Position numbers and translations under genes: made by a program
Source of the DNA: Sphingopyxis witflariensis
GTDB lineage: Bacteria; Pseudomonadota; Alphaproteobacteria; Sphingomonadales; Sphingomonadaceae
Length of the DNA: 64,000 bases
Assembly: GCF_002205635.1 (NCBI RefSeq)
Contig: NZ_NISJ01000002.1
Span: 62,001 to 126,000, forward strand
Reading direction: 5' to 3'
Shown here: in pieces, positions 1 to 64,000 of the stretch
Position numbering within the stretch: position 1 is the stretch's first letter
How the letters are laid out: each line of letters starts with the position of its first letter
Notes under the pieces: generated by a model
The model's input: the letters and a program-made list of their open reading frames with translations, nothing else
What the model was told of the DNA's origin: nothing
The model's database searches: none

Positions 1-474
1 TTGCGCGACATTGCCGGCGACGCCCGAGTCGATGTCGCACTGATCAGTCGTTACTTCGGCGGCAAGGAAAGCCTGTTCCGCGAGGTCGTTTCCAACGACG
101 CCCGGCCCAATGTGTTCCGCGAACCGCAAAGCCGCGCCGAACTTCCCGCCTATCTCGCCCGGCTCATGGCGGAAGACGAGGGTGACGATCTGCAGGAACG
201 AATGGAGATGTTCATCATCATGCTGCGATCGGCCTCCTCTCCGAAGGCTGGCGAAATCATCCGCGACCTCGTCCATCTCGACATACTCGGCCCGCTCACC
301 GAATTGATCGGCGGCGATCACGGCGCGCTTCGCGCCAATATGCTGCTCGCCATACTGATGGGCGTCGGCGTCCTGCGTACCATCATGATGGTCGATGACA
401 TCAACGATGTCGCCAACCCTGACGAGTGCATGGCTCGGTTCCAGGGCCTGTTCGAAGCGGCGCTAAGCTGCTGA
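1..474 (+). CDS. TetR-family transcriptional regulator, C-terminal part (5' end outside window)
   Basis: The visible protein begins inside a TetR-type helix-turn-helix: LRDIAGDARVD followed by RYFGGKESLF is the usual recognition helix and the YF.K..L signature of this family. About 130 further residues form the ligand-binding and dimerisation part, which shows no specific family mark. The reading frame is open to base 1, so the true start lies upstream and the TTG at base 1 is not the start. It lies 203 bases before the alginate lyase gene on the same strand, with a hairpin between. No alginate-related role is implied by sequence alone. Confidence 0.85.
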   Translation: MRDIAGDARVDVALISRYFGGKESLFREVVSNDARPNVFREPQSRAELPAYLARLMAEDEGDDLQERMEMFIIMLRSASSPKAGEIIRDLVHLDILGPLTELIGGDHGALRANMLLAILMGVGVLRTIMMVDDINDVANPDECMARFQGLFEAALSC

Positions 475-482
475 TCTTGTGA

Positions 483-500
483 CCGGGGCTAATGCCCCGG
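483..500 (+). terminator. Hairpin after the TetR gene
   Basis: CCGGGGC and GCCCCGG form a perfect 7-bp stem around a TAAT loop, nine bases past the TetR stop codon. No T-run follows, so it is a weak intrinsic terminator at best. Confidence 0.45.
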
Positions 501-613
501 CGCCTTGGGTCCATCCATTTCTATCACCCCATTCACGTCGGCCATTCGCGCCAACGCGTTCGCGCGTGCGGCTGCACCGCAAATTGGTTTGATTTATCGC
601 CTGTCAAAGATGC

Positions 614-640
614 TTGAAATCGTCATACCACTTGTATAGT
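614..640 (+). promoter_or_regulatory. Candidate promoter with overlapping GntR operator before the alginate lyase genes
   Basis: TTGAAA (614-619) and TATAGT (635-640) resemble -35 and -10 boxes with a short 15-base spacer. Between and over them is CATAC (624-628), five bases, then GTATA (634-638). A close relative of this pair (CATAC-N6-GTATG) lies before the GntR gene at 11907-11922, and a weaker one before the TonB receptor gene at 8008. A repressor bound here would cover the -10 box. The assignment is inferred from position and recurrence. Confidence 0.5.
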
Positions 641-677
641 CCAATGCCGCATAAGACATTCCCCGGGAAGGAACGAC

Positions 678-2900
678 ATGCTGCTGCGGACGGCTTTAAC
701 ATTGGCGATCACGGCCGCGGCAGCGCACCCGGCGCTCGCCCGCGATATATTGGTCGCCGACCAGACCCAGTTCAAGGCGGCGGTCAAAGCCGCAAAGGCG
801 GGCGACTCGATCCTTCTCGCCGATGGCGAATGGCGCGACTTTCAGGCCGTCCTCTCTGGCGAAGGCCGCACCGACAAACCGATCACCCTCACCGCACAGA
901 CCAAGGGTAAGGTTGTCCTGACCGGCCAGTCGAACCTGCGCCTCAGCGGACGTCATCTGGTCGTATCGGGCCTGATCTTCCGCGACGGCTTCAGCCCGAC
1001 AAGCGAGGTCATTTCCTTCCGCCGCGATTCCAGGTCGTTCGCGCAAGATTCGCGCATCACCGAAGTGGTGATCGACGGTTACAGCAAGACCGACCGCCGC
1101 GCCGAGGATATGTGGGTCGCGCTCTATGGCACCGGAAACCGCGTCGATCATTCGCATTTCGAGGGCAAGACCAACGCGGGCGTTACCCTCGCAGTCATCC
1201 GCCGCGCCGGCCAGCCGCTCGATAACCGCCATCGCATCGATCATAATTATTTCGGCCCGCGCCCACCGCTTGGCTCGAACGGAGGCGAAACGATCCGCAT
1301 CGGCACCAGCGAGGAATCGCTCTCGGCATCGAACACGATCGTCGAACGCAATATCTTCGACCGCACCAGCGGCGAGGTCGAGATCGTCTCGGTGAAGTCA
1401 GGCGGCAACATCTTGCGAGAAAATCTGGTGCTGTCGTCACAGGGTGCCTTTGTGCTGCGCCACGGCAACGGCAATCGCGTCGAGCGCAACATCTTCTTCG
1501 GCAACAATGTTCCCGACAGCGGCGGCGTCCGCATCATCAACCGCGACCAGACCGTCCGCGACAATTATTTCGAGGGCCTCGCTGGTAAGGATTTAAAGAG
1601 CGCAATCAGCGTGATGAACGGCGTTCCTAATTCAGTGATCAACCGCTATCATCAGGTTTCAGGCGCGGTGATCGAACACAATTCAATCGTCGGTAGCGCG
1701 CGTATCACCTTTGCTGCGGGCGCCGACGCCGAACGCTCGGCGCCGCCGATCGACAGCCGCTTCAGCCACAATCTGATCGCAGGCGCGAACGGCAGCGACC
1801 CGTTTCGCGTCGACGGCGATATCGCCGGCATCGCGCTGGCGGGCAATGTCGAGGCGAAGGTCGCCAAGCCGTTGCTGACCAGCGGCGTCGAACAGCGCGA
1901 CGTTGCGCTCGTTCGCGCGCCGAACGGCCTGCTCTATCCGACCGACCCCACGCTGGCGAATGTCGGCGCGCCGCGCGATCTGGTGCCGGTCAAGCGCGAG
2001 GAAGCAGGTGTGTCCTGGTACCGCTCGGCTGCGGCCGAAGCCGCTTTCGGCGCGGGCCGCACCATTCCCCTCACCGCTGCGGCTTCGCTGGCGGAAGCGG
2101 TCACTACTTCGCGGCCCGGCGACACGCTGGCGCTGGCATCCGGCGCTTATGACGTCTTGGCGCCGATCGCGATCCGCCACCGCCTGACCATCGCCGGCCA
2201 AAAGGGCGCCAACCCCATATTGCGGCTCGCCACCGGCGGGCTCGCGCGGGTCGAAGCGGGCGGCGGTCTGAAGCTCGAACGGGTCGAGATCGACGCCCGC
2301 GCCGCGCGGACGGATGCCGTACTGGTCGCCATCGGCGCCGACGTCGCCCCCAATTACAGCATCGCAATGCATGGCGTCACGGTGCGTGGTCCCGGCGCGA
2401 AAGCCCGGATCGACGGCATCACGATGGCGCCCGGCACCTTCGCCGACGCAATCGACATTACCGGCAGCCGCTTCACCGACTTGGCAGGCGCGGTCGTCCT
2501 CGGCACCGCCGAGCAAACACCCAAAGGCTGGTATCCGGTCGAACGGCTGACAATCGCCGACAGCCATTTCACGCGCGTCGGCATGGTCGCCGACCTGCTG
2601 CGCAAGGGCAGCGACGAGAGCACCTTTGGCCCCTGGTTCGCGATGACCGAATCGCAGGTCACCGACAGCGGCGCCGATGACGCTTCGCTGCGCCTCTCGG
2701 GCGTTCAGCATACGGCGATCACCGGCAATGACTTCACCCGATCGGCGCCTGTCACCTTGATCCACTCGGTTGGCACCCCCGACACGCGCATCACCAAGAA
2801 CCGCTTCATCGCGACCCCCGAGCCCCGGATCGAGGAACTCGCCTATAAGGGGCCGGTCCGCGCAAAACTGTCAGACAATATAGTGGAGGCCCGCCCGTGA
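678..2900 (+). CDS. PL6-family alginate lyase (poly-beta-D-mannuronate lyase type)
   Basis: Secreted endo- or exo-acting lyase that cuts alginate by beta-elimination. Residues 1-21 are a signal peptide ending in ALA. The rest fits a two-domain parallel beta-helix of the chondroitinase B/PL6 family, and 740 residues is a normal length for a two-domain member. Calcium ligands N201, E233 and E235 and catalytic K240 and R261 have the same spacing as Asn181, Glu213, Glu215, Lys220 and Arg241 of the characterised enzyme AlyGC (recalled, not computed). The start ATG follows GGGAAGGAACGAC, a good ribosome site. The stop overlaps the next start as GTGA, so PL6 and PL17 are translationally coupled. Confidence 0.93.
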   Translation: MLLRTALTLAITAAAAHPALARDILVADQTQFKAAVKAAKAGDSILLADGEWRDFQAVLSGEGRTDKPITLTAQTKGKVVLTGQSNLRLSGRHLVVSGLIFRDGFSPTSEVISFRRDSRSFAQDSRITEVVIDGYSKTDRRAEDMWVALYGTGNRVDHSHFEGKTNAGVTLAVIRRAGQPLDNRHRIDHNYFGPRPPLGSNGGETIRIGTSEESLSASNTIVERNIFDRTSGEVEIVSVKSGGNILRENLVLSSQGAFVLRHGNGNRVERNIFFGNNVPDSGGVRIINRDQTVRDNYFEGLAGKDLKSAISVMNGVPNSVINRYHQVSGAVIEHNSIVGSARITFAAGADAERSAPPIDSRFSHNLIAGANGSDPFRVDGDIAGIALAGNVEAKVAKPLLTSGVEQRDVALVRAPNGLLYPTDPTLANVGAPRDLVPVKREEAGVSWYRSAAAEAAFGAGRTIPLTAAASLAEAVTTSRPGDTLALASGAYDVLAPIAIRHRLTIAGQKGANPILRLATGGLARVEAGGGLKLERVEIDARAARTDAVLVAIGADVAPNYSIAMHGVTVRGPGAKARIDGITMAPGTFADAIDITGSRFTDLAGAVVLGTAEQTPKGWYPVERLTIADSHFTRVGMVADLLRKGSDESTFGPWFAMTESQVTDSGADDASLRLSGVQHTAITGNDFTRSAPVTLIHSVGTPDTRITKNRFIATPEPRIEELAYKGPVRAKLSDNIVEARP

Positions 2901-5062
2901 CCCGCACCCTCGCCCTTTTGCTTGCGGCCGCCGCCGCGACGCAGTCGATGACCGCCCCGGCGCAGACATCCGCTACCGTACCGCAGCCTGCCTATTCGCC
3001 CCTGTTCGCGGCCGAAATTGCGCGCGCCAAGTCCGGTGTCGAGGCATCGATCCGTGCGGGTGTGCATGTTCCCGTCCCCAAGGATCCGGGTGGCGGCGTC
3101 ACCCACGAACAGCATAAGCGCAATTATCGCACGATCTTCGAAGGCGGCCAGTTGTACCGCTTGACCGGAGACGTGCGCTACCGCGATCATGTCCGCGACC
3201 TGCTGCTCGCTTATGCCGACCTTTATCCGAAGCTCGGCCCCCACCCCGCCGCCGCCAATCAGGTGCCCGGCCGACTGTTCTGGCAAAGTCTCAACGACAG
3301 CGTGTTCCTGGTGAATGCCGCGCAGGGCTATGGCGCGATCCGCGATACGCTGCCCGCCGCCGACCGTACGCGCATCGACGACAATATGATCCGCCCGATG
3401 GCGCGCTTCCTGTCCGACGGCTCGCCCGAGGTGATCAATCGCATTCACAATCACGCGACCTGGGCCGCGGCCGGGGTCGGCCTGTCGGGCTATTTGCTCG
3501 GCGACCGCGACCTTGTCGACAAGGCGCTGCTCGGTCTCGACAAGAGCGGCAAGGCGGGCTTCCTGCGCCAGCTCGACCTGCTTTTCTCGCCCGACGGCTA
3601 TTATGCCGAAGGTCCCTATTATCAACGCTATGCACTGCAACCTTTTGTCGTGTTCGCAGCTGCGATTGCGGCCCATGATCCCGACCGCAAAATTTTCGAA
3701 CATCGCGATGGGATCGTCCTGAAGGCCGTGCGCACCGCGATCGAAGTGACGCATGACGGCAATTTCCTGCCGCTCAACGATGCGATGCCCGACAAGAGCT
3801 TGCGCACTGAAGAACTCTATCACGCGGTTGCCATCGCCTATGCCGCGACGAAGGATCCGGCATTCCTGTCGATCGCTGACTGGCAAGGCCGCTCGGTGCT
3901 GACGCCCGCCGGGCAAGTGATGGCGTCCGATCTCGCGGCGGGCAAGGCAAAGCCCTGGCCCTTCGCTTCGCGCCTGCTTGGCGACGGCCCCGACGGCGAG
4001 CAGGGCGCGCTCGTCCTGCTGCGCACCAAGCCCGATCCGAGGGGGCCGCTACTCGTCGCCAAGAACAGCGTTCAGGGCATGGGCCACGGCCATTTCGATC
4101 GGCTCGGCTGGCTCTATTATGACGAGACCGGCGCAGTGGTCACCGATTATGGCGCGGCGCGCTTCCTGAATGTCGAGGCAAAACGCGGCGGACGCTATCT
4201 GCCCGAGAATGACAGTTGGGCGAGCGCGACAGTTGCGCACAACACTCTTGTTGTCGATGAACAGAGTCACTTCGCAGGCAACTGGAAAACAGGAGAAAAA
4301 TATCCCACGCAACAGCTCGCAACCGCGCTCGATGGCCCAACGCGTTACTCGATCGCCGAGATCGGCACGGCGTATAAAGACGTGCGCTTTCGCCGCGCGC
4401 TGTTGCTGCTCGACGTCCCCGGCCTCGCCAATCCGTTGACGCTCGATCTGCTTCGCGCGTCGAGCGGCACCAAGCATCGCTACGACTTGCCGCTCCATTT
4501 CTCGGGGCATATCATCGACAACGACATCGCGTTCACCCGCAACCTCGCCGAACGGCCGGTGCTGGGGAAAGCCAACGGCTATCAGCATCTGTGGGTCGAC
4601 GGCGAAGGAACGAAGGCGGGCAAGGCTCGGCTGACGTGGATGCAGGGCAGCCGTTTCTACAGCTATCACATGCTCCCACCCGCGGGCGCCCGCTTCATCG
4701 TCGCCGAAAGCGGCGCGAACGACCCCGAGTTCAACCTGCGCCGCGAACCCGCGCTGATCCAGCGCCTCGACGGCGCTGCGGACGCGACTTTCGTCAGCCT
4801 GCTCGAACCGCATGGCGAATATGACGCCTCGTCCGAGGCGGTTGTCGCGAGCAGCGCGCGGGTCACCGCGCTCGAGCATCGCCGCGAAGGCGCCGCCGAC
4901 CTGATCCTCGTCACATTGGTCGACGGGCGGCGCTTCGCCGTTGCGGTCGCCGACGATGTTGCGGCGGGCATCAAGCATAGCGTGACGGTCGACGGCCGCG
5001 CCCTCGCATGGACCGGCCCCGTCGGCCGCTTCGACCTCGCCAAAACCGGAGCGAAGAAATGA
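2897..5062 (+). CDS. PL17-family oligoalginate lyase (heparinase II/III-like)
   Basis: Exo-lyase that releases unsaturated uronate monomers, which open to DEH, from alginate oligomers. The 721-residue protein has a signal peptide (about 1-23), an N-terminal alpha/alpha-toroid and a C-terminal beta-sheet domain. NHATW at 185-189 and EGPYYQRYA around Y242 match the Asn-His and Tyr catalytic residues of Alg17C (N201, H202, Y258), with the same 57-residue spacing. GHGHFDRLGWLYY near 395 is the family motif of the second domain. The GTG start is chosen because GGAGG lies 7 bases upstream. It ends with an ATGA overlap into the transporter gene. Confidence 0.93.
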   Translation: MTRTLALLLAAAAATQSMTAPAQTSATVPQPAYSPLFAAEIARAKSGVEASIRAGVHVPVPKDPGGGVTHEQHKRNYRTIFEGGQLYRLTGDVRYRDHVRDLLLAYADLYPKLGPHPAAANQVPGRLFWQSLNDSVFLVNAAQGYGAIRDTLPAADRTRIDDNMIRPMARFLSDGSPEVINRIHNHATWAAAGVGLSGYLLGDRDLVDKALLGLDKSGKAGFLRQLDLLFSPDGYYAEGPYYQRYALQPFVVFAAAIAAHDPDRKIFEHRDGIVLKAVRTAIEVTHDGNFLPLNDAMPDKSLRTEELYHAVAIAYAATKDPAFLSIADWQGRSVLTPAGQVMASDLAAGKAKPWPFASRLLGDGPDGEQGALVLLRTKPDPRGPLLVAKNSVQGMGHGHFDRLGWLYYDETGAVVTDYGAARFLNVEAKRGGRYLPENDSWASATVAHNTLVVDEQSHFAGNWKTGEKYPTQQLATALDGPTRYSIAEIGTAYKDVRFRRALLLLDVPGLANPLTLDLLRASSGTKHRYDLPLHFSGHIIDNDIAFTRNLAERPVLGKANGYQHLWVDGEGTKAGKARLTWMQGSRFYSYHMLPPAGARFIVAESGANDPEFNLRREPALIQRLDGAADATFVSLLEPHGEYDASSEAVVASSARVTALEHRREGAADLILVTLVDGRRFAVAVADDVAAGIKHSVTVDGRALAWTGPVGRFDLAKTGAKK

Positions 5063-6342
5063 GCAATATCAAGGGCCGTTTCCGCTGGTGCGTCATCGGG
5101 CTGATCGGCCTCGCGACCGTCATCAACTATATCGACCGTAACGCGCTCGCCGTGATGTGGCCCGAAGTGTCGAAGGACATCGGCGCCACGAAGGAAGATT
5201 ATGCGCTGTTGGTGACGATCTTCATGATCTTCTACGCCTTCGGCCAGTCGCTCTTCGGGCGGATTTTCGACGCCATTGGCACGCGGATGGGCTTTGCTCT
5301 TTCGATCATCGTCTGGTCGCTGTCGATCGCGGCACATGCCCTCGTCCGCTCACTGCCGCTGCTCACCGTGCTGCGCGCAACCCTCGGCATCAGCGAAGCG
5401 GGCAACTGGCCCGGTGCAACCAAGGCCAATGCACTGTGGTTCCCGTCGCGCGAGCGTGCGCTGGCACAGGGCATCTTCAACGCCGGCGCGTCGCTGGGGG
5501 GTATCGTCTCGGCCCCGCTCGTCGCTCTGCTTTTCGTCTATTTCGGCTGGCGCGGGACGTTTCTGGTCATCGGCATCTTTGGCTTCCTATGGCTGCTGCC
5601 GTGGCTCTGGTTCTACAAGGCCGATCCCGAAAAGCATCCGGGACTGAGCGAGGAAGAGCGCGAATATATCCTGACGGGCCGCACCGAGGCGGGCCGCGAT
5701 GAGGGCCGCCGCATCCCGCTGGGCGAGTTGCTGCGCTATCGCCAGAGTTGGGGCGTCATCCTGTCGCGCTTCTTCCTCGATCCCGTGTGGTGGCTCTTCG
5801 TATCGTGGCTGCCGATCTATCTCGCCGAAACCTTTGGCTTCGACGTCAAGCAGATCGGCATGTTCGCGTGGGTTCCCTTTGTCGGCGCGATGATCGGCAG
5901 CCTGTTCGGCGGCTGGCTTTCGGGACGGATCATCACCGCGGGCGGCGGTGTTCACAAGGCGCGGACGCTAACCATCGCCATCGGCTGTGCGATCATGCTG
6001 CCGTCGCTGCTGTTCACCATGGGCGCCAGCGATCCGCTGACCGCAGTGCTGCTGATCGCTTGCATCCTGTTCGGATTCCAGATGGCGATCGGCAACATCC
6101 AGACGCTGCCGAGCGACTATTTCGGCGGCGGCGCGGTCGGCAGCCTCGCGGGGATCAGCGGCACCGCCGCGGTCGCCGGGACGCTGATCACGACCTGGCT
6201 CGTCCCCGTGCTCACCAAGACGAGCTACGCCCCGATCTTCGCGCTCAGCGCGGCGATCGTGCCGGTCTCCTTCCTCTGTTTCTGGCTGGTCGGCGGTCGC
6301 GTCGAACCGGTCACCACCAACCCCTCCAACACCCAAGAATAA
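5059..6342 (+). CDS. MFS uronate transporter, ExuT/anion:cation symporter type
   Basis: Twelve-helix inner-membrane permease of 427 residues. The N-terminal stretch VINYIDRNALAVM and the RATLGISEAGNWPGATKA segment after helix 4 are typical of the hexuronate and glucarate symporter group (ACS family). The likely substrate is DEH or unsaturated alginate oligomers, inferred from its place directly behind the two lyases. The ATG at 5059 is preferred over an upstream in-frame start at 5008 because it makes an ATGA overlap with the PL17 stop and gives the usual short cytoplasmic N-terminus. Confidence 0.9.
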   Translation: MSNIKGRFRWCVIGLIGLATVINYIDRNALAVMWPEVSKDIGATKEDYALLVTIFMIFYAFGQSLFGRIFDAIGTRMGFALSIIVWSLSIAAHALVRSLPLLTVLRATLGISEAGNWPGATKANALWFPSRERALAQGIFNAGASLGGIVSAPLVALLFVYFGWRGTFLVIGIFGFLWLLPWLWFYKADPEKHPGLSEEEREYILTGRTEAGRDEGRRIPLGELLRYRQSWGVILSRFFLDPVWWLFVSWLPIYLAETFGFDVKQIGMFAWVPFVGAMIGSLFGGWLSGRIITAGGGVHKARTLTIAIGCAIMLPSLLFTMGASDPLTAVLLIACILFGFQMAIGNIQTLPSDYFGGGAVGSLAGISGTAAVAGTLITTWLVPVLTKTSYAPIFALSAAIVPVSFLCFWLVGGRVEPVTTNPSNTQE

Positions 6343-6354
6343 GGAAAAAACAGA

Positions 6355-7107
6355 ATGACTCTCCAGGGCAAAACTGCACTCGTCACCGGCGGCGGACGCG
6401 ACATCGGCCGCTCGGTCTCGATCGCCCTCGCCCGCGCCGGCGCGCGCGTCGCCATCAACTATAACAGCGGCCGCGAAGCCGCCGAAGAAACGCTGGCAAC
6501 GATCAAGGCCGCCGGCGGCGACGCCTTTCTGATCCAGGCCGATGTCACCGACACCGCCGCGGTCAAGACGATGCTCGCAGAAGTCGGCGTGGCGTTCAGC
6601 GGCCGTCTCGACATTCTCGTCAACCTTGCCGGCGGCATGGTCGCGCGCAAGACGCTCAGCGAAATGGACGAAGCCTTCTTCGACCACGTCATGACACTGA
6701 ACCTGAAATCGGTCTTCCTCGTCCTTCAGGCGGCGCAGCCGTTCCTTGGCGAGGGTTCGTCGGTGGTCAACGTGTCGTCGCAGGCCGGCCGCGACGGCGG
6801 TGGCCCCGGTGCCTCGATCTATGCAACCGCCAAGGGCGCCCTGATGACCTATACCCGTTCGATGGCGAAGGAACTCGGGCCACAGGGTATCCGCGTCAAC
6901 GCCGTTTGCCCGGGCCTGATCGGCACCAGCTTCCATGACATCTTCTCGAAGCCCGAAGGCCGGGCCGCGACAGCGGGCAACACCCCGCTGCGCCGCGAAG
7001 GCCATCCCGATGAGGTTGCCGAAACCATCGCCTATCTCGCCTCGCCGGCCGCCAGCTTCCTCGCCGGGGTCTGCCTCGACGTGAACGGCGGGCTGTATTT
7101 TTCCTGA
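6355..7107 (+). CDS. Short-chain dehydrogenase/reductase, candidate DEH reductase
   Basis: Rossmann-fold oxidoreductase of 250 residues. The cofactor motif is TGGGRDIG near residue 11, with Asp where the classical motif has a third Gly; this variant is seen in many SDRs. NLAGG near 88, S141/S142, Y156 and K160 complete the active site. In sphingomonad alginate use an SDR reduces 4-deoxy-L-erythro-5-hexoseulose uronate (DEH) to 2-keto-3-deoxygluconate, the substrate of the kinase at 13513. That role is inferred from the locus; a gluconate 5-dehydrogenase-like activity is the main alternative. It follows the transporter by 12 bases with an AAGGAAAA ribosome site. Confidence 0.85.
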   Translation: MTLQGKTALVTGGGRDIGRSVSIALARAGARVAINYNSGREAAEETLATIKAAGGDAFLIQADVTDTAAVKTMLAEVGVAFSGRLDILVNLAGGMVARKTLSEMDEAFFDHVMTLNLKSVFLVLQAAQPFLGEGSSVVNVSSQAGRDGGGPGASIYATAKGALMTYTRSMAKELGPQGIRVNAVCPGLIGTSFHDIFSKPEGRAATAGNTPLRREGHPDEVAETIAYLASPAASFLAGVCLDVNGGLYFS

Positions 7108-7128
7108 TTGCATCTAAGGGAGAGGATT

Positions 7129-7968
7129 ATGCGCAGGCTTCTTACCGGGGTCATGGCCGCTGCACTCGCAAGCGGCGCGCAGGCACAGGAGGGCGAGCGC
7201 AGCGATGCGCCGCCCCTTCTGCCCTATAAAGTCATTTTGGTCGGCGATTCGACGATGGCGCCGCACAGCGGCTGGGGCGGTGCCTTTTGCGCACAGCATG
7301 TGAAATCGTCGGTTGCGTGCCTGAACACAGGACGCGGCGGACGCAGCACACGCAGCTATCGTCAGGAAGGCGGATGGGACATCATCCTCGCGGAGGCGGG
7401 CGTTCCGGGCTATCGCGAAACCTATGTGCTCATCCAGTTCGGGCATAATGACCAGTCGACCAAGCCCGAACGCCGGACCGACGAGACAACCGAATTTCCC
7501 GCCAATTTGCGCCGCTTCGTCGAAGAAGTGCGCGCGAAGGGCGCGATCCCCGTGCTCGTCACTCCGCTGACGCGGCGCGAGTTCAAGGACGGCAAGCTCA
7601 AGAACAGCCTTGCCAGCTGGTCCGATCAGGTGCGCGGCGTCGCCAAGGCGCTCGATGTTCCGCTCGTCGACCTCAACGCGCTCAGCGCGGCACAGGTACA
7701 GGAGATGGGCGCTGAAATGGCGACGAAGCTCGCGCAGGAAGCGCCGACCGCCGAGGAGCTGGCCGCTGCCCGCGCCGGAACCACGCTGCCCGCGCGCCCC
7801 GCCCCGCCTGCCCCGCCGCCGATCGAGGGCGATGGCGCACGCGGTCAGGTCACGCGCAAATTCGATTACACCCATGTGGGCGACATCGGCGCGGAAGTGA
7901 CCGCACGACTGGTGACGCAGGGCCTCGCTCGCGTCGCGCCGGGGCTTCGGAGCCAGCTGGTCCGCTAA
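7129..7968 (+). CDS. Secreted SGNH/GDSL esterase, rhamnogalacturonan acetylesterase-like
   Basis: The 279-residue protein has a signal peptide ending at AQAQ (about residue 20). The SGNH blocks are GDSTMA (Ser41), GRGGRSTRSY, FGHND, and YTHVGDIGA for the catalytic His. The order and spacing fit the rhamnogalacturonan acetylesterase group (CE12-like), which removes O-acetyl esters from uronic-acid polymers. In this locus O-acetylated alginate is the natural guess. A Pro/Ala-rich insert (about 224-240) precedes the last block. The ATG at 7129 is chosen because GGGAGAGGATT lies just before it and the signal peptide begins there. Confidence 0.85.
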   Translation: MRRLLTGVMAAALASGAQAQEGERSDAPPLLPYKVILVGDSTMAPHSGWGGAFCAQHVKSSVACLNTGRGGRSTRSYRQEGGWDIILAEAGVPGYRETYVLIQFGHNDQSTKPERRTDETTEFPANLRRFVEEVRAKGAIPVLVTPLTRREFKDGKLKNSLASWSDQVRGVAKALDVPLVDLNALSAAQVQEMGAEMATKLAQEAPTAEELAAARAGTTLPARPAPPAPPPIEGDGARGQVTRKFDYTHVGDIGAEVTARLVTQGLARVAPGLRSQLVR

Positions 7969-7973
7969 TCGAC

Positions 7974-8005
7974 AAATTGGACTACGCCATTGGCTAGTCC
8001 AATTT
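7974..8005. terminator. 32-base palindrome between the SGNH esterase and TonB receptor genes
   Basis: AAATTGGACTA (7974-7984) and TAGTCCAATTT (7995-8005) are perfect inverted repeats, and the loop itself contains GCCA-T-TGGC. The stem is A-rich on the left and T-rich on the right, so it could end transcription from either side. It starts five bases past a stop codon and directly precedes the receptor control region. TAGTCCAAT also occurs at 638-646 after the PL6 operator, so a protein-binding role is possible. Confidence 0.6.
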
Positions 8006-8038
8006 GACATACACAATTGTTGACAATTTTGTTACGAT
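8004..8038 (+). promoter_or_regulatory. Control region of the TonB receptor gene with a partial GntR-type site
   Basis: Two TTGACA hexamers (8004-8009 and 8020-8025) lie here. CATAC (8008-8012), six bases and GTTGA (8019-8023) form a degenerate copy of the CATAC-N6-GTATG site at 11907. No convincing -10 box can be assigned by eye. Confidence 0.4.
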
Positions 8039-8088
8039 GCTCAAGTGAATTGGTTAGAACAGATTCGTTTGACCAGGGAGAGACCGAA

Positions 8089-10959
8089 GTGAATTCTGAG
8101 AACAAGACCCGCGTCCGCGCGCTACGCGCCGCCTTCCTGACCGGCGCGGGATCGACCCTCCTGCTCGTCGCCATGCCCGCCGTGGCGCAGGACAGCGCAG
8201 CCGCCGACATCGCCGCCCCGAGCGACGAGGGTGACGAAATCGTCGTCAGCGGCATCCGCGCGACGATCCAGGACTCAATCAACGTCAAGCGTCAGGAAAC
8301 CGCGATCGTCGACGCACTGTCGGCCGACGACATCGGCGACCTTCCCGCGCTTTCGGTCGGCCAGGCGATCCAGACGATTACCGGCGCGACCACCCACCGC
8401 GAAAAGGGCGATGCGTCCGAAATCGCGCTGCGCGGTCTGGGGCCCTTCCTTTCAAACGCCACCTTCAACGGCCGCGACGCATCGAACGGCAGCGGCGATC
8501 GTTCGGTCAATTTCAACCAGTTCCCGTCGGAACTGGTGAACAATATCAAAATCTATAAGACACAGCAGGCGAGCCTCGTCGAAGGCGGCGTCGCCGGGAC
8601 GATCGAGATCGGCACGCTTCGCCCGCTCGACTTCGGCAAGCGCCGTCTGCAGGGTGAGATCAAGGCGCAGTACAACCCCTATGGCGACCGCATCGTCGGT
8701 GGATCGGGCGGCGTGGGCTGGCGCGGGACGCTGAGCTATGTCGATCAGTTCGCGAACGACACGATCGGCATAGCGATCGGCATGCAGCGCAACGACACCA
8801 ACAATCCCGAAGAAACCTATGCGGGGAGCAGCACCTGGGTCGCGTGCCGCGCCGACAATGTCGCGACCGGCAATTGCACCGAGCTTAAGCGCGAGGATTA
8901 TGGCAAGGCCCCCTTCTTCCTCGTCCCCAACGCCTATACCTTCCGTCAGATCAGCGAGACCGACAAGCGCGACGCGGTGTTCGGGTCGATCCAGTGGCGT
9001 CCGTCGGACCAGTTCAACATCAACCTCGACGTCCAATATTCGGACCGCACCTATGTCGAGAGCCGCCGCGACCTCAATCTGTCGGAGGGCCGCAATGGCC
9101 TGACCAACGTCGAATATGACGAAAATGGCATTGTCCAGCGGCTGAACGGCTTGAGCGCTCTCGAATCCAACGGGTCCGAACTGTCGCGTTCGGAAGAATA
9201 TCTCGGTGGCGGCCTGTCGATCGAATGGAAGCCGAACGATCGCCTGAAGCTGACGGCCGATGGCAGCTATTCGCGCACCATCCGTTCCGAGGTCGAGCGC
9301 AACGTTCGCCTGCGCACCGACCCGATGGACGTCAACGGCGTGCGCACCGTGTTCAACAACATGCGCATCCCCTATACCTATGAAATCCAGCCGGGCAGCT
9401 TCGTCCCGACGATTACCATCGATCCGCGCTTCGACCTCAACAATCATGATCTCTTCTGGGACGATGCCCGCTTCCGCCGCGACGAAGTCCGCCGCCATAA
9501 CGAAATTTTCGCAGGCCGCTTCGACGCCGCCTATGAAATGGACGGTTTCTTCAGCAACATATCGGCCGGTGCTCGCTGGTCACAGCTGACCTACCGCGAT
9601 TATGACGTCCGCAACGGCGACTTCAATTTCAACCCGGCGATGGCTGAGGACAAGCGCATCAACAATCTGTGCCGCCAGGCCTTTCCGCAGACCGATTATC
9701 TGTCGGCCGCAAAGGGCAATGGCATCAACAGCTGGGCGACCTTCGACGTCGACTGCCTGTTCCGCGAATATATGGGTACCGAAGACCCGGGCAACCTCGC
9801 CGACACGCGTTCTGACGCCAACCGGGACGTCACCGAACGCACCCTTGCCGGCTACGTGATGGCCGAATATGACGCCGATCTGGGCAATGTGCCGGTACGC
9901 GGCAACTTCGGTGTCCGCGTCGTCAACACGCGCGTTGTTTCCAATGGCCTGCGCAGCGGCCTCACCGTGGTGCCGAATGACGACGATCCCAGCAAGATCA
10001 ACCTCGCCCCCACGGGTGAGTTCGACACGGTGACGATCAAGAGCAGCAGCACGCGTATCCTGCCAAGCATCAACGCGATTTTCGAAGTCGCCCCCGACAC
10101 CCAGTTCCGCCTCGCGGGTTATCGCGCGATGTCGCGCCCGAACCCGAGCGCGCTCGGTGCCGGTCGCCGGATCACGCCTCGGGACGATAGTCTCGGTTAC
10201 GACACGATCGAGGAAGCAATCGGCGACATCATGTCCAACGGCAGCCCGCGCCTGAAGCCGCTGATGTCGTGGAACGCCGATGCCGCGATCGAATGGTATC
10301 CGAACAAGGACAGCCTGCTGTCGGCGACGGTCTATTACAAGCAGTTCAGCGGCGGTTTCCAGCCGGTCGTCTATGACGAAACCTTCACGATCGACGGCGA
10401 ACAGATCACCGTTCCGGTGGCGCAGACACGCAACAGTCCCGACAAGTCGCGCATCTATGGCCTTGAGCTGACCGCGGCGACGCGTTTCAGCTTCCTGCCC
10501 AAGCCCCTCGACGGCCTCGGCGCGAAGGTCAGCTACAATTACGCCGACTCCAATTTCGAGACCCAGGACATCCGGCTTGGCGACCAATATGATCCAGAAA
10601 CCGATACGGTATCGCCGGGGCTCATTCCGCCCGCCAATATCTCAGGCTATTCGAAGCATGTGCTGTCGGCGCAGGCCTATTATGAAATCGGCCCGGTGTC
10701 GCTGCAGGCGATCTACAATTATCGCTCGAAATATTTCCAGGACTTCGTCGGCGGCAACAGCCAGTTGCGCTATGTCGGGCCGAGCGAAACCGTCGATTTC
10801 CGGGCTTCGCTCGACCTGATGAAGGGCGTGTCGCTCCGCTTCGAAGCGCTCAACCTCTTCAACGAACCGAAGTCGACCTATATGCCGATCTATGGAAGCA
10901 GCCGCCAATATCATTATTATGGCGCGAAATATTTCATCGGCATCCGGGCGCGGATCTAG
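8089..10959 (+). CDS. TonB-dependent outer-membrane receptor, probably for alginate oligosaccharides
   Basis: The 956-residue protein has an N-terminal signal peptide ending in AVAQ, then an Asp/Glu-rich stretch with EIVVSGIRATIQDSI, the usual sphingomonad TonB-box and plug start. A plug domain follows (SVGQAIQTITGATT, ALRGLGPFLSNATFNGR), then a 22-strand barrel ending in the typical YFIGIRARI. The GTG at 8089 is preferred over an upstream in-frame start at 8017 because AGGGAGAG lies six bases before it and the signal peptide follows at once. Receptors of this type in polysaccharide loci carry oligomers into the periplasm using ExbBD-TonB energy. Confidence 0.92.
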   Translation: MNSENKTRVRALRAAFLTGAGSTLLLVAMPAVAQDSAAADIAAPSDEGDEIVVSGIRATIQDSINVKRQETAIVDALSADDIGDLPALSVGQAIQTITGATTHREKGDASEIALRGLGPFLSNATFNGRDASNGSGDRSVNFNQFPSELVNNIKIYKTQQASLVEGGVAGTIEIGTLRPLDFGKRRLQGEIKAQYNPYGDRIVGGSGGVGWRGTLSYVDQFANDTIGIAIGMQRNDTNNPEETYAGSSTWVACRADNVATGNCTELKREDYGKAPFFLVPNAYTFRQISETDKRDAVFGSIQWRPSDQFNINLDVQYSDRTYVESRRDLNLSEGRNGLTNVEYDENGIVQRLNGLSALESNGSELSRSEEYLGGGLSIEWKPNDRLKLTADGSYSRTIRSEVERNVRLRTDPMDVNGVRTVFNNMRIPYTYEIQPGSFVPTITIDPRFDLNNHDLFWDDARFRRDEVRRHNEIFAGRFDAAYEMDGFFSNISAGARWSQLTYRDYDVRNGDFNFNPAMAEDKRINNLCRQAFPQTDYLSAAKGNGINSWATFDVDCLFREYMGTEDPGNLADTRSDANRDVTERTLAGYVMAEYDADLGNVPVRGNFGVRVVNTRVVSNGLRSGLTVVPNDDDPSKINLAPTGEFDTVTIKSSSTRILPSINAIFEVAPDTQFRLAGYRAMSRPNPSALGAGRRITPRDDSLGYDTIEEAIGDIMSNGSPRLKPLMSWNADAAIEWYPNKDSLLSATVYYKQFSGGFQPVVYDETFTIDGEQITVPVAQTRNSPDKSRIYGLELTAATRFSFLPKPLDGLGAKVSYNYADSNFETQDIRLGDQYDPETDTVSPGLIPPANISGYSKHVLSAQAYYEIGPVSLQAIYNYRSKYFQDFVGGNSQLRYVGPSETVDFRASLDLMKGVSLRFEALNLFNEPKSTYMPIYGSSRQYHYYGAKYFIGIRARI

Positions 10960-10966
10960 GCGCGCG

Positions 10967-11875
10967 ATGCAAGTATCCGTCCTTGGCCCGATCGTGGCGG
11001 CGGCTTTGCTGGCAACAGCATCGCCCGCCGCCGCCTCGGACGAGGCGGGACCGGTGCGGATCGCCAAAGACATTCCCTATCTGACGACAGGCGGCAAAGC
11101 GTTGCACCTCGACGTCTATGTCCACTCCGCTGCCGCGAAAGCTCCCACCCCCGTCCTGATCCATTTTCACGGCGGCGGCTGGGCCCGCGGCGCGCGGCCC
11201 GAAAGCTGGACGGGCTTTCGCCCCTATCTCGCCGCCGGAATGTCGGTGGTAACCGTCCAATATCGCCTCGCCGGTGAAGCGCCTGCCCCCGCCGCGGTGC
11301 AGGACGCGCGCTGCGCGCTTCACTGGGTTAGCGCGAACGCAGCAGAATATGGCTTCGACACCAGCCGGATCATCGTCTCGGGCACCTCGGCGGGCGGCCA
11401 TCTGGCGCTGATGGCGGGATTGCTCTCCACCGACAATGATATCGACCTCGACGCCTGCAAGGCCGCGCCTAAGGCAGCGGCGATCCTCGACTTTTATGGC
11501 CCCGCCGACCTGACGGGGGGCGGAACCGTCACCGACGCACGGTCCCCGACGATCGCAAACTGGATCGGCGGCGGGTCAGACGCCAACGCCATGGCGCGCA
11601 AAATGTCGCCGATTACCCATCTCGCCCCCGATAGTCCGCCGATCTTCATCGCCCATGGCGATGCCGATCCAATCGTGCCCGTCACGCAATCGATCGACCT
11701 GAAACAGCGGCTCGATGCGCTGGGAGTGCCGTCCGACCTGTTCATCGCGATAGGAGGCGGTCACGGCAAATTTCCGCCCGAGCAGAGATCCGCGATGATG
11801 AAAAGAGCCATTGCCTTTCTCTGCGGCCGGAAACTGCTTTCCGCCGGCGCATGCCCGGCGCCAGAGGGAATATGA
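10967..11875 (+). CDS. Secreted alpha/beta-hydrolase, carboxylesterase/HSL type
   Basis: The 302-residue protein has a signal peptide (about 1-22, ending AAAS). HFHGGGWARG is the oxyanion loop, GTSAGG carries the nucleophile Ser141, and HGDADPIVP and GGGHGKF supply Asp and His. The fold belongs to the lipase GDXG/BD-FAE-like group, which often removes acetyl groups from sugars. It starts seven bases after the receptor stop and so is probably co-transcribed. Together with the SGNH esterase it gives the locus two unrelated deacetylase candidates. Substrate is not shown by sequence. Confidence 0.85.
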   Translation: MQVSVLGPIVAAALLATASPAAASDEAGPVRIAKDIPYLTTGGKALHLDVYVHSAAAKAPTPVLIHFHGGGWARGARPESWTGFRPYLAAGMSVVTVQYRLAGEAPAPAAVQDARCALHWVSANAAEYGFDTSRIIVSGTSAGGHLALMAGLLSTDNDIDLDACKAAPKAAAILDFYGPADLTGGGTVTDARSPTIANWIGGGSDANAMARKMSPITHLAPDSPPIFIAHGDADPIVPVTQSIDLKQRLDALGVPSDLFIAIGGGHGKFPPEQRSAMMKRAIAFLCGRKLLSAGACPAPEGI

Positions 11876-11902
11876 ATTTCCCCTTCGTCATGGGCTTCAA
11901 AC

Positions 11903-11922
11903 TTGTCATACCTGATTGTATG
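11903..11922 (+). promoter_or_regulatory. Candidate operator before the GntR regulator gene
   Basis: CATAC (11907-11911), six bases, then GTATG (11918-11922) is a perfect inverted repeat 36 bases before the regulator start. TTGTCA (11903-11908) could be a -35 box. The same half-sites lie before the PL6 gene, so autoregulation and locus control by the GntR protein is the simplest reading. Confidence 0.55.
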
Positions 11923-11958
11923 GACTCCCAAGCAGATAAATGGGGAGATGACTAAACC

Positions 11959-12705
11959 ATGGCCGAACGCCGCCTTTTTGAGGATGTCGCCGACACGATC
12001 CGGCGCCTGATTCTCGACGGAACCTATCCGCCGGGAACCCGGTTGCCCGGCGAGCGCGAACTTTCGGAACGGTTCGAGGTCAGCCGCGTCACGATCCGTG
12101 AGGCCGAAATTGCGCTGCAAGCGACAGGCTGGATCCATATCCGCACGGGCGCGGGCGCCTATGTTCAGGCGCATCTTCCGGGCGACAATGCCCTCCTCCC
12201 CTCGGTCAGCGCGTTCGAGCTCACCGAAGCGCGCTCGCTGTTCGAGGCCGAAGCCGCCGCACTCGCCGCGCCGACCATCTCGGCCGAAACCCTCGAAAAG
12301 CTCGAAGCCTTGCTGGAAGCGATGGCCGACACGAATGCCAGCGAGGAAGAAATCAACGTAATCGATCGTGAATTTCACATGACGATCGCCGCGGCCTCGA
12401 ACAACAAGGCGATCATCCATGTGATCGAAAGCCTGTGGCGGATGCGGCTGGAATTACCCGAGGTGCAGCACAGCCATGCAATGGTGTGCCAGAAGGATGG
12501 CAGCATGCGTCAGGCCGAACATGCCGATGTCGTCGAGGCATTGCGCAACCGCGACGGTGCCGGCGCGCGACTGGCCATGCGGAAGCATTTTAACCGGTTG
12601 ATCGAATCGATGCTCGACGAAACCGAAGAACGCGCGCTGGTCGATTTGCGCCGCCGGGCCGCCGAAAGCCGCGAACGTTATCTGCTCAGCGCCAAAATCG
12701 CCTGA
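11959..12705 (+). CDS. GntR-family regulator, FadR/UxuR subfamily
   Basis: 248 residues. The N-terminal winged helix (about 6-72) has LPGERELSERFEVSRVTIREAE, the standard GntR recognition region. The remainder is the all-helical FCD effector domain, with D..FH (DREFHMTIAAASNN) and later His residues that usually bind a metal and a sugar acid. This subfamily controls uronate catabolism (UxuR, ExuR), so DEH, KDG or a related acid is the probable inducer. It sits inside the alginate locus behind a palindromic site shared with the PL6 promoter. Confidence 0.9.
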   Translation: MAERRLFEDVADTIRRLILDGTYPPGTRLPGERELSERFEVSRVTIREAEIALQATGWIHIRTGAGAYVQAHLPGDNALLPSVSAFELTEARSLFEAEAAALAAPTISAETLEKLEALLEAMADTNASEEEINVIDREFHMTIAAASNNKAIIHVIESLWRMRLELPEVQHSHAMVCQKDGSMRQAEHADVVEALRNRDGAGARLAMRKHFNRLIESMLDETEERALVDLRRRAAESRERYLLSAKIA

Positions 12706-12724
12706 TGTTCGGAGATTTTTTCGG

Positions 12725-13516
12725 ATGAGCGCGTCACCCAACGCGCAGGACATTGTCGCTGCGCTTCTTGAGGCCCGTCTGTCGGGTCAGGCATTGCCGG
12801 CTTTCCCTGCCCCCGTCCCCGCCACCCTCGCCGACGCCTATGCCGCCCAGCACAAACTTCGCGTCGCGCTCGGCCGGCCAGTGCTTGGCTGGAAGCTCGG
12901 GCGCGTACCGCCGCCCCTCGTCGCCTCGCTCGGCGCGACGCGGCTCGCAGGCCCCGTGTTGCACTGCGCCGATCTCGATGGCGAAAATCCTGGCGAAGCG
13001 CGCATCTTTGTCGGCGGCGCCAGCGCGATAGAGATCGAGGTGATGCTTCGTCTGCGTAGCGTCCCCGATCACCGGATCGACAGCGACGACGAAGCGCTGA
13101 CCTATGTTGAAGAGGTGCGTGCAGGGTTCGAGGTTGCGAGTTCGCCCGCCCCTGACGTTTTCGACTACAGCCCCTTCGGAACCATCGCCGACGTCGGCAT
13201 CAACAATGGCCTGCTCCTCGGCCCGCAGATCGACCTTGCGGACTTCGACGAGATCGAGGTTTCGACCGAGATCGACGGCGTACATGTGGGGACAGGACGG
13301 CCGTCAGGCGTGCTCGATGGTCCGCTTGGCTCGCTACGCTTTCTCGTCAACCTTCACCACGACGGCGTGATCACGCTCGAGCCGGGGCAATGGATCTCCG
13401 CCGGAGCGATCACCGGCGTCCATCCGATCGCGGCGGGACAGACCGCTACCGCGCAATTCGGCACCGCAATCCGCATCGCCTGCACCACCATTCCAGACAC
13501 TGGATACCCAAGATGA
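12725..13516 (+). CDS. FAH-superfamily enzyme, 2-keto-4-pentenoate hydratase-like
   Basis: The 263-residue protein matches the MhpD-type hydratase/decarboxylase group: WKLG near 55, IEIEV for metal-binding acids near 102, and GTGRPSGVLDGP followed by LVNLHHDG near 192-220. These enzymes use Mg or Mn and act on 2-oxo acids. It starts 19 bases after the regulator gene and overlaps the KDG kinase start by ATGA, which places it firmly in sugar-acid catabolism. It is not a step of the known alginate route. It may hydrate or dehydrate a 2-keto-3-deoxy acid, but no substrate can be read from the sequence. Confidence 0.8.
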   Translation: MSASPNAQDIVAALLEARLSGQALPAFPAPVPATLADAYAAQHKLRVALGRPVLGWKLGRVPPPLVASLGATRLAGPVLHCADLDGENPGEARIFVGGASAIEIEVMLRLRSVPDHRIDSDDEALTYVEEVRAGFEVASSPAPDVFDYSPFGTIADVGINNGLLLGPQIDLADFDEIEVSTEIDGVHVGTGRPSGVLDGPLGSLRFLVNLHHDGVITLEPGQWISAGAITGVHPIAAGQTATAQFGTAIRIACTTIPDTGYPR

Positions 13517-14532
13517 CCTCGCCCACCAAAACCATCGCCTGCTTCGGCGAAACCGTCCTGCGTCTGGCCGTCCCCGTCGGCGAATTTCCGCTGCAATCGC
13601 CGCGCCTCGACACCTATGTTGGCGGCGCCGAAACCAATGTCGCGGTCGCCCTTTCCACTCTCGGCCATCCGGTGCGGATGCTCGGCGCGCTTCCCGACGG
13701 ACCGATTGGCGACGCAGCGGTCAGCGAACTGCGCCGTCACGGTGTCGATGCCGCGCATATGCTGCGTCCGGCGGGACGCATGGGCCTATATTATTACCTA
13801 CCCGGCGGCACGATGCGCCCCGCGGAAGTCGTCTATGACCGCGCCGATTCGGCCTTTGCCGCGGCGAAGGCCGATGACTGGCGCTGGGACGAATTGCTCG
13901 CCGGGGTCGATTGGCTCCATGTCTCCGGCGTGACCCCCGCGCTCGGACCGCAAAGTGCCGAAGCGACGCTGGCGGCGGTGCGCGCCGCGCGCGCAGCGGG
14001 CATCCGCATATCGTTCGACGGCAATTGGCGCGGCCGCCTGTGGAGCCGCTGGAACAGCGACCCCGCAGCGACCCTTCGCCCAATCGTCGCCGAAGCCGAT
14101 GTGCTGTTCGGTAACCACCGCGACGCCACGTTGCTGCTCGGCCGCGAATTTTCGGGCGATGGTCCCGACCGACGCCGCGATGCCGCGCTGGCACTCCTCG
14201 ACGCCTTTCCGAAACTCGAAACCGTCGCGTCGACCGCACGGCATATCGTCGAGCCGACGAAACATCAGATCGTCGCGCGCATCGATCGCCGCGACGACCA
14301 TGCACAGACCGAAACGGCCGATATCACGCCAATCACCGACCGCATCGGAACTGGCGACGCCTTTGCGGCAGGCGTGATCCACGGCCTTTTGACCACCGAA
14401 ACCTTGGGTGCAGCAGTGCAACGCGGACTGGCGCTGGCGGCGCTCAAGCACGGGCTGCAAGGCGATTTCGCTCCCTTCACGCGTCCCATGGTCGAAAGCG
14501 TTTCATTCACCGCCGCCGACGTCGCCCGCTAG
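13513..14532 (+). CDS. kdgK: 2-keto-3-deoxygluconate kinase (PfkB family)
   Basis: Phosphorylates KDG to KDPG, which then enters the Entner-Doudoroff pathway; the KDPG aldolase gene is not in this window. The 339-residue protein has FGETVLRL and GGAETNVAVAL near the start, the FDGNWR segment near 177, and GTGDAFAAG with catalytic Asp282. These fit KDG kinase among the PfkB sugar kinases. The ATG at 13513 is preferred over an upstream in-frame start at 13390 because it forms an ATGA overlap with the preceding stop and the conserved ACFGE strand follows directly. Confidence 0.88.
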   Translation: MTSPTKTIACFGETVLRLAVPVGEFPLQSPRLDTYVGGAETNVAVALSTLGHPVRMLGALPDGPIGDAAVSELRRHGVDAAHMLRPAGRMGLYYYLPGGTMRPAEVVYDRADSAFAAAKADDWRWDELLAGVDWLHVSGVTPALGPQSAEATLAAVRAARAAGIRISFDGNWRGRLWSRWNSDPAATLRPIVAEADVLFGNHRDATLLLGREFSGDGPDRRRDAALALLDAFPKLETVASTARHIVEPTKHQIVARIDRRDDHAQTETADITPITDRIGTGDAFAAGVIHGLLTTETLGAAVQRGLALAALKHGLQGDFAPFTRPMVESVSFTAADVAR

Positions 14533-14554
14533 CATCGCTTAATCCCGCGCCCTG

Positions 14555-14572
14555 GCGCCCGTTAATGGGCGC
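14555..14572 (+). promoter_or_regulatory. Hairpin directly before the diguanylate cyclase start codon
   Basis: GCGCCC and GGGCGC flank GTTAAT, and the right arm ends exactly at the ATG at 14573. No purine-rich ribosome site is visible in front of this start, so the hairpin may limit translation, or it may be a weak terminator of the alginate operon. Confidence 0.35.
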
Positions 14573-15682
14573 ATGACCACAAATGCAACATCTCGCGAGC
14601 CGGTAGGGCGGCTCCTGGATTGGCTGGGGCTTCGAAACCCACGAAGCGGTGCCCCGACGGACGAACCGCCACCCGACCCGCGTCAGACCCGGCGCGCGTT
14701 GGCGCAGGCGATCGCGTCCTTTCTGATCGACCATGATCTGGACGTGTCGCCCGCCAACCTGTCGCTGGCGCATGCCGCCTTTTCCGGCGCCAATCCCCAG
14801 CTCGCGCGAAAGATCGCCATGCGCGCGCAGTCGGGAGAGCCCATCACCCAGAGCTGGCTGGAGGAACTCGCGGCCAGCGATGGACGGATGCCCGATCAGG
14901 CGGATCTCGACCGATTGATCGCGCGGCTCGAAAGCAATCTCGAAACATTTTCCACCCACACCAAAGCGGCCCGCACGGTTGCTCATGATTACGGATCCGA
15001 ACTCGAACAGCATGTCGTCGACCTTGAACAGGTCCAGCAAACCGGCCAGCTTGTTACCAACCTCGCCGGGCTCGCCCGCGCGATGCTCGAACGGACGCGC
15101 AAGGCCGAAAATGATATGCGCAGAAGCGAAAACGAGGCGAAGGCGCTGCGCCGTAGCCTCGCCCGCGCCAAGCGCGACGCCGAAATCGACTATCTGACCG
15201 GCCTGCCCAACCGCCGCGCGTTCGAAATCCTGCTCGAACATCATTATGCCGAAGCGAAGTCGGAGTGCGAGGCGCTGAGCGTCGCTTTCTGCGACATCGA
15301 CGAATTTAAAAAGATCAACGACCTTCACGGACATGAGGCCGGCGACCGGGTGATCAAGCTGATCGCCGACACGCTGGCGAAAATATCCGACGATCATTGC
15401 CACGTCGCACGTCATGGCGGCGAGGAATTCGTCATGCTGTTCCGCGGCCTGCCGCCGGCCGACGCCGCACAACGGCTCGACGAGGCGCGCGACAGCCTCG
15501 CCGAGCGGAGGCTGATCAACCGCAAGACCGACGAGCCATTTGGCCAGGTCACCTTCTCGGGCGGGGTTGCGGACGTCTTTGGCTATGGCGAGGTCCGTGC
15601 CGCGCTGAAAGCCGCCGACGACGCGCTCTATCGCGCGAAGGAAGGCGGCCGGAACCGCATCGAGCTGGCCACTCCGGCCTAG
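14573..15682 (+). CDS. Diguanylate cyclase with a novel N-terminal helical region
   Basis: Makes cyclic di-GMP from two GTP. The GGDEF domain covers about 203-366, with DYLTGLPNRR near 206, the metal-binding FCDIDEFK near 239 and the active motif GGEEF at 282-286. The product-binding RxxD I-site is absent: the residues five before GGEEF read DDHC. The first 200 residues are soluble, lack a membrane segment, and end in a charged helix (about 175-203) likely to form a coiled coil. The N-terminal part matches no sensor domain I recognise. It follows kdgK by 40 bases but may be independent. Confidence 0.9.
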   Translation: MTTNATSREPVGRLLDWLGLRNPRSGAPTDEPPPDPRQTRRALAQAIASFLIDHDLDVSPANLSLAHAAFSGANPQLARKIAMRAQSGEPITQSWLEELAASDGRMPDQADLDRLIARLESNLETFSTHTKAARTVAHDYGSELEQHVVDLEQVQQTGQLVTNLAGLARAMLERTRKAENDMRRSENEAKALRRSLARAKRDAEIDYLTGLPNRRAFEILLEHHYAEAKSECEALSVAFCDIDEFKKINDLHGHEAGDRVIKLIADTLAKISDDHCHVARHGGEEFVMLFRGLPPADAAQRLDEARDSLAERRLINRKTDEPFGQVTFSGGVADVFGYGEVRAALKAADDALYRAKEGGRNRIELATPA

Positions 15683-15722
15683 GGTCTTAAATTATCAAGC
15701 TTCCCGCGAGGGGGCGGAAGGC

Positions 15723-15758
15723 CGCGGGCGATCGTTCATGCAAGAATGATCGCCCGCG
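15723..15758. terminator. Bidirectional terminator hairpin between convergent genes
   Basis: CGCGGGCGATCGTTC and GAATGATCGCCCGCG pair over 15 positions (one G-U) around an ATGCAA loop. It lies between the stops of the diguanylate cyclase gene and the facing permease gene. Confidence 0.65.
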
Positions 15759-15775
15759 ACTATCCCTTTGAGCGT

Positions 15776-17071
15776 TCAGGCAGCCGGACGCCGGGCGTAG
15801 AAGCCGAACCCGGCGATGACCGCATAGCAGAGAGCCGGGAGCAATAGCGCTGTCGCGAGGCTCCCGGTGAGATCGGCGATCGCACCGGTTGCAAGCGGCA
15901 CCACAGCACCGCCAAAGATGGCGACATTGATAATCCCCGACCCGTCGGCAGCACGGCTGCCGAGCTTTTCGGACGCAAGGCTGAAGATCGTCGGGAACAT
16001 GATCGAATTCATCAGGCCGATTGCAAGCAAGCTATAACCCGAAACGACACCAACCGTATTGGTCGAGATCAAAATCAGGCTGATCGCTCCGACCGCGACG
16101 AAGGCAAGGAGCTTGCCGGGGCTGACCAGACGCATCAGGCCCGAACCGATGAAACGGCCGATCATGGCCCCGCCCCAATAGATGCCGATCAGCTTGCCCG
16201 CCGCCTGCTCGGGAAGCGCCATCACGCCCGGCTGCATCAGATAGCTGACGACCAGTGACCCGATCGACACTTCCGCACCGACATAAAGGAAGATGCACAG
16301 GGCACCGAAACCAAAGCGAGGACGCTTCAGCAAATCAAGGCCGGCGAGCCCGGCGCTTGCTTCGTGCCGCTCACCCTGCAGGCGATTGCGAAACAGCCAC
16401 ACCGCGCTGGCAACCACCGCCAGCGCCACGGCAATGCCCAAATAGCCATGAACGATCGCCTGGCTTTCAGCGGTGCGATAGGCATCGAGTTCGGCGCCCG
16501 AAAGCTGGTCGGCGCTGAGCGTCGCAAGGCTGCCGAGGATCAGGACCGAGCCGACGATCGGGAAAATGGTGGTGCCCAGCGAGTTAAACGCCTGCGCAAA
16601 GGTCAGGCGGCTGTGCGCCGTCTCGGGCTTTCCAAGCATGGAAATCAGCGGGTTGGATACGACCTGGACGATCACCACGCCGCTCGCCAGCACGAAAAGC
16701 GCAAACAGGAACAGGCCATAAACCGCATATTGCGAGGCCGGTATGAAGAGCAGGCAGCCGACCATCATCGTCAGCAATCCCGCGACCGCACCGCGCATAT
16801 AGCCGATTTTCTTGACCAGCTTCGCGCCCGGAATACCGATCACCAGATAGGCGGTGAAAAAGCAGAATTGTACCAGCATCGCCTGGGTATAATTGAGCGT
16901 GAAGAGCTCCTTCAGCTTCGGAATAATCACGTCGTTGAGCGACGTGATCCCGCCAAAGATGAAGAACAGCCCCATAACGAACAGGCGCAGCTCGGGCGCA
17001 TCGATATGCGTCCCGCCGCCTTTTCCAACAGCCGCATCGCCGCTGGGCGCAATCTCTGGCGCAAGTGCCAT
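15776..17071 (-). CDS. MFS sugar permease, FucP (fucose/glucose/galactose) type
   Basis: Twelve-helix symporter of 431 residues. FFIFGGITSLNDVIIPKLKELF in helix 1, the long FLVASGVVIVQVVSNPLIS-like helix 4 region and the late NSIMFPTIFSLA segment are typical of the FucP/GluP/HexP group. The start at 17071 is chosen because GGGGAGAGAGAA lies directly upstream; another in-frame ATG at 17107 has no ribosome site. It faces the alginate locus across a terminator. A sugar freed from algal material is plausible, but the substrate cannot be named. Confidence 0.88.
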   Translation of the reverse strand: MALAPEIAPSGDAAVGKGGGTHIDAPELRLFVMGLFFIFGGITSLNDVIIPKLKELFTLNYTQAMLVQFCFFTAYLVIGIPGAKLVKKIGYMRGAVAGLLTMMVGCLLFIPASQYAVYGLFLFALFVLASGVVIVQVVSNPLISMLGKPETAHSRLTFAQAFNSLGTTIFPIVGSVLILGSLATLSADQLSGAELDAYRTAESQAIVHGYLGIAVALAVVASAVWLFRNRLQGERHEASAGLAGLDLLKRPRFGFGALCIFLYVGAEVSIGSLVVSYLMQPGVMALPEQAAGKLIGIYWGGAMIGRFIGSGLMRLVSPGKLLAFVAVGAISLILISTNTVGVVSGYSLLAIGLMNSIMFPTIFSLASEKLGSRAADGSGIINVAIFGGAVVPLATGAIADLTGSLATALLLPALCYAVIAGFGFYARRPAA

Positions 17072-17119
17072 TTCTCTCTCCCCAATGATCGGCTTACGCC
17101 GTCCCATTTTGGGGTCTGA

Positions 17120-17400
17120 TCACTTTACTGCGGGCGGGCAAGACAGATTATCGCCAACGGCTTCGACATTCGTATGCAGCAAGGTCACCGCCAGCCCCTT
17201 GTCGACCATCTGGGTGCCCCCTACGCCCAGCAAGTCGGCACCCGCCTCCCCCCCCAAAGCAGCGCAGCGGCACCCAGATGGTCACACGGCCCCCTGCATG
17301 CGCGCCTGACATCATCGGAAATATCGACCGCCAAGCCCGCCCGGCTTTAGCCGAACGGCCCCGAACCAACCGCATCGACCGAGCGGACAGCGATAGAGCC
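17120..17400 (-). pseudogene. Possible decayed coding sequence with a homopolymer frameshift
   Basis: The 510 bases between the permease and methyltransferase genes hold no intact gene. On the minus strand one frame reads RVTIWVPLRCFGG up to an 8-base homopolymer (17248-17255). Shifting frame there continues as ADLLGVGGTQMVDKG and ends at the stop 17120-17122, which looks more protein-like than random. Upstream, other frames carry coherent pieces too (for example DIGPEYCSIAVGLEP around 17440). The family is not recognised and the left boundary is uncertain. The remaining bases up to 17581 show nothing further. Confidence 0.3.
17204..17283. repeat. 15-bp perfect inverted repeat in a gene-free stretch
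   Basis: GACCATCTGGGTGCC (17204-17218) recurs inverted as GGCACCCAGATGGTC (17269-17283) with a 50-base spacer that contains a run of eight C. The arms are too far apart for an ordinary terminator. Confidence 0.6.
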
Positions 17401-17581
17401 ATTGGGGCTCGAGACCGACGGCGATCGAGCAATATTCGGGACCGATGTCGCGGCCGCGCGCCATCTATCACAATGGCGGCCAATTCTATGCCGGTGTCGG
17501 GGCGAAATTCCAGCAATGGGCGCTGAGGCTGTATCCGCCCCCTGACGGGGGGCTGGTATGTCGCTTTTCGCTAGCGAAGGA

Positions 17582-18472
17582 TCAACGGCTCCAGCGCGCG
17601 AAAATCGCGGTCGGCAGTAACAGCCCCCTCGCCTCCTCGCGCACCGCCAACTCACCGCATTCAATCGTGCCCGGCAAATCAGCGAACAGCTGGTTCAGCA
17701 ACTCTCCGATCGCCAACGCCGACATGCGCACCGCATAGACGGTCAGAAACAAAGCCCGGCTGTCGGCGTCGAGCAGTTTCCGGCAATCGGCGAGCAAGGG
17801 CGCCAGCCCTTCCTCAAGCTGCCAGCGCTCACCGTCGGGACCACGACCGAATTTGGGCGGATCGAGCAGGATCGCATCATAGCGTTTTTCCCGGCGCACT
17901 TCGCGCGCGGTGAACTTGCCCGCATCGTCGACGATCCAGCGGATCGGCTTGTCGTCATGCCCCGCCAGCGCTGCATTTTCGCGCGCCTGCGAAACCGACT
18001 TTTTCGACGCATCGACATGGGTCACCGACGCCCCTGCGGCGGCGAGCGCCTGACTGCCGACGCCGGTATAGCCGAACAGGTTCAGAAACGCCGGATCGGG
18101 CTTGTCGGCGATGCGTTCGCGCAGCCAGTCCCACACCGGCGCCATGTCGGGGAAGAAGCCCAAATGGCGAAAAGGCGTGCAACTCGCGGTGAAGCGCGTC
18201 TCGCGCCAGCCGAGCGGCCAGCCCTCGGTCGGCACCGGCTTGTTATAATACCAGCGGCCGCCGCCATCATCGTCGGAGGCGGGAATAAATTCGCCATCAG
18301 CGGCGTCCCAGTCGGCCGCGGGCAGCGCGGGCGCCCACATAGCCTGCGGTTCAGGGCGGATGAAACGGAAACGGCCATAGCGTTCGAGCTTGCGCCCGCC
18401 GCCGCTGTCGACCAGCCCATAATCGTCCCACGCCTCACCGATCAGCGTCTGGATGGGCTGAAGCTCAGCCAC
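17582..18472 (-). CDS. Class I SAM-dependent RNA methyltransferase, RlmI/RlmK-like
   Basis: LNLFGYTGVGSQALAAAGA is the SAM-binding motif I, THVDASKKSV motif II, and LLDPPKFGRGPDGE the motif IV region of the 23S rRNA cytosine-C5 and guanine-N2 methyltransferase group. The N-terminal third carries a GGRWYYNKPVP segment rather than a clear PUA domain, so the exact RNA target is open. The GTG at 18472 overlaps the thrC stop by eight bases; an in-frame TTG at 18478 is an alternative. It is the last gene of the ctaC-to-thrC run. Confidence 0.85.
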   Translation of the reverse strand: MAELQPIQTLIGEAWDDYGLVDSGGGRKLERYGRFRFIRPEPQAMWAPALPAADWDAADGEFIPASDDDGGGRWYYNKPVPTEGWPLGWRETRFTASCTPFRHLGFFPDMAPVWDWLRERIADKPDPAFLNLFGYTGVGSQALAAAGASVTHVDASKKSVSQARENAALAGHDDKPIRWIVDDAGKFTAREVRREKRYDAILLDPPKFGRGPDGERWQLEEGLAPLLADCRKLLDADSRALFLTVYAVRMSALAIGELLNQLFADLPGTIECGELAVREEARGLLLPTAIFARWSR

Positions 18473-19862
18473 GGGCAACCGTCGCCAAGATATGGGCCTT
18501 CACCGCGTCATAGTCGCCGGGCAGGCGCTCGTAGCGTTCTTCGCGCTCGAACAAATTGCCAAGCCGCGCGGGCAACGGCGGCCGCACCCCGGTCGCGCGC
18601 TCGACCGCTTCACGGAACTTTGCCGGGTGCGCGGTTGCGAGCGTGACGATCGGTACGTCGGCCTCAATGTCGAGCGTGCGCGCCGCCGCGAGACCAACAG
18701 CGGTGTGCGGATCGATAATCTGGCCGCCATGTTCCTGCGCCCAGCGCAGCGCGAGCGCCATCGCGTCGCCGTCGATGCTGGCGCTGGAGAACAGCCCGCG
18801 CGAACCCGCGAGCATATCGCCGGGGATCGTCATCGCACGCTTCGCATCAAATTCACCCATCATGCTGGTGATTGCCGCGCCATCGCGGCCGGCGAGGTCG
18901 AACAGCAGGCGTTCGAAATTGCTGCTGACCTGAATATCCATGCTCGGCGTCGCGGTCGCGGTGACCGTTCCGGCGCTATAGTCGCCGCTGGTCAGCGCAC
19001 GGTGGAGGATGTCGTTGACGTTGGTCGCGACGACCAGCCGCGCAATCGGCAGCCCCATTTGCGCCGCGACATAGCCCGCGAACACATCGCCGAAATTGCC
19101 CGTGGGGACGCTGAACGCGACCTTGCGGTCGGGTCCGCCCAGCCGCACGGCGGCGTAGAAATAATAGACGACCTGCGCCATCAGCCGCGCCCAGTTGATG
19201 CTGTTCACGGCGGAGAGCGTCAGTTGATCGCGGGCTTCGGCATCGCCGAACAGCCGCTTCACCATCGCCTGTGCATCATCGAAGCTGCCGTCGATCGCGA
19301 TATTATAGACGTTGGGCGCCAGCACCGTCGTCATCTGGCGCCGCTGGACGTCGCTGACCCGGCCTTCGGGGTGGAGCATGAAGATGCGGATATGCTCGCG
19401 GCCCGCGACCGCCTCGATCGCCGCCGATCCGGTGTCGCCCGACGTTGCGCCGACGATCGTGATGTCAGTCTCACCGCCGCTCAGGAATTTCTCAAACAGC
19501 TGGCCGAGCAATTGCAGCGCGACATCCTTGAACGCCAGTGTCGGGCCATGGAAGAGTTCGAGCAGCCAGTGGCGGTGATCGAGCTGGACCAGCGGGGTCA
19601 CCGCGTCGTGCCCGAAGCGTCCATAGGCGGCCTTGCACAGCTCGCGCAGCTCATCCTCGTTCAGCGCGCCCGCGACGAAGGGCGTCATCACCCGCACCGC
19701 GGTTTCGACATAGTCGAGCCCCGCCAGTGCGCGGATCTCGTCCGCCGTCATTTTCGGCCAATGCGCCGGCACATAGAGGCCACCGTCGTTCGCCAGTCCG
19801 GCAAGCGTTGCGGCACGAAAGTCGAGGGTCGGCGCGGAGCCGCGGGTGCTGATATAATCCAT
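18465..19862 (-). CDS. thrC: Threonine synthase
   Basis: PLP enzyme that turns O-phosphohomoserine into threonine. The 465-residue length and the start MDYISTRG fit the fungal/proteobacterial class of ThrC. FHGPTLAFKDVALQ places the PLP lysine at K112, and VGATSGDTGSAAIEA is the phosphate and cofactor loop; VNSINWARLMAQ is also characteristic. It follows the SURF1 gene by 26 bases and overlaps the methyltransferase gene. Confidence 0.96.
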   Translation of the reverse strand: MDYISTRGSAPTLDFRAATLAGLANDGGLYVPAHWPKMTADEIRALAGLDYVETAVRVMTPFVAGALNEDELRELCKAAYGRFGHDAVTPLVQLDHRHWLLELFHGPTLAFKDVALQLLGQLFEKFLSGGETDITIVGATSGDTGSAAIEAVAGREHIRIFMLHPEGRVSDVQRRQMTTVLAPNVYNIAIDGSFDDAQAMVKRLFGDAEARDQLTLSAVNSINWARLMAQVVYYFYAAVRLGGPDRKVAFSVPTGNFGDVFAGYVAAQMGLPIARLVVATNVNDILHRALTSGDYSAGTVTATATPSMDIQVSSNFERLLFDLAGRDGAAITSMMGEFDAKRAMTIPGDMLAGSRGLFSSASIDGDAMALALRWAQEHGGQIIDPHTAVGLAAARTLDIEADVPIVTLATAHPAKFREAVERATGVRPPLPARLGNLFEREERYERLPGDYDAVKAHILATVARG

Positions 19863-19888
19863 GACGAAATGCGCCTAGCGGCGACAGG

Positions 19889-20533
19889 TCATGGCCGCAA
19901 GCGGCGGCGGACAGCGAGAGCGTAGATAACGAGCGCCGCGAGCGCGAACAGGAACCATTGCCCGGCATAGGCGAGGTGGTTGTTCGGCGTGTCGGCTGCG
20001 GAGGGAACCGCGCTGGCGCGCAGCCCCGGAAGCGGCTTGTCGGCGATCAGCATCGCGCGCGCGGGCGCGGCCTTACCCGTCATCCGCTCGATCAGCGTCG
20101 GCTGTTCTGGCCCCGGGACGATCGTCCCCGCCACCGTTCCACCGCTCCATTTGGGCGGCGTAAAATCGTCGGTAATGCCGACATCGACCAAGACGCCTGG
20201 CCCTTCGGCACCCGTGCGGCAGTCGGCGATCATGCGAAAGCCTGCCTGCCCCTTGGCGTCGCTGCCGCTGCGCGGATCCCAGCGCACCGGCTCGAGGCAG
20301 ACGACGCTGCTCTTGCGATAGAGCAGTGCATCGGGAACCGGCGGCAGGTCGGGATAAGCGACGGTCGCCGACATCGCCATATTGCGCTGATAGAGCGCAA
20401 TCAGCCCCTCCTTCTCGGCCTTGCGCTGCAATTGCCAGACGCCGAGCGCGATCATGATCGCGACGGCGGCGAGCACGAGAATCGTCGGGACCAATGGCCA
20501 GCGACGGGAGACGGTGGCGGCGGTTTCAGTCAT
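19889..20533 (-). CDS. SURF1-family cytochrome oxidase assembly protein
   Basis: Helps insert heme a into subunit I of the aa3 oxidase. The 214-residue protein has a first membrane helix at about 13-35, then the conserved GVWQLQRKAEKEGLI, a periplasmic domain with a Gly/Asp-rich VLVDVGITDDF segment, and a second helix near the C-terminus after YAGQWFLFA. The ATG at 20533 is chosen because GGAGG lies six bases before it and it overlaps the DUF983 stop. Its place in the cta run supports the role. Confidence 0.9.
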   Translation of the reverse strand: MTETAATVSRRWPLVPTILVLAAVAIMIALGVWQLQRKAEKEGLIALYQRNMAMSATVAYPDLPPVPDALLYRKSSVVCLEPVRWDPRSGSDAKGQAGFRMIADCRTGAEGPGVLVDVGITDDFTPPKWSGGTVAGTIVPGPEQPTLIERMTGKAAPARAMLIADKPLPGLRASAVPSAADTPNNHLAYAGQWFLFALAALVIYALAVRRRLRP

Positions 20534-20921
20534 GCTCATCCTCCACGCGGCGCCCTTCGGCGGCCTGTCGTTGATGTTCGCTGGCGAGCAGCGCCGCCTT
20601 GACGATGCGCAGCCCATAAATCACCGCCCCGACAGTCAACGGCACCCACAGCAGGATATGCACCCACAAAGGCGGCGCCAAGAGCGAATCGAGCGTCAGT
20701 GCAAGCGCGATCAGCAGCGCTCCGATGATCAGCGTCAGAAAGGCCGCAGGACCGTCGCCGACATTATATCGACCGAAATCGAGCCCGCACGCTTCGCAGC
20801 GCTCGCGAAATTGCACCGGCCCGTCGAACAGCGGCGATGAACCACATTCGGGACACAGACCAAAAAGGGCGGCACGCCAGACCGGCGGCCGCCCCTTTGG
20901 AGTCGGATCGACTTGCGTCAA
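20526..20921 (-). CDS. DUF983 family membrane protein
   Basis: 131 residues with an N-terminal zinc-ribbon-like pair of CxxC motifs (CPECG and CEACG, about 22 to 44) followed by two membrane helices (about 58-80 and 85-108). DUF983 genes commonly sit among cytochrome oxidase genes in alphaproteobacteria; the biochemical role is unknown. No ATG is available after the ctaE stop. A TTG at 20921, one base beyond that stop, gives the conserved start region, so tight translational coupling is likely. Confidence 0.85.
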   Translation of the reverse strand: MTQVDPTPKGRPPVWRAALFGLCPECGSSPLFDGPVQFRERCEACGLDFGRYNVGDGPAAFLTLIIGALLIALALTLDSLLAPPLWVHILLWVPLTVGAVIYGLRIVKAALLASEHQRQAAEGRRVEDEHD

Positions 20922-20922
20922 C

Positions 20923-21798
20923 TTAGTGCGCGGCGACAGGTGCGCCCCAGCCGCCCCAGATGTAGACGATGATGAAGAGGAACAACCACACCACGTCGAC
21001 GAAGTGCCAATACCATGCAGCGGCTTCAAAACCGAAATGCTGCTTGGGCGTGAAGTGGCCCTTATAGGTACGCACGAGGCAGACGATCAGGAAGATCGTG
21101 CCGACGAGCACATGGAAACCGTGGAAGCCGGTCGCCATATAGAAGGCAGAGCTATAATTCGTCTGACCGAACGGGAACGGCGCGTGCATATATTCATATG
21201 CCTGGATCGTCGAGAAGACGACGCCAAGAATGATCGTCAGCCACAGGCCCTTCTTCAGGCCTTCACGGTCACCGTGAATCAGCGAATGATGCGCCCAGGT
21301 GATCGTCGTGCCCGAGCAGAGCAGAATCAGCGTGTTGAGCAGCGGCAGCGTGAAGCCGTCAATGACTTCGATGCCCTTCGGCGGCCATTGCGTGATCGCC
21401 GTGGCGCCATCCTGGCCGAACAGCGACGTCACCGCGCCATCGACGACCTCGATCGGCACCGGGAACAGCGAGAAATCGAACCAGGCCCAGAACCAGCCAA
21501 CGAAGAACATGACTTCCGACGCGATAAACAGGATCATGCCGTAACGCATGTGAAGCTGAACGACCGGCGTATGGTCGCCTGCATGGGCTTCGTTGATGAC
21601 GTCCGACCACCAGCTGAAGAAGGTGCCGATCACGCCCATAAGGCCCAGGCCGAGCACCCATTTGCCGACGCCGCCGAAATAATCCGCGTGCATCGTCATC
21701 ACGAGCCCGAAGAACATCACCAGCGCAGCGACCGAGCCGAACAACGGCCAGACGCTGGGATTTACCAGGTGATAATCATGATGTTTGGCACCAGCCAT
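20923..21798 (-). CDS. ctaE: Cytochrome c oxidase subunit III
   Basis: Seven-helix subunit III of the aa3-type oxidase. WPLFGSVAALVMFFG, WAHHSLIHGDR, GFHGFHVLVGTIFL and the terminal WHFVDVVWLFLFIIVYIWGG are signature blocks, including the conserved Glu after SEVMFF. I start it at MAGAKHHDYH (21798), the family's usual N-terminus. An in-frame ATG at 21828 also has a GGGGA ribosome site and would add ten residues. Confidence 0.95.
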   Translation of the reverse strand: MAGAKHHDYHLVNPSVWPLFGSVAALVMFFGLVMTMHADYFGGVGKWVLGLGLMGVIGTFFSWWSDVINEAHAGDHTPVVQLHMRYGMILFIASEVMFFVGWFWAWFDFSLFPVPIEVVDGAVTSLFGQDGATAITQWPPKGIEVIDGFTLPLLNTLILLCSGTTITWAHHSLIHGDREGLKKGLWLTIILGVVFSTIQAYEYMHAPFPFGQTNYSSAFYMATGFHGFHVLVGTIFLIVCLVRTYKGHFTPKQHFGFEAAAWYWHFVDVVWLFLFIIVYIWGGWGAPVAAH

Positions 21799-21879
21799 GT
21801 CACTATTCCCGTTTTGCAGCCCCAGCATCGCGATTCCCCATCGCTCGCCGGTCCTTTGATTAGACTCTTGATCGCGGCC

Positions 21880-22440
21880 TTAGCTCGCCTTTTTACCCTC
21901 GTCTACAGGGTGGAAGGTGTAGCTGAGGGTGATTTCCTGAACGTCGCGCGCATCGGGGTCGTCCATGATCTTGGGATCGACAAAGAACAACACCGGCATG
22001 CGCATTTGCTGCCCTGGCTCCAACCGTTGTTCGGTGAAGCAGAAGCATTGTATCTTGGTAAAATATTTTCCCGCCTGAGTCGGCGTGACATTGAAGCTCG
22101 CGGTCCCGACTACCGGATGCGCCGAATTATTTTCAGCGATAAAGATCGCCATGTCGCGCGCGCCGATGCTCACCGTATCGCGGGGATGCTCGGGATAGAA
22201 TTTCCATGGCAATTTTGGCGACACATTCGCGTCGAACCGCACCGACATCGTTTGATTCAGAATCTCGGGCTCGGCGGCGGCCGCGACCGGATCATAACGC
22301 TGCGTCGTGCCGCCAAAGCCCGTTACACGGCAGAACAGATCGTAAAGCGGCACTGCGGCAAAGCCGACCCCGACCATCGCCAGCGCCATCGCCGAAGCGA
22401 GGCTCGCCGTCTTTGCATTGGGGGAGAGTTCAATCTTCAT
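21880..22440 (-). CDS. ctaG: Cytochrome c oxidase assembly protein CtaG/Cox11
   Basis: Delivers copper to the CuB site of subunit I. The 186-residue protein has one membrane anchor (about 12-33) and a periplasmic immunoglobulin-like domain with the copper-binding CFCFTEQ at 132-138 and the PVLFFVDP strand. The ATG at 22440 overlaps the preceding small gene by ATGA; longer upstream frames are only read-through into that gene. Confidence 0.95.
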   Translation of the reverse strand: MKIELSPNAKTASLASAMALAMVGVGFAAVPLYDLFCRVTGFGGTTQRYDPVAAAAEPEILNQTMSVRFDANVSPKLPWKFYPEHPRDTVSIGARDMAIFIAENNSAHPVVGTASFNVTPTQAGKYFTKIQCFCFTEQRLEPGQQMRMPVLFFVDPKIMDDPDARDVQEITLSYTFHPVDEGKKAS

Positions 22441-22586
22441 TGGAAAATCTGCATCTTTGCGATGGTGATCAAAAAGAAAAGGATCGCGAGCGCGCCGAGC
22501 ATCCACGCCATCATATTGGCGCGACTGCGCTGGCGACGGCGATATTCCGCCTCGTCGAACGGCTCTTGATTCGGTTCCTGGGTCAT
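22437..22586 (-). CDS. 49-residue single-helix membrane protein in the cta operon
   Basis: The frame runs from an ATG at 22586 to a TGA ending at 22437. The protein begins [15 protein letters not shown], has a basic patch RRRQRSR, then one membrane helix (about 25-43) and ends KMQIFQ. It overlaps the ctaB stop and the ctaG start by four bases each (ATGA on both sides), so it is certainly translated in the operon if they are. Small proteins of this kind (CoxF-like) lie here in other alphaproteobacteria; a role in oxidase assembly is inferred. Confidence 0.85.
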
Positions 22587-23494
22587 AGTGGCCACCAATG
22601 GTCGGCGACGACTGCGCCGAACAAAATGAAAAGATAAGCGATCGAATAGGCAAAGAGGCGCTTTTCAGGGCGCATCAGATCGCCCTCGCCCGTCGTCCGC
22701 GTACCGACCTGGATCGACAGCAATACGAACAGTGCCGAGAGTAATACAGCGGTCCAGCCATAAAGCGCCCCGGTGTAACCGAGCGGCCAGGGCACGATCG
22801 CCGCCGCCGCCATGATCACCGCATAAAGGAGAATCTGGCGGCGCGTCGATTTCTCGCCGGCAACGACGGGCATCATCGGGATGCCCGCAGCGGCATAATC
22901 TGACTTCACGAACAGTGCGAGCGCCCAGAAATGCGGGGGGGTCCACAGGAAGATCAACAGGAAGAGCAGCACCGGCAACGGCGCAATGCCTCCCGTCGCC
23001 GCGACCCAACCGATCAGCGGCGGGAACGCACCGGCGGCGCCGCCGATGACAATATTCTGCGGCGTGCGCGGCTTCAGCCACATCGTATAGATGAAAACAT
23101 AGAAAAGAATCGAAGCGGCCAGCAGCAACGCCGCCTGCCAGTTCGATGCAAAAAGCATCAGAAAGACCGAAAAGGCGGCCAATCCGACGCCGAATTGCAA
23201 AGCCGTCTGCGGATCGAGCCGCCCGGCGGGTAGCGGCCGATTGGCCGTCCGCTTCATCTTCGCGTCGATTCCCGCCTCATACCATTGGTTGAGCGCGCCC
23301 GACGCCCCTGCGCCCAGCGCAATCGCCAGAACCGAAGAGAATGCGAGAATCGGATGGACGTGTCCCGGCGCTGCGAGCAGACCGCACAAGGCAGTGAACA
23401 CCACCAGCGACATGACGCGCGGCTTGGTCAGCGCGAACAGGTCGCGCCAATCGGCGGGAAGCGCCGTTTCGGCATGGGTCAGGCTCTGCGCCAT
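22583..23494 (-). CDS. ctaB: Protoheme IX farnesyltransferase (heme O synthase)
   Basis: Polytopic prenyltransferase that farnesylates heme b to heme O, the precursor of heme a. The 303-residue protein begins its core with [19 protein letters not shown], then [21 protein letters not shown] (the Asp/Asn-rich allylic diphosphate site), and later [18 protein letters not shown]. The start at MAQSLTHAE (23494) follows an upstream stretch that is not conserved. A strong hairpin separates it from ctaD. Confidence 0.95.
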
Positions 23495-23517
23495 GATAAC
23501 TCCAGCCTGGTAGGAAA

Positions 23518-23545
23518 CGCCCCCTGCCAGAATTGGCAGGGGGCG
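23518..23545 (-). terminator. 12-bp perfect hairpin between ctaD and ctaB
   Basis: CGCCCCCTGCCA and TGGCAGGGGGCG pair fully around GAAT. On the minus strand it lies eight bases past the ctaD stop and is followed by TTTCC, so it may be a leaky terminator or an mRNA-stabilising stem that raises ctaC-ctaD over the assembly genes. Confidence 0.65.
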
Positions 23546-23552
23546 AAACCGA

Positions 23553-25217
23553 TCAGGCGATACGCGGCAGTTCGTTGAACTGATGGAACGGCGGCGGGCT
23601 CGACAGCGTCCATTCGAGCGTCGTCGCGCCTTCGCCCCACGGATTGTCGGCGGCCTTCTTACCGGCAACCAGCGAGTAGAGGATGTTCACGAAGAAGATC
23701 AGCACGCCGACCGCCATGATCACATAGCCATAGGACGAGATCAGGTGCCAGAAGGCATAGGCTTCGGGATAGTCGGGGTAGCGACGCGGCATGCCCTGCT
23801 GACCCAGGAAGTGCTGGGGGAAGAACAGGACGTTCACGCCGATGAAGAAGATCCAGAAGTGCAACTGCCCGAGGAACTCGTTGTACATCCGGCCCGACAT
23901 CTTCGGGAACCAGTAATAGAAGCCGGCGAAGAGCGAGAAGACCGCGCCCAGCGAAAGCACATAGTGAAAGTGCGCGACGACATAATAGGTGTCGTGCAGC
24001 GCGGTATCGACGCCGCCATTGGCGAGTACGACGCCGGTGACGCCGCCCACGGTGAACATGAAGATGAAGCCGAGCGCCCAGACCATCGGGGTCTTGAAGC
24101 TCATCGAACCGCCCCACATGGTGGCGATCCAGCTGAAGATCTTGATGCCCGTCGGGACTGCGATGACCATCGTCGCGGCGGTGAAGTACATCTTGAGGTT
24201 CACGCTCATGCCGACCGTGAACATGTGGTGGGCCCACACGATGAAGCCGACGGCGCCGATCGCGACCATGGCATAGGCCATGCCGAGATAACCGAACACC
24301 GGCTTGCGGCTGAAGGTCGAGATGATCTGGCTGACGATGCCAAATCCGGGCAGGATCATGATGTAGACTTCGGGGTGACCGAAGAACCAGAAGAGATGCT
24401 GGTAAAGCACCGGATCGCCGCCGCCCGTGGCATCATAGAAGGTCGTGCCGAAGTTACGGTCGGTCAGCAGCATGGTGATTGCGGCCGCAAGAACCGGCAG
24501 CGCGAGCAGCAGAAGGAAGGCGGTGACGAGCACCGACCACACGAACAACGGCATTTTGTGCAGGGTCATGCCCGGCGCGCGCATGTTGAAGATGGTGGTG
24601 ATGAAGTTGATCGCACCAAGGATCGACGCCGCGCCTGCAAGGTGGAGCGAGAAAATCGCCATGTCGACAGCGGGCCCAACCGAGCCGCTGGTAGACAGCG
24701 GTGCGTAGACCGTCCAGCCGGTGCCGGCACCAAGGCCGCTACCGCCAGGGACGAACATCGAACCGACCAGCATCACGAACGCAACCGCAGTGAGCCAGAA
24801 GGAAACGTTGTTCATGCGCGGGAAGGCCATGTCGGGCGCGCCGATCATCAGCGGCACGAACCAGTTGCCGAAGCCGCCGATCATCGCGGGCATGACCATG
24901 AAGAAGACCATGATCAGACCGTGGGCGGTGATCATGACGTTCCAGAAATGCTTGCCCTGAACTTCGCCCGCGCCTGCGTCAAAGAATTGGGCCCAGCCGG
25001 TCAGATACTGAACGCCGGGATGCGCCAGCTCGAGGCGCATCATCCCAGAGATCACACCGCCGACGATACCGGCAATGATCGCGAAGATCAGATAGAGGGT
25101 GCCGATGTCCTTGTGGTTCGTGGACATGAACCAGCGGACGAAAAAGCTCGGCGTATCATGGTCGTCATGCGCATGGTCGTGACCATGTGCGGGTGCAGTC
25201 GCTGCAATATCGGTCAT
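23553..25217 (-). CDS. ctaD: Cytochrome c oxidase subunit I (aa3 type)
   Basis: Catalytic subunit with heme a and the heme a3-CuB centre. 554 residues, twelve helices. HGLIMVFF carries a heme ligand His; [16 protein letters not shown] holds the His-Tyr crosslink and CuB ligand, with the Glu of the D channel nearby; [10 protein letters not shown] has two more CuB His; [13 protein letters not shown] binds both hemes. The His-rich N-terminus ([11 protein letters not shown]) is cytoplasmic. The ATG follows AAGGGGTCCGACAG. Confidence 0.97.
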
Positions 25218-25232
25218 CTGTCGGACCCCTTA

Positions 25233-26297
25233 TTAATTCTTGGCGGCCGGAGCGGCGGCGGGAGCCGCAGCCGGGGCTGCTTCGGTCGTGGCGGCAGCAG
25301 GCGTCGGCGCGACAGCGGCAGGCGCCGCCGCAGTTTCACCCGAAGGATTGCCGCCCTTCGAGCGCACCCAGGCTTCCCACTTATCGACCGGCAGCACTTC
25401 TACCGCGATCGGCATATAGCCATGATCGACGCCGCACAGTTCCGAACACTGGCCATAATAGACGCCAACCTTGGTCGCGGTGAACGTCGTTTCGTTGGCA
25501 CGGCCGGGAACGGCGTCCATCTTGGTCCAGAAAGCAGGAACCGCAAAGCTGTGGATCACGTCGGCCCCGGTGATGATCAATTTCACCTGACGACCAACGG
25601 GGACGACCATGCGATTGTCAACGGCGAGATGATAGGGTTCGCCAGCGGCCTTGGCCTTATCTTCGGGAAGGATCTTCGACACATATTCGCCGATGCCCTG
25701 GTCAGGATAGGCATAGCCCCAATACCATTGGTAGCCCGTGACCTTGATCGTCAGCGCATCCTTCGACGGCGGCGCATATTGCGCGGCGAGCAGCTTGATC
25801 GACGGGACCGCGACCACCGCGAGGATCAGAACCGGAATAGCGGTCCAGATAATCTCGATGAAGGTGTTGTGGGTCGTCTTCGACGGAACCGGGTTCGCCT
25901 TGGCGCGGTAGCGTGCCATCGCCCAGAGCATCAAGCCGAGCACGAGGAGCGTGATCACGGTGATCACCGGCAGCAGGATATAATGATTAAACTCATACGC
26001 CTGCTGACCGATCGGCGTCACCTGCGGCTGGAAATTAATTCCTGCATCGACCGGCTGGCCGACACCCGCAGTGGGCTTCATTGGGACATAGGTCGCGTCG
26101 CCGGCGGGCACTGCCGCATCAGCTTTGGCCGGAGTCGCCGCAGTTGTGGCCGCTGCGGGCGCGACGGGCGCCGGATTCGCGGTTGCCGTTGCGACGGGCG
26201 CTTCGACCGGAGCCGTAGCAGGTGCTTGCGCATGGGCCGCACCGACGGCGCCAAGCGACAAAGCTGCCGCAATTACAAGGGTTTTCAAGCTCTTCAT
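25233..26297 (-). CDS. ctaC: Cytochrome c oxidase subunit II with Ala/Pro-rich extensions
   Basis: Holds the CuA centre that takes electrons from cytochrome c. The 354-residue protein has a signal peptide (to AHAQ, residue 24), then an Ala/Pro/Thr-rich linker (about 25-62), two membrane helices (about 105-127 and 147-169), KVTGYQWYWGYAYP, and the CuA motif CSELCGVDHGYM (Cys284, Cys288). The last 35 residues are again Ala/Pro-rich. Both tails are longer than in most CtaC proteins. First gene of the oxidase run. Confidence 0.96.
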   Translation of the reverse strand: MKSLKTLVIAAALSLGAVGAAHAQAPATAPVEAPVATATANPAPVAPAAATTAATPAKADAAVPAGDATYVPMKPTAGVGQPVDAGINFQPQVTPIGQQAYEFNHYILLPVITVITLLVLGLMLWAMARYRAKANPVPSKTTHNTFIEIIWTAIPVLILAVVAVPSIKLLAAQYAPPSKDALTIKVTGYQWYWGYAYPDQGIGEYVSKILPEDKAKAAGEPYHLAVDNRMVVPVGRQVKLIITGADVIHSFAVPAFWTKMDAVPGRANETTFTATKVGVYYGQCSELCGVDHGYMPIAVEVLPVDKWEAWVRSKGGNPSGETAAAPAAVAPTPAAATTEAAPAAAPAAAPAAKN

Positions 26298-26529
26298 AAG
26301 GATAGTGCCGCCCGTTGCCTGTTGTTCTTTCGTTGGCTCAGCCCGTCCGTGCCAACCACCGACACGGGTCGGGGCAGCCGGCAGAGGGGCTGAAACTCGC
26401 GGGCGCTATAGACCCGCTTGCCGCTTGCCTCAAGCATCTCTAACACTATTTTGCGGTCAGCAAATCTGCGCCGCCAAAACCCCGTCGCCCATCAAGAGCG
26501 ACGCTCTATATATAAAGAACGCACTCCCG

Positions 26530-27117
26530 ATGACCGACGATGAAATCCTGGCCGAATTCCGCGCCGCCGACGCGCTGCTACAGGGGCACTTCCTGCTCTC
26601 TTCCGGACGCCACAGTGAATATTATCTGCAATGCGCGCGCGTTCTGATGGACACCGAACGCGCGGGGCGTCTCGCCGTCGCGCTCGCCGCCAAGCTGCCG
26701 CGCGACCTGAAACAGGCCATCGACGTGGTCGTCTCGCCGGCAATGGGCGGCATTATCATAGGGCATGAGATGGGCCGCGCGCTCGGCAAGCCCGCAATCT
26801 TCGTCGAGCGCCCCACCGGCACCTTCGAACTGCGCCGCGGCTTTGCGATCGCACCCGGCAGCAAAGTCCTGATGGTCGAGGACGTCGTCACCACCGGTCT
26901 GTCGTCGCGCGAAGCGATGGAAGCGGTGCGCGCGGCGGGCGGCGAAGTGCTGGCCGAAGCCGCGCTGGTCGACCGCTCGGCGGGCAGCGTCGATCTGGGC
27001 GTTCCCTTCTATCCGCTCGTCGCGATCAATTTCCCGACCTATGCCGAAGATCAGCTTCCTGAAGCCCTGGCAGCGACGCCGGCGATCAAGCCCGGCAGCC
27101 GGAGCCCGGCAGCTTGA
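26530..27117 (+). CDS. pyrE: Orotate phosphoribosyltransferase
   Basis: Makes OMP from orotate and PRPP in pyrimidine synthesis. 195 residues. [15 protein letters not shown] near the start and the PRPP-binding [14 protein letters not shown] near 118-131 are diagnostic. The start is the ATG of [10 protein letters not shown] at 26530; a long upstream frame is only the reverse of ctaC. Its stop overlaps the pdxJ start as TTGA. Confidence 0.95.
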
Positions 27118-27863
27118 CCCCGCCCCGCCCCGCCCGGCTGCGGCTCGGCGTCAACATCGATCATGTGGCGACGATCCGCAACGCGCGCGGCGGCGAGCAC
27201 CCCGACCCCGTGCGTGCGGCAGAAATCGTCGCGTCGGTCGGCGGCGACGGCATCACCGCGCATCTGCGCGAAGACCGGCGCCATATTCGCGACGACGACC
27301 TTGCGCGCATCCAGGCCGCGACCGATCTGCCGCTCAACCTTGAAATGGCGGCGACCGACGAAATGGTCGAGATCGCGCTGCGCCACAATCCGCACGCGGC
27401 GTGCATCGTCCCCGAAAAGCGCGAAGAGCGCACGACCGAGGGCGGGCTTGATGCGGCGGGCCAGCACAACCACCTCGCCCCGATCGTCGCGCGACTGAAT
27501 GACGCCGGCATTCGCGTCAGCCTGTTCATCGAGCCCGACGCACGGCAGATCGAGGCGGCGATGCGTTTGCGTGCGCCCGTCGTCGAATTCCACACCGGCC
27601 GCTATGCGCATGTCGAAGGCGAGGAACGCGCGGCGGAACTGCGCCGCCTTGCCGACGCAGCCGCGCTCGCGTGGAAAAATGGCATTGAGCCGCACGCCGG
27701 GCACGGCCTGACTTATGACAATGTCGTCCCGGTCGCGGCGATCCCGCAGCTCGCCGAACTCAACATCGGCCATTATCTGATCGGCGAGGCAATCTTTACC
27801 GGGCTGGAGGATGCGGTGCGCCGGATGCGCCTGCTGATGGACGAGGCGCGCGGCGCCGCATGA
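27114..27863 (+). CDS. pdxJ: Pyridoxine 5'-phosphate synthase
   Basis: Condenses 3-amino-1-hydroxyacetone phosphate with deoxyxylulose phosphate to PNP, the last step of vitamin B6 synthesis. 249 residues forming a TIM barrel. [19 protein letters not shown] is the N-terminal signature; [18 protein letters not shown] and AGHGLTYDN follow in the right order. It starts with TTG at 27114 inside the pyrE stop, so the two are coupled. Confidence 0.95.
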
Positions 27864-27866
27864 CCC

Positions 27867-27960
27867 ATTTCGTCATTGCGAGCGAAGCGAAGCAATCCAG
27901 AGCGGCACAATGCCGCCCCTGGATTGCCGCGTCGCCTTCGGCTCCTCGCAATGACGAAAT
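27867..27960. repeat. Palindromic intergenic repeat, CGTCATTGCGAG family, copy 1
   Basis: ATTTCGTCATTGCGAG at the left is mirrored by CTCGCAATGACGAAAT at the right (16 bp perfect). The inside repeats GAAGCGAAGCAATCC against GGATTGCCGCGTCGC imperfectly. Copies 2 and 3 are at 42615 and 61742. It fills the pdxJ-acpS gap. Confidence 0.8.
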
Positions 27961-27972
27961 TGGAGTGATGTC

Positions 27973-28374
27973 TTGATCATCGGCCTGGGTTCCGACCTTT
28001 GTAATATAGAACGTATCCAGGCCTCGCTCGATCGCTTCGGCCAGCGCTTCGAAAATCGCGTCTTCACCGATGTCGAGCGCGCCAAGGCGGCGCGCCGCCC
28101 CTTCACCCGCGCCGGAACCTACGCCAAGCGCTTCGCAGCGAAGGAGGCTTTTTCGAAGGCCGTCGGCACCGGATTCAAGCGCGGCGTGTTCATGAAAGAC
28201 ATTGGCGTCGTCAACGCACCATCGGGCGCACCGACGCTGGCGCTGACCGGCGGCGCTGCTGACCGGCTGGCCCAGATGATCCCGCCCGGCCACAGCGCGC
28301 ATATCCATCTGACACTGACCGACGACCATCCCTGGGCGCAGGCCTTTGTCATCATCGAAGCAATCAAGGACTGA
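27973..28374 (+). CDS. acpS: Holo-[acyl-carrier-protein] synthase
   Basis: Transfers 4'-phosphopantetheine from CoA to the acyl carrier protein. 133 residues. [14 protein letters not shown] carries the metal-binding Asp, and [17 protein letters not shown] is the CoA/ACP-binding block with its Glu. The TTG at 27973 is the only start that keeps the conserved N-terminus; GGAGTGATG lies before it. It is adjacent to lepB with no gap. Confidence 0.95.
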
Positions 28375-29229
28375 ATGAGCATGGCGAAGAAGGCAGCGAC
28401 GGATAAGGCGAAGGACGAAAGCTGGGGCAAGACGATCCGCGATATCGCGGTCATACTGCTGCTCGTTCTCGGCATCCACAGCTTCATCGCCAAGCCTTTC
28501 TATATCCCGTCCGATTCGATGATGCCGGTGCTGCTGTCGGGCGACCGGCTGATCGTCAGCAAATATCCCTATGGCTGGTCCTATGCCTCGGTGAGCTTCC
28601 ACCTCGCACCCAAGTTCGCGGGCCGACTGTTCGGCAAGCTGCCCGAACGCGGCGACATCGTGGTGCTCGAACATCCGGTCACGCGCGAAGATTATATCAA
28701 GCGCGTTATCGGCCTTCCGGGCGACACCATCGAGGTCAAGGCGGGGGCGCTGTCGATCAACGGCAAACCGGTGAAGCGCGAAGTTCAGCCGATGCTGTCG
28801 ATCCCCGTCGACGCCAACACGCCGTCGGGCGACGGCAGCCTGTCGCGCAACGTCGTGCCCGGCGCCGACGGCCAGCCCGTACTCGAAGTCCCGATCGTCC
28901 GTGAAACCCTCCCCGGTGGCGCTACCTTCGACACCATCGACCTCGGCGCGAGCCAACTCGACGATTATGGCCCCTATAAAGTCCCGGCGGATCATCTGTT
29001 CCTGATGGGCGATAACCGCGACGGCAGCGCCGATAGTCGCGCGCCCCTCGAGGCCAAGGGCCTAGGCGGCGCCGTACCGTTTGACGCGATCGCGGGCCGC
29101 GCTGAAATCATCAGCTTTTCGACCGATGGCACCGCCAAATGGTATAATCCGCTGAGCTGGTTCCAGGCATTGCGGTCGGGCCGTGCGGGAACCGACCTGC
29201 GTCCCGAGCGTCAGGCCAATATAAATTAG
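28375..29229 (+). CDS. lepB: Signal peptidase I
   Basis: Inner-membrane protease that removes signal peptides. 284 residues. One N-terminal helix (about 22-38) precedes FYIPSDSMMP with the nucleophile Ser48; the general base is Lys109 in DYIKRVIGLPGD; GDNRDGSADSR is box E. A roughly 55-residue periplasmic insert lies between boxes D and E. The ATG directly follows the acpS stop. Confidence 0.96.
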   Translation: MSMAKKAATDKAKDESWGKTIRDIAVILLLVLGIHSFIAKPFYIPSDSMMPVLLSGDRLIVSKYPYGWSYASVSFHLAPKFAGRLFGKLPERGDIVVLEHPVTREDYIKRVIGLPGDTIEVKAGALSINGKPVKREVQPMLSIPVDANTPSGDGSLSRNVVPGADGQPVLEVPIVRETLPGGATFDTIDLGASQLDDYGPYKVPADHLFLMGDNRDGSADSRAPLEAKGLGGAVPFDAIAGRAEIISFSTDGTAKWYNPLSWFQALRSGRAGTDLRPERQANIN

Positions 29230-29240
29230 GGAGTAATGGC

Positions 29241-30311
29241 ATGGCGCAAAGCGAAGGAAAAACAGAAGCACGCGCCGAAGCCCCCGGCCCCACTGAAATC
29301 CAGAGTCACCTGGTCCGCACCGAACTGCTCAAGGCCAGCGTCTGGCTGGGCATGGCGCTGTTGATCGGCGCCTGCATCATCCTCGTCCAGCCGATCCTGT
29401 TGATCTTTGCCGGCATCGTGATGGCCTCGATGCTCGACGGCGGCACGCGCCTGCTCGGTCGCGTGCTGCCCATAGCGCGCGGCTGGCGCCTCGCGATCGT
29501 CTGCCTGACGCTCGTCGCCTTCATGGCATGGACGGTTATGTTTGCGGGGTCGCAAATCGCCGATCAGGCCGCGACCTTGCAACAGGTCATCATGGTCCAG
29601 GTCGAACGCATCGCCGCTTGGGCGAGCGCACACGGCATGGGCAATTTCCAGCTCGATACGAAGACCATCACCGACAATCTCGCCGGTACCTTCGGACGCG
29701 TCACGGCGGCGGTGGGTTCGGTCCTCGGCGGCCTGACCAGCCTGGTGATGATTGTCGTGCTTGGCATCTTCATCGCGATCGAACCGCGGCTGTACGAGCG
29801 CGGCGTCGCGTGGATGCTGCCGATGAAGAGCCGCGAGAACTTCTACATCACCACCGCGCGCATGGGCTTCACGCTGCGCCGGCTGATGGCGGGACGCCTG
29901 CTCGGCATGCTCGTTGAAGGCATCGGAACATGGCTCGCCTGTCTTGCAGTAGGGATTCCGATGGCGGCGCTGATGGGGCTCCTCACCGGCCTGCTCGCGT
30001 TCATTCCCAATATCGGCGCGATCGTGTCGGGCGTGCTGCTCGTCCTCGTCGGCTTTTCGGCAGGGATGGACACCGGTCTCTATGCCATCGCTATCTATTT
30101 CGTCGTCCAGACGGTCGACGGCTATCTGATCGTGCCGATGGTCGCGAAGAAGACGGTCGACCTCGCCCCGGCTCTCGTCCTCGGCGCTCAGATATTGTTC
30201 GGCGCGCTGCTCGGACTGATGGGGCTGTTTCTTGCCGACCCGATCGTCGCGATGATCAAAGTTGCGCTGGAGCGCGAGGCCGAGCGCAACGCGGAAACGC
30301 AGCCCGAATAA
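29241..30311 (+). CDS. AI-2E/PerM-family membrane permease
   Basis: 356 residues with about seven membrane helices and a large cytoplasmic or amphipathic middle part (about 110-190). LLAFIPNIGAIVSGV, GYLIVPMVAKKTVDLAPALVL and GALLGLMGLFLADP are family hallmarks. The family is broad (quorum signal export, Na/H exchange), so function is not set. It is eleven bases behind lepB, with GGGAG before its ATG, and ends at a strong terminator. Confidence 0.9.
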   Translation: MAQSEGKTEARAEAPGPTEIQSHLVRTELLKASVWLGMALLIGACIILVQPILLIFAGIVMASMLDGGTRLLGRVLPIARGWRLAIVCLTLVAFMAWTVMFAGSQIADQAATLQQVIMVQVERIAAWASAHGMGNFQLDTKTITDNLAGTFGRVTAAVGSVLGGLTSLVMIVVLGIFIAIEPRLYERGVAWMLPMKSRENFYITTARMGFTLRRLMAGRLLGMLVEGIGTWLACLAVGIPMAALMGLLTGLLAFIPNIGAIVSGVLLVLVGFSAGMDTGLYAIAIYFVVQTVDGYLIVPMVAKKTVDLAPALVLGAQILFGALLGLMGLFLADPIVAMIKVALEREAERNAETQPE

Positions 30312-30320
30312 AGGAAAACG

Positions 30321-30353
30321 GCGGCGGGCTGATCCAGCCCACCGCCGCTTTTT
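30321..30353 (+). terminator. Intrinsic terminator of the pyrE-to-permease run
   Basis: GCGGCGG (30321-30327) pairs with CCGCCGC (30342-30348), GCT with AGC inside, and TTTTT follows (30349-30353). Confidence 0.85.
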
Positions 30354-30375
30354 GGCATATCCCTGACCGCGCCGA

Positions 30376-30903
30376 TTACGGCTGCGGCGCGCCCGGAGGC
30401 GGACCTGCAGGACCGCCCGGAGCGCCGCCCTGCATCTGCTGCTGCTGTTGCTGCATCATCTGCTGCATCTGGCGCACTTCGGCTTCCGAACGGAAATCGA
30501 GCAATTCGACATCGAAATGCAGCGTGCTGTTCGCCGGGATCGGCCCGGCTTCGCGGTTGCCATAGCCCAGCTTCGCCGGAATGCTGATCTTATACTTGCC
30601 GCCCTTTTGCATGCGGGTCAGCGCTTCGGAAAAGCCGGGAACAACCTGGGCAACCTGCATCGGCGCCTGTTCATTGGCATCGAAAACGGTACCGTCGTCG
30701 AGCTTGCCTTCATATTTCACCAGCACCACGTCAGCGATCGTCGGACTGGGACCGGTGCCGGCCTTTACAACCTCGAAGCTGATGCGCGGGGTGCTGTAAT
30801 AGGCGAAGGCCGCGCCCGCAGCGAGCAGCGCCACAAGGCCGATCCACAGCAGCCACAAACCGCCCTTGCCCACCGGGCGCAATGGAACCGTCGTCACACT
30901 CAT
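30376..30903 (-). CDS. Membrane-anchored FKBP-type peptidyl-prolyl isomerase
   Basis: 175 residues. A single membrane helix (about 16-37) leads to a periplasmic FKBP domain (about 42-136) with VKYEGKLDDGTVFDA, QVVPGFSEALTRM, KISIPAKLGYGNR and PIPANSTLHFDVELL. The C-terminus is a Gln/Met run followed by Gly/Pro-rich residues (about 145-175), which is low complexity. It probably assists folding of exported proteins. Confidence 0.93.
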   Translation of the reverse strand: MSVTTVPLRPVGKGGLWLLWIGLVALLAAGAAFAYYSTPRISFEVVKAGTGPSPTIADVVLVKYEGKLDDGTVFDANEQAPMQVAQVVPGFSEALTRMQKGGKYKISIPAKLGYGNREAGPIPANSTLHFDVELLDFRSEAEVRQMQQMMQQQQQQMQGGAPGGPAGPPPGAPQP

Positions 30904-31007
30904 CGTCGCTGATCCTTCCCTGCCCCGTCAGAGGGCGAAAACACGGGCAAGCCTATAGGCGGAGCGGCGCAGAGCGGTCCAGTGGCAATATACGCGCGCG
31001 CATAACG

Positions 31008-31040
31008 AAAAAGGGCGCCGCGTTGCCGCAGCGCCCTTTT
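31008..31040 (-). terminator. Terminator after rpsU
   Basis: AAAAAGGGCGC (31008-31018) and GCGCCCTTTT (31031-31040) form a strong stem, followed by a T-run when read on the minus strand. Confidence 0.88.
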
Positions 31041-31072
31041 CACGAACTGGATCCCGAATGGATCGACGGGTT

Positions 31073-31279
31073 CTACTTGATCCCGTCGCGTTCCATCCGC
31101 TTGCGCTCCATCTTGCGGGCGCGGCGGACAGCTGCAGCGCGCTCACGCGCGCGCTTTTCGCTGGGCTTCTCGTAATGACGGCGCAGCTTCATTTCGCGAT
31201 ACACACCCTCACGCTGCAGCTTCTTCTTGAGCGCGCGAAGGGCCTGGTCGACATTATTGTCGCGAACGATGATCTGCAT
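31073..31279 (-). CDS. rpsU: 30S ribosomal protein S21
   Basis: 68 residues, basic. [20 protein letters not shown] and the Arg/Lys-rich tail are characteristic of the alphaproteobacterial S21. It stands alone on the minus strand between terminators. The 282 bases from 31280 to 31561 hold its promoter region and no other gene that I can support. Confidence 0.97.
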
Positions 31280-31561
31280 ACGCCGTGTCGTCTCCTGTTC
31301 GTCGGACGCTCCATGGTTCCGGGAAAGACCGGTGCATCATGAATCGCCTATATTCGGGCAATAAAAAGAGCGCCGCAAGCCAGCGACGTTCGGATGAAGC
31401 GCCAACTAGAGAGATTCGCGCTCAAATGCAAGCCCCCGCGCGGTGAACCGCGCCCGGACCGCCGCAAGCCCCGCTTCCCCGCTGCGGGATTGTGCCGCCC
31501 CTGTACCCTATGGCATAGGTAGCAGGACGAAACCGACATAATCGGCAAGAGAGGATTGACC

Positions 31562-32329
31562 ATGGCGACCCAGCTGAAACGCAACAGCAAATATAGCGAA
31601 GCCGAATGGACGGCGCGACAGGAGCTTGCCGCCTGCTATCGCATCTTTGCGATGATGGGCTGGGACGAGATGATCTTCAACCATATCACGGTGAAGCTGG
31701 ACGATCAGGAAGGCGCTTTCCTGATCAACCCCTATGGTATGCATTTTAGCGAAGTCACCGCCTCCAGCCTGATCAAGATCGACATCGACGGCAACAAGCT
31801 GGACGAGGATAATCCCTGGCATGTCAACAAGGCGGGCTTCGTCCAGCACAGCCTGTTCCACCGCGTCCTGCCCGACGCACATGCGATCATCCACACGCAC
31901 ACCACCGCGACGATGGCGGTGTGCGGGCTCGAAGGCGGATTGCAGCCGACGAACTTCTACGCCTGCAATTTCATGGGCCAGCTCGCCTATCATGATTTCG
32001 AAGGCATTACGGTGCGCGAGGAAGAAGGCACGCGACTCGTCGAGCATCTCGGCGACAAGCGCATCCTGATGCTGCGCAACCACGGCCCCGTCGTGATGGG
32101 CAAGTCGCTGTCCGACGCCTTCATAAAATATTGGGCGCTCCAGCGCGCGTGCGAAATCCAGCTCGCGACAATGAGCATGGGTAAGCCGATCCTGATCAGC
32201 GACGATGTCGTCAAGGTCCACCAGCGCGACCTCTATATGGCGCAGATTCCCGGCCGCCAGTCGGGCAAGGCCGAATTCGACGCGATGGTGCGCAAGGTCG
32301 ACAAGATCGACACAAGCTGGCGTGACTAA
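31562..32329 (+). CDS. Class II aldolase/adducin-family protein
   Basis: 255 residues. HTHTTAT at 111-117 and RNHGPVVMG near 175 supply the zinc-binding His of class II aldolases, and GWDEMIFNHITVK near 33 is the family's phosphate-loop region. Members cleave small sugar phosphates or act as dehydratase-like enzymes; the substrate is unknown. The ATG at 31562 has GAGAGGA six bases before it. It precedes the 2Fe-2S protein gene by 27 bases. Confidence 0.88.
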   Translation: MATQLKRNSKYSEAEWTARQELAACYRIFAMMGWDEMIFNHITVKLDDQEGAFLINPYGMHFSEVTASSLIKIDIDGNKLDEDNPWHVNKAGFVQHSLFHRVLPDAHAIIHTHTTATMAVCGLEGGLQPTNFYACNFMGQLAYHDFEGITVREEEGTRLVEHLGDKRILMLRNHGPVVMGKSLSDAFIKYWALQRACEIQLATMSMGKPILISDDVVKVHQRDLYMAQIPGRQSGKAEFDAMVRKVDKIDTSWRD

Positions 32330-32356
32330 TCCGGCCAGACGGCTAAACCGGCCCGC

Positions 32357-32902
32357 ATGACGCGATTCTCTGTCAACGACCGTCCGGTCGAATATCGCAT
32401 GGAGCCCGAAACGCCCCTGCTGTGGGCGCTGCGCGATGCGTCGAACCTGACGGGCACCAAATATGGCTGCGGCACCGGTGAATGCGGCGCCTGCACCGTC
32501 GATATCGACGGCGAGGCGATCCGCAGCTGCATGGTCACGATCGCCGAATGCGAGGGCCGCTTCGTCACGACGATCGAGGGGCTGGCGCGCGACCGCAGCC
32601 ATCCGGTGCAGCAGGCGTGGGTGGCCGAACAGGTGCCGCAATGCGGCTTCTGCCAGTCGGGGATGATCATGGCCGCCGCCGCGCTGCTGCGGACGAACAG
32701 CAATCCCAGCGACGCAGAGATTGACGCGGCGATGACCAACATTTGCCGATGCGGCACCTATCTGCGCATCCGCACCGCGATCCGCCTCGCCGGACGCGTG
32801 ATACGCGGCGAAGAACGGATCGCCGCCGCCCCGCCGCCGGGCATCCGCCCGGCCGATGCCGCGCGCGCAGTGCCAGCGCTGCGCCCGGCCCGCAGAAACT
32901 GA
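32357..32902 (+). CDS. Orphan (2Fe-2S) subunit of a molybdenum hydroxylase
   Basis: 181 residues. The plant-type cluster motif CGTGECGAC uses C38, C43, C46 and C58; the second cluster uses C96, C99, C130 and C132 (CGFCQSG and CRC). This is the full small subunit of xanthine-oxidase-family enzymes (like isoquinoline 1-oxidoreductase alpha subunit) plus a roughly 30-residue Ala/Pro-rich tail. The large molybdopterin subunit, normally next door, is missing here: the next gene is an RcnB-like protein. Confidence 0.9.
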   Translation: MTRFSVNDRPVEYRMEPETPLLWALRDASNLTGTKYGCGTGECGACTVDIDGEAIRSCMVTIAECEGRFVTTIEGLARDRSHPVQQAWVAEQVPQCGFCQSGMIMAAAALLRTNSNPSDAEIDAAMTNICRCGTYLRIRTAIRLAGRVIRGEERIAAAPPPGIRPADAARAVPALRPARRN

Positions 32903-33035
32903 ACAGCCCCGTTCATCTAGCTGAACCGCAGGCAACGGCCCGGTCAGCCGTCGATCATCTTGCGAGGCGTAAGAATCACTTCATCATCCCGGCTGGTGCC
33001 TTCAGCGATCGGGAAATGGGTTGGAGAATGGCGAG

Positions 33036-33959
33036 ATGAAGAAGATGTTCGGAGGTTTGCTGATCGCTGCAACGATCCTGACCCCCATCGCCCCGGCGGC
33101 CGCGCAGGCCTCGGGCGAACGGGTCCAGATTGCGCAGCGCGGCGACCGTGGAGATCGAGGCGACCGTGGGCCACGCGGCCCCGAAGTGCGCCGTGTCGGC
33201 AATGGCGGCGGTCAGACCCGCCCCGACCGTGAGCAGGGCCAGCGGCCGCAAGTCGAGCGCCAGCAACGCGGCGAAGCGCGCCAGCAGCAGTGGCAACAGC
33301 GCGGCAATGATCAGCAGCGGCAGGCACAGCGCCAGCAATGGCAACAGCAGCGCAATAATGACCAACCGCGCCAGACGCAGCAGAGCGATCGCCAGCGCGG
33401 CACCTATGATCGCAACCGCGATGGTCAGGTCGACCGGCGAACCGATCGCAACCGCGACGACCGCACCGGCCGTCAGTGGGACCGCAACCGCGACGGTCAG
33501 GTCGACCGGCGAACCGACCGCAACCGCGACGGTCAGATCGACCGCCGCTGGGACCGCAACGATAACAACCGTGTCGACCGGCGCACCGATCGCAACCGCG
33601 ATCGCGATCGCTATAACGACCGGCGCTATCGCGACAATGACCGGGGCAATCGCTGGAACCGCGATTGGCGCAGCGACCGGCGCTATGACTGGCGCAGCTA
33701 TCGCCAGTCGAATCGCAATTATTACCGGATGCCGCGATATTATTCGCCCTACCGGAACCATAATTACACGCGGTTCAGCATCGGCTTCACCCTGGGTTCG
33801 CTCTTCTATGGCCAGCGCTACTGGATCAACGACCCTGGTCATTATCGCCTGCCGCCCGCTTATGGGGGCTATCGCTGGATCCGCTATTATGACGACGCGC
33901 TTCTGGTCGATACCTATTCGGGCGAAGTGGTCGACGTTCTTTACGACTTCTTCTGGTAA
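33036..33959 (+). CDS. RcnB-family periplasmic protein with Asp/Arg/Asn repeats
   Basis: 307 residues. A signal peptide (MKKMFGGLL to AAAQ, about 23 residues) is followed by a Gln/Arg-rich part (about 70-115), repeats of DRNRDGQVDRR type (about 125-205), a Tyr/Arg-rich part, and the C-terminal RcnB domain ending DVLYDFFW. RcnB in E. coli tunes nickel and cobalt export; many sphingomonad paralogues exist with unknown roles. The repeated DxNxDG resembles EF-hand loops. The ATG at 33036 is chosen because GGAG precedes it and the signal peptide begins there. Confidence 0.82.
   Translation: MKKMFGGLLIAATILTPIAPAAAQASGERVQIAQRGDRGDRGDRGPRGPEVRRVGNGGGQTRPDREQGQRPQVERQQRGEARQQQWQQRGNDQQRQAQRQQWQQQRNNDQPRQTQQSDRQRGTYDRNRDGQVDRRTDRNRDDRTGRQWDRNRDGQVDRRTDRNRDGQIDRRWDRNDNNRVDRRTDRNRDRDRYNDRRYRDNDRGNRWNRDWRSDRRYDWRSYRQSNRNYYRMPRYYSPYRNHNYTRFSIGFTLGSLFYGQRYWINDPGHYRLPPAYGGYRWIRYYDDALLVDTYSGEVVDVLYDFFW
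33408..33611 (+). repeat. In-frame tandem repeat inside the RcnB-like gene
   Basis: Units beginning GATCGCAACCGCGA or GACCGCAACCGCGA, with GGTCAGGTCGACCGGCGAAC inside, recur several times with small changes. They encode the DRNRDGQ(V/I)DRR protein repeats. Confidence 0.75.
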
Positions 33960-33987
33960 TATCCTTTCGGTTACCCGAAGACAAACT

Positions 33988-34016
33988 GAGGGGTCGGTTC
34001 GCCGGCCCCTCTTTTT
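33988..34016 (+). terminator. Terminator after the RcnB-like gene
   Basis: GAGGGGTCGG and CCGGCCCCTC pair (one G-U) around TTCG, followed by TTTTT. Confidence 0.9.
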
Positions 34017-34045
34017 ATGTAATGGAGAAATATCCGGCAATTGAT

Positions 34046-34085
34046 GGCCCGGCCCCCGGGCCGAAACGGGCGCTATTCCGTTTCG
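34046..34085. other. Two tandem hairpins before the desaturase gene
   Basis: GGCCCGG/CCGGGCC (34046-34062) is followed at once by CGAAACGG/CCGTTTCG (34062-34085). They lie 26 bases before the start codon and may act on the desaturase mRNA leader. Confidence 0.4.
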
Positions 34086-34110
34086 CTTAGCAACTTGTTA
34101 TAGCGTTGAC

Positions 34111-35142
34111 ATGCCTGCTGTTCGCCTCTTGCCGCCCACCCAGTTTTTCGACCGCGCCCAATGGTCTGCGATCACCACCGCGTCGCGCTGGCGTGGCCCA
34201 TGGCTGGTCGCCCACGCGTGGATCGTCAGCATCGCCCTCGTCGGCCTTGCCGCCTGGTCGCAGAACCCCATCGCATGGCTGCTCGCGGTGATTTTCGTCG
34301 GCGGGCGTCAGCTCGGCCTTGCGATCCTGATGCACGATGCCGCGCACGGCGCGCTGCATCCGAACCGGAAAATCAACAATTTCCTCGGCCAGTGGATGAC
34401 GGGTGCCGCGGTCGGATCCGATCTCATCGCCTATCGCACCTATCATTTGCAGCATCACAAATTTACCCAGCAGCCCGAAGACCCCGACCTCGCACTGTCG
34501 AGACCCTTCCCCACCACGCGTGCCAGCCTGTGGCGCAAGGTACTGCGCGATATGACTGGCCAGACCTTCTTCAAACAGCGCGTGGCGCAGTTCGGATATG
34601 CGCTGGTCGGCGTGAAAGCGATGCTCCGCGGCGAGCAGCCAGTGAAGAGCGGCGCCAGCACCAAGGCAGGGACCCCGTTCAACAAACAATCCGACGACGG
34701 CATGACCTCACCGACGGTCGACGTCGCGGGGGCGATGGCGGTGGCCCGCGCGGTCGGCCGTTTCCTTGTCGTTCAGGCGATATTGCTCGCGGCTTCGCTC
34801 GCCCTCTATGGCTGGACGCCCTATCTTCTCTGGCTGGCGGGGCTCGCGACGACCTTTCAGCTTTACCTGCGCGTCCGCAATATCGCCGAGCATGCGTGCA
34901 CGACGACGGGTAGCCAGGATCCCTTCACTCACGCACGGACCACACACGCCGGCTGGCTGGCGCGGGCGACGGTTGCACCCTATTGGGTCAATTATCACTC
35001 CGAACATCATCTGTTCATGGGTGTCCCCTGCTATCGGTTGCCAGAGGTCCATGCCGCACTCGGCCGCGCCGGTCGGCATGACGCGATGACGATCGCGCCG
35101 AATTACGTGGCAGTGCTGCGGCAGGTCACCGCAAAAGGCTGA
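34111..35142 (+). CDS. Membrane fatty acid desaturase family protein
   Basis: Di-iron desaturase or hydroxylase of 343 residues. The three His boxes are HDAAH (75-79), HLQHH (112-116) and HSEHH (296-300), with membrane helices between (about 33-73 and 205-240). The spacing fits the fatty-acid/carotenoid/sphingolipid desaturase superfamily; regiospecificity and substrate cannot be told. Alone on its strand, with a possible TTATAG promoter box near 34097. Confidence 0.88.
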   Translation: MPAVRLLPPTQFFDRAQWSAITTASRWRGPWLVAHAWIVSIALVGLAAWSQNPIAWLLAVIFVGGRQLGLAILMHDAAHGALHPNRKINNFLGQWMTGAAVGSDLIAYRTYHLQHHKFTQQPEDPDLALSRPFPTTRASLWRKVLRDMTGQTFFKQRVAQFGYALVGVKAMLRGEQPVKSGASTKAGTPFNKQSDDGMTSPTVDVAGAMAVARAVGRFLVVQAILLAASLALYGWTPYLLWLAGLATTFQLYLRVRNIAEHACTTTGSQDPFTHARTTHAGWLARATVAPYWVNYHSEHHLFMGVPCYRLPEVHAALGRAGRHDAMTIAPNYVAVLRQVTAKG

Positions 35143-35152
35143 GCCGCCTGCC

Positions 35153-35641
35153 CTACTCCTGAACGAAACGCTGCCCGGCGCGGTCCTTGACCGTCTTTGC
35201 GGGGTCAAAGATCAACCCGTTCATCGCGATATAGACCCCGGGCGGCAGCGTCTGCACCGCCGCGAGCGCGAAGCCAACGTTGAATTCGGCATCGCTCGCG
35301 CGGACCGACGCGGGCTGCATCGCCCCCGTCATCACGATCGTCTTGCCCTCTATGCCCGCAAGTACGCGACCGGTGACGGGCATCGTGTCGGTGCCGTGGG
35401 TGACGAGAATACGCGTCGCCTCGCTTGCCGCGACCGCAACGCGAATGAGCTCACGGTCGGCGTCGTCGAGCTCAAGACTGTCCTTGCGCATCAACTGGGT
35501 GACGCGGTGCGGAACATGGACATTATGCTCGCGCAGCATGTCGGGAATCGCCGCGGGGCCGATCTGGAATTCGCTAAGCGCGTCGAAATAAACCTTGTCG
35601 ATCGTCCCGCCGGTGGTGAAGATTTCGATCGCGTCGGTCAC
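35153..35641 (-). CDS. Asparaginase-type N-terminal domain protein (half-length)
   Basis: 162 residues. TTGGTIDK near 9-16 and THGTDTM near 84-90 carry the two catalytic Thr and the Asp of L-asparaginases, and GKTIVMTGAMQPAS is the next conserved strand. Ordinary asparaginases have about 330 residues; the C-terminal domain is absent and the frame ends cleanly. Its GTG start overlaps the lysS stop (GTGA), so it is made with LysRS. Function is uncertain. Confidence 0.85.
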   Translation of the reverse strand: MTDAIEIFTTGGTIDKVYFDALSEFQIGPAAIPDMLREHNVHVPHRVTQLMRKDSLELDDADRELIRVAVAASEATRILVTHGTDTMPVTGRVLAGIEGKTIVMTGAMQPASVRASDAEFNVGFALAAVQTLPPGVYIAMNGLIFDPAKTVKDRAGQRFVQE

Positions 35642-37239
35642 GCCAAAGCCTCGGCAATCAGCCGCCGCGTGTTGTCGATCCCGAACAGCGCGATGAAGCT
35701 GCCCATGCGCGGCCCCGCGCTCGATCCGAGCAGGGTTTCGTACAGTGCCTTGAACCAGTCGCGCAGATTTTCAAAGCCATAGGCCTCGTTCTTGCCAATC
35801 TCATACACGATGTTCTGGATATCATCGGCGCCCGCATCGGCGGGAAGCGCCGCCAGCCTGGCGTCGAGTTCCTGCAAGGCCGCGCCCTCGCCGCCCTGCG
35901 GCTTGCGGCGGTTCAGCGTCGGCGCGACATAGTCGCGGTTATACGCCATCGCATTGTCGATCAGCCCGTCGAGCTCGGGATAGGTCGCCGCGTCGGCCCC
36001 TTCGACATATTGGCCGAGGTAACGCCAGATCTGGTCCTTCGACGCGTCGGCGCCCATCACCCCGACGAGGTTCAGCAGCAGGCCGAAGGTCACCGGCAGT
36101 TCCTTCACGGGCACCGGCTCGCCGCGCGCGACATGGACGTGATGCACCGGATTGCCGAGCTTCTTGTCGCCGTCCTGTGCCGGATAATTGCCGCGCATCT
36201 GGAGATATTCATCGACCGCCTTCGGGATCACCCCGATGTGAAGCTGCTTCGCCGCCTTGGGCTCGCGATAGGCGAAGAAGGCGAGGCTTTCCTCGCTGCC
36301 ATAGTCGAGCCATTGCTCGAGACTGAGGCCATTGCCCTTCGACTTCGAAATCTTCTCGCCCTTTTCGTCGAGGAACATTTCGTAGATCAGCCCTTCGGGC
36401 TTGCGGCCGCCGAGCGCCTTGGCGATCTTGCCCGACTGGACGCCGCTGTCGGTCAGATCCTTGCCGTACATTTCATAATCGACGCCGAGCGCGACCCAGC
36501 GCATCGCCCAGTCGACCTTCCACTGCAGCTTGGCGCCGCCGCCGAGGATCGAATGGGTGATCGTCTCGCCCTCATCCTCGAACGACACGAGTCCCGCCTC
36601 GGCATCGACGACGGTGATTGGCACCTGCAGCACAATCCCCGACTTGGGGCTGACCGGCAGGATCGGCGAATAGGTCGCGGCGCGTTCGGCGCGCAGCGTC
36701 GGCAGCATGATGTCGAGAATATCCTGATTGTGGCGCAGGACATTCTTCAGCGCATCATCGAACGCACCCGACTTGTAACGATCGGTCGAGCTGACAAATT
36801 CATATTCAAAGCCAAAACGGTCGAGAAATTCGCGCAGCATTGCGTTGTTATGATGTGCGAAACTTTCATACTTTCCGAACGGATCGGGAATGTCGGTCAG
36901 CGGCTTGCCGAGATGCGCGCGCAGCATGTCGCCGTTCGGAATATTGTCGGGAACCTTGCGCAGCCCGTCCATATCGTCGCTGAATGCAACCAGCCGCGTC
37001 GGCGCACCGCCGGTGATCGCCTCATAGGCGCGTCGGACCATCGTCGTGCGCAACACTTCGTTGAAGGTGCCGATATGCGGCAGGCCCGAGGGACCATAGC
37101 CGGTTTCGAAAATCACGGCCTCGCCGCCGGGCTTGCCGTCGGGATAGCGTTTCAGCACCTTGCGCGCTTCCTCGAACGGCCAGGCCTTGGAGGTTTGCGC
37201 GGATGCGCGCAGGGCGGGATCAAGATGCATATCAGTCAT
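35638..37239 (-). CDS. lysS: Lysyl-tRNA synthetase, class I
   Basis: Charges tRNA-Lys using a Rossmann-fold catalytic domain unlike the common class II LysRS. 533 residues. GYGPSGLPHIGTFNE holds the HIGH motif (HIGT 55-58) and EKISKSKGNG near 295 the KMSKS loop; SILGGGAKLQWKVDWAMRW is specific to class I LysRS. This form is found in archaea, spirochaetes and alphaproteobacteria. The start at MTDMHLDP (37239) is the best guess; an ATG at 37251 is close by. Confidence 0.93.
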   Translation of the reverse strand: MTDMHLDPALRASAQTSKAWPFEEARKVLKRYPDGKPGGEAVIFETGYGPSGLPHIGTFNEVLRTTMVRRAYEAITGGAPTRLVAFSDDMDGLRKVPDNIPNGDMLRAHLGKPLTDIPDPFGKYESFAHHNNAMLREFLDRFGFEYEFVSSTDRYKSGAFDDALKNVLRHNQDILDIMLPTLRAERAATYSPILPVSPKSGIVLQVPITVVDAEAGLVSFEDEGETITHSILGGGAKLQWKVDWAMRWVALGVDYEMYGKDLTDSGVQSGKIAKALGGRKPEGLIYEMFLDEKGEKISKSKGNGLSLEQWLDYGSEESLAFFAYREPKAAKQLHIGVIPKAVDEYLQMRGNYPAQDGDKKLGNPVHHVHVARGEPVPVKELPVTFGLLLNLVGVMGADASKDQIWRYLGQYVEGADAATYPELDGLIDNAMAYNRDYVAPTLNRRKPQGGEGAALQELDARLAALPADAGADDIQNIVYEIGKNEAYGFENLRDWFKALYETLLGSSAGPRMGSFIALFGIDNTRRLIAEALA

Positions 37240-37418
37240 GAAAGCGCCCATAGCGGGAAGAAAGCAGGATGGGAAGAAGCGCGGAAATCTGCGCAACTTC
37301 ATTCGCGATTCGCCTCCCGGCGCCAGAAGGCACCGGTCGGCAACATGGGTCGAATGAAGCACGGCGGGACAATGTAGGAAAGGCCGCATTCCCCCAGCCT
37401 TTGGCGCCCCCGCGCAGT

Positions 37419-38549
37419 TCATGGTTTCAGCGCATTGCCTTTCAGGAGTTGGCCGGGAATCGCAGGGCGGTCCGGCGCCGCCAGCGTCACCGCGTCGCCG
37501 TCGATCGACAGGCTGGCACAGTCCTGATCGCGAAAATCGCGCCACTGCTCGGCGACGCACAGCTTGCCGTCGGTCTGCACCAGCCATTTGATCGACGTCG
37601 GCGCCCCATCGCCCCATTTCGCCAGACCGGAGCCGTCGCGCAGAAAATAGACGACGCTATCGGTTTCGGCCTGTCGGTCGGCGGCCTTCAACAACATTGT
37701 ATTGCCGATCAACGCGTCGGCCATCTTCCGGGTCTCCGCCCCGGCTGCGGGCGAGAGGTGGCGGGCGTCCCCCTTCAAAAACCGGGCATGCAGGGGGCCG
37801 ATTCTGTCGTCACGCAGGGTCACGAGATCACCCGCGATCGCAACGGCGGCGCAGAAGCTTCCCTTCCACTGCCCTCCGCTCAGGCACAATTGATCATCGC
37901 GCCCGCGGATCGACCATTTTTCATCGGCCTGAAGCACCCAATGATCGAAATAGGGCTGATCATTATGCGCCCGTCGAGCCGTTCCGCCCGGCATGAAATA
38001 ATGCGCCCGATATTCCCGGCCGCCACCCTCGGGAATGAAGACGAGCGTATTGCCGACCAGCGCATCAATGGCCGCTCTCCCGGTGAGCCTCTCCCCTGAA
38101 AGCGTCGCCGGATCGAGCCTCCATGCATCGCCTTCTAAAACCCTGCCGGACCATTCCGGTCCGCTCGGGGGGGCCAGCGTCGCGCTGGCACCGTCGACCG
38201 AGAGTATTCCGCAATCTCCGTCCCAAGGCTGGCGCCCAAGATCGGTGATACAGAATTTTCCATCCGACAGATTGGCCCATCGGATGGCGCGCGGTTCGCT
38301 GGCACCATCGGGTCCGCGCGTTATCGCCCGTCCGGTGCCGTCGAGGTAGAGAAAAACGCCGATCTCCGCGCCGGGCTGGCCGGGCTTGGCGTAGACGAGC
38401 GTATTGCCGACCAACGCGCGCGCGGCTTTATGGGCGACTTCCGGGCGCGACCCCTCTTGGGCATGCGCCGCAAGGTTCCCAACGGGCGCGAGGCCCAGCG
38501 CGGTCGCCGCGATCGCCCATGTCCTGAATTGCATGATCTTTACCCGCAT
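37419..38549 (-). CDS. Secreted protein with three tandem roughly 110-residue repeats, function unknown
   Basis: 376 residues with a signal peptide ending AHAQ (about 30). Each repeat opens with AL(V/I)GNT(L/M) at about 45, 158 and 270, then a hydrophobic strand with a Gly-rich turn, a W..(Q/S)DGK-type strand with a Cys, a second Cys about 12 residues later (D(C)..L.IDG), and closes with a G(R/Q)(V/L/F)L(E/K)G(D/N)A motif. The two Cys per repeat suggest a disulfide in the periplasm. The family is not one I can name. It faces away from the PilZ gene and precedes lysS by 180 bases. Confidence 0.8.
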   Translation of the reverse strand: MRVKIMQFRTWAIAATALGLAPVGNLAAHAQEGSRPEVAHKAARALVGNTLVYAKPGQPGAEIGVFLYLDGTGRAITRGPDGASEPRAIRWANLSDGKFCITDLGRQPWDGDCGILSVDGASATLAPPSGPEWSGRVLEGDAWRLDPATLSGERLTGRAAIDALVGNTLVFIPEGGGREYRAHYFMPGGTARRAHNDQPYFDHWVLQADEKWSIRGRDDQLCLSGGQWKGSFCAAVAIAGDLVTLRDDRIGPLHARFLKGDARHLSPAAGAETRKMADALIGNTMLLKAADRQAETDSVVYFLRDGSGLAKWGDGAPTSIKWLVQTDGKLCVAEQWRDFRDQDCASLSIDGDAVTLAAPDRPAIPGQLLKGNALKP

Positions 38550-38690
38550 ATTTCTTTCCCGGATTGGCGCTTATACTGACCATTAGCCATCAGAAATATA
38601 GCCCGAATCCTTCCCGGTGACGATCGACGGGAGAATGAGCGGAAGGTCATAGTTACCCGAAATTTACCATGTTGCGCCTAAGATCGGCGC

Positions 38691-39059
38691 ATGATGACCC
38701 ATCGCACCCCGCAGCCCCGTGGCCACAAGCGCACCGCCGTCTCGATCGAGATCACCGTCAACGGCGTGCTCAACCATGTCGACGGCCGGATCACCGACCT
38801 GTCCGAAGGCGGCGCACGGATCGACGGGGTCAGCCTGCCCGCACGATCGCGCTGCGAAATCCATTATGGCGGCGCGGTGGTTTATGCGGTCGTCATGTGG
38901 TCCGAGTTTGATCGCATGGGGGTGCGTTTTCCCTATGAGCTGACCCATGGGCCGTTGTTCAACGCGCTCGAACGCGCACGCGGTGCGGCGATGCTCGACC
39001 CGGCGCGGATTTTCCTGAGCAACCGCCCTTCGGGTTTTGGACGCCGCGGACTGAGCTGA
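38691..39059 (+). CDS. PilZ-domain protein
   Basis: 122 residues. HKRTAVSIEITVNG followed by ITDLSEGGARI fits the PilZ c-di-GMP site (RxxxR and DxSxxG), although the Arg spacing (R10, R14 region) is loose. There is no other domain, so it is probably a small receiver for cyclic di-GMP. A diguanylate cyclase lies at 14573, not linked. Confidence 0.8.
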   Translation: MMTHRTPQPRGHKRTAVSIEITVNGVLNHVDGRITDLSEGGARIDGVSLPARSRCEIHYGGAVVYAVVMWSEFDRMGVRFPYELTHGPLFNALERARGAAMLDPARIFLSNRPSGFGRRGLS

Positions 39060-39071
39060 AACGAAACAATT

Positions 39072-39203
39072 CTCCATGTGCCGCAGGCATGGGGAGGTGG
39101 CAGTCGCCCTAGGCGGCTGACGGAGGGGCTATGACGCCACGGCCCCTCCACCACCGCTTCGCGGCGGTCCCCCTCCCCATCGCTTCGCGACAGGGAGGAT
39201 CAA
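39072..39203. repeat. GC-rich intergenic repeat-like stretch before the helicase gene
   Basis: The 194-base gap holds CCGCAGGCATGGGGAGGTGG, then GTCGCCCTAGGCGGC (a short hairpin), GGAGGGGC mirrored by GCCCCTCC, and two TCGCTTCGCGA-like pieces. It looks like an intergenic repeat unit, but no second copy is in the window. Confidence 0.35.
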
Positions 39204-39253
39204 CGTCACACCTCGCGCTTGCCGCGTTCGCGCTTTGTCCCTAGTTTGGCGCG

Positions 39254-41992
39254 GTGTCGCCCATCGCTCTCCCTCCCCTGCCCGCGATCCATGCGAGTCA
39301 CGTCGGTATCTGGATCGCCAGCCCCGACGGCCGCGTGCAGCGCGTCGGGCGCGGTGAGGCGATCGCTGCGGTCGCGGCCACCCCGCACCTGCTGCTCGGC
39401 GCGACGCTGGCCGGCGACCGGCTCGGCTATCCCGAATTGTCGGGGCTCGACCTGCTCGAACTCTTTGCCTTCCTCTATCCCGCGCGTTTCGCGGTGCCGA
39501 CCCCGGCGGGAATCGCCGCCGCGATCGGGCTCGAACCACCCAAGGCAGAGGAAGATATTGCCGCCTTCCTGCCGGAGGCCGCCGCCGCGATGCTCGCCAG
39601 CCTCGCCGATCCTGACTGGCCCGAGCGCGAGGGTGCATGGCACGGCCTCCAGGCGCTCGCCCGCCAGCGCTGGCCGTGGGCGGCGCTGGTCCAGCCGCGC
39701 CTTGCCGCGCCAGATCAGGCCGACCGCTGGCTGTTCGCGCGCCTGCCCGAATGGGAGGAAGGACCGGCGCGCCTGCCGCCGCGACAGGTGACGATCAATC
39801 CCGACGATGTGACCGCACGGCTCGACCGGCTGACCGGCGACGGCGCCGAACGCCGCCCGGGACAACAGGATTATGCCCGCGCCGTCACCACGATCTTCGA
39901 ACCGCGCGAGCGCAAGGATGCGCCGCAGATGCTGGTCGCCGAAGCCGGAACCGGGATCGGCAAGACATTGGGCTATCTCGCCCCCGCGAAGCAATGGATC
40001 GACCAGTCGGCGGGCAGCATCTGCATTTCGACCTTCACCAAGGCGCTGCAACGCCAATTGTCGCGCGAGACCGAGAAACTCTATCCCGACGCCGCGACCC
40101 ACCGCGAAAAGGTGGTGGTGCGTAAGGGCCGCGAAAATTACCTCTGCCTGCTGAACCTCGAGGATGCGTTGCAGGGCGGCTTTTCGGGCCGCGCCGCGAT
40201 CCTCGCGCAGCTGGTCGCGCGCTGGGCGACCTATAGCCGCGACGGCGACATGATCGGCGGCGACCTGCCCGGCTGGCTGCCCGCGCTGTTCCGCCGCAAC
40301 GGCACCACCGCGCTGACCGACCGGCGCGGCGAGTGCATCTATGCCGGTTGCCCGCATTTCCGCAAATGCTTCATCGAACGCTCGGCACGCGCCGCGACGC
40401 AGGCCGAGATTGTGATCGCCAACCATGCGCTGACGATGGTGCAGGCGGCGCGGCCGCGCGACGGCGGCGCGCCCGCGACGCGGCTGATCTTCGACGAAGG
40501 CCATCATCTGTGGGACGCCGCCGATTCGATGTTCGCCGCCGCGCTCACCGGACAGGAAGCAGTCGAAATCCGTCGCTGGGTGCTGGGTCCCGAGGGCAAG
40601 TCGCGCGGGCGACGGCGCGGGCTCGCGGCACGCCTCGCCGATCTCGCCAGCTATGACGAAGCCGGCGACCGCGCAATTCAGGCCGCGATCACCGCCGCGG
40701 CAGAGCTGCCCGGCGACGGCTGGCTCGGCCGCTTGACCGAAAATGATCCGTTGGGCGCGGTCGAACGGCTGCTCGCCGCCGTGCGCGCGATGACCTTCGC
40801 CCGCGCGGTCGAAACCAAGACCGCCGACGCCGGCTATGGCATCGAAACCGAGCTTGCCGATCCCGATGCAGGGCTGGTCGACGCCGCCGCAAGCGCGAGC
40901 GACGCGCTCGATGCGCTGCTGCGCCCCCTGCTGGCGCTCGGCAAGCGGCTCGAGGCGTTGATCGACGACCCGCCCGACTGGCTCGACGGACAGGCGCGCG
41001 CGCGCATCGACGGCGCGCGGCACAGCCTGAACACCCGGATCGACACGCTCGGTGGCTGGTTGTCGCTGCTCGGGCGCGTGGGCGGCCCCGCCAACCCCGA
41101 TTTCGTCGACTGGCTCGCGGTCGACCGCTATGACGGACGCGAGTTCGATTGCGGACTGCATCGCCACTGGCTCGATCCCGCACGGCCAATCGCCGAGGCG
41201 GTCTATCGCCCGGCGCAGGGCGTGCTCGTCACCTCGGCGACGCTCCGCAACGGCGGCCATGGTCATGGTGGCTGGGCCGACGCCGATATCCGCACCGGCG
41301 CGCGCCATCTGGACGGCAGCGTCCGCCATTTCGCGGTTCCCAGTCCCTTCGACTATGCCCGCCAGTCGGAAGTGCTGATCGTCACCGATATCGCGCGCGG
41401 CGATCTGCCCGCACTCGCCGGCGCATACAGCCGCCTGATCGAGGCGTCGGGCGGCGGCGCGCTGGGGCTGTTCAGCGCGATCCGGCGGCTGCGCATCGTC
41501 CATGCGCGCGTCGCCGACCGGCTCGCGCGCGCCGGGCTGCCGCTCTATGCGCAGCATGTCGATCCGCTCGACACCGGAACGCTCGTCGATATTTTTCGCG
41601 CCGATCCGCACGCCTCGCTGCTCGGCACCGACGCGCTGCGCGACGGGGTCGATGTGCCCGGCGAATCGCTGCGGCTCGTGGTGATGGAGGGCGTGCCCTG
41701 GCCGCGGCCGACGATCCTCCACGCGGCGCGGCGCGCGGCGCAGGGCGGCAGCGCCTATGACGATATGGTCATTCGCGGCCGCATAGGTCAGGCCTTTGGC
41801 CGCCTGATCCGCCGCGCCGATGATTTCGGGCAGTTCGTGATGCTGTCCTCGTCTTTCCCGTCGCGATTGCTCAGCGCTTTTCCCGAAGGCACGCCGATCC
41901 GCCGCCTGCCGCTCGACGAAGTGGTGAACCATGTCGCCGCCGCGAACGTCGAACGGAGAAAAAGCGCCTTTGCCGCCTTTTCACCGTCATGA
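39254..41992 (+). CDS. DinG/XPD-type ATP-dependent DNA helicase
   Basis: Superfamily 2 helicase of 912 residues. AGTGIGKT (231-238) is the Walker A site, DEGH (414-417) Walker B, and four Cys (in YLCLLN and GECIYAGCPHFRKC, about 300-375) form an iron-sulfur cluster. Late motifs include LVTSATLRNGG and the arginine finger QAFGRLIRR. The first 200 residues are outside the helicase core and resemble a degraded exonuclease-like domain. DinG unwinds R-loops and forked DNA during repair. The GTG start is the only one near the conserved N-terminus. Confidence 0.9.
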   Translation: MSPIALPPLPAIHASHVGIWIASPDGRVQRVGRGEAIAAVAATPHLLLGATLAGDRLGYPELSGLDLLELFAFLYPARFAVPTPAGIAAAIGLEPPKAEEDIAAFLPEAAAAMLASLADPDWPEREGAWHGLQALARQRWPWAALVQPRLAAPDQADRWLFARLPEWEEGPARLPPRQVTINPDDVTARLDRLTGDGAERRPGQQDYARAVTTIFEPRERKDAPQMLVAEAGTGIGKTLGYLAPAKQWIDQSAGSICISTFTKALQRQLSRETEKLYPDAATHREKVVVRKGRENYLCLLNLEDALQGGFSGRAAILAQLVARWATYSRDGDMIGGDLPGWLPALFRRNGTTALTDRRGECIYAGCPHFRKCFIERSARAATQAEIVIANHALTMVQAARPRDGGAPATRLIFDEGHHLWDAADSMFAAALTGQEAVEIRRWVLGPEGKSRGRRRGLAARLADLASYDEAGDRAIQAAITAAAELPGDGWLGRLTENDPLGAVERLLAAVRAMTFARAVETKTADAGYGIETELADPDAGLVDAAASASDALDALLRPLLALGKRLEALIDDPPDWLDGQARARIDGARHSLNTRIDTLGGWLSLLGRVGGPANPDFVDWLAVDRYDGREFDCGLHRHWLDPARPIAEAVYRPAQGVLVTSATLRNGGHGHGGWADADIRTGARHLDGSVRHFAVPSPFDYARQSEVLIVTDIARGDLPALAGAYSRLIEASGGGALGLFSAIRRLRIVHARVADRLARAGLPLYAQHVDPLDTGTLVDIFRADPHASLLGTDALRDGVDVPGESLRLVVMEGVPWPRPTILHAARRAAQGGSAYDDMVIRGRIGQAFGRLIRRADDFGQFVMLSSSFPSRLLSAFPEGTPIRRLPLDEVVNHVAAANVERRKSAFAAFSPS

Positions 41993-42048
41993 GTTTGCGG
42001 CACAAGGCGGCGCAACGAGGGAAGTGCGCTGCGGCGCGGGGAGAGATT

Positions 42049-42594
42049 TTGAAGAGTTTGACGATCCTGCGCCATGCCAAATCGGGCTGGGACGCCGCCG
42101 TAGAGCGCGATTTCGACCGTCCGATCAATGTGCGCGGCCAGCGCGGCGCCGAACTGGTCGGCCAATGGCTGAAGCGGCAGAAATTGCCGGTCGATCATAT
42201 CCTGGCATCGCCCGCAGTGCGCGTGACCCAGACGCTCGACATCTTCCAGCCCGCCGCCGATCTCGACCATCTTGAACCCCATTGGGACAGGCGTATCTAT
42301 CTCGCCTCAGCAGCGACATTGATCGACGTCATTCGCGAGGGCGGCCGCGACGCGACGCACCTTCTGATCTCGGGACATAATCCGGGGCTGGAGGATCTGA
42401 TCCTGATGCTCGTTCCCGAATCGGCCGACGACGAATTGCGCGCCAAGGTGGACCAGAAACTGCCGACGTCGGCGCTGGCGCGGCTTGAGCTCGATATCGA
42501 CGACTGGCATGCGCTCGATACCGGAATCGCACGCTTCACCCAATTCATCCGCCCGCGCGACCTTGACCCGGCCCTGTCGCCAGCGATCGACTGA
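42049..42594 (+). CDS. SixA-like histidine phosphatase
   Basis: 181 residues. LTILRHAKSGWD gives the RHG-type catalytic His, SPAVRVTQT the second Arg, and SGHNPGLEDL the second His. Length and the RHAKS motif match SixA, which dephosphorylates phosphohistidine; the partner is unknown. The TTG at 42049 is chosen because GGGGAGAG lies five bases upstream; the frame extends back to 41989 without a better start. Confidence 0.85.
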   Translation: MKSLTILRHAKSGWDAAVERDFDRPINVRGQRGAELVGQWLKRQKLPVDHILASPAVRVTQTLDIFQPAADLDHLEPHWDRRIYLASAATLIDVIREGGRDATHLLISGHNPGLEDLILMLVPESADDELRAKVDQKLPTSALARLELDIDDWHALDTGIARFTQFIRPRDLDPALSPAID

Positions 42595-42614
42595 ACGTGA
42601 TCACTTCGCTTTAA

Positions 42615-42714
42615 ATCGTCATTGCGAGCGAAGCGAAGCAATCTCCAGCCATCAGCCTTGCGCAAAATCGACAGCGGGAGATTGCCGCGTCGCTACGCTC
42701 CTCGCAATGACGAT
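42615..42714. repeat. Palindromic intergenic repeat, CGTCATTGCGAG family, copy 2
   Basis: ATCGTCATTGCGAG and CTCGCAATGACGAT are perfect mirrored ends; GCGAAGCGAAGCAATCTCC is mirrored inside by GGAGATTGCCGCGTCGC. It lies between convergent genes. Confidence 0.8.
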
Positions 42715-42727
42715 GAGAATAAGCTGA

Positions 42728-43156
42728 CTAAGCGCCCAGCGCGGCCGCAAGCCTGCGGCGCAGCGCGACCAGCGCCTCGACCGGAACCCCCGAAATCCTC
42801 TGCACCGGCGCGGCGCTCTCTAACGACGGCGAGCGCGTTTCAGCGGCGATGGATGCGGCAACGGGCCCGGTGGCGCCCGGACCCGACAGCGCCTTGCGCG
42901 CGCCATCGACGGTAAAGCCCTGCACATGCAGCAAATGGTGGATACGTTCGGCCAGCGCGACATCTTCCGCGCGGTAATAGCGGCGGCGCCCCGAGCGCTG
43001 GAGCGGCTTTAATTGCGGAAAGCGCGTTTCCCAATAGCGCAGCACATGCGTCGGAACGCCGATGCGCGTCGCCAGTTCACCGATCGCGAGCATCGCGCCG
43101 ACGGCTTTGCCGCTGTCGTTGGGGCCGCCATCGCCCGAATCGTCAAAGTCAGACAT
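42728..43156 (-). CDS. MerR-family transcriptional regulator
   Basis: 142 residues. AIGELATRIGVPTHVLRYWETRFPQLKPL is the MerR winged helix, followed by RRYYRAEDVALAERIHHLL. There is no metal-binding Cys set in the C-terminal part, which is Ala-rich. Fourteen bases after ihfA; this ihfA-merR pair is standard in alphaproteobacteria and its target is mostly unknown. Confidence 0.9.
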   Translation of the reverse strand: MSDFDDSGDGGPNDSGKAVGAMLAIGELATRIGVPTHVLRYWETRFPQLKPLQRSGRRRYYRAEDVALAERIHHLLHVQGFTVDGARKALSGPGATGPVAASIAAETRSPSLESAAPVQRISGVPVEALVALRRRLAAALGA

Positions 43157-43170
43157 GGCGGCACCCCATA

Positions 43171-43467
43171 TTATTTACCCGCGACGCGGGCGCGCATCGT
43201 CTGGCTGGCGCGAAAGGTCATGACCCGTCGCGGCAGGATCGGCACTTCGATGCCGGTCTTGGGATTGCGGCCGATGCGCTGTGCCTTGTCGCGCAGGACG
43301 AAGGTGCCAAAGCCCGAGATCTTCACATTCTGCCCGTCCGCAAGCGCGTCTGACATATGATTCAAAATCGATTCGACGATATGCGCCGACTCATTGCGCG
43401 ACAGACCAATCTGCTGGTTGATGCGTGCCGAAATATCGGCGCGGGTGAGTGTCCCTGCTGCCATCAT
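43171..43467 (-). CDS. ihfA: Integration host factor subunit alpha
   Basis: DNA-bending protein, partner of IhfB. 98 residues. [18 protein letters not shown], then [25 protein letters not shown], the DNA-intercalating arm including the conserved Pro. Both Met1 and Met2 could start it. No fabH coupling: 179 bases separate them. Confidence 0.95.
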
Positions 43468-43646
43468 CTTCCCTTCCCCCTACTGAAGCGAATGCATATT
43501 CGGGATCAGGAAGGCCCCCACCTTCGCGAGTCCCGAAGCACCTTGTAACAAAAGCGAATAAATCCGCCAAACTGAAACGGATGGACGGAAGAGTTGATGC
43601 GGTGAGATCATCCAGTGGCGCAAATGCGCCAATGTGGGTGACCCGG

Positions 43647-44612
43647 CTAAACTCTGAGGGCCGCGGCGCCCCAGGTGAAGCCACCACCCATCGCCTCGAG
43701 CACCACCAAATCGCCGCGCTTGATGCGCCCGTCGCGCACTGCGAGGTCGAGCGCCAGCGGCACCGAGGCCGCCGACGTGTTGGCATGCTGGTCGACGGTC
43801 ATCACGACGCGCGCGGGGTCGAGCCCCAGTTTTTTGGCGGTCGCATCGATGATCCGGCGGTTCGCCTGATGCGGCACGACCCAGTCGACGTCGCTCGGCG
43901 ACAGGCCGGTATCTTCCAGCACCTCGCCCAGCACCGATGCAAGGTTGGTGACCGCGTGGCGGAACACTTCGCGCCCGTGCATGCGGACATGACCGACCGT
44001 GCCGGTGGTCGACGGCCCGCCATCGACATAGAGCATGCCCGAATATTTGCCGTCGGCATGAAGCCGCGTCGCGAGGATACCCTGATCGTCGTCGACATCC
44101 TTTGCCGACAGCACAACCGCGCCGGCGCCGTCGCCAAAAAGGACGCAGGTCGTGCGGTCTTCCCAGTCGAGGATGCGGCTGAAGGTTTCCGAACCGATGA
44201 CCAGCGCGTGTTTCGCGGCGCCCGTGCGCAGCATCGAATCGGCGACTGTCACGGCATAGAGAAAGCCCGAGCAGACCGCAGCGACGTCAAAAGCGATGCA
44301 ATCGGGTGCGCCGATCAACGCCTGCACCTTGGTCGCACTGGCCGGAAATGTGTTGTCGGGGGTCGCGGTCGCGAGGATGATCAGGCCAATGTCCGAAGGC
44401 TGAAGCCCGGCGGCGGCAAGCGCCTGCTGCGCAGCGGCGGCGCCGAGCGTCGCGGTCGTCTCATCGGGTTCGGCGATATAACGGAAGCGGATACCGGTGC
44501 GTTCAACGATCCATTCGTCGCTCGTATCGACTCGCTCGGCGAGTTCAGCGTTCGACACGCGGGTGCGGGGCAAGGCCGACCCGGTGCCGGCCAATATGGC
44601 GCGGAGGGTCAT
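43647..44612 (-). CDS. fabH: Beta-ketoacyl-ACP synthase III
   Basis: Starts fatty-acid synthesis by joining acetyl-CoA (or a similar acyl-CoA) with malonyl-ACP. 321 residues. Catalytic Cys114 in [13 protein letters not shown], His near 247 in VPHQANRRI, and Asn near 277 in [10 protein letters not shown]. The start overlaps the plsX stop as ATGA, so the two are coupled. Confidence 0.96.
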
Positions 44613-45643
44613 GCTGCGTCGCCGTTACGGAAATTGGCCAGATCCTGCGTCACCTGCCGCGTAATGTCCTTTTCGATCAGCTCGGCGCACAGGTGGACGC
44701 AATTGGCGACCCCCTTGGCATCCGCGCTGCCATGGCTTTTCAATACGACGCCGTTCAATCCCAGGAAGACGGCGCCATTGTGATTATTGGGGTCGAGATG
44801 GTGGCGCAGCAGCTCGGTCGCCGGACGCGAGATCAGAAAGCCGATCTTCGAGCGGGTCGAGCTGGTGAAAGCGCGGCGCAACAGGTCGGTCACGAAACGC
44901 GCCGTCCCCTCAATCGTCTTCAGCGCGATATTGCCCGAAAAGCCGTCGTGGACGATCACATCGACATCGCCGCGCGACAATTTGTCACCCTCGATGAAGC
45001 CGGTGAAATCCATCGGCAGACCCTTCGCAGCGCGCAGCATCGCCGCGGCATCGCGAATCTCGTCGGTGCCCTTCAATTCCTCGGTGCCGATGTTGAGCAG
45101 CGCAACGCGCGGGCGTTCCAGCCCCATCGCGGTGCGCGCATAGGCCGCGCCCATCACCGCAAATTGCGTGAGGTTGTTGGCGTCGCAGTCGGTGTTGGCG
45201 CCGAGGTCGAGCATCACGACGTCATTGTTGCCGAGAGTCGGGAGCAGCGCCGCCAGCGCGGGACGGTCGATCCCCGGCATGGTGCGCAGCGCAACCTTTG
45301 CCATCGCCATCAGCGCCCCGGTATTTCCCGCAGACACGGCACCGCCGGCATCGCCGCGCTTCACCGCGTCGATCGCCAATCCCATCGACGTGCTCTTCGC
45401 CTTGCGAAGCGCCTGACTGGGCTTGTCTTCGCCGGTGACGACACCATCGGTGTGGATGATGTCGGTCGCCGCGCGGAGATTCGGGTGATTTTCGAGGGCG
45501 GCTTTGATCCGCACCTCGTCGCCGACGAGGAGGAAGCGGAGGCCGTCATGCTTGTGGCGTGCCATCGCCGCGCCTGCGCACATCACGCGCACGCCGACGT
45601 CACCGCCCATCGCATCGATTGCGATTCGCGGTGTCAGGCTCAT
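44609..45643 (-). CDS. plsX: Phosphate acyltransferase PlsX
   Basis: Makes acyl-phosphate from acyl-ACP for phospholipid synthesis. 344 residues. [12 protein letters not shown] at the start, [13 protein letters not shown] near 100, LDLGAN and [16 protein letters not shown] are all family blocks. It lies in the common rpmF-plsX-fabH order, with rpmF 22 bases upstream. Confidence 0.96.
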
Positions 45644-45665
45644 GATGACGCCCTCCGGCTAATGA

Positions 45666-45845
45666 TTAAGCGCCGACCGACACCACTTCGCGGCCATTAT
45701 AATGGCCACAGGCGTTGCACAGATTGTGCGGGCGCTTCAGCTCGCCGCAATTCGGGCATTCCTGGAAGGCTTCAACCTTCAGGCTGTCGTGGCTACGACG
45801 CATGCCACGCTTCGAGGGCGAGGTTTTTCGCTTGGGGACGGCCAT
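45666..45845 (-). CDS. rpmF: 50S ribosomal protein L32
   Basis: 59 residues, beginning [20 protein letters not shown], with C30, C33, C43 and C46 forming the zinc site (CPNC and CNAC). Start at 45845 and TAA at 45668-45666. First gene of rpmF-plsX-fabH. Confidence 0.97.
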
Positions 45846-45898
45846 GATATTTCCTGCATTCTTAAATGTTTACACGAATCGGCAAACCCGGATTTGTC

Positions 45899-45916
45899 AT
45901 TCCCGTTGCCGGGAAT
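45899..45916. repeat. Small hairpin of the GTCA/TGAC repeat type upstream of rpmF
   Basis: ATTCCCG and CGGGAAT pair around TTGC, preceded by GTC. The 337 bases between rpmF and the MAPEG gene otherwise hold only promoter-like sequence and no gene I can support. Confidence 0.45.
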
Positions 45917-46182
45917 AACTGGCCCGCCCGCCGTGCCGAAGCCCGTTCCTGCCTGGATATGACAAGAAAAATCTTCCGCCGAAGGGTGCCTCAACGCCTG
46001 ATGGTGTCGGGTGCCGGATTGGGCGGGGCTATAGCGTTTTCGCCCGCAAAGGCAAGCCCCGGATCGCGTTCGAGGCGATGAGGTTGCGGGCGGGTGCGCT
46101 TGCCCTTCCCTTATGGGAATGCCACACCTCGCGCCTCGCCGGACCGCAGGGGCGCGCCGGCCGATCCACTTGGGGGATAACT

Positions 46183-46623
46183 ATGATCTTGTTGCCTGTC
46201 AGCCTGACGATCGCCGCGGGAGCGGCACTGCTCAACCTTTGGCTTTCGGTTCGCGTCGGGCGGGTGCGGACGAAAGAGAAGGTCTTTGTCGGTGACGGCG
46301 GCAATGAATTGGTGATGCGGCGCATGCGCGCACACAGCAATTATGTCGAAAACACGGCTTTCGTGCTGATCCTGCTCGCGCTCGTCGAGCTTGGCCTTGG
46401 GTCGTCGATGTGGCTGTGGGGCGCCGGCGCGCTCTATCTGGTCGGCCGCATCCTGCACGCGATCGGTATGGACGGGGCGATGTGGGGCCGGATGGTCGGC
46501 ACGATCATCACCATGCTGACCCAGCTTGGCCTGGCCGCCACCGCGCTGACCGCCGTCTACATGACCCCGACGAGCTTCACCTCGGTCGATGTCACCGAGA
46601 CGGTGGTTCTGGAACAGAAATAG
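46183..46623 (+). CDS. MAPEG-family membrane protein
   Basis: 146 residues, four membrane helices. RMRAHSNYVENTAFVLILLALVEL is the hallmark of the family that includes microsomal glutathione S-transferases. In bacteria the function is mostly unknown, possibly glutathione-linked detoxification. The start at 46183 follows GGGGGATAACT. Confidence 0.9.
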   Translation: MILLPVSLTIAAGAALLNLWLSVRVGRVRTKEKVFVGDGGNELVMRRMRAHSNYVENTAFVLILLALVELGLGSSMWLWGAGALYLVGRILHAIGMDGAMWGRMVGTIITMLTQLGLAATALTAVYMTPTSFTSVDVTETVVLEQK

Positions 46624-46629
46624 GCTCAG

Positions 46630-46653
46630 CCCCCTCCCGCCTGCGGGAGGGGG
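46630..46653. terminator. Hairpin between convergent MAPEG and MBL genes
   Basis: CCCCCTCCCGC and GCGGGAGGGGG form an 11-bp stem with a CT loop, ending directly at the MBL stop codon. Confidence 0.7.
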
Positions 46654-47325
46654 TTAACCCGCCGTCCCCAGCACCATATCGCCGACAAAGGGATTGCTGC
46701 GCCGTTCGTGCGCAAAGCTGCTGCGCGCGCCATGCCCGGGCAGGAAAGTCGTGTCGCCGCCGAGCGGCCACAATTTCTGCGTGATCGAATCGAGCAATTG
46801 CTGATGATTGCCGCGCGGAAAATCGGTGCGGCCGATCGATCCCTGGAAAATCACGTCGCCGACGATCGCGAGTTTCGATGGCGCATGATGGAAAACGACA
46901 TGGCCGGGCGTGTGGCCGGGGCAATGAATGACGTCGATCGTCAGATTGCCGACGGTCACCGTGTCGCCATCGACCAGCCAGCGGTCGGGCTCGAACGATT
47001 CGCCCACCATGCCGAAACGGGCGCCATCCTCGGCGAATTGCGCGATCCAGAAACGGTCGTCCTCATGTGGTCCCTCGATCGGCACGCCGAGTTCCTTCGC
47101 GAGCATCCCCGCCTGCCCGCAATGATCCATATGGCCATGGGTGACGAGGATCTTCTCGACCTCGACCCCGGTCTGCTTGATCGCTTCCTTCAGCTTGTCG
47201 AGGTCGCCGCCGGGATCGACGAAAGCCGCCTTGTTGGTCTCGGTACACCAGAGGAGGGTGCAATTCTGCTGAAAGGCGGTGACGGGCACGATCGCGGCGC
47301 GCAGCGGGGGATTGGGAGCGTTCAT
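46654..47325 (-). CDS. Metallo-beta-lactamase-fold hydrolase, glyoxalase II-like
   Basis: 223 residues. The metal motif is HGHMDH (63-68), with HCPGHTPGHVVF, VGDVIFQGSIGRTDFP and LPGH downstream. This is the YcbL-type glyoxalase II group, which hydrolyses thioesters such as S-lactoylglutathione. The start at MNAPNPPLR (47325) is chosen from the conserved N-terminus; an open frame continues upstream without meaning. Confidence 0.9.
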   Translation of the reverse strand: MNAPNPPLRAAIVPVTAFQQNCTLLWCTETNKAAFVDPGGDLDKLKEAIKQTGVEVEKILVTHGHMDHCGQAGMLAKELGVPIEGPHEDDRFWIAQFAEDGARFGMVGESFEPDRWLVDGDTVTVGNLTIDVIHCPGHTPGHVVFHHAPSKLAIVGDVIFQGSIGRTDFPRGNHQQLLDSITQKLWPLGGDTTFLPGHGARSSFAHERRSNPFVGDMVLGTAG

Positions 47326-47372
47326 GCCGGCTGATGTGGGCAAAGCGCGCGGATTTGGCAATACCGGGCGCC

Positions 47373-47921
47373 TCAGCGCAGCGTCATCATATCGCCTTCG
47401 ACATTCACCGCGTCGAGTTTCGAGAGAAAGCTCTGTCCGAGCAGCGAGACCCCCATATCGGCGTCGATCACCGCCGCCTGCACCCCGCGCACTTCGATCC
47501 CGCCGATTTCGACGCTGTTGAGCATGACAACCCGCATCGGCACCTCGCCGCCCGCGGTGCGCGCCGTGCCGACGACCGGCAGCCCGTCGACGTCGATCCC
47601 GATCGCCTCGGCATCGCGGCGGGTCAGCGCGACGATCGACGCCCCGGTATCGACCATCATCTTGATGCTCGCCCCGTCGACACGCGTATCGGCATAGAAA
47701 TGCGAGTCGCCCGAGCGCCCCAACTGCACCGCGCCCGACCCGGTTTTTCGGGCTGATGCCGACGACCAGCCGCTTCCGCCACGCTGGCTCCAACCGCCAT
47801 CATCGACGGATTTTACGGTCGATTGTCCGGTATCGTCACCGGCAGTCCGGCTGGCGCAGCGCGCCATGCCGACCGATGTTGCCGCGATCATCGCGGCCAT
47901 AACAAGGATGCGCCCCAACAT
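47373..47921 (-). CDS. Retropepsin-like aspartic protease, TIGR02281 type
   Basis: 182 residues. One N-terminal membrane helix or signal (about 3-20), a Gly/Ser-rich linker, then FYADTRVDG and the active motif DTGAS (91-95), with MGVSLLGQSFLSKL near the end. Single-domain proteases of this type must dimerise, as in retroviruses and in rickettsial APRc. Role in the periplasm unknown. The start at 47921 is the most likely of several. Confidence 0.85.
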   Translation of the reverse strand: MLGRILVMAAMIAATSVGMARCASRTAGDDTGQSTVKSVDDGGWSQRGGSGWSSASARKTGSGAVQLGRSGDSHFYADTRVDGASIKMMVDTGASIVALTRRDAEAIGIDVDGLPVVGTARTAGGEVPMRVVMLNSVEIGGIEVRGVQAAVIDADMGVSLLGQSFLSKLDAVNVEGDMMTLR

Positions 47922-47974
47922 GAGGGCCTGTGTTGCAGAATTGCGTTGGAGAATCGTTAAATGCGGGCGCCTGC

Positions 47975-48592
47975 TCAGCGGGGCGTTTCGATGAAGCCGC
48001 GCCATAGCGGGGTATCGCCGCGCACCGAATAGGCGATCCGCGCGCACGCATAGGGGCGATCCCCGCGATTATCAGCCTCGGCGGCGGTCAGCGGCCATGC
48101 CGTCGCAGAACGCGCCGACCAGCAGGCGAGTGCTTCGGCTTCGGGCCGCGCGGCGATCTCGGCCTTGTCGGCGGCCGAATAGGAAGCGGGGATATTCCAT
48201 CCCAATATCCGGCGTTCGATCGGGTCCGGTGCCTTGAGCAGCGCACCAAAGGCGCCGCAGGGGTCGTCGATCATCGCCGCGATTGCGCTGCGATCGGCCT
48301 CGCCCAGCCAGCGGCCACCGAGCAACGGCTGCCAGCGGCTCTCATCGCGCGATTGCAGCGCGACGAATAATTCGTCCGCTGCCGCCTCGAACCGCGCCTG
48401 CCAGGGCGAATCGGCGGCCAGCGGGGCAAGCCTCGCGGGCACAGCCGCTTCTTCGGGCGCGATCGCGACCAGCGGCGCCGATGAGGCGGCGTCAGAGGTT
48501 GAAACGGGCAAAGTGACGCAGCGGCCCTCGGCGGCGGCCGGCGTTGCAACGAAAGCGGCGGCAAGCGCCGACGAAATCAGGAAAGCGCGCAT
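47975..48592 (-). CDS. Secreted protein of unknown function
   Basis: 205 residues with a clear signal peptide (MRAFLISSALAAAFVATPAAAEG). The mature part is acidic and Ala-rich, with three or four Cys (CVTLP, DDPCGAF, ALACWSA, YACARIAY) that may form disulfides. Aromatic, Trp-containing strands near the end suggest a compact domain. I do not recognise the family. It lies 53 bases upstream of the protease gene and may be co-transcribed. Confidence 0.7.
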   Translation of the reverse strand: MRAFLISSALAAAFVATPAAAEGRCVTLPVSTSDAASSAPLVAIAPEEAAVPARLAPLAADSPWQARFEAAADELFVALQSRDESRWQPLLGGRWLGEADRSAIAAMIDDPCGAFGALLKAPDPIERRILGWNIPASYSAADKAEIAARPEAEALACWSARSATAWPLTAAEADNRGDRPYACARIAYSVRGDTPLWRGFIETPR

Positions 48593-48680
48593 GGCCGGCA
48601 GTTTATCAGCAATGGCTGCACCTGTCATGAACCGGTGGAGCGCGGCCTTGTAACAGCTTCGAGGAGCAGACACTTCCCCA

Positions 48681-48766
48681 CCCCTCGTCATGCCGGACTT
48701 GATCCGGCATCCATTCGGCGGCGGCGGCATAGACCCCGGATCAAGTCCGGGGTGACGATAGAGGGG
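48681..48766. repeat. Paired-hairpin intergenic repeat, GTCA-CCGGACTTGATCCGG type
   Basis: TGCCGGA-CTTGA-TCCGGCA and ACCCCGGA-TCAAG-TCCGGGGT are two hairpins, mirrored to each other and flanked by GTCA and TGAC. A near-identical pair in opposite order is at 50600. Confidence 0.8.
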
Positions 48767-48783
48767 TAGTCAGACACGCCACC

Positions 48784-49509
48784 TCACTCGCCAACCGGAA
48801 GTCCTTCGCGCATCCAGCCCGGCGCGCGGGCCACATCGATATTCTCGACCCGGCGATGCTCGACCGACCAGCCAAGCTCGGGATAGGCGACGACCTGCCG
48901 CTTCGCATCGGCTTCGGCCAGCGGCACGACGACCAGCCGCCGGTTGACCTTTTGCCGCCAGTTCATCCGCGCGGTGTTCTCCTGCCCGACATAACAGCCC
49001 TTCGAAAAGCTCACCCCGTTCAGCTCGACCGCATTGCATTCCAGCCAGAGCGTCGTCCCGTCGCCAAGCTCGGCGCGGCCTTCGGTGACGCCGAGCGCCA
49101 GCCGGTGCGCGCGCCACGCAGCATCGGCGCCCTCGCCTTCGTCGGCTGGTTCCAGCCACCGTTGGCCAAGGCCGGACAAGCGCGGATCAACGACGCCAAG
49201 ATCGCCCACCGGCGCCCAATGGACGGCCAGATCGGGTTCACGCTCAATTATGATCGCGCGGCGCAGACGATAGAGTTTCAGCCTTTTGGCCAAATCATCC
49301 GCCGCATGACGCTCGCAATCGATCAATATATCGTCTTCATCGCCCCAGATCAGGAAATCGAACAGCGCCTTGCCCTGTGCGCTGAGCAGCGCCGCCCAGA
49401 CGGGTAGATTGCCCGACACATCATTGGTCACCAGCCCTTGCAGGAAACCACGGACATCCTCGCCCGCAAGACGGATAAGCGCGCGATCGTTCAGGGTGGT
49501 ATTGGTCAT
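48784..49509 (-). CDS. ygfZ: Folate-binding YgfZ/GcvT-like protein
   Basis: 241 residues. KGCYVGQE (170-177) is the signature with the conserved Cys. [18 protein letters not shown] at the start matches the GcvT fold. YgfZ/IBA57 proteins use tetrahydrofolate to help repair or build iron-sulfur clusters. It diverges from pyrC with a 60-base gap. Confidence 0.92.
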
Positions 49510-49569
49510 GGCGATAATCTAGGGACGCGGCAGCCAAAACCAAGCATCCATTTCACTCGCGAGAGACAT

Positions 49570-50592
49570 ATGACCGACCGCATCACCATCCGCCGCCCCG
49601 ACGACTGGCACGTCCATCTGCGCGACGGGGCGATGCTCGACCATGTCGTGCCTTATACCGCACGTCAGTTCGCTCGGGCGATCGTGATGCCCAACCTGTC
49701 GCCGCCGGTGACGACGGCGGCCGAAGGCATCGCCTATCGCGACCGTATCCGCGCCGCGGTCCCGGCCGGGGTCGACTTCACCCCGCTAATCGTCGCGTAC
49801 CTCACCGACAACAGCGACCCCGGCACAATGGCGCGCGGCCATGCCGAAGGGGTGTTCACCGCCGCGAAGCTCTACCCCGCAAACGCGACCACGGGCAGCG
49901 CGCATGGCGTGACCGATGTCGCGAAGATCATGCCCGTGCTGGAACGCATGGCCGAGATCGGCATGCCTTTGCTCATCCACGGCGAAGTCACCGACCATGA
50001 CGTCGATATTTTCGACCGCGAGGCGGTGTTCATCGACCGCACGCTGGCGCCGCTGGTGAAGCAGCTTCCCACGCTCAAGATCGTCTTCGAACATATCACG
50101 ACGGCCGAGGCGGCTCAGTTCGTCGCCGACGCCCCCGCCAATGTTGCCGCGACGATCACCCCACAGCATTTGCACATCAACCGCAACGCCATGCTCGTCG
50201 GCGGCATCCGTCCGCACGCTTACTGCCTGCCCGTCGCCAAGCGCGAGGCGCATCGCGTCGCGGTCCGCGCCGCCGCGACCTCGGGCTCGCCCAAATTCTT
50301 CCTCGGCACCGACAGCGCACCGCACGCGGTGCACACCAAGGAAGCCGCATGCGGCTGCGCCGGCATCTTCAATGCGCCCTATGCGCTCGAATCCTATATC
50401 ACCGCCTTCGATCAGGACGGCGCGCTCGACAAGTTCGAGGGTTTTGCCAGCGAGCATGGTCCGAATTTCTATGGCCTGCCGCTCAACAGCGGCACGATCA
50501 CCCTCGAGCGCGGCGAGACGGTAGTTCCCGAACGCTGCGGCGAGGTTGTCCCTTTCCATGCGGGCGAAACGCTGGGGTGGAAGCTGGTTTAG
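49570..50592 (+). CDS. pyrC: Dihydroorotase
   Basis: Closes carbamoyl aspartate to dihydroorotate. 340 residues, class II (homodimer) type. [10 protein letters not shown] gives zinc ligands H14 and H16, [10 protein letters not shown] the carboxylated K100, and later LLIHGEV, FEHITT and FLGTDSAPH the remaining ligands. The ATG at 49570 is preceded by GAGAGACAT; an upstream in-frame start at 49438 lies within the reversed ygfZ gene. Confidence 0.95.
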
Positions 50593-50599
50593 ACCAACC

Positions 50600-50667
50600 T
50601 TCGTCACCCCGGACTTGATCCGGGGTCCATGCGGTCATGGATGCCGGATCAAGTCCGGCATGACGAA
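50600..50667. repeat. Paired-hairpin intergenic repeat, second copy of the CCGGACTTGATCCGG type
   Basis: ACCCCGGA-CTTGA-TCCGGGGT and TGCCGGA-TCAAG-TCCGGCA, flanked by TTCGTCA and TGACGAA. It lies between convergent pyrC and rarD-like genes. Confidence 0.8.
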
Positions 50668-50672
50668 GACAG

Positions 50673-51596
50673 TCAAGCCACCGCCAGCATCCGCTCCGCG
50701 CGCATCTTGCGCCACATGTCGAAGCTGAAGATCGCGATGCTGATCCAGATCAGCAGGAAACAGACGAGCTGCACGGGCTTCAACGGTTCGTCAAACACGA
50801 ACAGGCCGAGCAGGAAAACGATGCTCGGCGCAAGATATTGCACGAATCCCAGTGCGGCAAAGCTCATCCGCCGCGCCGCCGTCGCGAACAGGAGCAGCGG
50901 CACCGCGGTGACGACACCCCCGGCCGCGAGCAACAGACTGATCCCCGTACCGGTTCCGAAACCCCGGCCATCGCCGATCCAGAGATAATATCCCGCCGCC
51001 GCGATCGCCACCGGCATCAGCAAGGTCGTCTCGATCGCCAGGCCGGGCAGCGCCCCGACCGGTATCACCTTGCGGATCAGGCCATAGAAGGCGAAGGTGA
51101 AAGCCAGCGTCAGGCTGATCCACAGCGTATCGAGCGCGCCCGCGAGCAGGATGGCGACGCCCACCGCCGCAAAGGCAACCGCAAGCGCCTGCAGGCGACT
51201 GAGCCTTTCGCCCAGAAAGATCATCCCCAGCATCACATTGACCAGCGGATTCAGATAATAGCCAAGGCTGGCCGCCAGCACATGATCGGTGAAGATGGCA
51301 TTGATATAGACCAACCAGTTCAGCGCGATCAGCGCCGAACTGGCGATCAGCATCCGCAGCACGCGCCAATCCCTGAACGCCGCCAGATAGTCGCCGATCT
51401 GCCGCCGGAAGATCATGATCAGGAAGCATAGAGGCAGCGACCAGATGATCCGCTGCGCCAGCACCTCCACCGGCGGAACGCTGGTCAATAATTTGAAGAA
51501 GAGCGGAACGATGCCCCAGATCGCATAGGCGGCAAGGGCATAGGGCAAGCCGCCCTGATGGCTTCCCGCGGGGGCGGGCGCCGATGGCTGGGTCAT
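50673..51596 (-). CDS. rarD: RarD/EamA-family permease
   Basis: 307 residues with ten membrane helices. YALAAYAIWGIVPLFFKLL is the RarD start, followed by EVLAQRIIWSLP and NWLVYINAIFTDHVLAASLGYYLNPLVNVMLGMIFLGERL. RarD proteins are drug/metabolite exporters, and the natural substrate is unknown. The ATG at 51596 is chosen from the hydrophobic start of the family. Confidence 0.9.
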   Translation of the reverse strand: MTQPSAPAPAGSHQGGLPYALAAYAIWGIVPLFFKLLTSVPPVEVLAQRIIWSLPLCFLIMIFRRQIGDYLAAFRDWRVLRMLIASSALIALNWLVYINAIFTDHVLAASLGYYLNPLVNVMLGMIFLGERLSRLQALAVAFAAVGVAILLAGALDTLWISLTLAFTFAFYGLIRKVIPVGALPGLAIETTLLMPVAIAAAGYYLWIGDGRGFGTGTGISLLLAAGGVVTAVPLLLFATAARRMSFAALGFVQYLAPSIVFLLGLFVFDEPLKPVQLVCFLLIWISIAIFSFDMWRKMRAERMLAVA

Positions 51597-51618
51597 GATA
51601 CGGCTCGTTTCGGGGGGA

Positions 51619-51840
51619 TCAGATGAGGCCACCGCCGAGCATCAGTCGCAGAGCACCGACGACGACGACGACGATGTTCAAATTGCGTCCGCTCGTCCTG
51701 TCCGACATTGCGCCCAGCGCAAGGCCGATCACGGCGAAAGGAATGATCACCCAATTCGCCCAACCGAGGAACGGGATGAAAGCGAAAACCGCGAGAATGA
51801 GCGCGATGACGCCAATGGCGAGCGAGGCGATGTTGAGCAT
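51619..51840 (-). CDS. Small two-helix membrane protein
   Basis: 73 residues, MLNIASLAIGVIALI to the terminal LMLGGGLI. Two strongly hydrophobic helices flank FLGWANWVIIPFAVIGLALGAMS. It resembles many unnamed DUF proteins. No good ribosome site precedes the ATG. It lies 22 bases upstream of the rarD-like gene. Confidence 0.7.
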   Translation of the reverse strand: MLNIASLAIGVIALILAVFAFIPFLGWANWVIIPFAVIGLALGAMSDRTSGRNLNIVVVVVGALRLMLGGGLI

Positions 51841-52019
51841 GGGCGAAGTGTCGCATGCCGCCCGCGATGCGGCAAGGCCTTTCGGTTCGTCGCCGTCAGC
51901 ACTCGGTTCGTCTTGTTGCCTAGGGTTAATGCAACGCCCCGCAGATTCCAACCGTTCTCCCCCCGAAGCACCCGCTCCCGTCGCCGGGATCGAGGCGCAA
52001 AACCAGGAAAGGACTTGAT

Positions 52020-52418
52020 ATGCGTAATTTCACCAAGGGCCTGACCGGCGCTTTCATCGCCGCCAGCATCCTCGCAACCACCCCGGCCTATGCCGGCATC
52101 GCCGCTCCCGCGCAGGCGGAGGGCTATCATAGCCTCGATCAATCGGCCGGCTTTCACAAGAAGCGCAAGGGTCACCGCCATTATGCGCGCGACGAGCGCC
52201 TCGGAGCGAATAGCCGCGTCTGGCGCGGCAATGACGGCCGTTATCACTGCAAAAAGGATAATGGCACCACCGGCCTGCTCATCGGCGGCGCCGTTGGCGG
52301 CCTGGCCGGCAACGAAATCGCCGGCCGCGGCGACAAGCTGCTCGGCACCGTAATCGGTGCGGGCGCGGGCGCCCTGCTCGGCCGCGAGATCGACCGTGAC
52401 AAATATCGCTGCCGCTAA
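52020..52418 (+). CDS. Glycine-zipper outer-membrane or periplasmic protein
   Basis: 132 residues. Signal peptide ending AYAG (about 25). GLLIGGAVGGLAGNEIAGRGDKLLGTVIGAGAGALLGREID is the 2TM glycine-zipper domain found in the Rickettsia 17 kDa antigen and SmpA-like proteins. A basic CKKDNG region precedes it. The ATG follows AGGAAAGGACTTGAT. Probably an envelope protein. Confidence 0.88.
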   Translation: MRNFTKGLTGAFIAASILATTPAYAGIAAPAQAEGYHSLDQSAGFHKKRKGHRHYARDERLGANSRVWRGNDGRYHCKKDNGTTGLLIGGAVGGLAGNEIAGRGDKLLGTVIGAGAGALLGREIDRDKYRCR

Positions 52419-52480
52419 GCGATAAGCGATCCCATTGCAGGCGCGGGTCCGAGACCCCTCCGCCCGCACCGGCGATGGAT

Positions 52481-52507
52481 GAGGGCGTCAACCTGGTTGG
52501 CGCCCTC
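52481..52507 (+). terminator. Hairpin after the glycine-zipper gene
   Basis: GAGGGCG-T-CAACC pairs with GGTTG-G-CGCCCTC as one 13-step stem with a single G-U. No T-run follows. Confidence 0.5.
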
Positions 52508-52599
52508 TACGCGTTCAGAATGTGCCCCTTTCGCCTTGCCCCGCCGGGGTTCTTGCCGCAGAAGCGCGCTTTGTTGCGCACCTTCGGAAAGGACCGACG

Positions 52600-53151
52600 A
52601 TGTTGAACGGCCCCCTTCTTGTCACCGAGCGGCTGATCCTGCGGCCACCCGCAACCGAAGATTTCGACGGCTTTGCAGAAATGAGCGCCGAAGCCGATAC
52701 GATGCAGTTCCTCGGCGGCACTTGCCCCCGATCGCAGGCGTGGCGGCTGTGGTGCACCCTCGCCGGCGCTTGGCACATCCGTGGCTTTTCGATGTTTTCG
52801 GTAATCGAGCGCGAAACCGGCGAATGGGTTGGACGGCTGGGTCCGTGGGAACCCGATGGCTGGCCCGCTCCCGAGATCGGCTATGGCGTCCGCGCCAAAT
52901 TTGCTGGCAAAGGCTATGCGTTCGAGGGCGTGATCGCGGCATGCGACTTCGCGGTCGATTTCCTGAAATGGCCCGAACTGATGCACTGCATCGATCCCGC
53001 CAACACGCGATCGCAGGCACTCGCCGCGCGGCTCGGCGCGACGAACAGCGGCCCGACCCGGCTGCCCGCACCGCTTGAGGACATATCGGTCGACGCATGG
53101 AAGCAAAGCGCTGACCAGTGGCGGGTAAAGCGCAAGGAGTTACGGCCGTGA
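52600..53151 (+). CDS. GNAT acetyltransferase, RimJ/RimL type
   Basis: 183 residues. TERLILRPPATEDFDGFAEM is the start of the RimJ/L-like group, with GWPAPEIGYGVRAKFAGKGYAFEGVIAACDFA forming the acetyl-CoA-binding Q/R-x-x-G-x-A region and DPANTRSQALAARLG the late helix. Substrate unknown. Start at 52600 with GGAAAGGA before it; the stop overlaps the next gene by GTGA. Confidence 0.9.
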   Translation: MLNGPLLVTERLILRPPATEDFDGFAEMSAEADTMQFLGGTCPRSQAWRLWCTLAGAWHIRGFSMFSVIERETGEWVGRLGPWEPDGWPAPEIGYGVRAKFAGKGYAFEGVIAACDFAVDFLKWPELMHCIDPANTRSQALAARLGATNSGPTRLPAPLEDISVDAWKQSADQWRVKRKELRP

Positions 53152-53600
53152 GCGACCGCTCAGGCGACCATCATATCGACCCCGAACGCGCGCAGTTCGA
53201 CGCCTTCAAGGCGCTACCACGCGATACGCCCATCCATATGCTCAACCTCGTGCGCTTCAAGGAACAGGCGACCTATCCGGCCGACCATGCTCTCGCCGGG
53301 CAGGGCCTGAGCGGTGCCGAAGCCTATGCCCATTATGGCGCCGACAGCGGCGCCGTGTTTCAGCGCGTCGGCGGCCGCATCGTCTGGCGCGGGACGATGG
53401 AGGCCATGGTCATCGGGCCGGACGGGGAATATTGGGACGCTATGTTCATCGCCGAATATCCGAATAGCGGCGCCTTCATGGAAATGGTGACCGACCCCGT
53501 CTATCGCGTAGCGGTGTTCCATCGGCAGGCAGCGGTCGAAACCTCGCGGCTGATCCGCTGCGATCCGAAAGCGTCTCAGGCCGGTACAGTTTTTGGCTGA
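53148..53600 (+). CDS. DUF1330-family protein
   Basis: 150 residues. TPIHMLNLVRFKEQATYP, then EAYAHYGADSGAVFQRVGGRIVWRG and AEYPNSGAFMEMVTDPVY fit the dimeric alpha/beta-barrel fold of DUF1330. Function unknown. The GTG at 53148 has AGGAG eight bases upstream and overlaps the GNAT stop. Confidence 0.85.
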   Translation: MSDRSGDHHIDPERAQFDAFKALPRDTPIHMLNLVRFKEQATYPADHALAGQGLSGAEAYAHYGADSGAVFQRVGGRIVWRGTMEAMVIGPDGEYWDAMFIAEYPNSGAFMEMVTDPVYRVAVFHRQAAVETSRLIRCDPKASQAGTVFG

Positions 53601-53686
53601 CAAACCCCTGCCCATTCGCGAAATTTGCTCATATTTCCTTGATCCTATACCGGCAATTCCGGTGGAAGATTAGGGGAGTGTTCGCA

Positions 53687-54436
53687 ATGATGTCGCGCGG
53701 AAAATGGCTGGTCACCGGCTTGCTGATGGCCGCTGCGCCGCTCGCCGGTTGCCGGGACAATCCCGATGCCAAGGCGGAGCTCGGTTCGATCGACGACGGA
53801 CTGACCGATGCCGACCCCGCGATCAAGGGCGCGCTCGAAGACCGGATCATGGTCGATCCCAAGCTGACGGGTCAGGCGAACCGGAACGCCGCGGGTCCGG
53901 GCGATCGTCCCGTCGATGGCGGGGTTCCCGGCGTCGCTGGCGGCAAGGCCGCCACCGCCGCCGAAGCCGCCGCCGCGCTGAAAGTCGGCAAATTACTTTC
54001 CACCCCCAAGGCGCTGCCATTCGAGGCCGGCTGCGATGGCTGCGAGGCAAAAGAGCGTCCCGTCACCATCGGCGCGCTCGCCCAGGAGCAATCGAAGGGC
54101 GCGTGCGATGCCAAGCTGACCTATGGCAATGCCTGGGCCGAACGCCTGCCCGCCGCCTTTAAAGTCTATCCGCGTGCAACGCTGCGCGAGGCGGCCGGGA
54201 TCGCGGGCGGCAAATGCAACATCCGCGTCGTCAACTTCCAGACTGCGGCACCGATGCAGATCGTTCTCGACTATTATCACACGCTGGCCGTACGCAACGG
54301 CTACACCAGCGACCACCGCGTCAACGGCAGCGAACATATGCTCGGCGGAACAAAGGGCGACCTCGCCTATGTCCTGTTCATGCGCCGCGACGGCGGGATG
54401 ACCGACGTCGACCTGGTCGCGTCGGGCGGGAAATAA
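53687..54436 (+). CDS. Lipoprotein of unknown function
   Basis: 249 residues. A lipoprotein signal ends in PLAGC, so the mature protein starts at a lipidated Cys. A low-complexity Gly/Ala region (about 60-100) is followed by a domain with CDGC, GACDAKLTYGNAWAERLPAAFKVYPRATLREAAG and a second Cys in KCNIRVVNF. The strand PMQIVLDYYHTLAVRNGY resembles a bacterial antigen-like fold, but I do not recognise the family. GGGGAG lies before the ATG. Confidence 0.8.
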   Translation: MMSRGKWLVTGLLMAAAPLAGCRDNPDAKAELGSIDDGLTDADPAIKGALEDRIMVDPKLTGQANRNAAGPGDRPVDGGVPGVAGGKAATAAEAAAALKVGKLLSTPKALPFEAGCDGCEAKERPVTIGALAQEQSKGACDAKLTYGNAWAERLPAAFKVYPRATLREAAGIAGGKCNIRVVNFQTAAPMQIVLDYYHTLAVRNGYTSDHRVNGSEHMLGGTKGDLAYVLFMRRDGGMTDVDLVASGGK

Positions 54437-54475
54437 TCTCAATCCTCCCTGTCGCACAGCGATGGGGGACCAAAA

Positions 54476-54501
54476 AAAGGCCCCAGTCTCCCGGGGCCTT
54501 T
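54476..54501. terminator. Bidirectional terminator between the lipoprotein and CsbD genes
   Basis: AAAGGCCCC and GGGGCCTTT pair perfectly around AGTCTCCC, with A-rich and T-rich flanks. Confidence 0.88.
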
Positions 54502-54527
54502 CTCTTGCGTGACGTTCGTAAAGATCG

Positions 54528-54710
54528 TCAGATTTTGTCGCCGAGCGCGCCTTGGACCTTGCCCTTCAGATTCTGGGCTTCGCCCTTGCGTTCCTGCGCT
54601 TCGCCTTCGGCGCGGAGGCGCTCGTTATCGGTAGCCTTGCCAATCGCCTGCTTGGTGTTGCCAACGGCTTCGTTGGCGGCGCCTTTGGCTTTTTCGGTGA
54701 ATTCACCCAT
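54528..54710 (-). CDS. CsbD-family stress protein
   Basis: 60 residues, highly charged. EKAKGAANEAVGNTKQAIGKAT and LKGKVQGALGDKI are typical of CsbD, a small general-stress protein of unknown mechanism. AAGGAG precedes the ATG. Confidence 0.92.
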   Translation of the reverse strand: MGEFTEKAKGAANEAVGNTKQAIGKATDNERLRAEGEAQERKGEAQNLKGKVQGALGDKI

Positions 54711-54916
54711 GGGAGTTCTCCTTGATCTTGGCAGAGGCGGCAGTGCCTCTTGCCGGATCAACGGCCCCTTGCGGCCGACGTTCCAGACTATGGGACCAAG
54801 CGTTGCTGGCGAAGGGTAGCCCACGGATTGGAACCATCTTCCCGCCCACCCCACGCATTGTTCTTGATGTGTTCCATTCCCATGCTTATCGACGGACCGA
54901 TTCCAGGGAGATGGAG

Positions 54917-55660
54917 ATGCCGGTGAAGCTCGAACCCAATTGCGTCGTCCACGATACCGATCTGTCCGACCACGATTTCGCCGACGCCGACCTCGCCGGC
55001 GCGGTGCTGACCGACTGCGTGATGCGCGACGTGCAATTTACCGGGACGTGCCTGCAGGATGCACGGCTGACGCGATGCCGCCTGATCCGCTGCCGCTTTG
55101 CCAATGCCGACCTGCGCGATGCGGTTTTCGAAAATTGCTCCTTCATCGACGATGTAGAGCATAGCGGCGCCCAATTCGCCTTTTCGCGTCTCGAACAGAC
55201 ACGGTTCAACCGCTGCGATCTGTCCTTCGCGAAATTCGATCGCTCGGCGCTGTTCGGGGTCGAGATGGACGCCTGCAACATGCGCGGCGCGGCGTTCGAC
55301 AAGACTGATTTCAGCCGCACCTTCGGGCGCACGCTCGTCAAGACGATGGCGACGATGCGTAGCTGCAATCTCGAATTCGCCGACCTCAACGGGGCGCGAA
55401 TGCCCGACTGCGACCTCTCAGGCTCCAGCTTTCGCGAAGCGGTGCTATTCGACGCCAATCTGGAGGGCGCCGACCTGCGCGGCTGCGATTTCGTCCTCGC
55501 GCTGACCGCCGGCGCCAAGCTCGCCCGCGCCGACTTTCGCGGCGCGGAACTGGCGGGCGTGAACCTCAGGGAGTTGGCCAGCCTCGAAGGCATGATCGTG
55601 TCACCCGATCAGCAGCCAAACCTGTTGGCGGCGATGGGGCTGGACGTCTCGATGGGGTGA
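54917..55660 (+). CDS. Pentapeptide-repeat protein
   Basis: 247 residues built mostly of A(D/N)LxX-type pentapeptides that coil into a right-handed beta-helix: HDFADADLAGAVL, CRFANADLRDAVFENC, ANLEGADLRGCDF. It is interrupted by a less regular part near 75-130. Cys is frequent at the outward positions. Pentapeptide proteins may mimic DNA (gyrase protection) or be structural. The ATG at 54917 has GGGAG six bases upstream; 54911 is an alternative. Confidence 0.88.
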   Translation: MPVKLEPNCVVHDTDLSDHDFADADLAGAVLTDCVMRDVQFTGTCLQDARLTRCRLIRCRFANADLRDAVFENCSFIDDVEHSGAQFAFSRLEQTRFNRCDLSFAKFDRSALFGVEMDACNMRGAAFDKTDFSRTFGRTLVKTMATMRSCNLEFADLNGARMPDCDLSGSSFREAVLFDANLEGADLRGCDFVLALTAGAKLARADFRGAELAGVNLRELASLEGMIVSPDQQPNLLAAMGLDVSMG

Positions 55661-55711
55661 GGTGCGTAGAGAACTGACTGTCGGCTTTGGGGTGGGAAGC
55701 TGACAATGATT

Positions 55712-55816
55712 TCGTCATGCTGAACTAGTTTCAGCATCCATGGCCTGCCCCCTAATCCGGTGCGGCGCTGATGGAGAGGACTGACCATGGACCCTGAAAC
55801 AAATTCAGGGTGACGA
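55712..55816. repeat. Paired-hairpin intergenic repeat (TGCTGAA type)
   Basis: TGCTGA-ACTAGTT-TCAGCA and ACCCTGA-AACAAAT-TCAGGGT, flanked by TCGTCA and TGACGA. Same plan as the repeats at 48681 and 50600, with different stems. Confidence 0.75.
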
Positions 55817-55856
55817 TAAATGAAACGGCGGTTTTCGGTCGCTTTCTGCCACTCCC

Positions 55857-55942
55857 GTTCCCCGGCGAAAGCCGGGGCCGCGCGAGTTACAGCGCAGGCG
55901 TCGGTCCCATGACGCCCTGGACCCCGGCTTTCGCCGGGGAAC
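55857..55942. repeat. Paired-hairpin intergenic repeat (CCCCGGCGAAAGCCGGGG type)
   Basis: GTTCCCCGGC-GAAA-GCCGGGG is mirrored 45 bases on by CCCCGGC-TTTC-GCCGGGGAAC. The GAAA-loop stem is of the same type as the hairpin at 60279. The two repeats fill most of the 345-base gap between the pentapeptide and amidohydrolase genes; no gene is seen there. Confidence 0.75.
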
Positions 55943-56005
55943 AGCTAGTTTCGGTCATTCCGGACATTCGTCATGGTCGCGCCCGCGCGATACGGAACGA
56001 GCCTG

Positions 56006-56854
56006 CTAGCGCTTCAGCCCAAACAACCCGCGCGCATTCTCAAAACGAATCTTCGCCTTTTCCGCCGCGGTCAGATCGAGCTTTTCAAACGCCGCGAGCG
56101 TTTGCGCCATGGAGAATTGCGGATAGTCGGACCCGATCAGAACATGATCGACCCCGACATTGCGGATCGTCCAGATAAACTCTTCCTCGATCGGCGCATC
56201 GGCAGCGAGCGTGACCATCGCCGAAATGTCGAAATAGATATTGTCGCCGAACAGCCCCTCGGCGGTGCGCGCCATTTTGAGAATATTCCAGAAACGGAAA
56301 TTCAGCCCGCCCATATGCGCGAAAATGAACTTCGTCCTGGGCGCGGCCAGCGCAAGGTTGAACAGCTTTTCGCTGTCGCCGCCCGGAACGATATTGGCAT
56401 TGTCCATCACGACGGCGACGCCAAGCTCGCCGGCGCGCCGGACCAACGCCAGCACCCGCGAGTCGGCCGGATCGAACTTCTGCGTATGCGGATGGATTTT
56501 GAGCAGCTTCACGCCAAGCCCGGCGATCCGCTGCAACTCGGCCAGCGCGGCGGGGCCGTCGTAAGGATGGACTGTGGCGATCGGCACCATGTTCGGATGC
56601 TTCGCCGCCAGCGCGAGCAGCGCATCGTTGCGGGCGCGGATGTCGTCAGGATTGCCCGCGAGTGCCTGGTTCGGACCGCCGAACCACATCCCGCCGAAAC
56701 CGGCCAGGTCGAGGCCAGCGCCCTGCACCTGCGCCTGATATGCGTCGATCGACTTTTCGCCGTCCCACAGGTGGACATGGCTGTCGAACGATGGCTGCGC
56801 CGCCGCGCCCGGCGCGAGCAAGATTGCGGCGGCGAGAAGCGGCAGGATTTTCAT
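56006..56854 (-). CDS. Secreted amidohydrolase-family protein (amidohydrolase_2)
   Basis: 282 residues with a signal peptide ending GAAAQ. FDSHVHLWDG gives metal ligands H26 and H28; KIHPHTQ, FAHMGG and IGSDYPQ provide further ligands of the TIM barrel. Relatives include ACMSD-like decarboxylases and lactonases, but an exported member is unusual. Substrate unknown. It lies ten bases behind thiG. Confidence 0.85.
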   Translation of the reverse strand: MKILPLLAAAILLAPGAAAQPSFDSHVHLWDGEKSIDAYQAQVQGAGLDLAGFGGMWFGGPNQALAGNPDDIRARNDALLALAAKHPNMVPIATVHPYDGPAALAELQRIAGLGVKLLKIHPHTQKFDPADSRVLALVRRAGELGVAVVMDNANIVPGGDSEKLFNLALAAPRTKFIFAHMGGLNFRFWNILKMARTAEGLFGDNIYFDISAMVTLAADAPIEEEFIWTIRNVGVDHVLIGSDYPQFSMAQTLAAFEKLDLTAAEKAKIRFENARGLFGLKR

Positions 56855-56864
56855 GGCTCGGGCC

Positions 56865-57638
56865 TCAGATCAGGCCGGCCAGCGGGCTCGACGGATCGGC
56901 ATAGCGCCGCACGCCCATCCGCCCCGCAAGGTAGGAATCACGCCCCGCCTCGACCGCCAGCTTCATCGCACGCGCCATGCGGATGGGGTCTTTCGCTTCC
57001 GCAATCGCAGTGTTCATCAGCACGCCATCGCAGCCAAGCTCCATCGCCACCGCGGCGTCACTCGCCGTGCCGACCCCCGCATCGACGAGCACCGGCACCG
57101 ACGCGCCCTCGACGATCAGGCGGATCGTGACGCGGTTCTGGATCCCCAGTCCCGAACCGATCGGCGCGCCCAGCGGCATCACCGCGACCGCCCCCGCATC
57201 CTCAAGCTGTTTCGCGGCGATCGGATCGTCGACGCAATAGACCATCGGCAGGAAGCCTTCCTTGGCCAGTGTCTCGGTCGCGGTCAGCGTTTCGCGCATA
57301 TTGGGATAAAGCGTCTTCGCTTCCCCCAGCACTTCGAGCTTCACCAGATCCCAGCCGCCCGCCTCGCGCGCCAGCCGCAAGGTGCGGATCGCGTCGTCGG
57401 CGTTGAAACAGCCCGCGGTGTTGGGAAGATAGGTGATCTTCTTGGGATCGATATAGTCGGTGAGCATCGGCGCCGTGGGATCGGACACATTGACGCGGCG
57501 CACCGCGACGGTGACGATTTCCGCCCCCGACGCCGCGACCGCTGCCGCATTCTGCTCGAAATCCTTATATTTGCCGGTGCCGACAATCAGCCGCGACGTG
57601 AATGTCCGTCCGGCCACACTCCATTGATCGGTCAACAA
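56865..57638 (-). CDS. thiG: Thiazole synthase
   Basis: Forms the thiazole phosphate of thiamine from deoxyxylulose phosphate, dehydroglycine and ThiS thiocarboxylate. 257 residues. [11 protein letters not shown] near 18, the Schiff-base lysine K100 in [23 protein letters not shown], and [23 protein letters not shown]. It starts with TTG at 57638 (or 57635), overlapping the thiS stop. Confidence 0.95.
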
Positions 57639-57835
57639 CCGCCTCCCACAAAATGTACAATTTCCAGTTCGTCGCCCTCGGCGAGCGCGACATCGGCCAG
57701 GGTCGAGCGCGGCACGATTTCGCGGTTGCGCTCGACCGCGACCTTTTTGACATCAAGACCCAGCGACGCGACGAGATCGGCAATGCTGCCCTCGCGCGCC
57801 TGTCTTTGCTCGCCATTGAGCCTGATCGAAATCAC
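57632..57835 (-). CDS. thiS: Sulfur carrier protein ThiS with one residue beyond Gly-Gly
   Basis: 67 residues, ubiquitin-like. [11 protein letters not shown] starts it and [11 protein letters not shown] ends it. ThiS must end in Gly-Gly so that ThiF can adenylate it and sulfur can be added; here a Cys codon (TGT) stands between the last Gly and the stop. The GTG at 57835 is chosen for the normal length and the AAGGTAGGG before it. Only 79 bases separate it from divergent aroQ, too short for a usual TPP riboswitch plus promoter. Confidence 0.88.
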
Positions 57836-57914
57836 CGCAACCCTACCTTCTTTGCCTTTTACGATGCAGCCCATATAGGGGGAGCGTCCATCGCCGCAAC
57901 CGAAAGCCCGTGCA

Positions 57915-58355
57915 TTGACCGATAAGCCGACCGTCTATGTCCTGAGTGGCCCCAATCTCAATCTGCTCGGGACGCGCGAGCCCGAAATCTATGGTCATGA
58001 CACGCTGAACGACATCCATGCGCGGCTCGAGGCGCAGGCCGCCGAACTGGGGCTGCGCCTCGAATGCCGCCAGTCGAACCATGAAGGCGTGCTGATCGAC
58101 TGGCTCCACGAAGCCTATGTCGCGGGCGCGAAAGCCGTGCTGCTCAACGCCGGGGGCTATACGCATACGTCGATCGCGCTCCACGACGCGATCAAATCGA
58201 TCAAGGTGCCGGTGATCGAGGTTCATTTGTCGGACCCGATGAAACGCGAATCCTTTCGCCATATCAGCTACATCGGCATGGCCGCCGTGGCCCATTTCGC
58301 TGGCCATGGCGCGCAAAGCTATACGCTGGCGCTGGACGCCGCCGCCGGTCTCTGA
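57915..58355 (+). CDS. aroQ: 3-dehydroquinate dehydratase, type II
   Basis: Third step of the shikimate pathway. 146 residues. [32 protein letters not shown] and [16 protein letters not shown] are the active-site blocks, with Tyr, Asn and His in place. The TTG at 57915 is the only fitting start. It precedes accB by 69 bases. Confidence 0.95.
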
Positions 58356-58424
58356 CAAGAGGGCGCCATCATAATCGGGGTCGAGCGTCGCACCAACGAC
58401 GCCGCAACAACAGGAAATATTCTC

Positions 58425-58901
58425 ATGGGTGACCATAAAGACAATGGCATCAACATCGATCCGGCATATGTCCGCGCGCTCGCGGAACTGCTCGACGACA
58501 CGCAACTTTCGGAAATCGAGGTCGAGGACGGCGACCGCAAGGTCCGCGTCGTCCGCACGCTGACCGCCGCGCCCGTCGCCTATGCCCCCGCACCGGTGGC
58601 GGCACCTGCCGCCGCTCCGGCTGTCGCCGCAGCACCCGCTGCCGCCGCGCCCGCTGTCGACAGTTTCGCGGATGCGGTGAAATCGCCGATGGTCGGCACC
58701 GTTTACCTTTCGCCCGAACCCGGCGCGCCCAATTTCGCGGCGGTCGGCTCGGCGGTGAAGGCCGGCGACACCATCCTGATCATCGAGGCGATGAAGGTCA
58801 TGAACCCGATCGTTGCGCCCGCCGCAGGCACGCTGAAAGCCGTGCATGTCGAGAACAGCCAGCCGGTCGAATTCGACCAGCCGCTGTTCACCATCAGCTG
58901 A
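58425..58901 (+). CDS. accB: Biotin carboxyl carrier protein of acetyl-CoA carboxylase
   Basis: 158 residues. An Ala/Pro-rich linker (about 48-78) joins the N-terminal helix region to the biotinyl domain, with biotin on K124 in EAMKVMN. Eleven bases before accC. Works with AccC and AccAD (not in window) to make malonyl-CoA. Confidence 0.96.
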   Translation: MGDHKDNGINIDPAYVRALAELLDDTQLSEIEVEDGDRKVRVVRTLTAAPVAYAPAPVAAPAAAPAVAAAPAAAAPAVDSFADAVKSPMVGTVYLSPEPGAPNFAAVGSAVKAGDTILIIEAMKVMNPIVAPAAGTLKAVHVENSQPVEFDQPLFTIS

Positions 58902-58912
58902 GGCCTTAGCTG

Positions 58913-60274
58913 ATGGCCATCGAAAAGCTTCTGATCGCCAATCGCGGCGAGATCGCGCTGCGCATCCACCGCGCATGCCATGAAATGGGCATCAAAACGG
59001 TCGCGGTCCATTCGACCGCCGATACCGACGCGATGCACGTCCGCCTCGCCGACGAGGCCGTATGCATCGGCCCGCCGGCGGCGAAGGACAGCTATCTCAA
59101 CATCCCGGCGATCATCTCGGCCGCCGAGATCACCGGCGCCGACGCAATCCATCCCGGCTATGGCTTTCTATCGGAAAATGAGCGCTTCGCCGAGATCATC
59201 GAAGCGCATGACATGATCTTCGTCGGACCCAAGCCCGAACATATCCGCACCATGGGCGACAAGGTCGAGGCGAAGCGCACTGCGGTCGCGCTCGGCCTGC
59301 CGGTCGTTCCCGGCTCGCCCGGCGCGGTCACCTATGGCGACGAAGCGCTCAAGATCGCCGAAAGCATCGGCTATCCGGTGCTGATCAAGGCCGCTTCAGG
59401 CGGCGGCGGGCGCGGCATGAAGGTCGTTCCCGACGCCGACAGCCTCGAAAGCCTGATGGGTCAGGCGTCGAGCGAAGCGGCGGCGGCGTTCGGCGACCCG
59501 ACCGTCTATATGGAAAAATATCTCGGCAATCCCCGGCACATCGAATTTCAGGTGTTCGGCGACGGCAAGGGCCAGGCCATCCATCTGGGCGAACGCGACT
59601 GCTCACTCCAGCGTCGCCACCAGAAGGTGCTCGAAGAAGCCCCCTCGCCGATCATCTCGGCCGACGAACGCGCGCGGATGGGCAAAGTGTGCGCCGATGC
59701 GATGGCCGCGATGCAATATCGCGGCGCCGGTACGATCGAATTTCTGTGGGAAAATGGCGAGTTCTTCTTCATCGAGATGAACACGCGCATCCAGGTCGAA
59801 CATCCGGTGACGGAAATGATCACCGGCTTCGACCTCGTCCGCGAACAGATCCGCATCGCAGGCGGTGCGGGCCTGTCGGTCAGCCAAGAGGATCTGGAAT
59901 TTCGTGGCCATGCCATGGAATGCCGCATCAATGCCGAAGATCCGCGGACCTTCATGCCCTCGCCGGGCAAGGTCACCAGCTATCACGCCGCAGGCGGCAT
60001 GCATGTACGCGTCGATAGCGGGCTTTACGCCGGCTATTCGATCCCGCCTTACTATGACAGCATGATCGGCAAGCTGATCGTTTACGGTCGCACCCGCGAA
60101 AGCTGCATGATGCGGATGCGCCGCGCGCTCGAGGAAATGGTGATCGGCGGGGTCAAGACGAACATCCCGCTCCACCAGGCGCTGCTCGCCGACCCCGACG
60201 TCATTCATGGCGATTATACCATCAAATGGCTCGAAGACTGGCTGGCCCGCGAGGCCGAAGAAGGCGCCGCCTGA
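58913..60274 (+). CDS. accC: Biotin carboxylase subunit of acetyl-CoA carboxylase
   Basis: ATP-grasp enzyme that carboxylates biotin on AccB. 453 residues. [14 protein letters not shown] starts it, [14 protein letters not shown] is the ATP loop, [19 protein letters not shown] and [21 protein letters not shown] are catalytic and metal blocks. It ends five bases before a perfect hairpin. Confidence 0.97.
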
Positions 60275-60278
60275 TATT

Positions 60279-60312
60279 CATCGTCATCCCGGCGAAAGCC
60301 GGGATGACGATG
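60279..60312. terminator. 15-bp hairpin with GAAA loop after accC
   Basis: CATCGTCATCCCGGC and GCCGGGATGACGATG pair perfectly around GAAA. It serves as accC end signal and is a one-hairpin form of the GTCA/TGAC repeat family. Confidence 0.75.
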
Positions 60313-60349
60313 TGAGGCGCGTCACTTTAACTGTTGGATATTTTTGGCT

Positions 60350-61726
60350 ATGGCATCGACCATGGTCAAAACCTCCCCCCATTTCGCACGTCCCGCCGCG
60401 GCGCTTCTCCTTCCCCTCACCCTCCTCGCCGCGCCCGCGCTGGCGCAGCCGGGTGTCAAAGAAGATTCGGTGGTCCTTCAGCCCGACAAGGTGAAGGATG
60501 ACGCCCCCGTCGTCGAGACAGCCGCCGAAGCAAATCTGCCGGACTGGTCGAAGCGGAATGCCGAAGCACTTCTGACCGCGATCGAACGCATCGGCACCGA
60601 AGGCCTGTTCGCCAAGGATTATAATCCCGACGCGCTGGCCGCCGCGATCCTTGGCGATGACCAGACGCAGCTCGACCGCGTCGCGACCGACACCTTCCTG
60701 CTCCTCGCTACACATTTGCGCGACGGCCGCACGCCCAATGCGGCGCGCAAACAATGGTTCATGGTCGACAGCGACAGTAACAGCGAACCCTTGCTCGCGC
60801 TTCTGGCCACCGCGCTGAATGCGGGATCGATCACCGAAACACTGGCGTCGCTCAACCCCGCACATCCCGATTTCGCCGCACTCAAGGCCTCGCTCGCCAA
60901 GGCAAAAGCACCCGCCGACGCCAATGCGATCCGCGTCAACATGGAACGCTGGCGCTGGATGCCGCGCAACCTTGGTGAACGCTATGTCGTCAGCAACGTA
61001 CCCGAATATGTGACCCGCGTCGTCCATGGCGGCACGGTCATCGCGACCCACAAGGCGGTGGTCGGCAAGGCGTCGACCCCGACGCCGCAGCTCAATCCGA
61101 TGGCGACCGGCGTCATCGTCAACCCGACCTGGACGCTGCCACGCAGCATCATCAACGAGGGTATTGGCGCGACGATCGCTAACAACCCCGCCCGCGCCCG
61201 CGCGCAGGGCTATACCTGGACGGGCAGCGGCAAGACCTTGTCGGTCGTGCAAAAGGCCGGCCCGGGCAATGCGCTGGGCGTGATGAAGCTCGAAATGCTT
61301 AACGAGCATGCGATCTATCTGCACGACACGCCGTCAAAGGGCGCCTTTGCCGCCGCCGCGCGCGCGTTCAGCCATGGCTGTATCCGCACCGAACGCGCGT
61401 TGCACTTCTCCGGCCTGATGGCGGTGATGTTTGCGGGGCGCAGCCCCGAAGAGTTCGGTGAAGTGGTTGCAAGCGGCAAGACGACGCGCTTCGGCTTCGA
61501 CGATCCCTTCCCCGTCTATGTCGCTTATTGGACCATCGTTCCCGACGGCAAGGGCGGCGTGAAGAAACTCGCCGATATCTATGGGCGCGACGCACCCGTC
61601 GTCGCCAGCTTCGCCAAACCCGGTCGCCCCACCGCCACGATCGTCGCACCCAAGGCTCCGCCGGTCGTGCCGACGGTGACGACGACCGCGCGCGCGACGA
61701 CACCCGGAACGTCAGGGATTTATTGA
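60350..61726 (+). CDS. L,D-transpeptidase, YcbB/LdtD-like
   Basis: 458 residues. Signal peptide ending PALAQ, a helical N-terminal region with NAEALLTAIERIGTEGL, NMERWRWMPRNLGERYVVSNVPEY, and the YkuD catalytic part ending HDTPSKGAF...FSHGCIRTERALH with nucleophile Cys344. It makes 3-3 cross-links or attaches proteins to peptidoglycan. The C-terminal tail (about 425-458) is Pro/Thr-rich. ATGs at 60350 and 60362 are both possible starts. Confidence 0.9.
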   Translation: MASTMVKTSPHFARPAAALLLPLTLLAAPALAQPGVKEDSVVLQPDKVKDDAPVVETAAEANLPDWSKRNAEALLTAIERIGTEGLFAKDYNPDALAAAILGDDQTQLDRVATDTFLLLATHLRDGRTPNAARKQWFMVDSDSNSEPLLALLATALNAGSITETLASLNPAHPDFAALKASLAKAKAPADANAIRVNMERWRWMPRNLGERYVVSNVPEYVTRVVHGGTVIATHKAVVGKASTPTPQLNPMATGVIVNPTWTLPRSIINEGIGATIANNPARARAQGYTWTGSGKTLSVVQKAGPGNALGVMKLEMLNEHAIYLHDTPSKGAFAAAARAFSHGCIRTERALHFSGLMAVMFAGRSPEEFGEVVASGKTTRFGFDDPFPVYVAYWTIVPDGKGGVKKLADIYGRDAPVVASFAKPGRPTATIVAPKAPPVVPTVTTTARATTPGTSGIY

Positions 61727-61741
61727 GGGTCCTCCCGCCTC

Positions 61742-61839
61742 TCGTCATTGCGAGGAGCAGAGCGACGAAGCAATCTCCAGCCATCGACCTTGCTCGTGAC
61801 CGATGGCAGGAGATTGCTTCGCGAAGCTCGCAATGACGA
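61742..61839. repeat. Palindromic intergenic repeat, CGTCATTGCGAG family, copy 3
   Basis: TCGTCATTGCGAG and CTCGCAATGACGA are mirrored ends; AAGCAATCTCC and GGAGATTGCTTCGC mirror inside. The order of inner parts is reversed relative to copies 1 and 2. Lies between convergent transpeptidase genes. Confidence 0.8.
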
Positions 61840-61857
61840 CGGGGTTAGAGCGGCTAC

Positions 61858-62586
61858 TTAATCCGCTGTGGTCGGAAACGTCCCGCTGACCGAACCCGCG
61901 CGCCGGATATTCTCCGTCCCCGGTGCGGGAATGTCGAACGGCTTGAACACCGGCGGCGCAATGCTGAGCTTGTCGGCGAACAACAGCCGCCCGGGGCCAA
62001 GCTTGTAGAGGATCAGGGGCAGCAATTCCTCACCGAACACGAAACAGCCTTCGCTGCGCCCCAGCTTGCCCTGTGTGGCGATCAGCGACGGTTCGGCATA
62101 CCAAGCACCGTGGACGACGATCGCGCGCACATCGGCATTATTGTTGTCGGGTTCCAGCCCGGCGAGCCGCATAGACGAGCCGTTTCCGCCCAGATAATAG
62201 TCGCTGGTGCGATAGGCGCCGCGCGAGGTTGCGAGGCTGCCGACACGGTTCGAAAAGCTCTTGAGCCAGCCGTCGTGCTGAGGGTCTGACCCGCGGCCGT
62301 GGGTGACCGGATACATGTCGATCTTCCCCGCCACCATATCGACGAGCGCGAAGCGCGGGCGCGATGACGGCAGGCCGAAATCGACGATGCCAACACGATC
62401 GGTCTGCGTGATATTGCGCCCTTGGCGCGCGAGCTGCGTCCGCGCGACGGCCAGATAGTCTACCGGCGCGGGGGGTGCCGGCTGCTGGATCCAGCCTGGC
62501 ATCTGGGCGCGCGCCGAAGTCGCGGCCAACGCACCTGCGCTCGCCAGTCCCGCCAACATCGCCCTGCGATCAATCAATTCATTCAC
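61858..62586 (-). CDS. Murein L,D-transpeptidase catalytic domain protein (PF13645-like)
   Basis: 242 residues. IDRRAMLAGLASAGALAATSARAQ is a twin-Arg-like signal peptide. The mature part has VDFGLPSSRPRFALVDMV, VVHGAWYAEPSL and the active motif GRSEGCFVF with Cys181. This group is distantly related to YkuD transpeptidases and lacks the HGC motif of the neighbour at 60350. The GTG at 62586 is chosen for the signal peptide; the frame stays open upstream to 62766. Confidence 0.85.
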   Translation of the reverse strand: MNELIDRRAMLAGLASAGALAATSARAQMPGWIQQPAPPAPVDYLAVARTQLARQGRNITQTDRVGIVDFGLPSSRPRFALVDMVAGKIDMYPVTHGRGSDPQHDGWLKSFSNRVGSLATSRGAYRTSDYYLGGNGSSMRLAGLEPDNNNADVRAIVVHGAWYAEPSLIATQGKLGRSEGCFVFGEELLPLILYKLGPGRLLFADKLSIAPPVFKPFDIPAPGTENIRRAGSVSGTFPTTAD

Positions 62587-62756
62587 GTGCAACCCATACC
62601 CCGCATTGGCCGCCTTTACGGTCCCTCGATTCCTCGACAAATCATGGGTCCGGCCTTCAAAGGCAAGCAGGTGGTGCCTCTTCATGCGGGCAAATGTGCC
62701 ATATATGCCATGAACAGCGGGTTTACGCTGCGATAAGCCCGCGTTAGGACGCCTCC

Positions 62757-63101
62757 ATGAACGCAACCATCTGGCATAACCCCGCCTGCGGCACCTCGCG
62801 CAAGACCCTCGCGATTCTGCAAGAGACGCCCGGCGTCGACGTCACCATCGTCGAATATCTGAAAAATCCCTATGCGGCGGACAAGCTGCGTCAGCTGTTC
62901 GCGGACGCCGGTCTCGGCGCGCGCGACGCGCTGCGCCTGCGCGGCACCGATGCCGAAGAACGCGGCCTCAAGGATGCGAGCGAGGATGATATTATCACCG
63001 CGATGGCTGCCAACCCAGCCTATGTCGAACGCCCGATTGTCGAAACCGACAAGGGCGTGCGCCTGTGCCGTCCGCAGGATGTAGTGCACGAGATTCTCTG
63101 A
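62757..63101 (+). CDS. ArsC-family (glutaredoxin-type) reductase
   Basis: 114 residues. HNPACGTSRKTL carries the catalytic Cys11, with IVEYLKNPY and VERPIVETDKGVRLCRP typical of ArsC. True arsenate reductases and Spx/YffB-like relatives share this fold; there is no ars operon here, so arsenate reduction is unproven. Short divergent gap to the transpeptidase gene. Confidence 0.9.
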   Translation: MNATIWHNPACGTSRKTLAILQETPGVDVTIVEYLKNPYAADKLRQLFADAGLGARDALRLRGTDAEERGLKDASEDDIITAMAANPAYVERPIVETDKGVRLCRPQDVVHEIL

Positions 63102-63170
63102 CAAAAGCGAAGGGGCGCAGCCTTGCGGCCACGCCCCTTCTCGGTCCACTCCCCCCGGAGTGTCGAAAAC

Positions 63171-64000
63171 TTACCGCGAAGCCATCCGCAATGGACTGGC
63201 TTTTGCCGTCCACTGGATGCTTTCGCCGCCCCCCATCTGGCGGATGAAACAGGTCTGGCCCTGCGCCTTCAACTCGTTGCACAGGCTCACCGCATCGTTG
63301 CGGGTCGTAAGGCCGTTGACGGTCAGGCGGTAAAAGGTGCGCCCCTTCACTGTCGCGGCGTGGCTCGATGCCGGGAAGTTCGCCAGCATGGCGCTCCGCT
63401 TTTTCAGGCCGCCCCATTTTTCCTTGGCGATACCCAGACTGTCATAAGCGCCGAGTTGCACGGCCCAGCCCGACGGCTTTTTCGAATCGAAGCCCATCGC
63501 TGCGGGCACAATGCGCGTCGCCATTTCCAGCGCCTGCTGCTGATACGGACGCAACCGTTCGCTGGCTTCGCCCGTAACGCGCGGCGCGGCGCGATATGGC
63601 GCGGCCTCGGCCAGGATCACTTCTCCCGCTGCCTTCGGTTGCGGCAGTTCGGTCGCCGGCACCACGCCATCGGCGGTGCGCTGTGGCATCGGCAGTTCGA
63701 CGGTTCTGATCGTGCCTGATGCGTCGGCCATCACGGGCGGCGGCGGAGCAAAAGCAGCGATCGGGGCCGGGTCGATGCTGGCGAGTTCGACCGCAGCGGG
63801 CGCAGCGGCCATTTGCGTGTCGGCAAAATTGCTCAGCGCCAGACGCACCGGCATGCCGGCATCGCTCTGTACTTTGGCGCCGATCAGGCTCGCGACGCGG
63901 AACTGTGCGTTCGGCTGTTCGGCGAGCTTCGACCATTCGGCCATTCGCCCCTCGAGCTTCGCAGGCGACAGATCCTGCGAAGCAAGAATGCGGGCCTGCG
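63171..64000 (-). CDS. SPOR-domain cell-wall protein, C-terminal part (start outside window)
   Basis: The frame is open to the window edge (QARILASQDLSPAKLEGR precedes the first internal ATG at 63944). A Pro/Ala-rich linker leads to a SPOR domain (last 80 residues: WAVQLGAYDSLGIAKEKW, FYRLTVNGL, LCNELKAQGQTCFIRQM), which binds denuded glycan strands at the septum. In sphingomonads such tails are often fused to D-Ala-D-Ala carboxypeptidases; the missing N-terminus would settle this. Confidence 0.8.
   Translation of the reverse strand, partial: QARILASQDLSPAKLEGRMAEWSKLAEQPNAQFRVASLIGAKVQSDAGMPVRLALSNFADTQMAAAPAAVELASIDPAPIAAFAPPPPVMADASGTIRTVELPMPQRTADGVVPATELPQPKAAGEVILAEAAPYRAAPRVTGEASERLRPYQQQALEMATRIVPAAMGFDSKKPSGWAVQLGAYDSLGIAKEKWGGLKKRSAMLANFPASSHAATVKGRTFYRLTVNGLTTRNDAVSLCNELKAQGQTCFIRQMGGGESIQWTAKASPLRMASR

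Follow-up and report, generated by a model that had tools for sequence, protein, structure and literature searches.

The window, meaning the whole 64-kb stretch of Sphingopyxis witflariensis DNA that was analysed, carries the following genes, with their supporting domain models in brackets.

678–2900, plus strand: PL6 (chondroitinase-B-family) alginate lyase (PF14592, 5e-106)
2897–5062, plus strand: PL17-type oligoalginate lyase (NF042990 at 960 bits, below its cut-off of 1400; PF05426, PF07940)
5056–6342, plus strand: MFS uronate-type transporter (PF07690; TIGR00893 below cut-off)
6355–7107, plus strand: SDR oxidoreductase, by context a probable DEH reductase (PF13561/PF00106)
7108–7968, plus strand: GDSL/SGNH esterase (PF13472)
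8089–10959, plus strand: TonB-dependent receptor with a GTG start (TIGR01782 at 512 bits, above cut-off; PF07715)
10892–11875, plus strand: accessory alpha/beta-hydrolase esterase, start of the reading frame uncertain (PF20434)
11959–12705, plus strand: FadR-subfamily GntR regulator, GntR HTH plus FCD (PF00392, PF07729)
12725–13516, plus strand: HpaH-like hydratase-family protein of the gntR operon (TIGR02312 at 30 bits, below cut-off)
13510–14532, plus strand: PfkB sugar kinase of the gntR operon, probable KDG kinase (PF00294; KDG-kinase NCBIfam models below their cut-offs)

PL6 and PL17-type lyases, an MFS transporter, an SDR enzyme, a PfkB kinase and a TonB receptor lie together in one cluster, which by its gene content is an alginate-utilisation locus with predicted enzyme specificities. 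The GntR gene is present in 22 of 22 relatives and is the single regulator gene found common to all of their loci, which were themselves collected by GntR. The accessory esterase is detected in 10 of the 22 relatives, and a TetR fragment at 1–474 of the window is present in none of the 22 loci. The regulator displays an N-terminal GntR winged helix-turn-helix (71 bits against a cut-off of 27) and a C-terminal all-helical FCD domain (83 bits against 24.3), domain matches that identify it as a GntR protein of the FadR (FCD) type. Its best NCBIfam model is ExuR (NF008571, 105.6 bits, cut-off 396), with NanR (NF003011) at 102 bits (cut-off 260) and UxuR at 97 bits (cut-off 442). These scores are far under the curated cut-offs and the regulator is therefore not one of these proteins by that test, while it shares the HTH plus FCD build of these best-matching FadR-subfamily regulators.

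Upstream of PL6, the TonB receptor and gntR lie the following elements, with predicted operator and promoter roles.

581–593, plus strand: distal TTGGTTTGA element, degenerate here, some 40 bp further upstream than the PL6 operator (alignment)
620–644, plus strand: PL6-promoter candidate operator TCGTCATACCACTTGTATAGTCCAA, conserved in 22/23 Sphingopyxis PL6 promoters
620–630, plus strand: PL6 box A, TCGT-CAT-ACCA
632–639, plus strand: PL6 box B, TTGTATAG
635–640, plus strand: TATAGT, possible −10 hexamer lying partly within box B
7973–8006, plus strand: hairpin-forming inverted repeat AAATTGGACTA...TAGTCCAATTT containing TTGGCTAGTCCAA (RNA fold)
8005–8026, minus strand: TonB-receptor promoter element TTGACATACACAATTGTTGACAA, on the minus strand TTGTCAACAATTGTGTATGTCAA, conserved in the alignment of 23
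11896–11901, plus strand: possible −35 TTCAAA, 17 bp before TATGGA at 11919–11924
11903–11925, plus strand: gntR-promoter candidate operator TTGTCATACCTGATTGTATGGAC, in 23/23 relatives and specific genome-wide
11903–11913, plus strand: gntR box A, TTGT-CAT-ACCT
11916–11923, plus strand: gntR box B, TTGTATGG

The first-pass annotation had proposed a shared motif, CATAC-N5/6-GTATR, that would mark a GntR regulon. Its three sites are indeed found, as CATACCACTTGTATA at 624–638, CATACCTGATTGTATG at 11907–11922 and CATACACAATTGTTGA at 8008–8023; the gntR promoter holds the perfect inverted repeat, with 5-bp arms in CATACCTGATTGTATG, and the third site keeps the left half only (CATAC, 8008–8012). 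The block described as common to PL6 and gntR is present but longer than reported, comprising GTCATACC and TTGTAT, and the −10 box placed at PL6 is there as letters, whereas the sigma-70 scan listed no promoter at the PL6 or the gntR site. In the window the pattern gives 3 matches at 2 places (0.07 expected), a number reached by 0 of 100 shuffles. In the own 4.31-Mb genome it is rare, with 5 distinct places (7 strand matches) and one forward plus one reverse match for the reversed control pattern. Clustering at uronate genes is supported. Two of the places are inside the locus; the others lie within a cytochrome-c1-like reading frame, between TetR-like and RidA-like genes and within a panB-like reading frame (L001, L004 and L005, named from translations). 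With three of five places outside the locus, the exact pattern is rare yet not specific.

The PL6 and gntR promoters have GTCMTACC-N2/3-TTGTATR in common, and the block was followed through 23 Sphingopyxis genomes, one of them the window's own. The box A core (T, GTC and TACC of TTGTC-M-TACC) is retained in 45 of 45 aligned sites, 23 at gntR and 22 at PL6, the site being absent from one of the 23 aligned PL6 promoters (L025's genome). A second TTGT box is positioned 12–13 bp downstream of box A, over the possible −10, and at gntR CTTCAAA is also conserved in 23/23. Judged from these alignments, the conserved feature is TTGTC-M-TACC with a downstream TTGTATR box and not an inverted repeat. Since the motif overlaps presumed promoter elements, part of this conservation could be promoter sequence. 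In the distal element a FadR-like TGGT-TTG-ACAA is seen in L023's genome; the exact box occurs in L047 only, with TTGT-CAS-ACCA instead in 9 of the genomes that have a divergent second TonB receptor.

The refined pattern GTCMTACC-N1-4-TTGTRTR has 42 matches in the 23 genomes, 22 at gntR and 20 at PL6, with 0 outside these promoters and 0 for the reversed control, which confirms at sequence level a real motif specific to the locus. Four of four congeners without a GntR ortholog found at E 1e-30 have 0 matches, and two further congeners with an ortholog have one match each (2/2), before gntR by position. Among other genera with GntR orthologs of 51–63% identity, 28 of 29 genomes lack the pattern; the remaining one has a single copy, lying between permease-like and TonB-receptor genes at a distance of about 6.7 kb from the GntR ortholog. 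A strict TTGTC-N8/9-TGTATRG gives 48 matches in the 23 genomes (control 2): 16 at PL6, 15 at gntR, 10 at the 23 TonB-receptor promoters, the window's own not among them, and 7 elsewhere. As a genome-wide regulon marker TTGGNNNNNCCAA was rejected as too common: it has 48 places in the own genome, where the control pattern has 27. Sequence-only covariance models of the gntR sites (R1, 12 distinct of 23) and the PL6 sites (R2, 12 distinct 25-nt forms of 22) were run on the 23 genomes in strict searches, 150 of several hundred candidates being scored in a first look. Each recovers its own promoter and one weak partial match, and not the partner promoter; the regulon is thereby not extended, and weak sites may still exist. 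In the 64-kb window the PL6 site is the second-best match of the gntR-site model (E 1.6) and the gntR site ranks second with the PL6-site model (E 0.51), both weak alone. The earlier proposals of a single regulon within the locus, formed by the PL6 operon and the regulator's own operon, and of autoregulation are supported.

The conserved TTGT-CMT-ACC resembles the FadR-subfamily box TKGT-N3-ACMA (TKGT-N2/3-ACMA), as given in PMC4494728, which also describes extra half-sites at 7–12 nt and, for ExuR-type sites, a 3-nt spacing from GT to AC like that of box A. With at most one mismatch TKGT-N3-ACMA is found in 23/23 Sphingopyxis gntR promoters, against an expectation of 2.2 and with 5/23 exact, and in 22/23 PL6 promoters (4.2 expected). 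Its occurrence in 9/27 gntR upstream regions of other genera (4.2 expected) weakly suggests the box there as well.

With a probability of about 0.75, the PL6 and gntR sites are operators of the GntR protein encoded at 11959–12705, which would control the alginate cluster and itself. Two conserved locus-specific motifs, their co-presence with the regulator in the genus, its domain type and the gene content are established, and from them we infer binding, repression as the sign of control, the effector and control of the TonB receptor. When alginate is absent, a GntR dimer would sit on box A (TTGT-CMT-ACC), aided by the adjoining box B (TTGTATR). It would cover −35/−10 of two operons, PL6-PL17-MFS-SDR-GDSL and gntR-hydratase-kinase, and block their transcription. 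An acidic alginate breakdown product, DEH or KDG, would bind the FCD domain and release GntR. The same GntR probably also governs the TonB-receptor operon, acting through a degenerate site.

The original dyad, with one GntR monomer on each CATAC/GTATR arm, draws on the perfect arms of the window's gntR promoter, on a right arm GTATR retained in 23/23 gntR and 19/22 PL6 sites, and on CATAC/GTATGG boxes, in opposite arrangement, in the relatives' TonB-receptor dyads. It is nevertheless very unlikely to be the operator: the left arm is CCTAC in 10/23 gntR and 16/22 PL6 sites with a compensating GTAGR in none, so that CATAC/GTATG does not hold as a conserved dyad, the pattern's specificity is poor as counted above, and it is unlike the FadR-subfamily consensus of PMC4494728. 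Improbable too is a conserved block that is mainly promoter, or the site of another, unlinked factor, with GntR binding elsewhere. Box B does lie over TATAGT/TATGGA, a plausible −10 place, which at gntR is preceded at 17 bp by the conserved TTCAAA; TTGGTATAG-like sequences that could be a −10 precede gntR in other genera, where TTGGTAT with at most one mismatch occurs in 20/27 cases against 7.4 expected. A general promoter would recur, yet the block is confined to the alginate locus in 23 genomes, and the sole regulator gene common to the GntR-collected loci is GntR. Box A, moreover, falls in the spacer, a part of promoters that usually shows no conservation.

The TonB-receptor promoter element, which overlaps a −35-like TTGACA, reads in the alignment as a degenerate, inverted box A-box B. 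With CATAC in 18/23 and GTTGACA in 23/23, this third site is conserved in its own right, its relation to the PL6 and gntR sites being weaker and inverted. The adjoining hairpin (−20.6 kcal/mol, z −5.7) could be an operator or the 3′ end of the upstream mRNA. For this site only, the chances are even that the TTGG-N5-CCAA dyad serves not as an operator but as an RNA hairpin that terminates or stabilises that mRNA. It lies directly after the GDSL stop, it also folds strongly in two relatives (z −7.2 and −7.3), and L016 and L024 have 16-bp paired arms with both-sided differences between them; the PL6 and gntR sites, by contrast, do not fold (z 0.8 and 0.2), and an RNA element was rejected there. 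The dyad has no T-run, however, the terminator scan did not list it, and its TGG-N5-CCA core is kept in 22/23 relatives despite differing outer arms, which suits a protein site. The 16-bp arms are significant in 16/23 genomes, the window's own not among them. Covariance model R3, built on 17 TonB-receptor sites without the L011, L018 and L026 forms, finds 23/23 TonB-receptor promoters and opposite-strand overlaps of the same dyad. R3 also gave a few weak other matches, among them G022:C68:1909 (E 7e-5).

More tentatively, and doubtful as it stands, the operator may be composite. At PL6 and gntR an asymmetric FadR box would be followed in tandem, after 12–13 bp, by a TTGT box; at the TonB receptor the boxes would take the opposite orientation within a 37-bp dyad. 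Two dimers would then lie side by side, and the three promoters would respond with differing sensitivity.

AusR of Zobellia galactanivorans is reportedly a GntR-family alginate repressor, from work by Dudek et al. in 2020, and AlgO belongs to the GntR family. Both are likened to the present regulator by description and not by sequence. According to the review PMC8286568, AusR represses most alginate genes and is freed by oligosaccharide effectors, and AlgO is the alginate-locus transcription regulator of Sphingomonas sp. A1. AusR thus sits, like the GntR protein here, in an alginate locus, but its host is a Flavobacterium with a different gene cluster; AlgO is likewise a sphingomonad alginate-locus regulator, in a strain with a pit/ABC import system and other lyases, unlike the TonB-type locus here. 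A literature search, with RegPrecise and most subscription journals outside it, found nothing on alginate regulation in Sphingopyxis.

The obvious inverted repeat of one genome was misleading, whereas the conserved site emerges when 23 genomes are compared. For a common freshwater and marine genus, a complete TonB-type alginate locus now has an assigned regulator and a precise predicted operator. The switch exists and belongs to this cluster alone, yet as bacterial gene control it is of an ordinary kind. If the composite operator holds true, the FadR subfamily would gain a new operator architecture, and Sphingopyxis its first mapped alginate regulon.

The promoters of gntR and PL6 share a conserved two-box element, through which the FadR-subfamily (HTH + FCD) GntR protein most likely represses both genes. 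The features concerned are:

620-630 and 632-639, box A and box B before PL6, at the site 624-638
8008-8023, third site, before the TonB-receptor gene
11903-11913 and 11916-11923, box A and box B before gntR, at the site 11907-11922
11959-12705, GntR regulator

The sample comprised 22 close regulator relatives (82-90% identity) from Sphingopyxis-like genomes, two of them labelled only Proteobacteria or Sphingomonadaceae, with the distant hits L028 and L029 left out; the regulator is present in every relative because these were gathered via GntR. Alignments of the relatives with the window (n = 23) covered the regions upstream of gntR and of the TonB-receptor gene, and PL6 with its upstream region was taken from the same 22 genomes and aligned. 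TTGTC[AC]TACC-NN-A[TA]TGTATR is found in 23/23 gntR promoters and T[TC]GTC[AC]TACC-N-[CG]TT[GA]T[AG]TAG in 22/23 PL6 promoters, the only exception being the genome of locus L025, where the conserved block is missing. All 45 aligned sites (23 gntR and 22 PL6) keep T, GTC and TACC as core letters, and box B, TTGTATR, starts 12 bp (PL6) or 13 bp (gntR) past the start of box A. In sequence, box A, TTGT-CMT-ACC(A), fits the FadR-subfamily consensus with the variable M in the centre; passages of PMC4494728 describe this consensus as TKGT/ACMA, usually with a 3-nt gap, and additional weaker boxes 7-12 nt off centre. With at most one mismatch, TKGT-N3-ACMA occurs in 23/23 gntR (2.2 expected), 22/23 PL6 (4.2 expected) and 22/23 TonB-receptor regions (6.0 expected), counts that are not significance levels because orthologous promoters are non-independent.

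A related box, TTGT-CAS-ACCA, is also located upstream of the PL6 site in 9/22 relatives, 106-107 bp from PL6 in eight and 288 bp in one, and all nine carry a divergent second TonB-receptor gene there. This second gene, ~29-35% similar, is divergent from PL6 in 14/22 relatives (upstream regions L034-L051), and the box lies in the shared intergenic region in nine of those 14.

The first-pass annotation had interpreted the sites as an inverted repeat, CATAC-N5/6-GTATR, suggestive of a GntR regulon with autoregulation. All three sites are located where it placed them, and the pattern is well above chance in the window (3 matches vs 0.07 expected). It is also rare in the genome (5 places), but three of the five fall outside the alginate locus, two within reading frames and one between TetR-like and RidA-like genes. 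The latter (L004, 1501-1515) is the palindrome CATACGGTACGTATG between these divergent genes and probably serves as operator for the TetR protein itself. The proposed anatomy did not hold, as the left arm changes from CATAC to CCTAC in 10/23 gntR and 16/22 PL6 sites. Since the compensating GTAGR is absent from every CCTAC site among the 23 gntR and 22 PL6 sites, dyad symmetry is not conserved in CATAC...GTATG; the sole GTAGR, in the PL6 site of the L006 genome, is paired with CATAC.

Across the 23 genomes, GTCMTACC-N1-4-TTGTRTR gave 42 matches (reversed control, 0). By coordinate, all are located ≤100 bp ahead of either gntR (22) or PL6 (20), with none elsewhere. Because these sites served to build the pattern, their recovery is expected and the information lies in the absence of others. 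The search was extended to 35 additional genomes (6 congeners, 29 of other genera), where the control pattern gave 2 matches. All four congeners without a GntR match had no pattern match, and both congeners with one had a single match, in front of gntR. Only one of the 29 genomes of other genera matched: G142 carries a Sphingopyxis-type putative operator, GTCATACCAATTTGTATG (L120), ~6.7 kb from its own GntR ortholog, before a permease-like frame and between this frame and a TonB-receptor match. In a cross-check on the 64-kb window with filters off, the gntR-site model ranked the PL6 site second (E 1.6) and the PL6-site model ranked the gntR site second (E 0.51). Taken singly these values are weak, a consequence of the one-base difference in spacing between the two forms. 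Weak or unlinked further sites may exist.

The TonB-receptor promoter displays GTTGACA in 23/23 genomes, closely preceded by CATAC in 18/23. On the opposite strand, many relatives present TTGTCAACC-N4-TGTATGG with the spacing of PL6; the strict form TTGTC-N8/9-TGTATRG occurs in 10/23 of these promoters and is not matched by that of the window. Upstream of the GTTGACA/CATAC element, TGG-N5-CCA is found in 22/23 and forms the centre of a dyad in 16/23 genomes (out of 16 arm positions, 10 to 16 pair, and no more than 10/300 shuffles equal this); the window and six relatives fell short of this threshold. The window has a hairpin of its own at 7973-8006 (-20.6 kcal/mol, z -5.7). Here in the window, and in the TonB-receptor upstream regions L006-L027, the GDSL gene is followed by a 37-bp near-perfect dyad, which in L016 reads GTGTATGGCAAATTGG-N5-CCAATTTGCCATACAC. 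Its central 5 nt can face either way (TTAGT or ACTAA), and in L024 letters are altered on both arms. The dyad or hairpin after the GDSL gene may be an operator or an mRNA-end hairpin.

The genome assembly totals 4.31 Mb in 38 contigs, of which the window covers 64 kb. Family searches of the locus identified PL6, a PL17-type lyase, an MFS carrier, an SDR reductase, a GDSL esterase, a TonB receptor, an alpha/beta hydrolase, the GntR/FCD regulator, an HpaH-like protein and a PfkB kinase. The gene set around the regulator is a TonB-type alginate cluster, in which non-lyase substrates and enzyme roles are assigned by context. The esterase gene (10892-11875), which follows that of the TonB receptor and precedes gntR, is an optional member (match in 10/22 relatives); the HpaH-like hydratase-family protein (12725-13516), between gntR and the sugar kinase, is kept in 22/22 and has no Pfam match.

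Repression, binding and ligand are predicted by analogy with the FadR subfamily and with the precedent of AusR, an alginate repressor described in a review (PMC8286568): the GntR protein would most likely cover the presumed -35/-10 region of both promoters, and an acidic breakdown product would release it. In the wider family, 78/298 genomes contain a GntR relative at E 1e-30. In 27 loci fetched from other genera (3.7 kb each, 51-63% band), a PL6 (20) and/or TonB-receptor (23) match adjoins the regulator in 27/27. The FadR box is not clearly kept in their gntR upstream regions (9/27 vs 4.2 expected); TTGGTAT with at most one mismatch occurs in 20/27 (7.4 expected) and could represent either box B or a -10. 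Thus, the link between regulator and locus is old, the operator sequence having drifted or moved.
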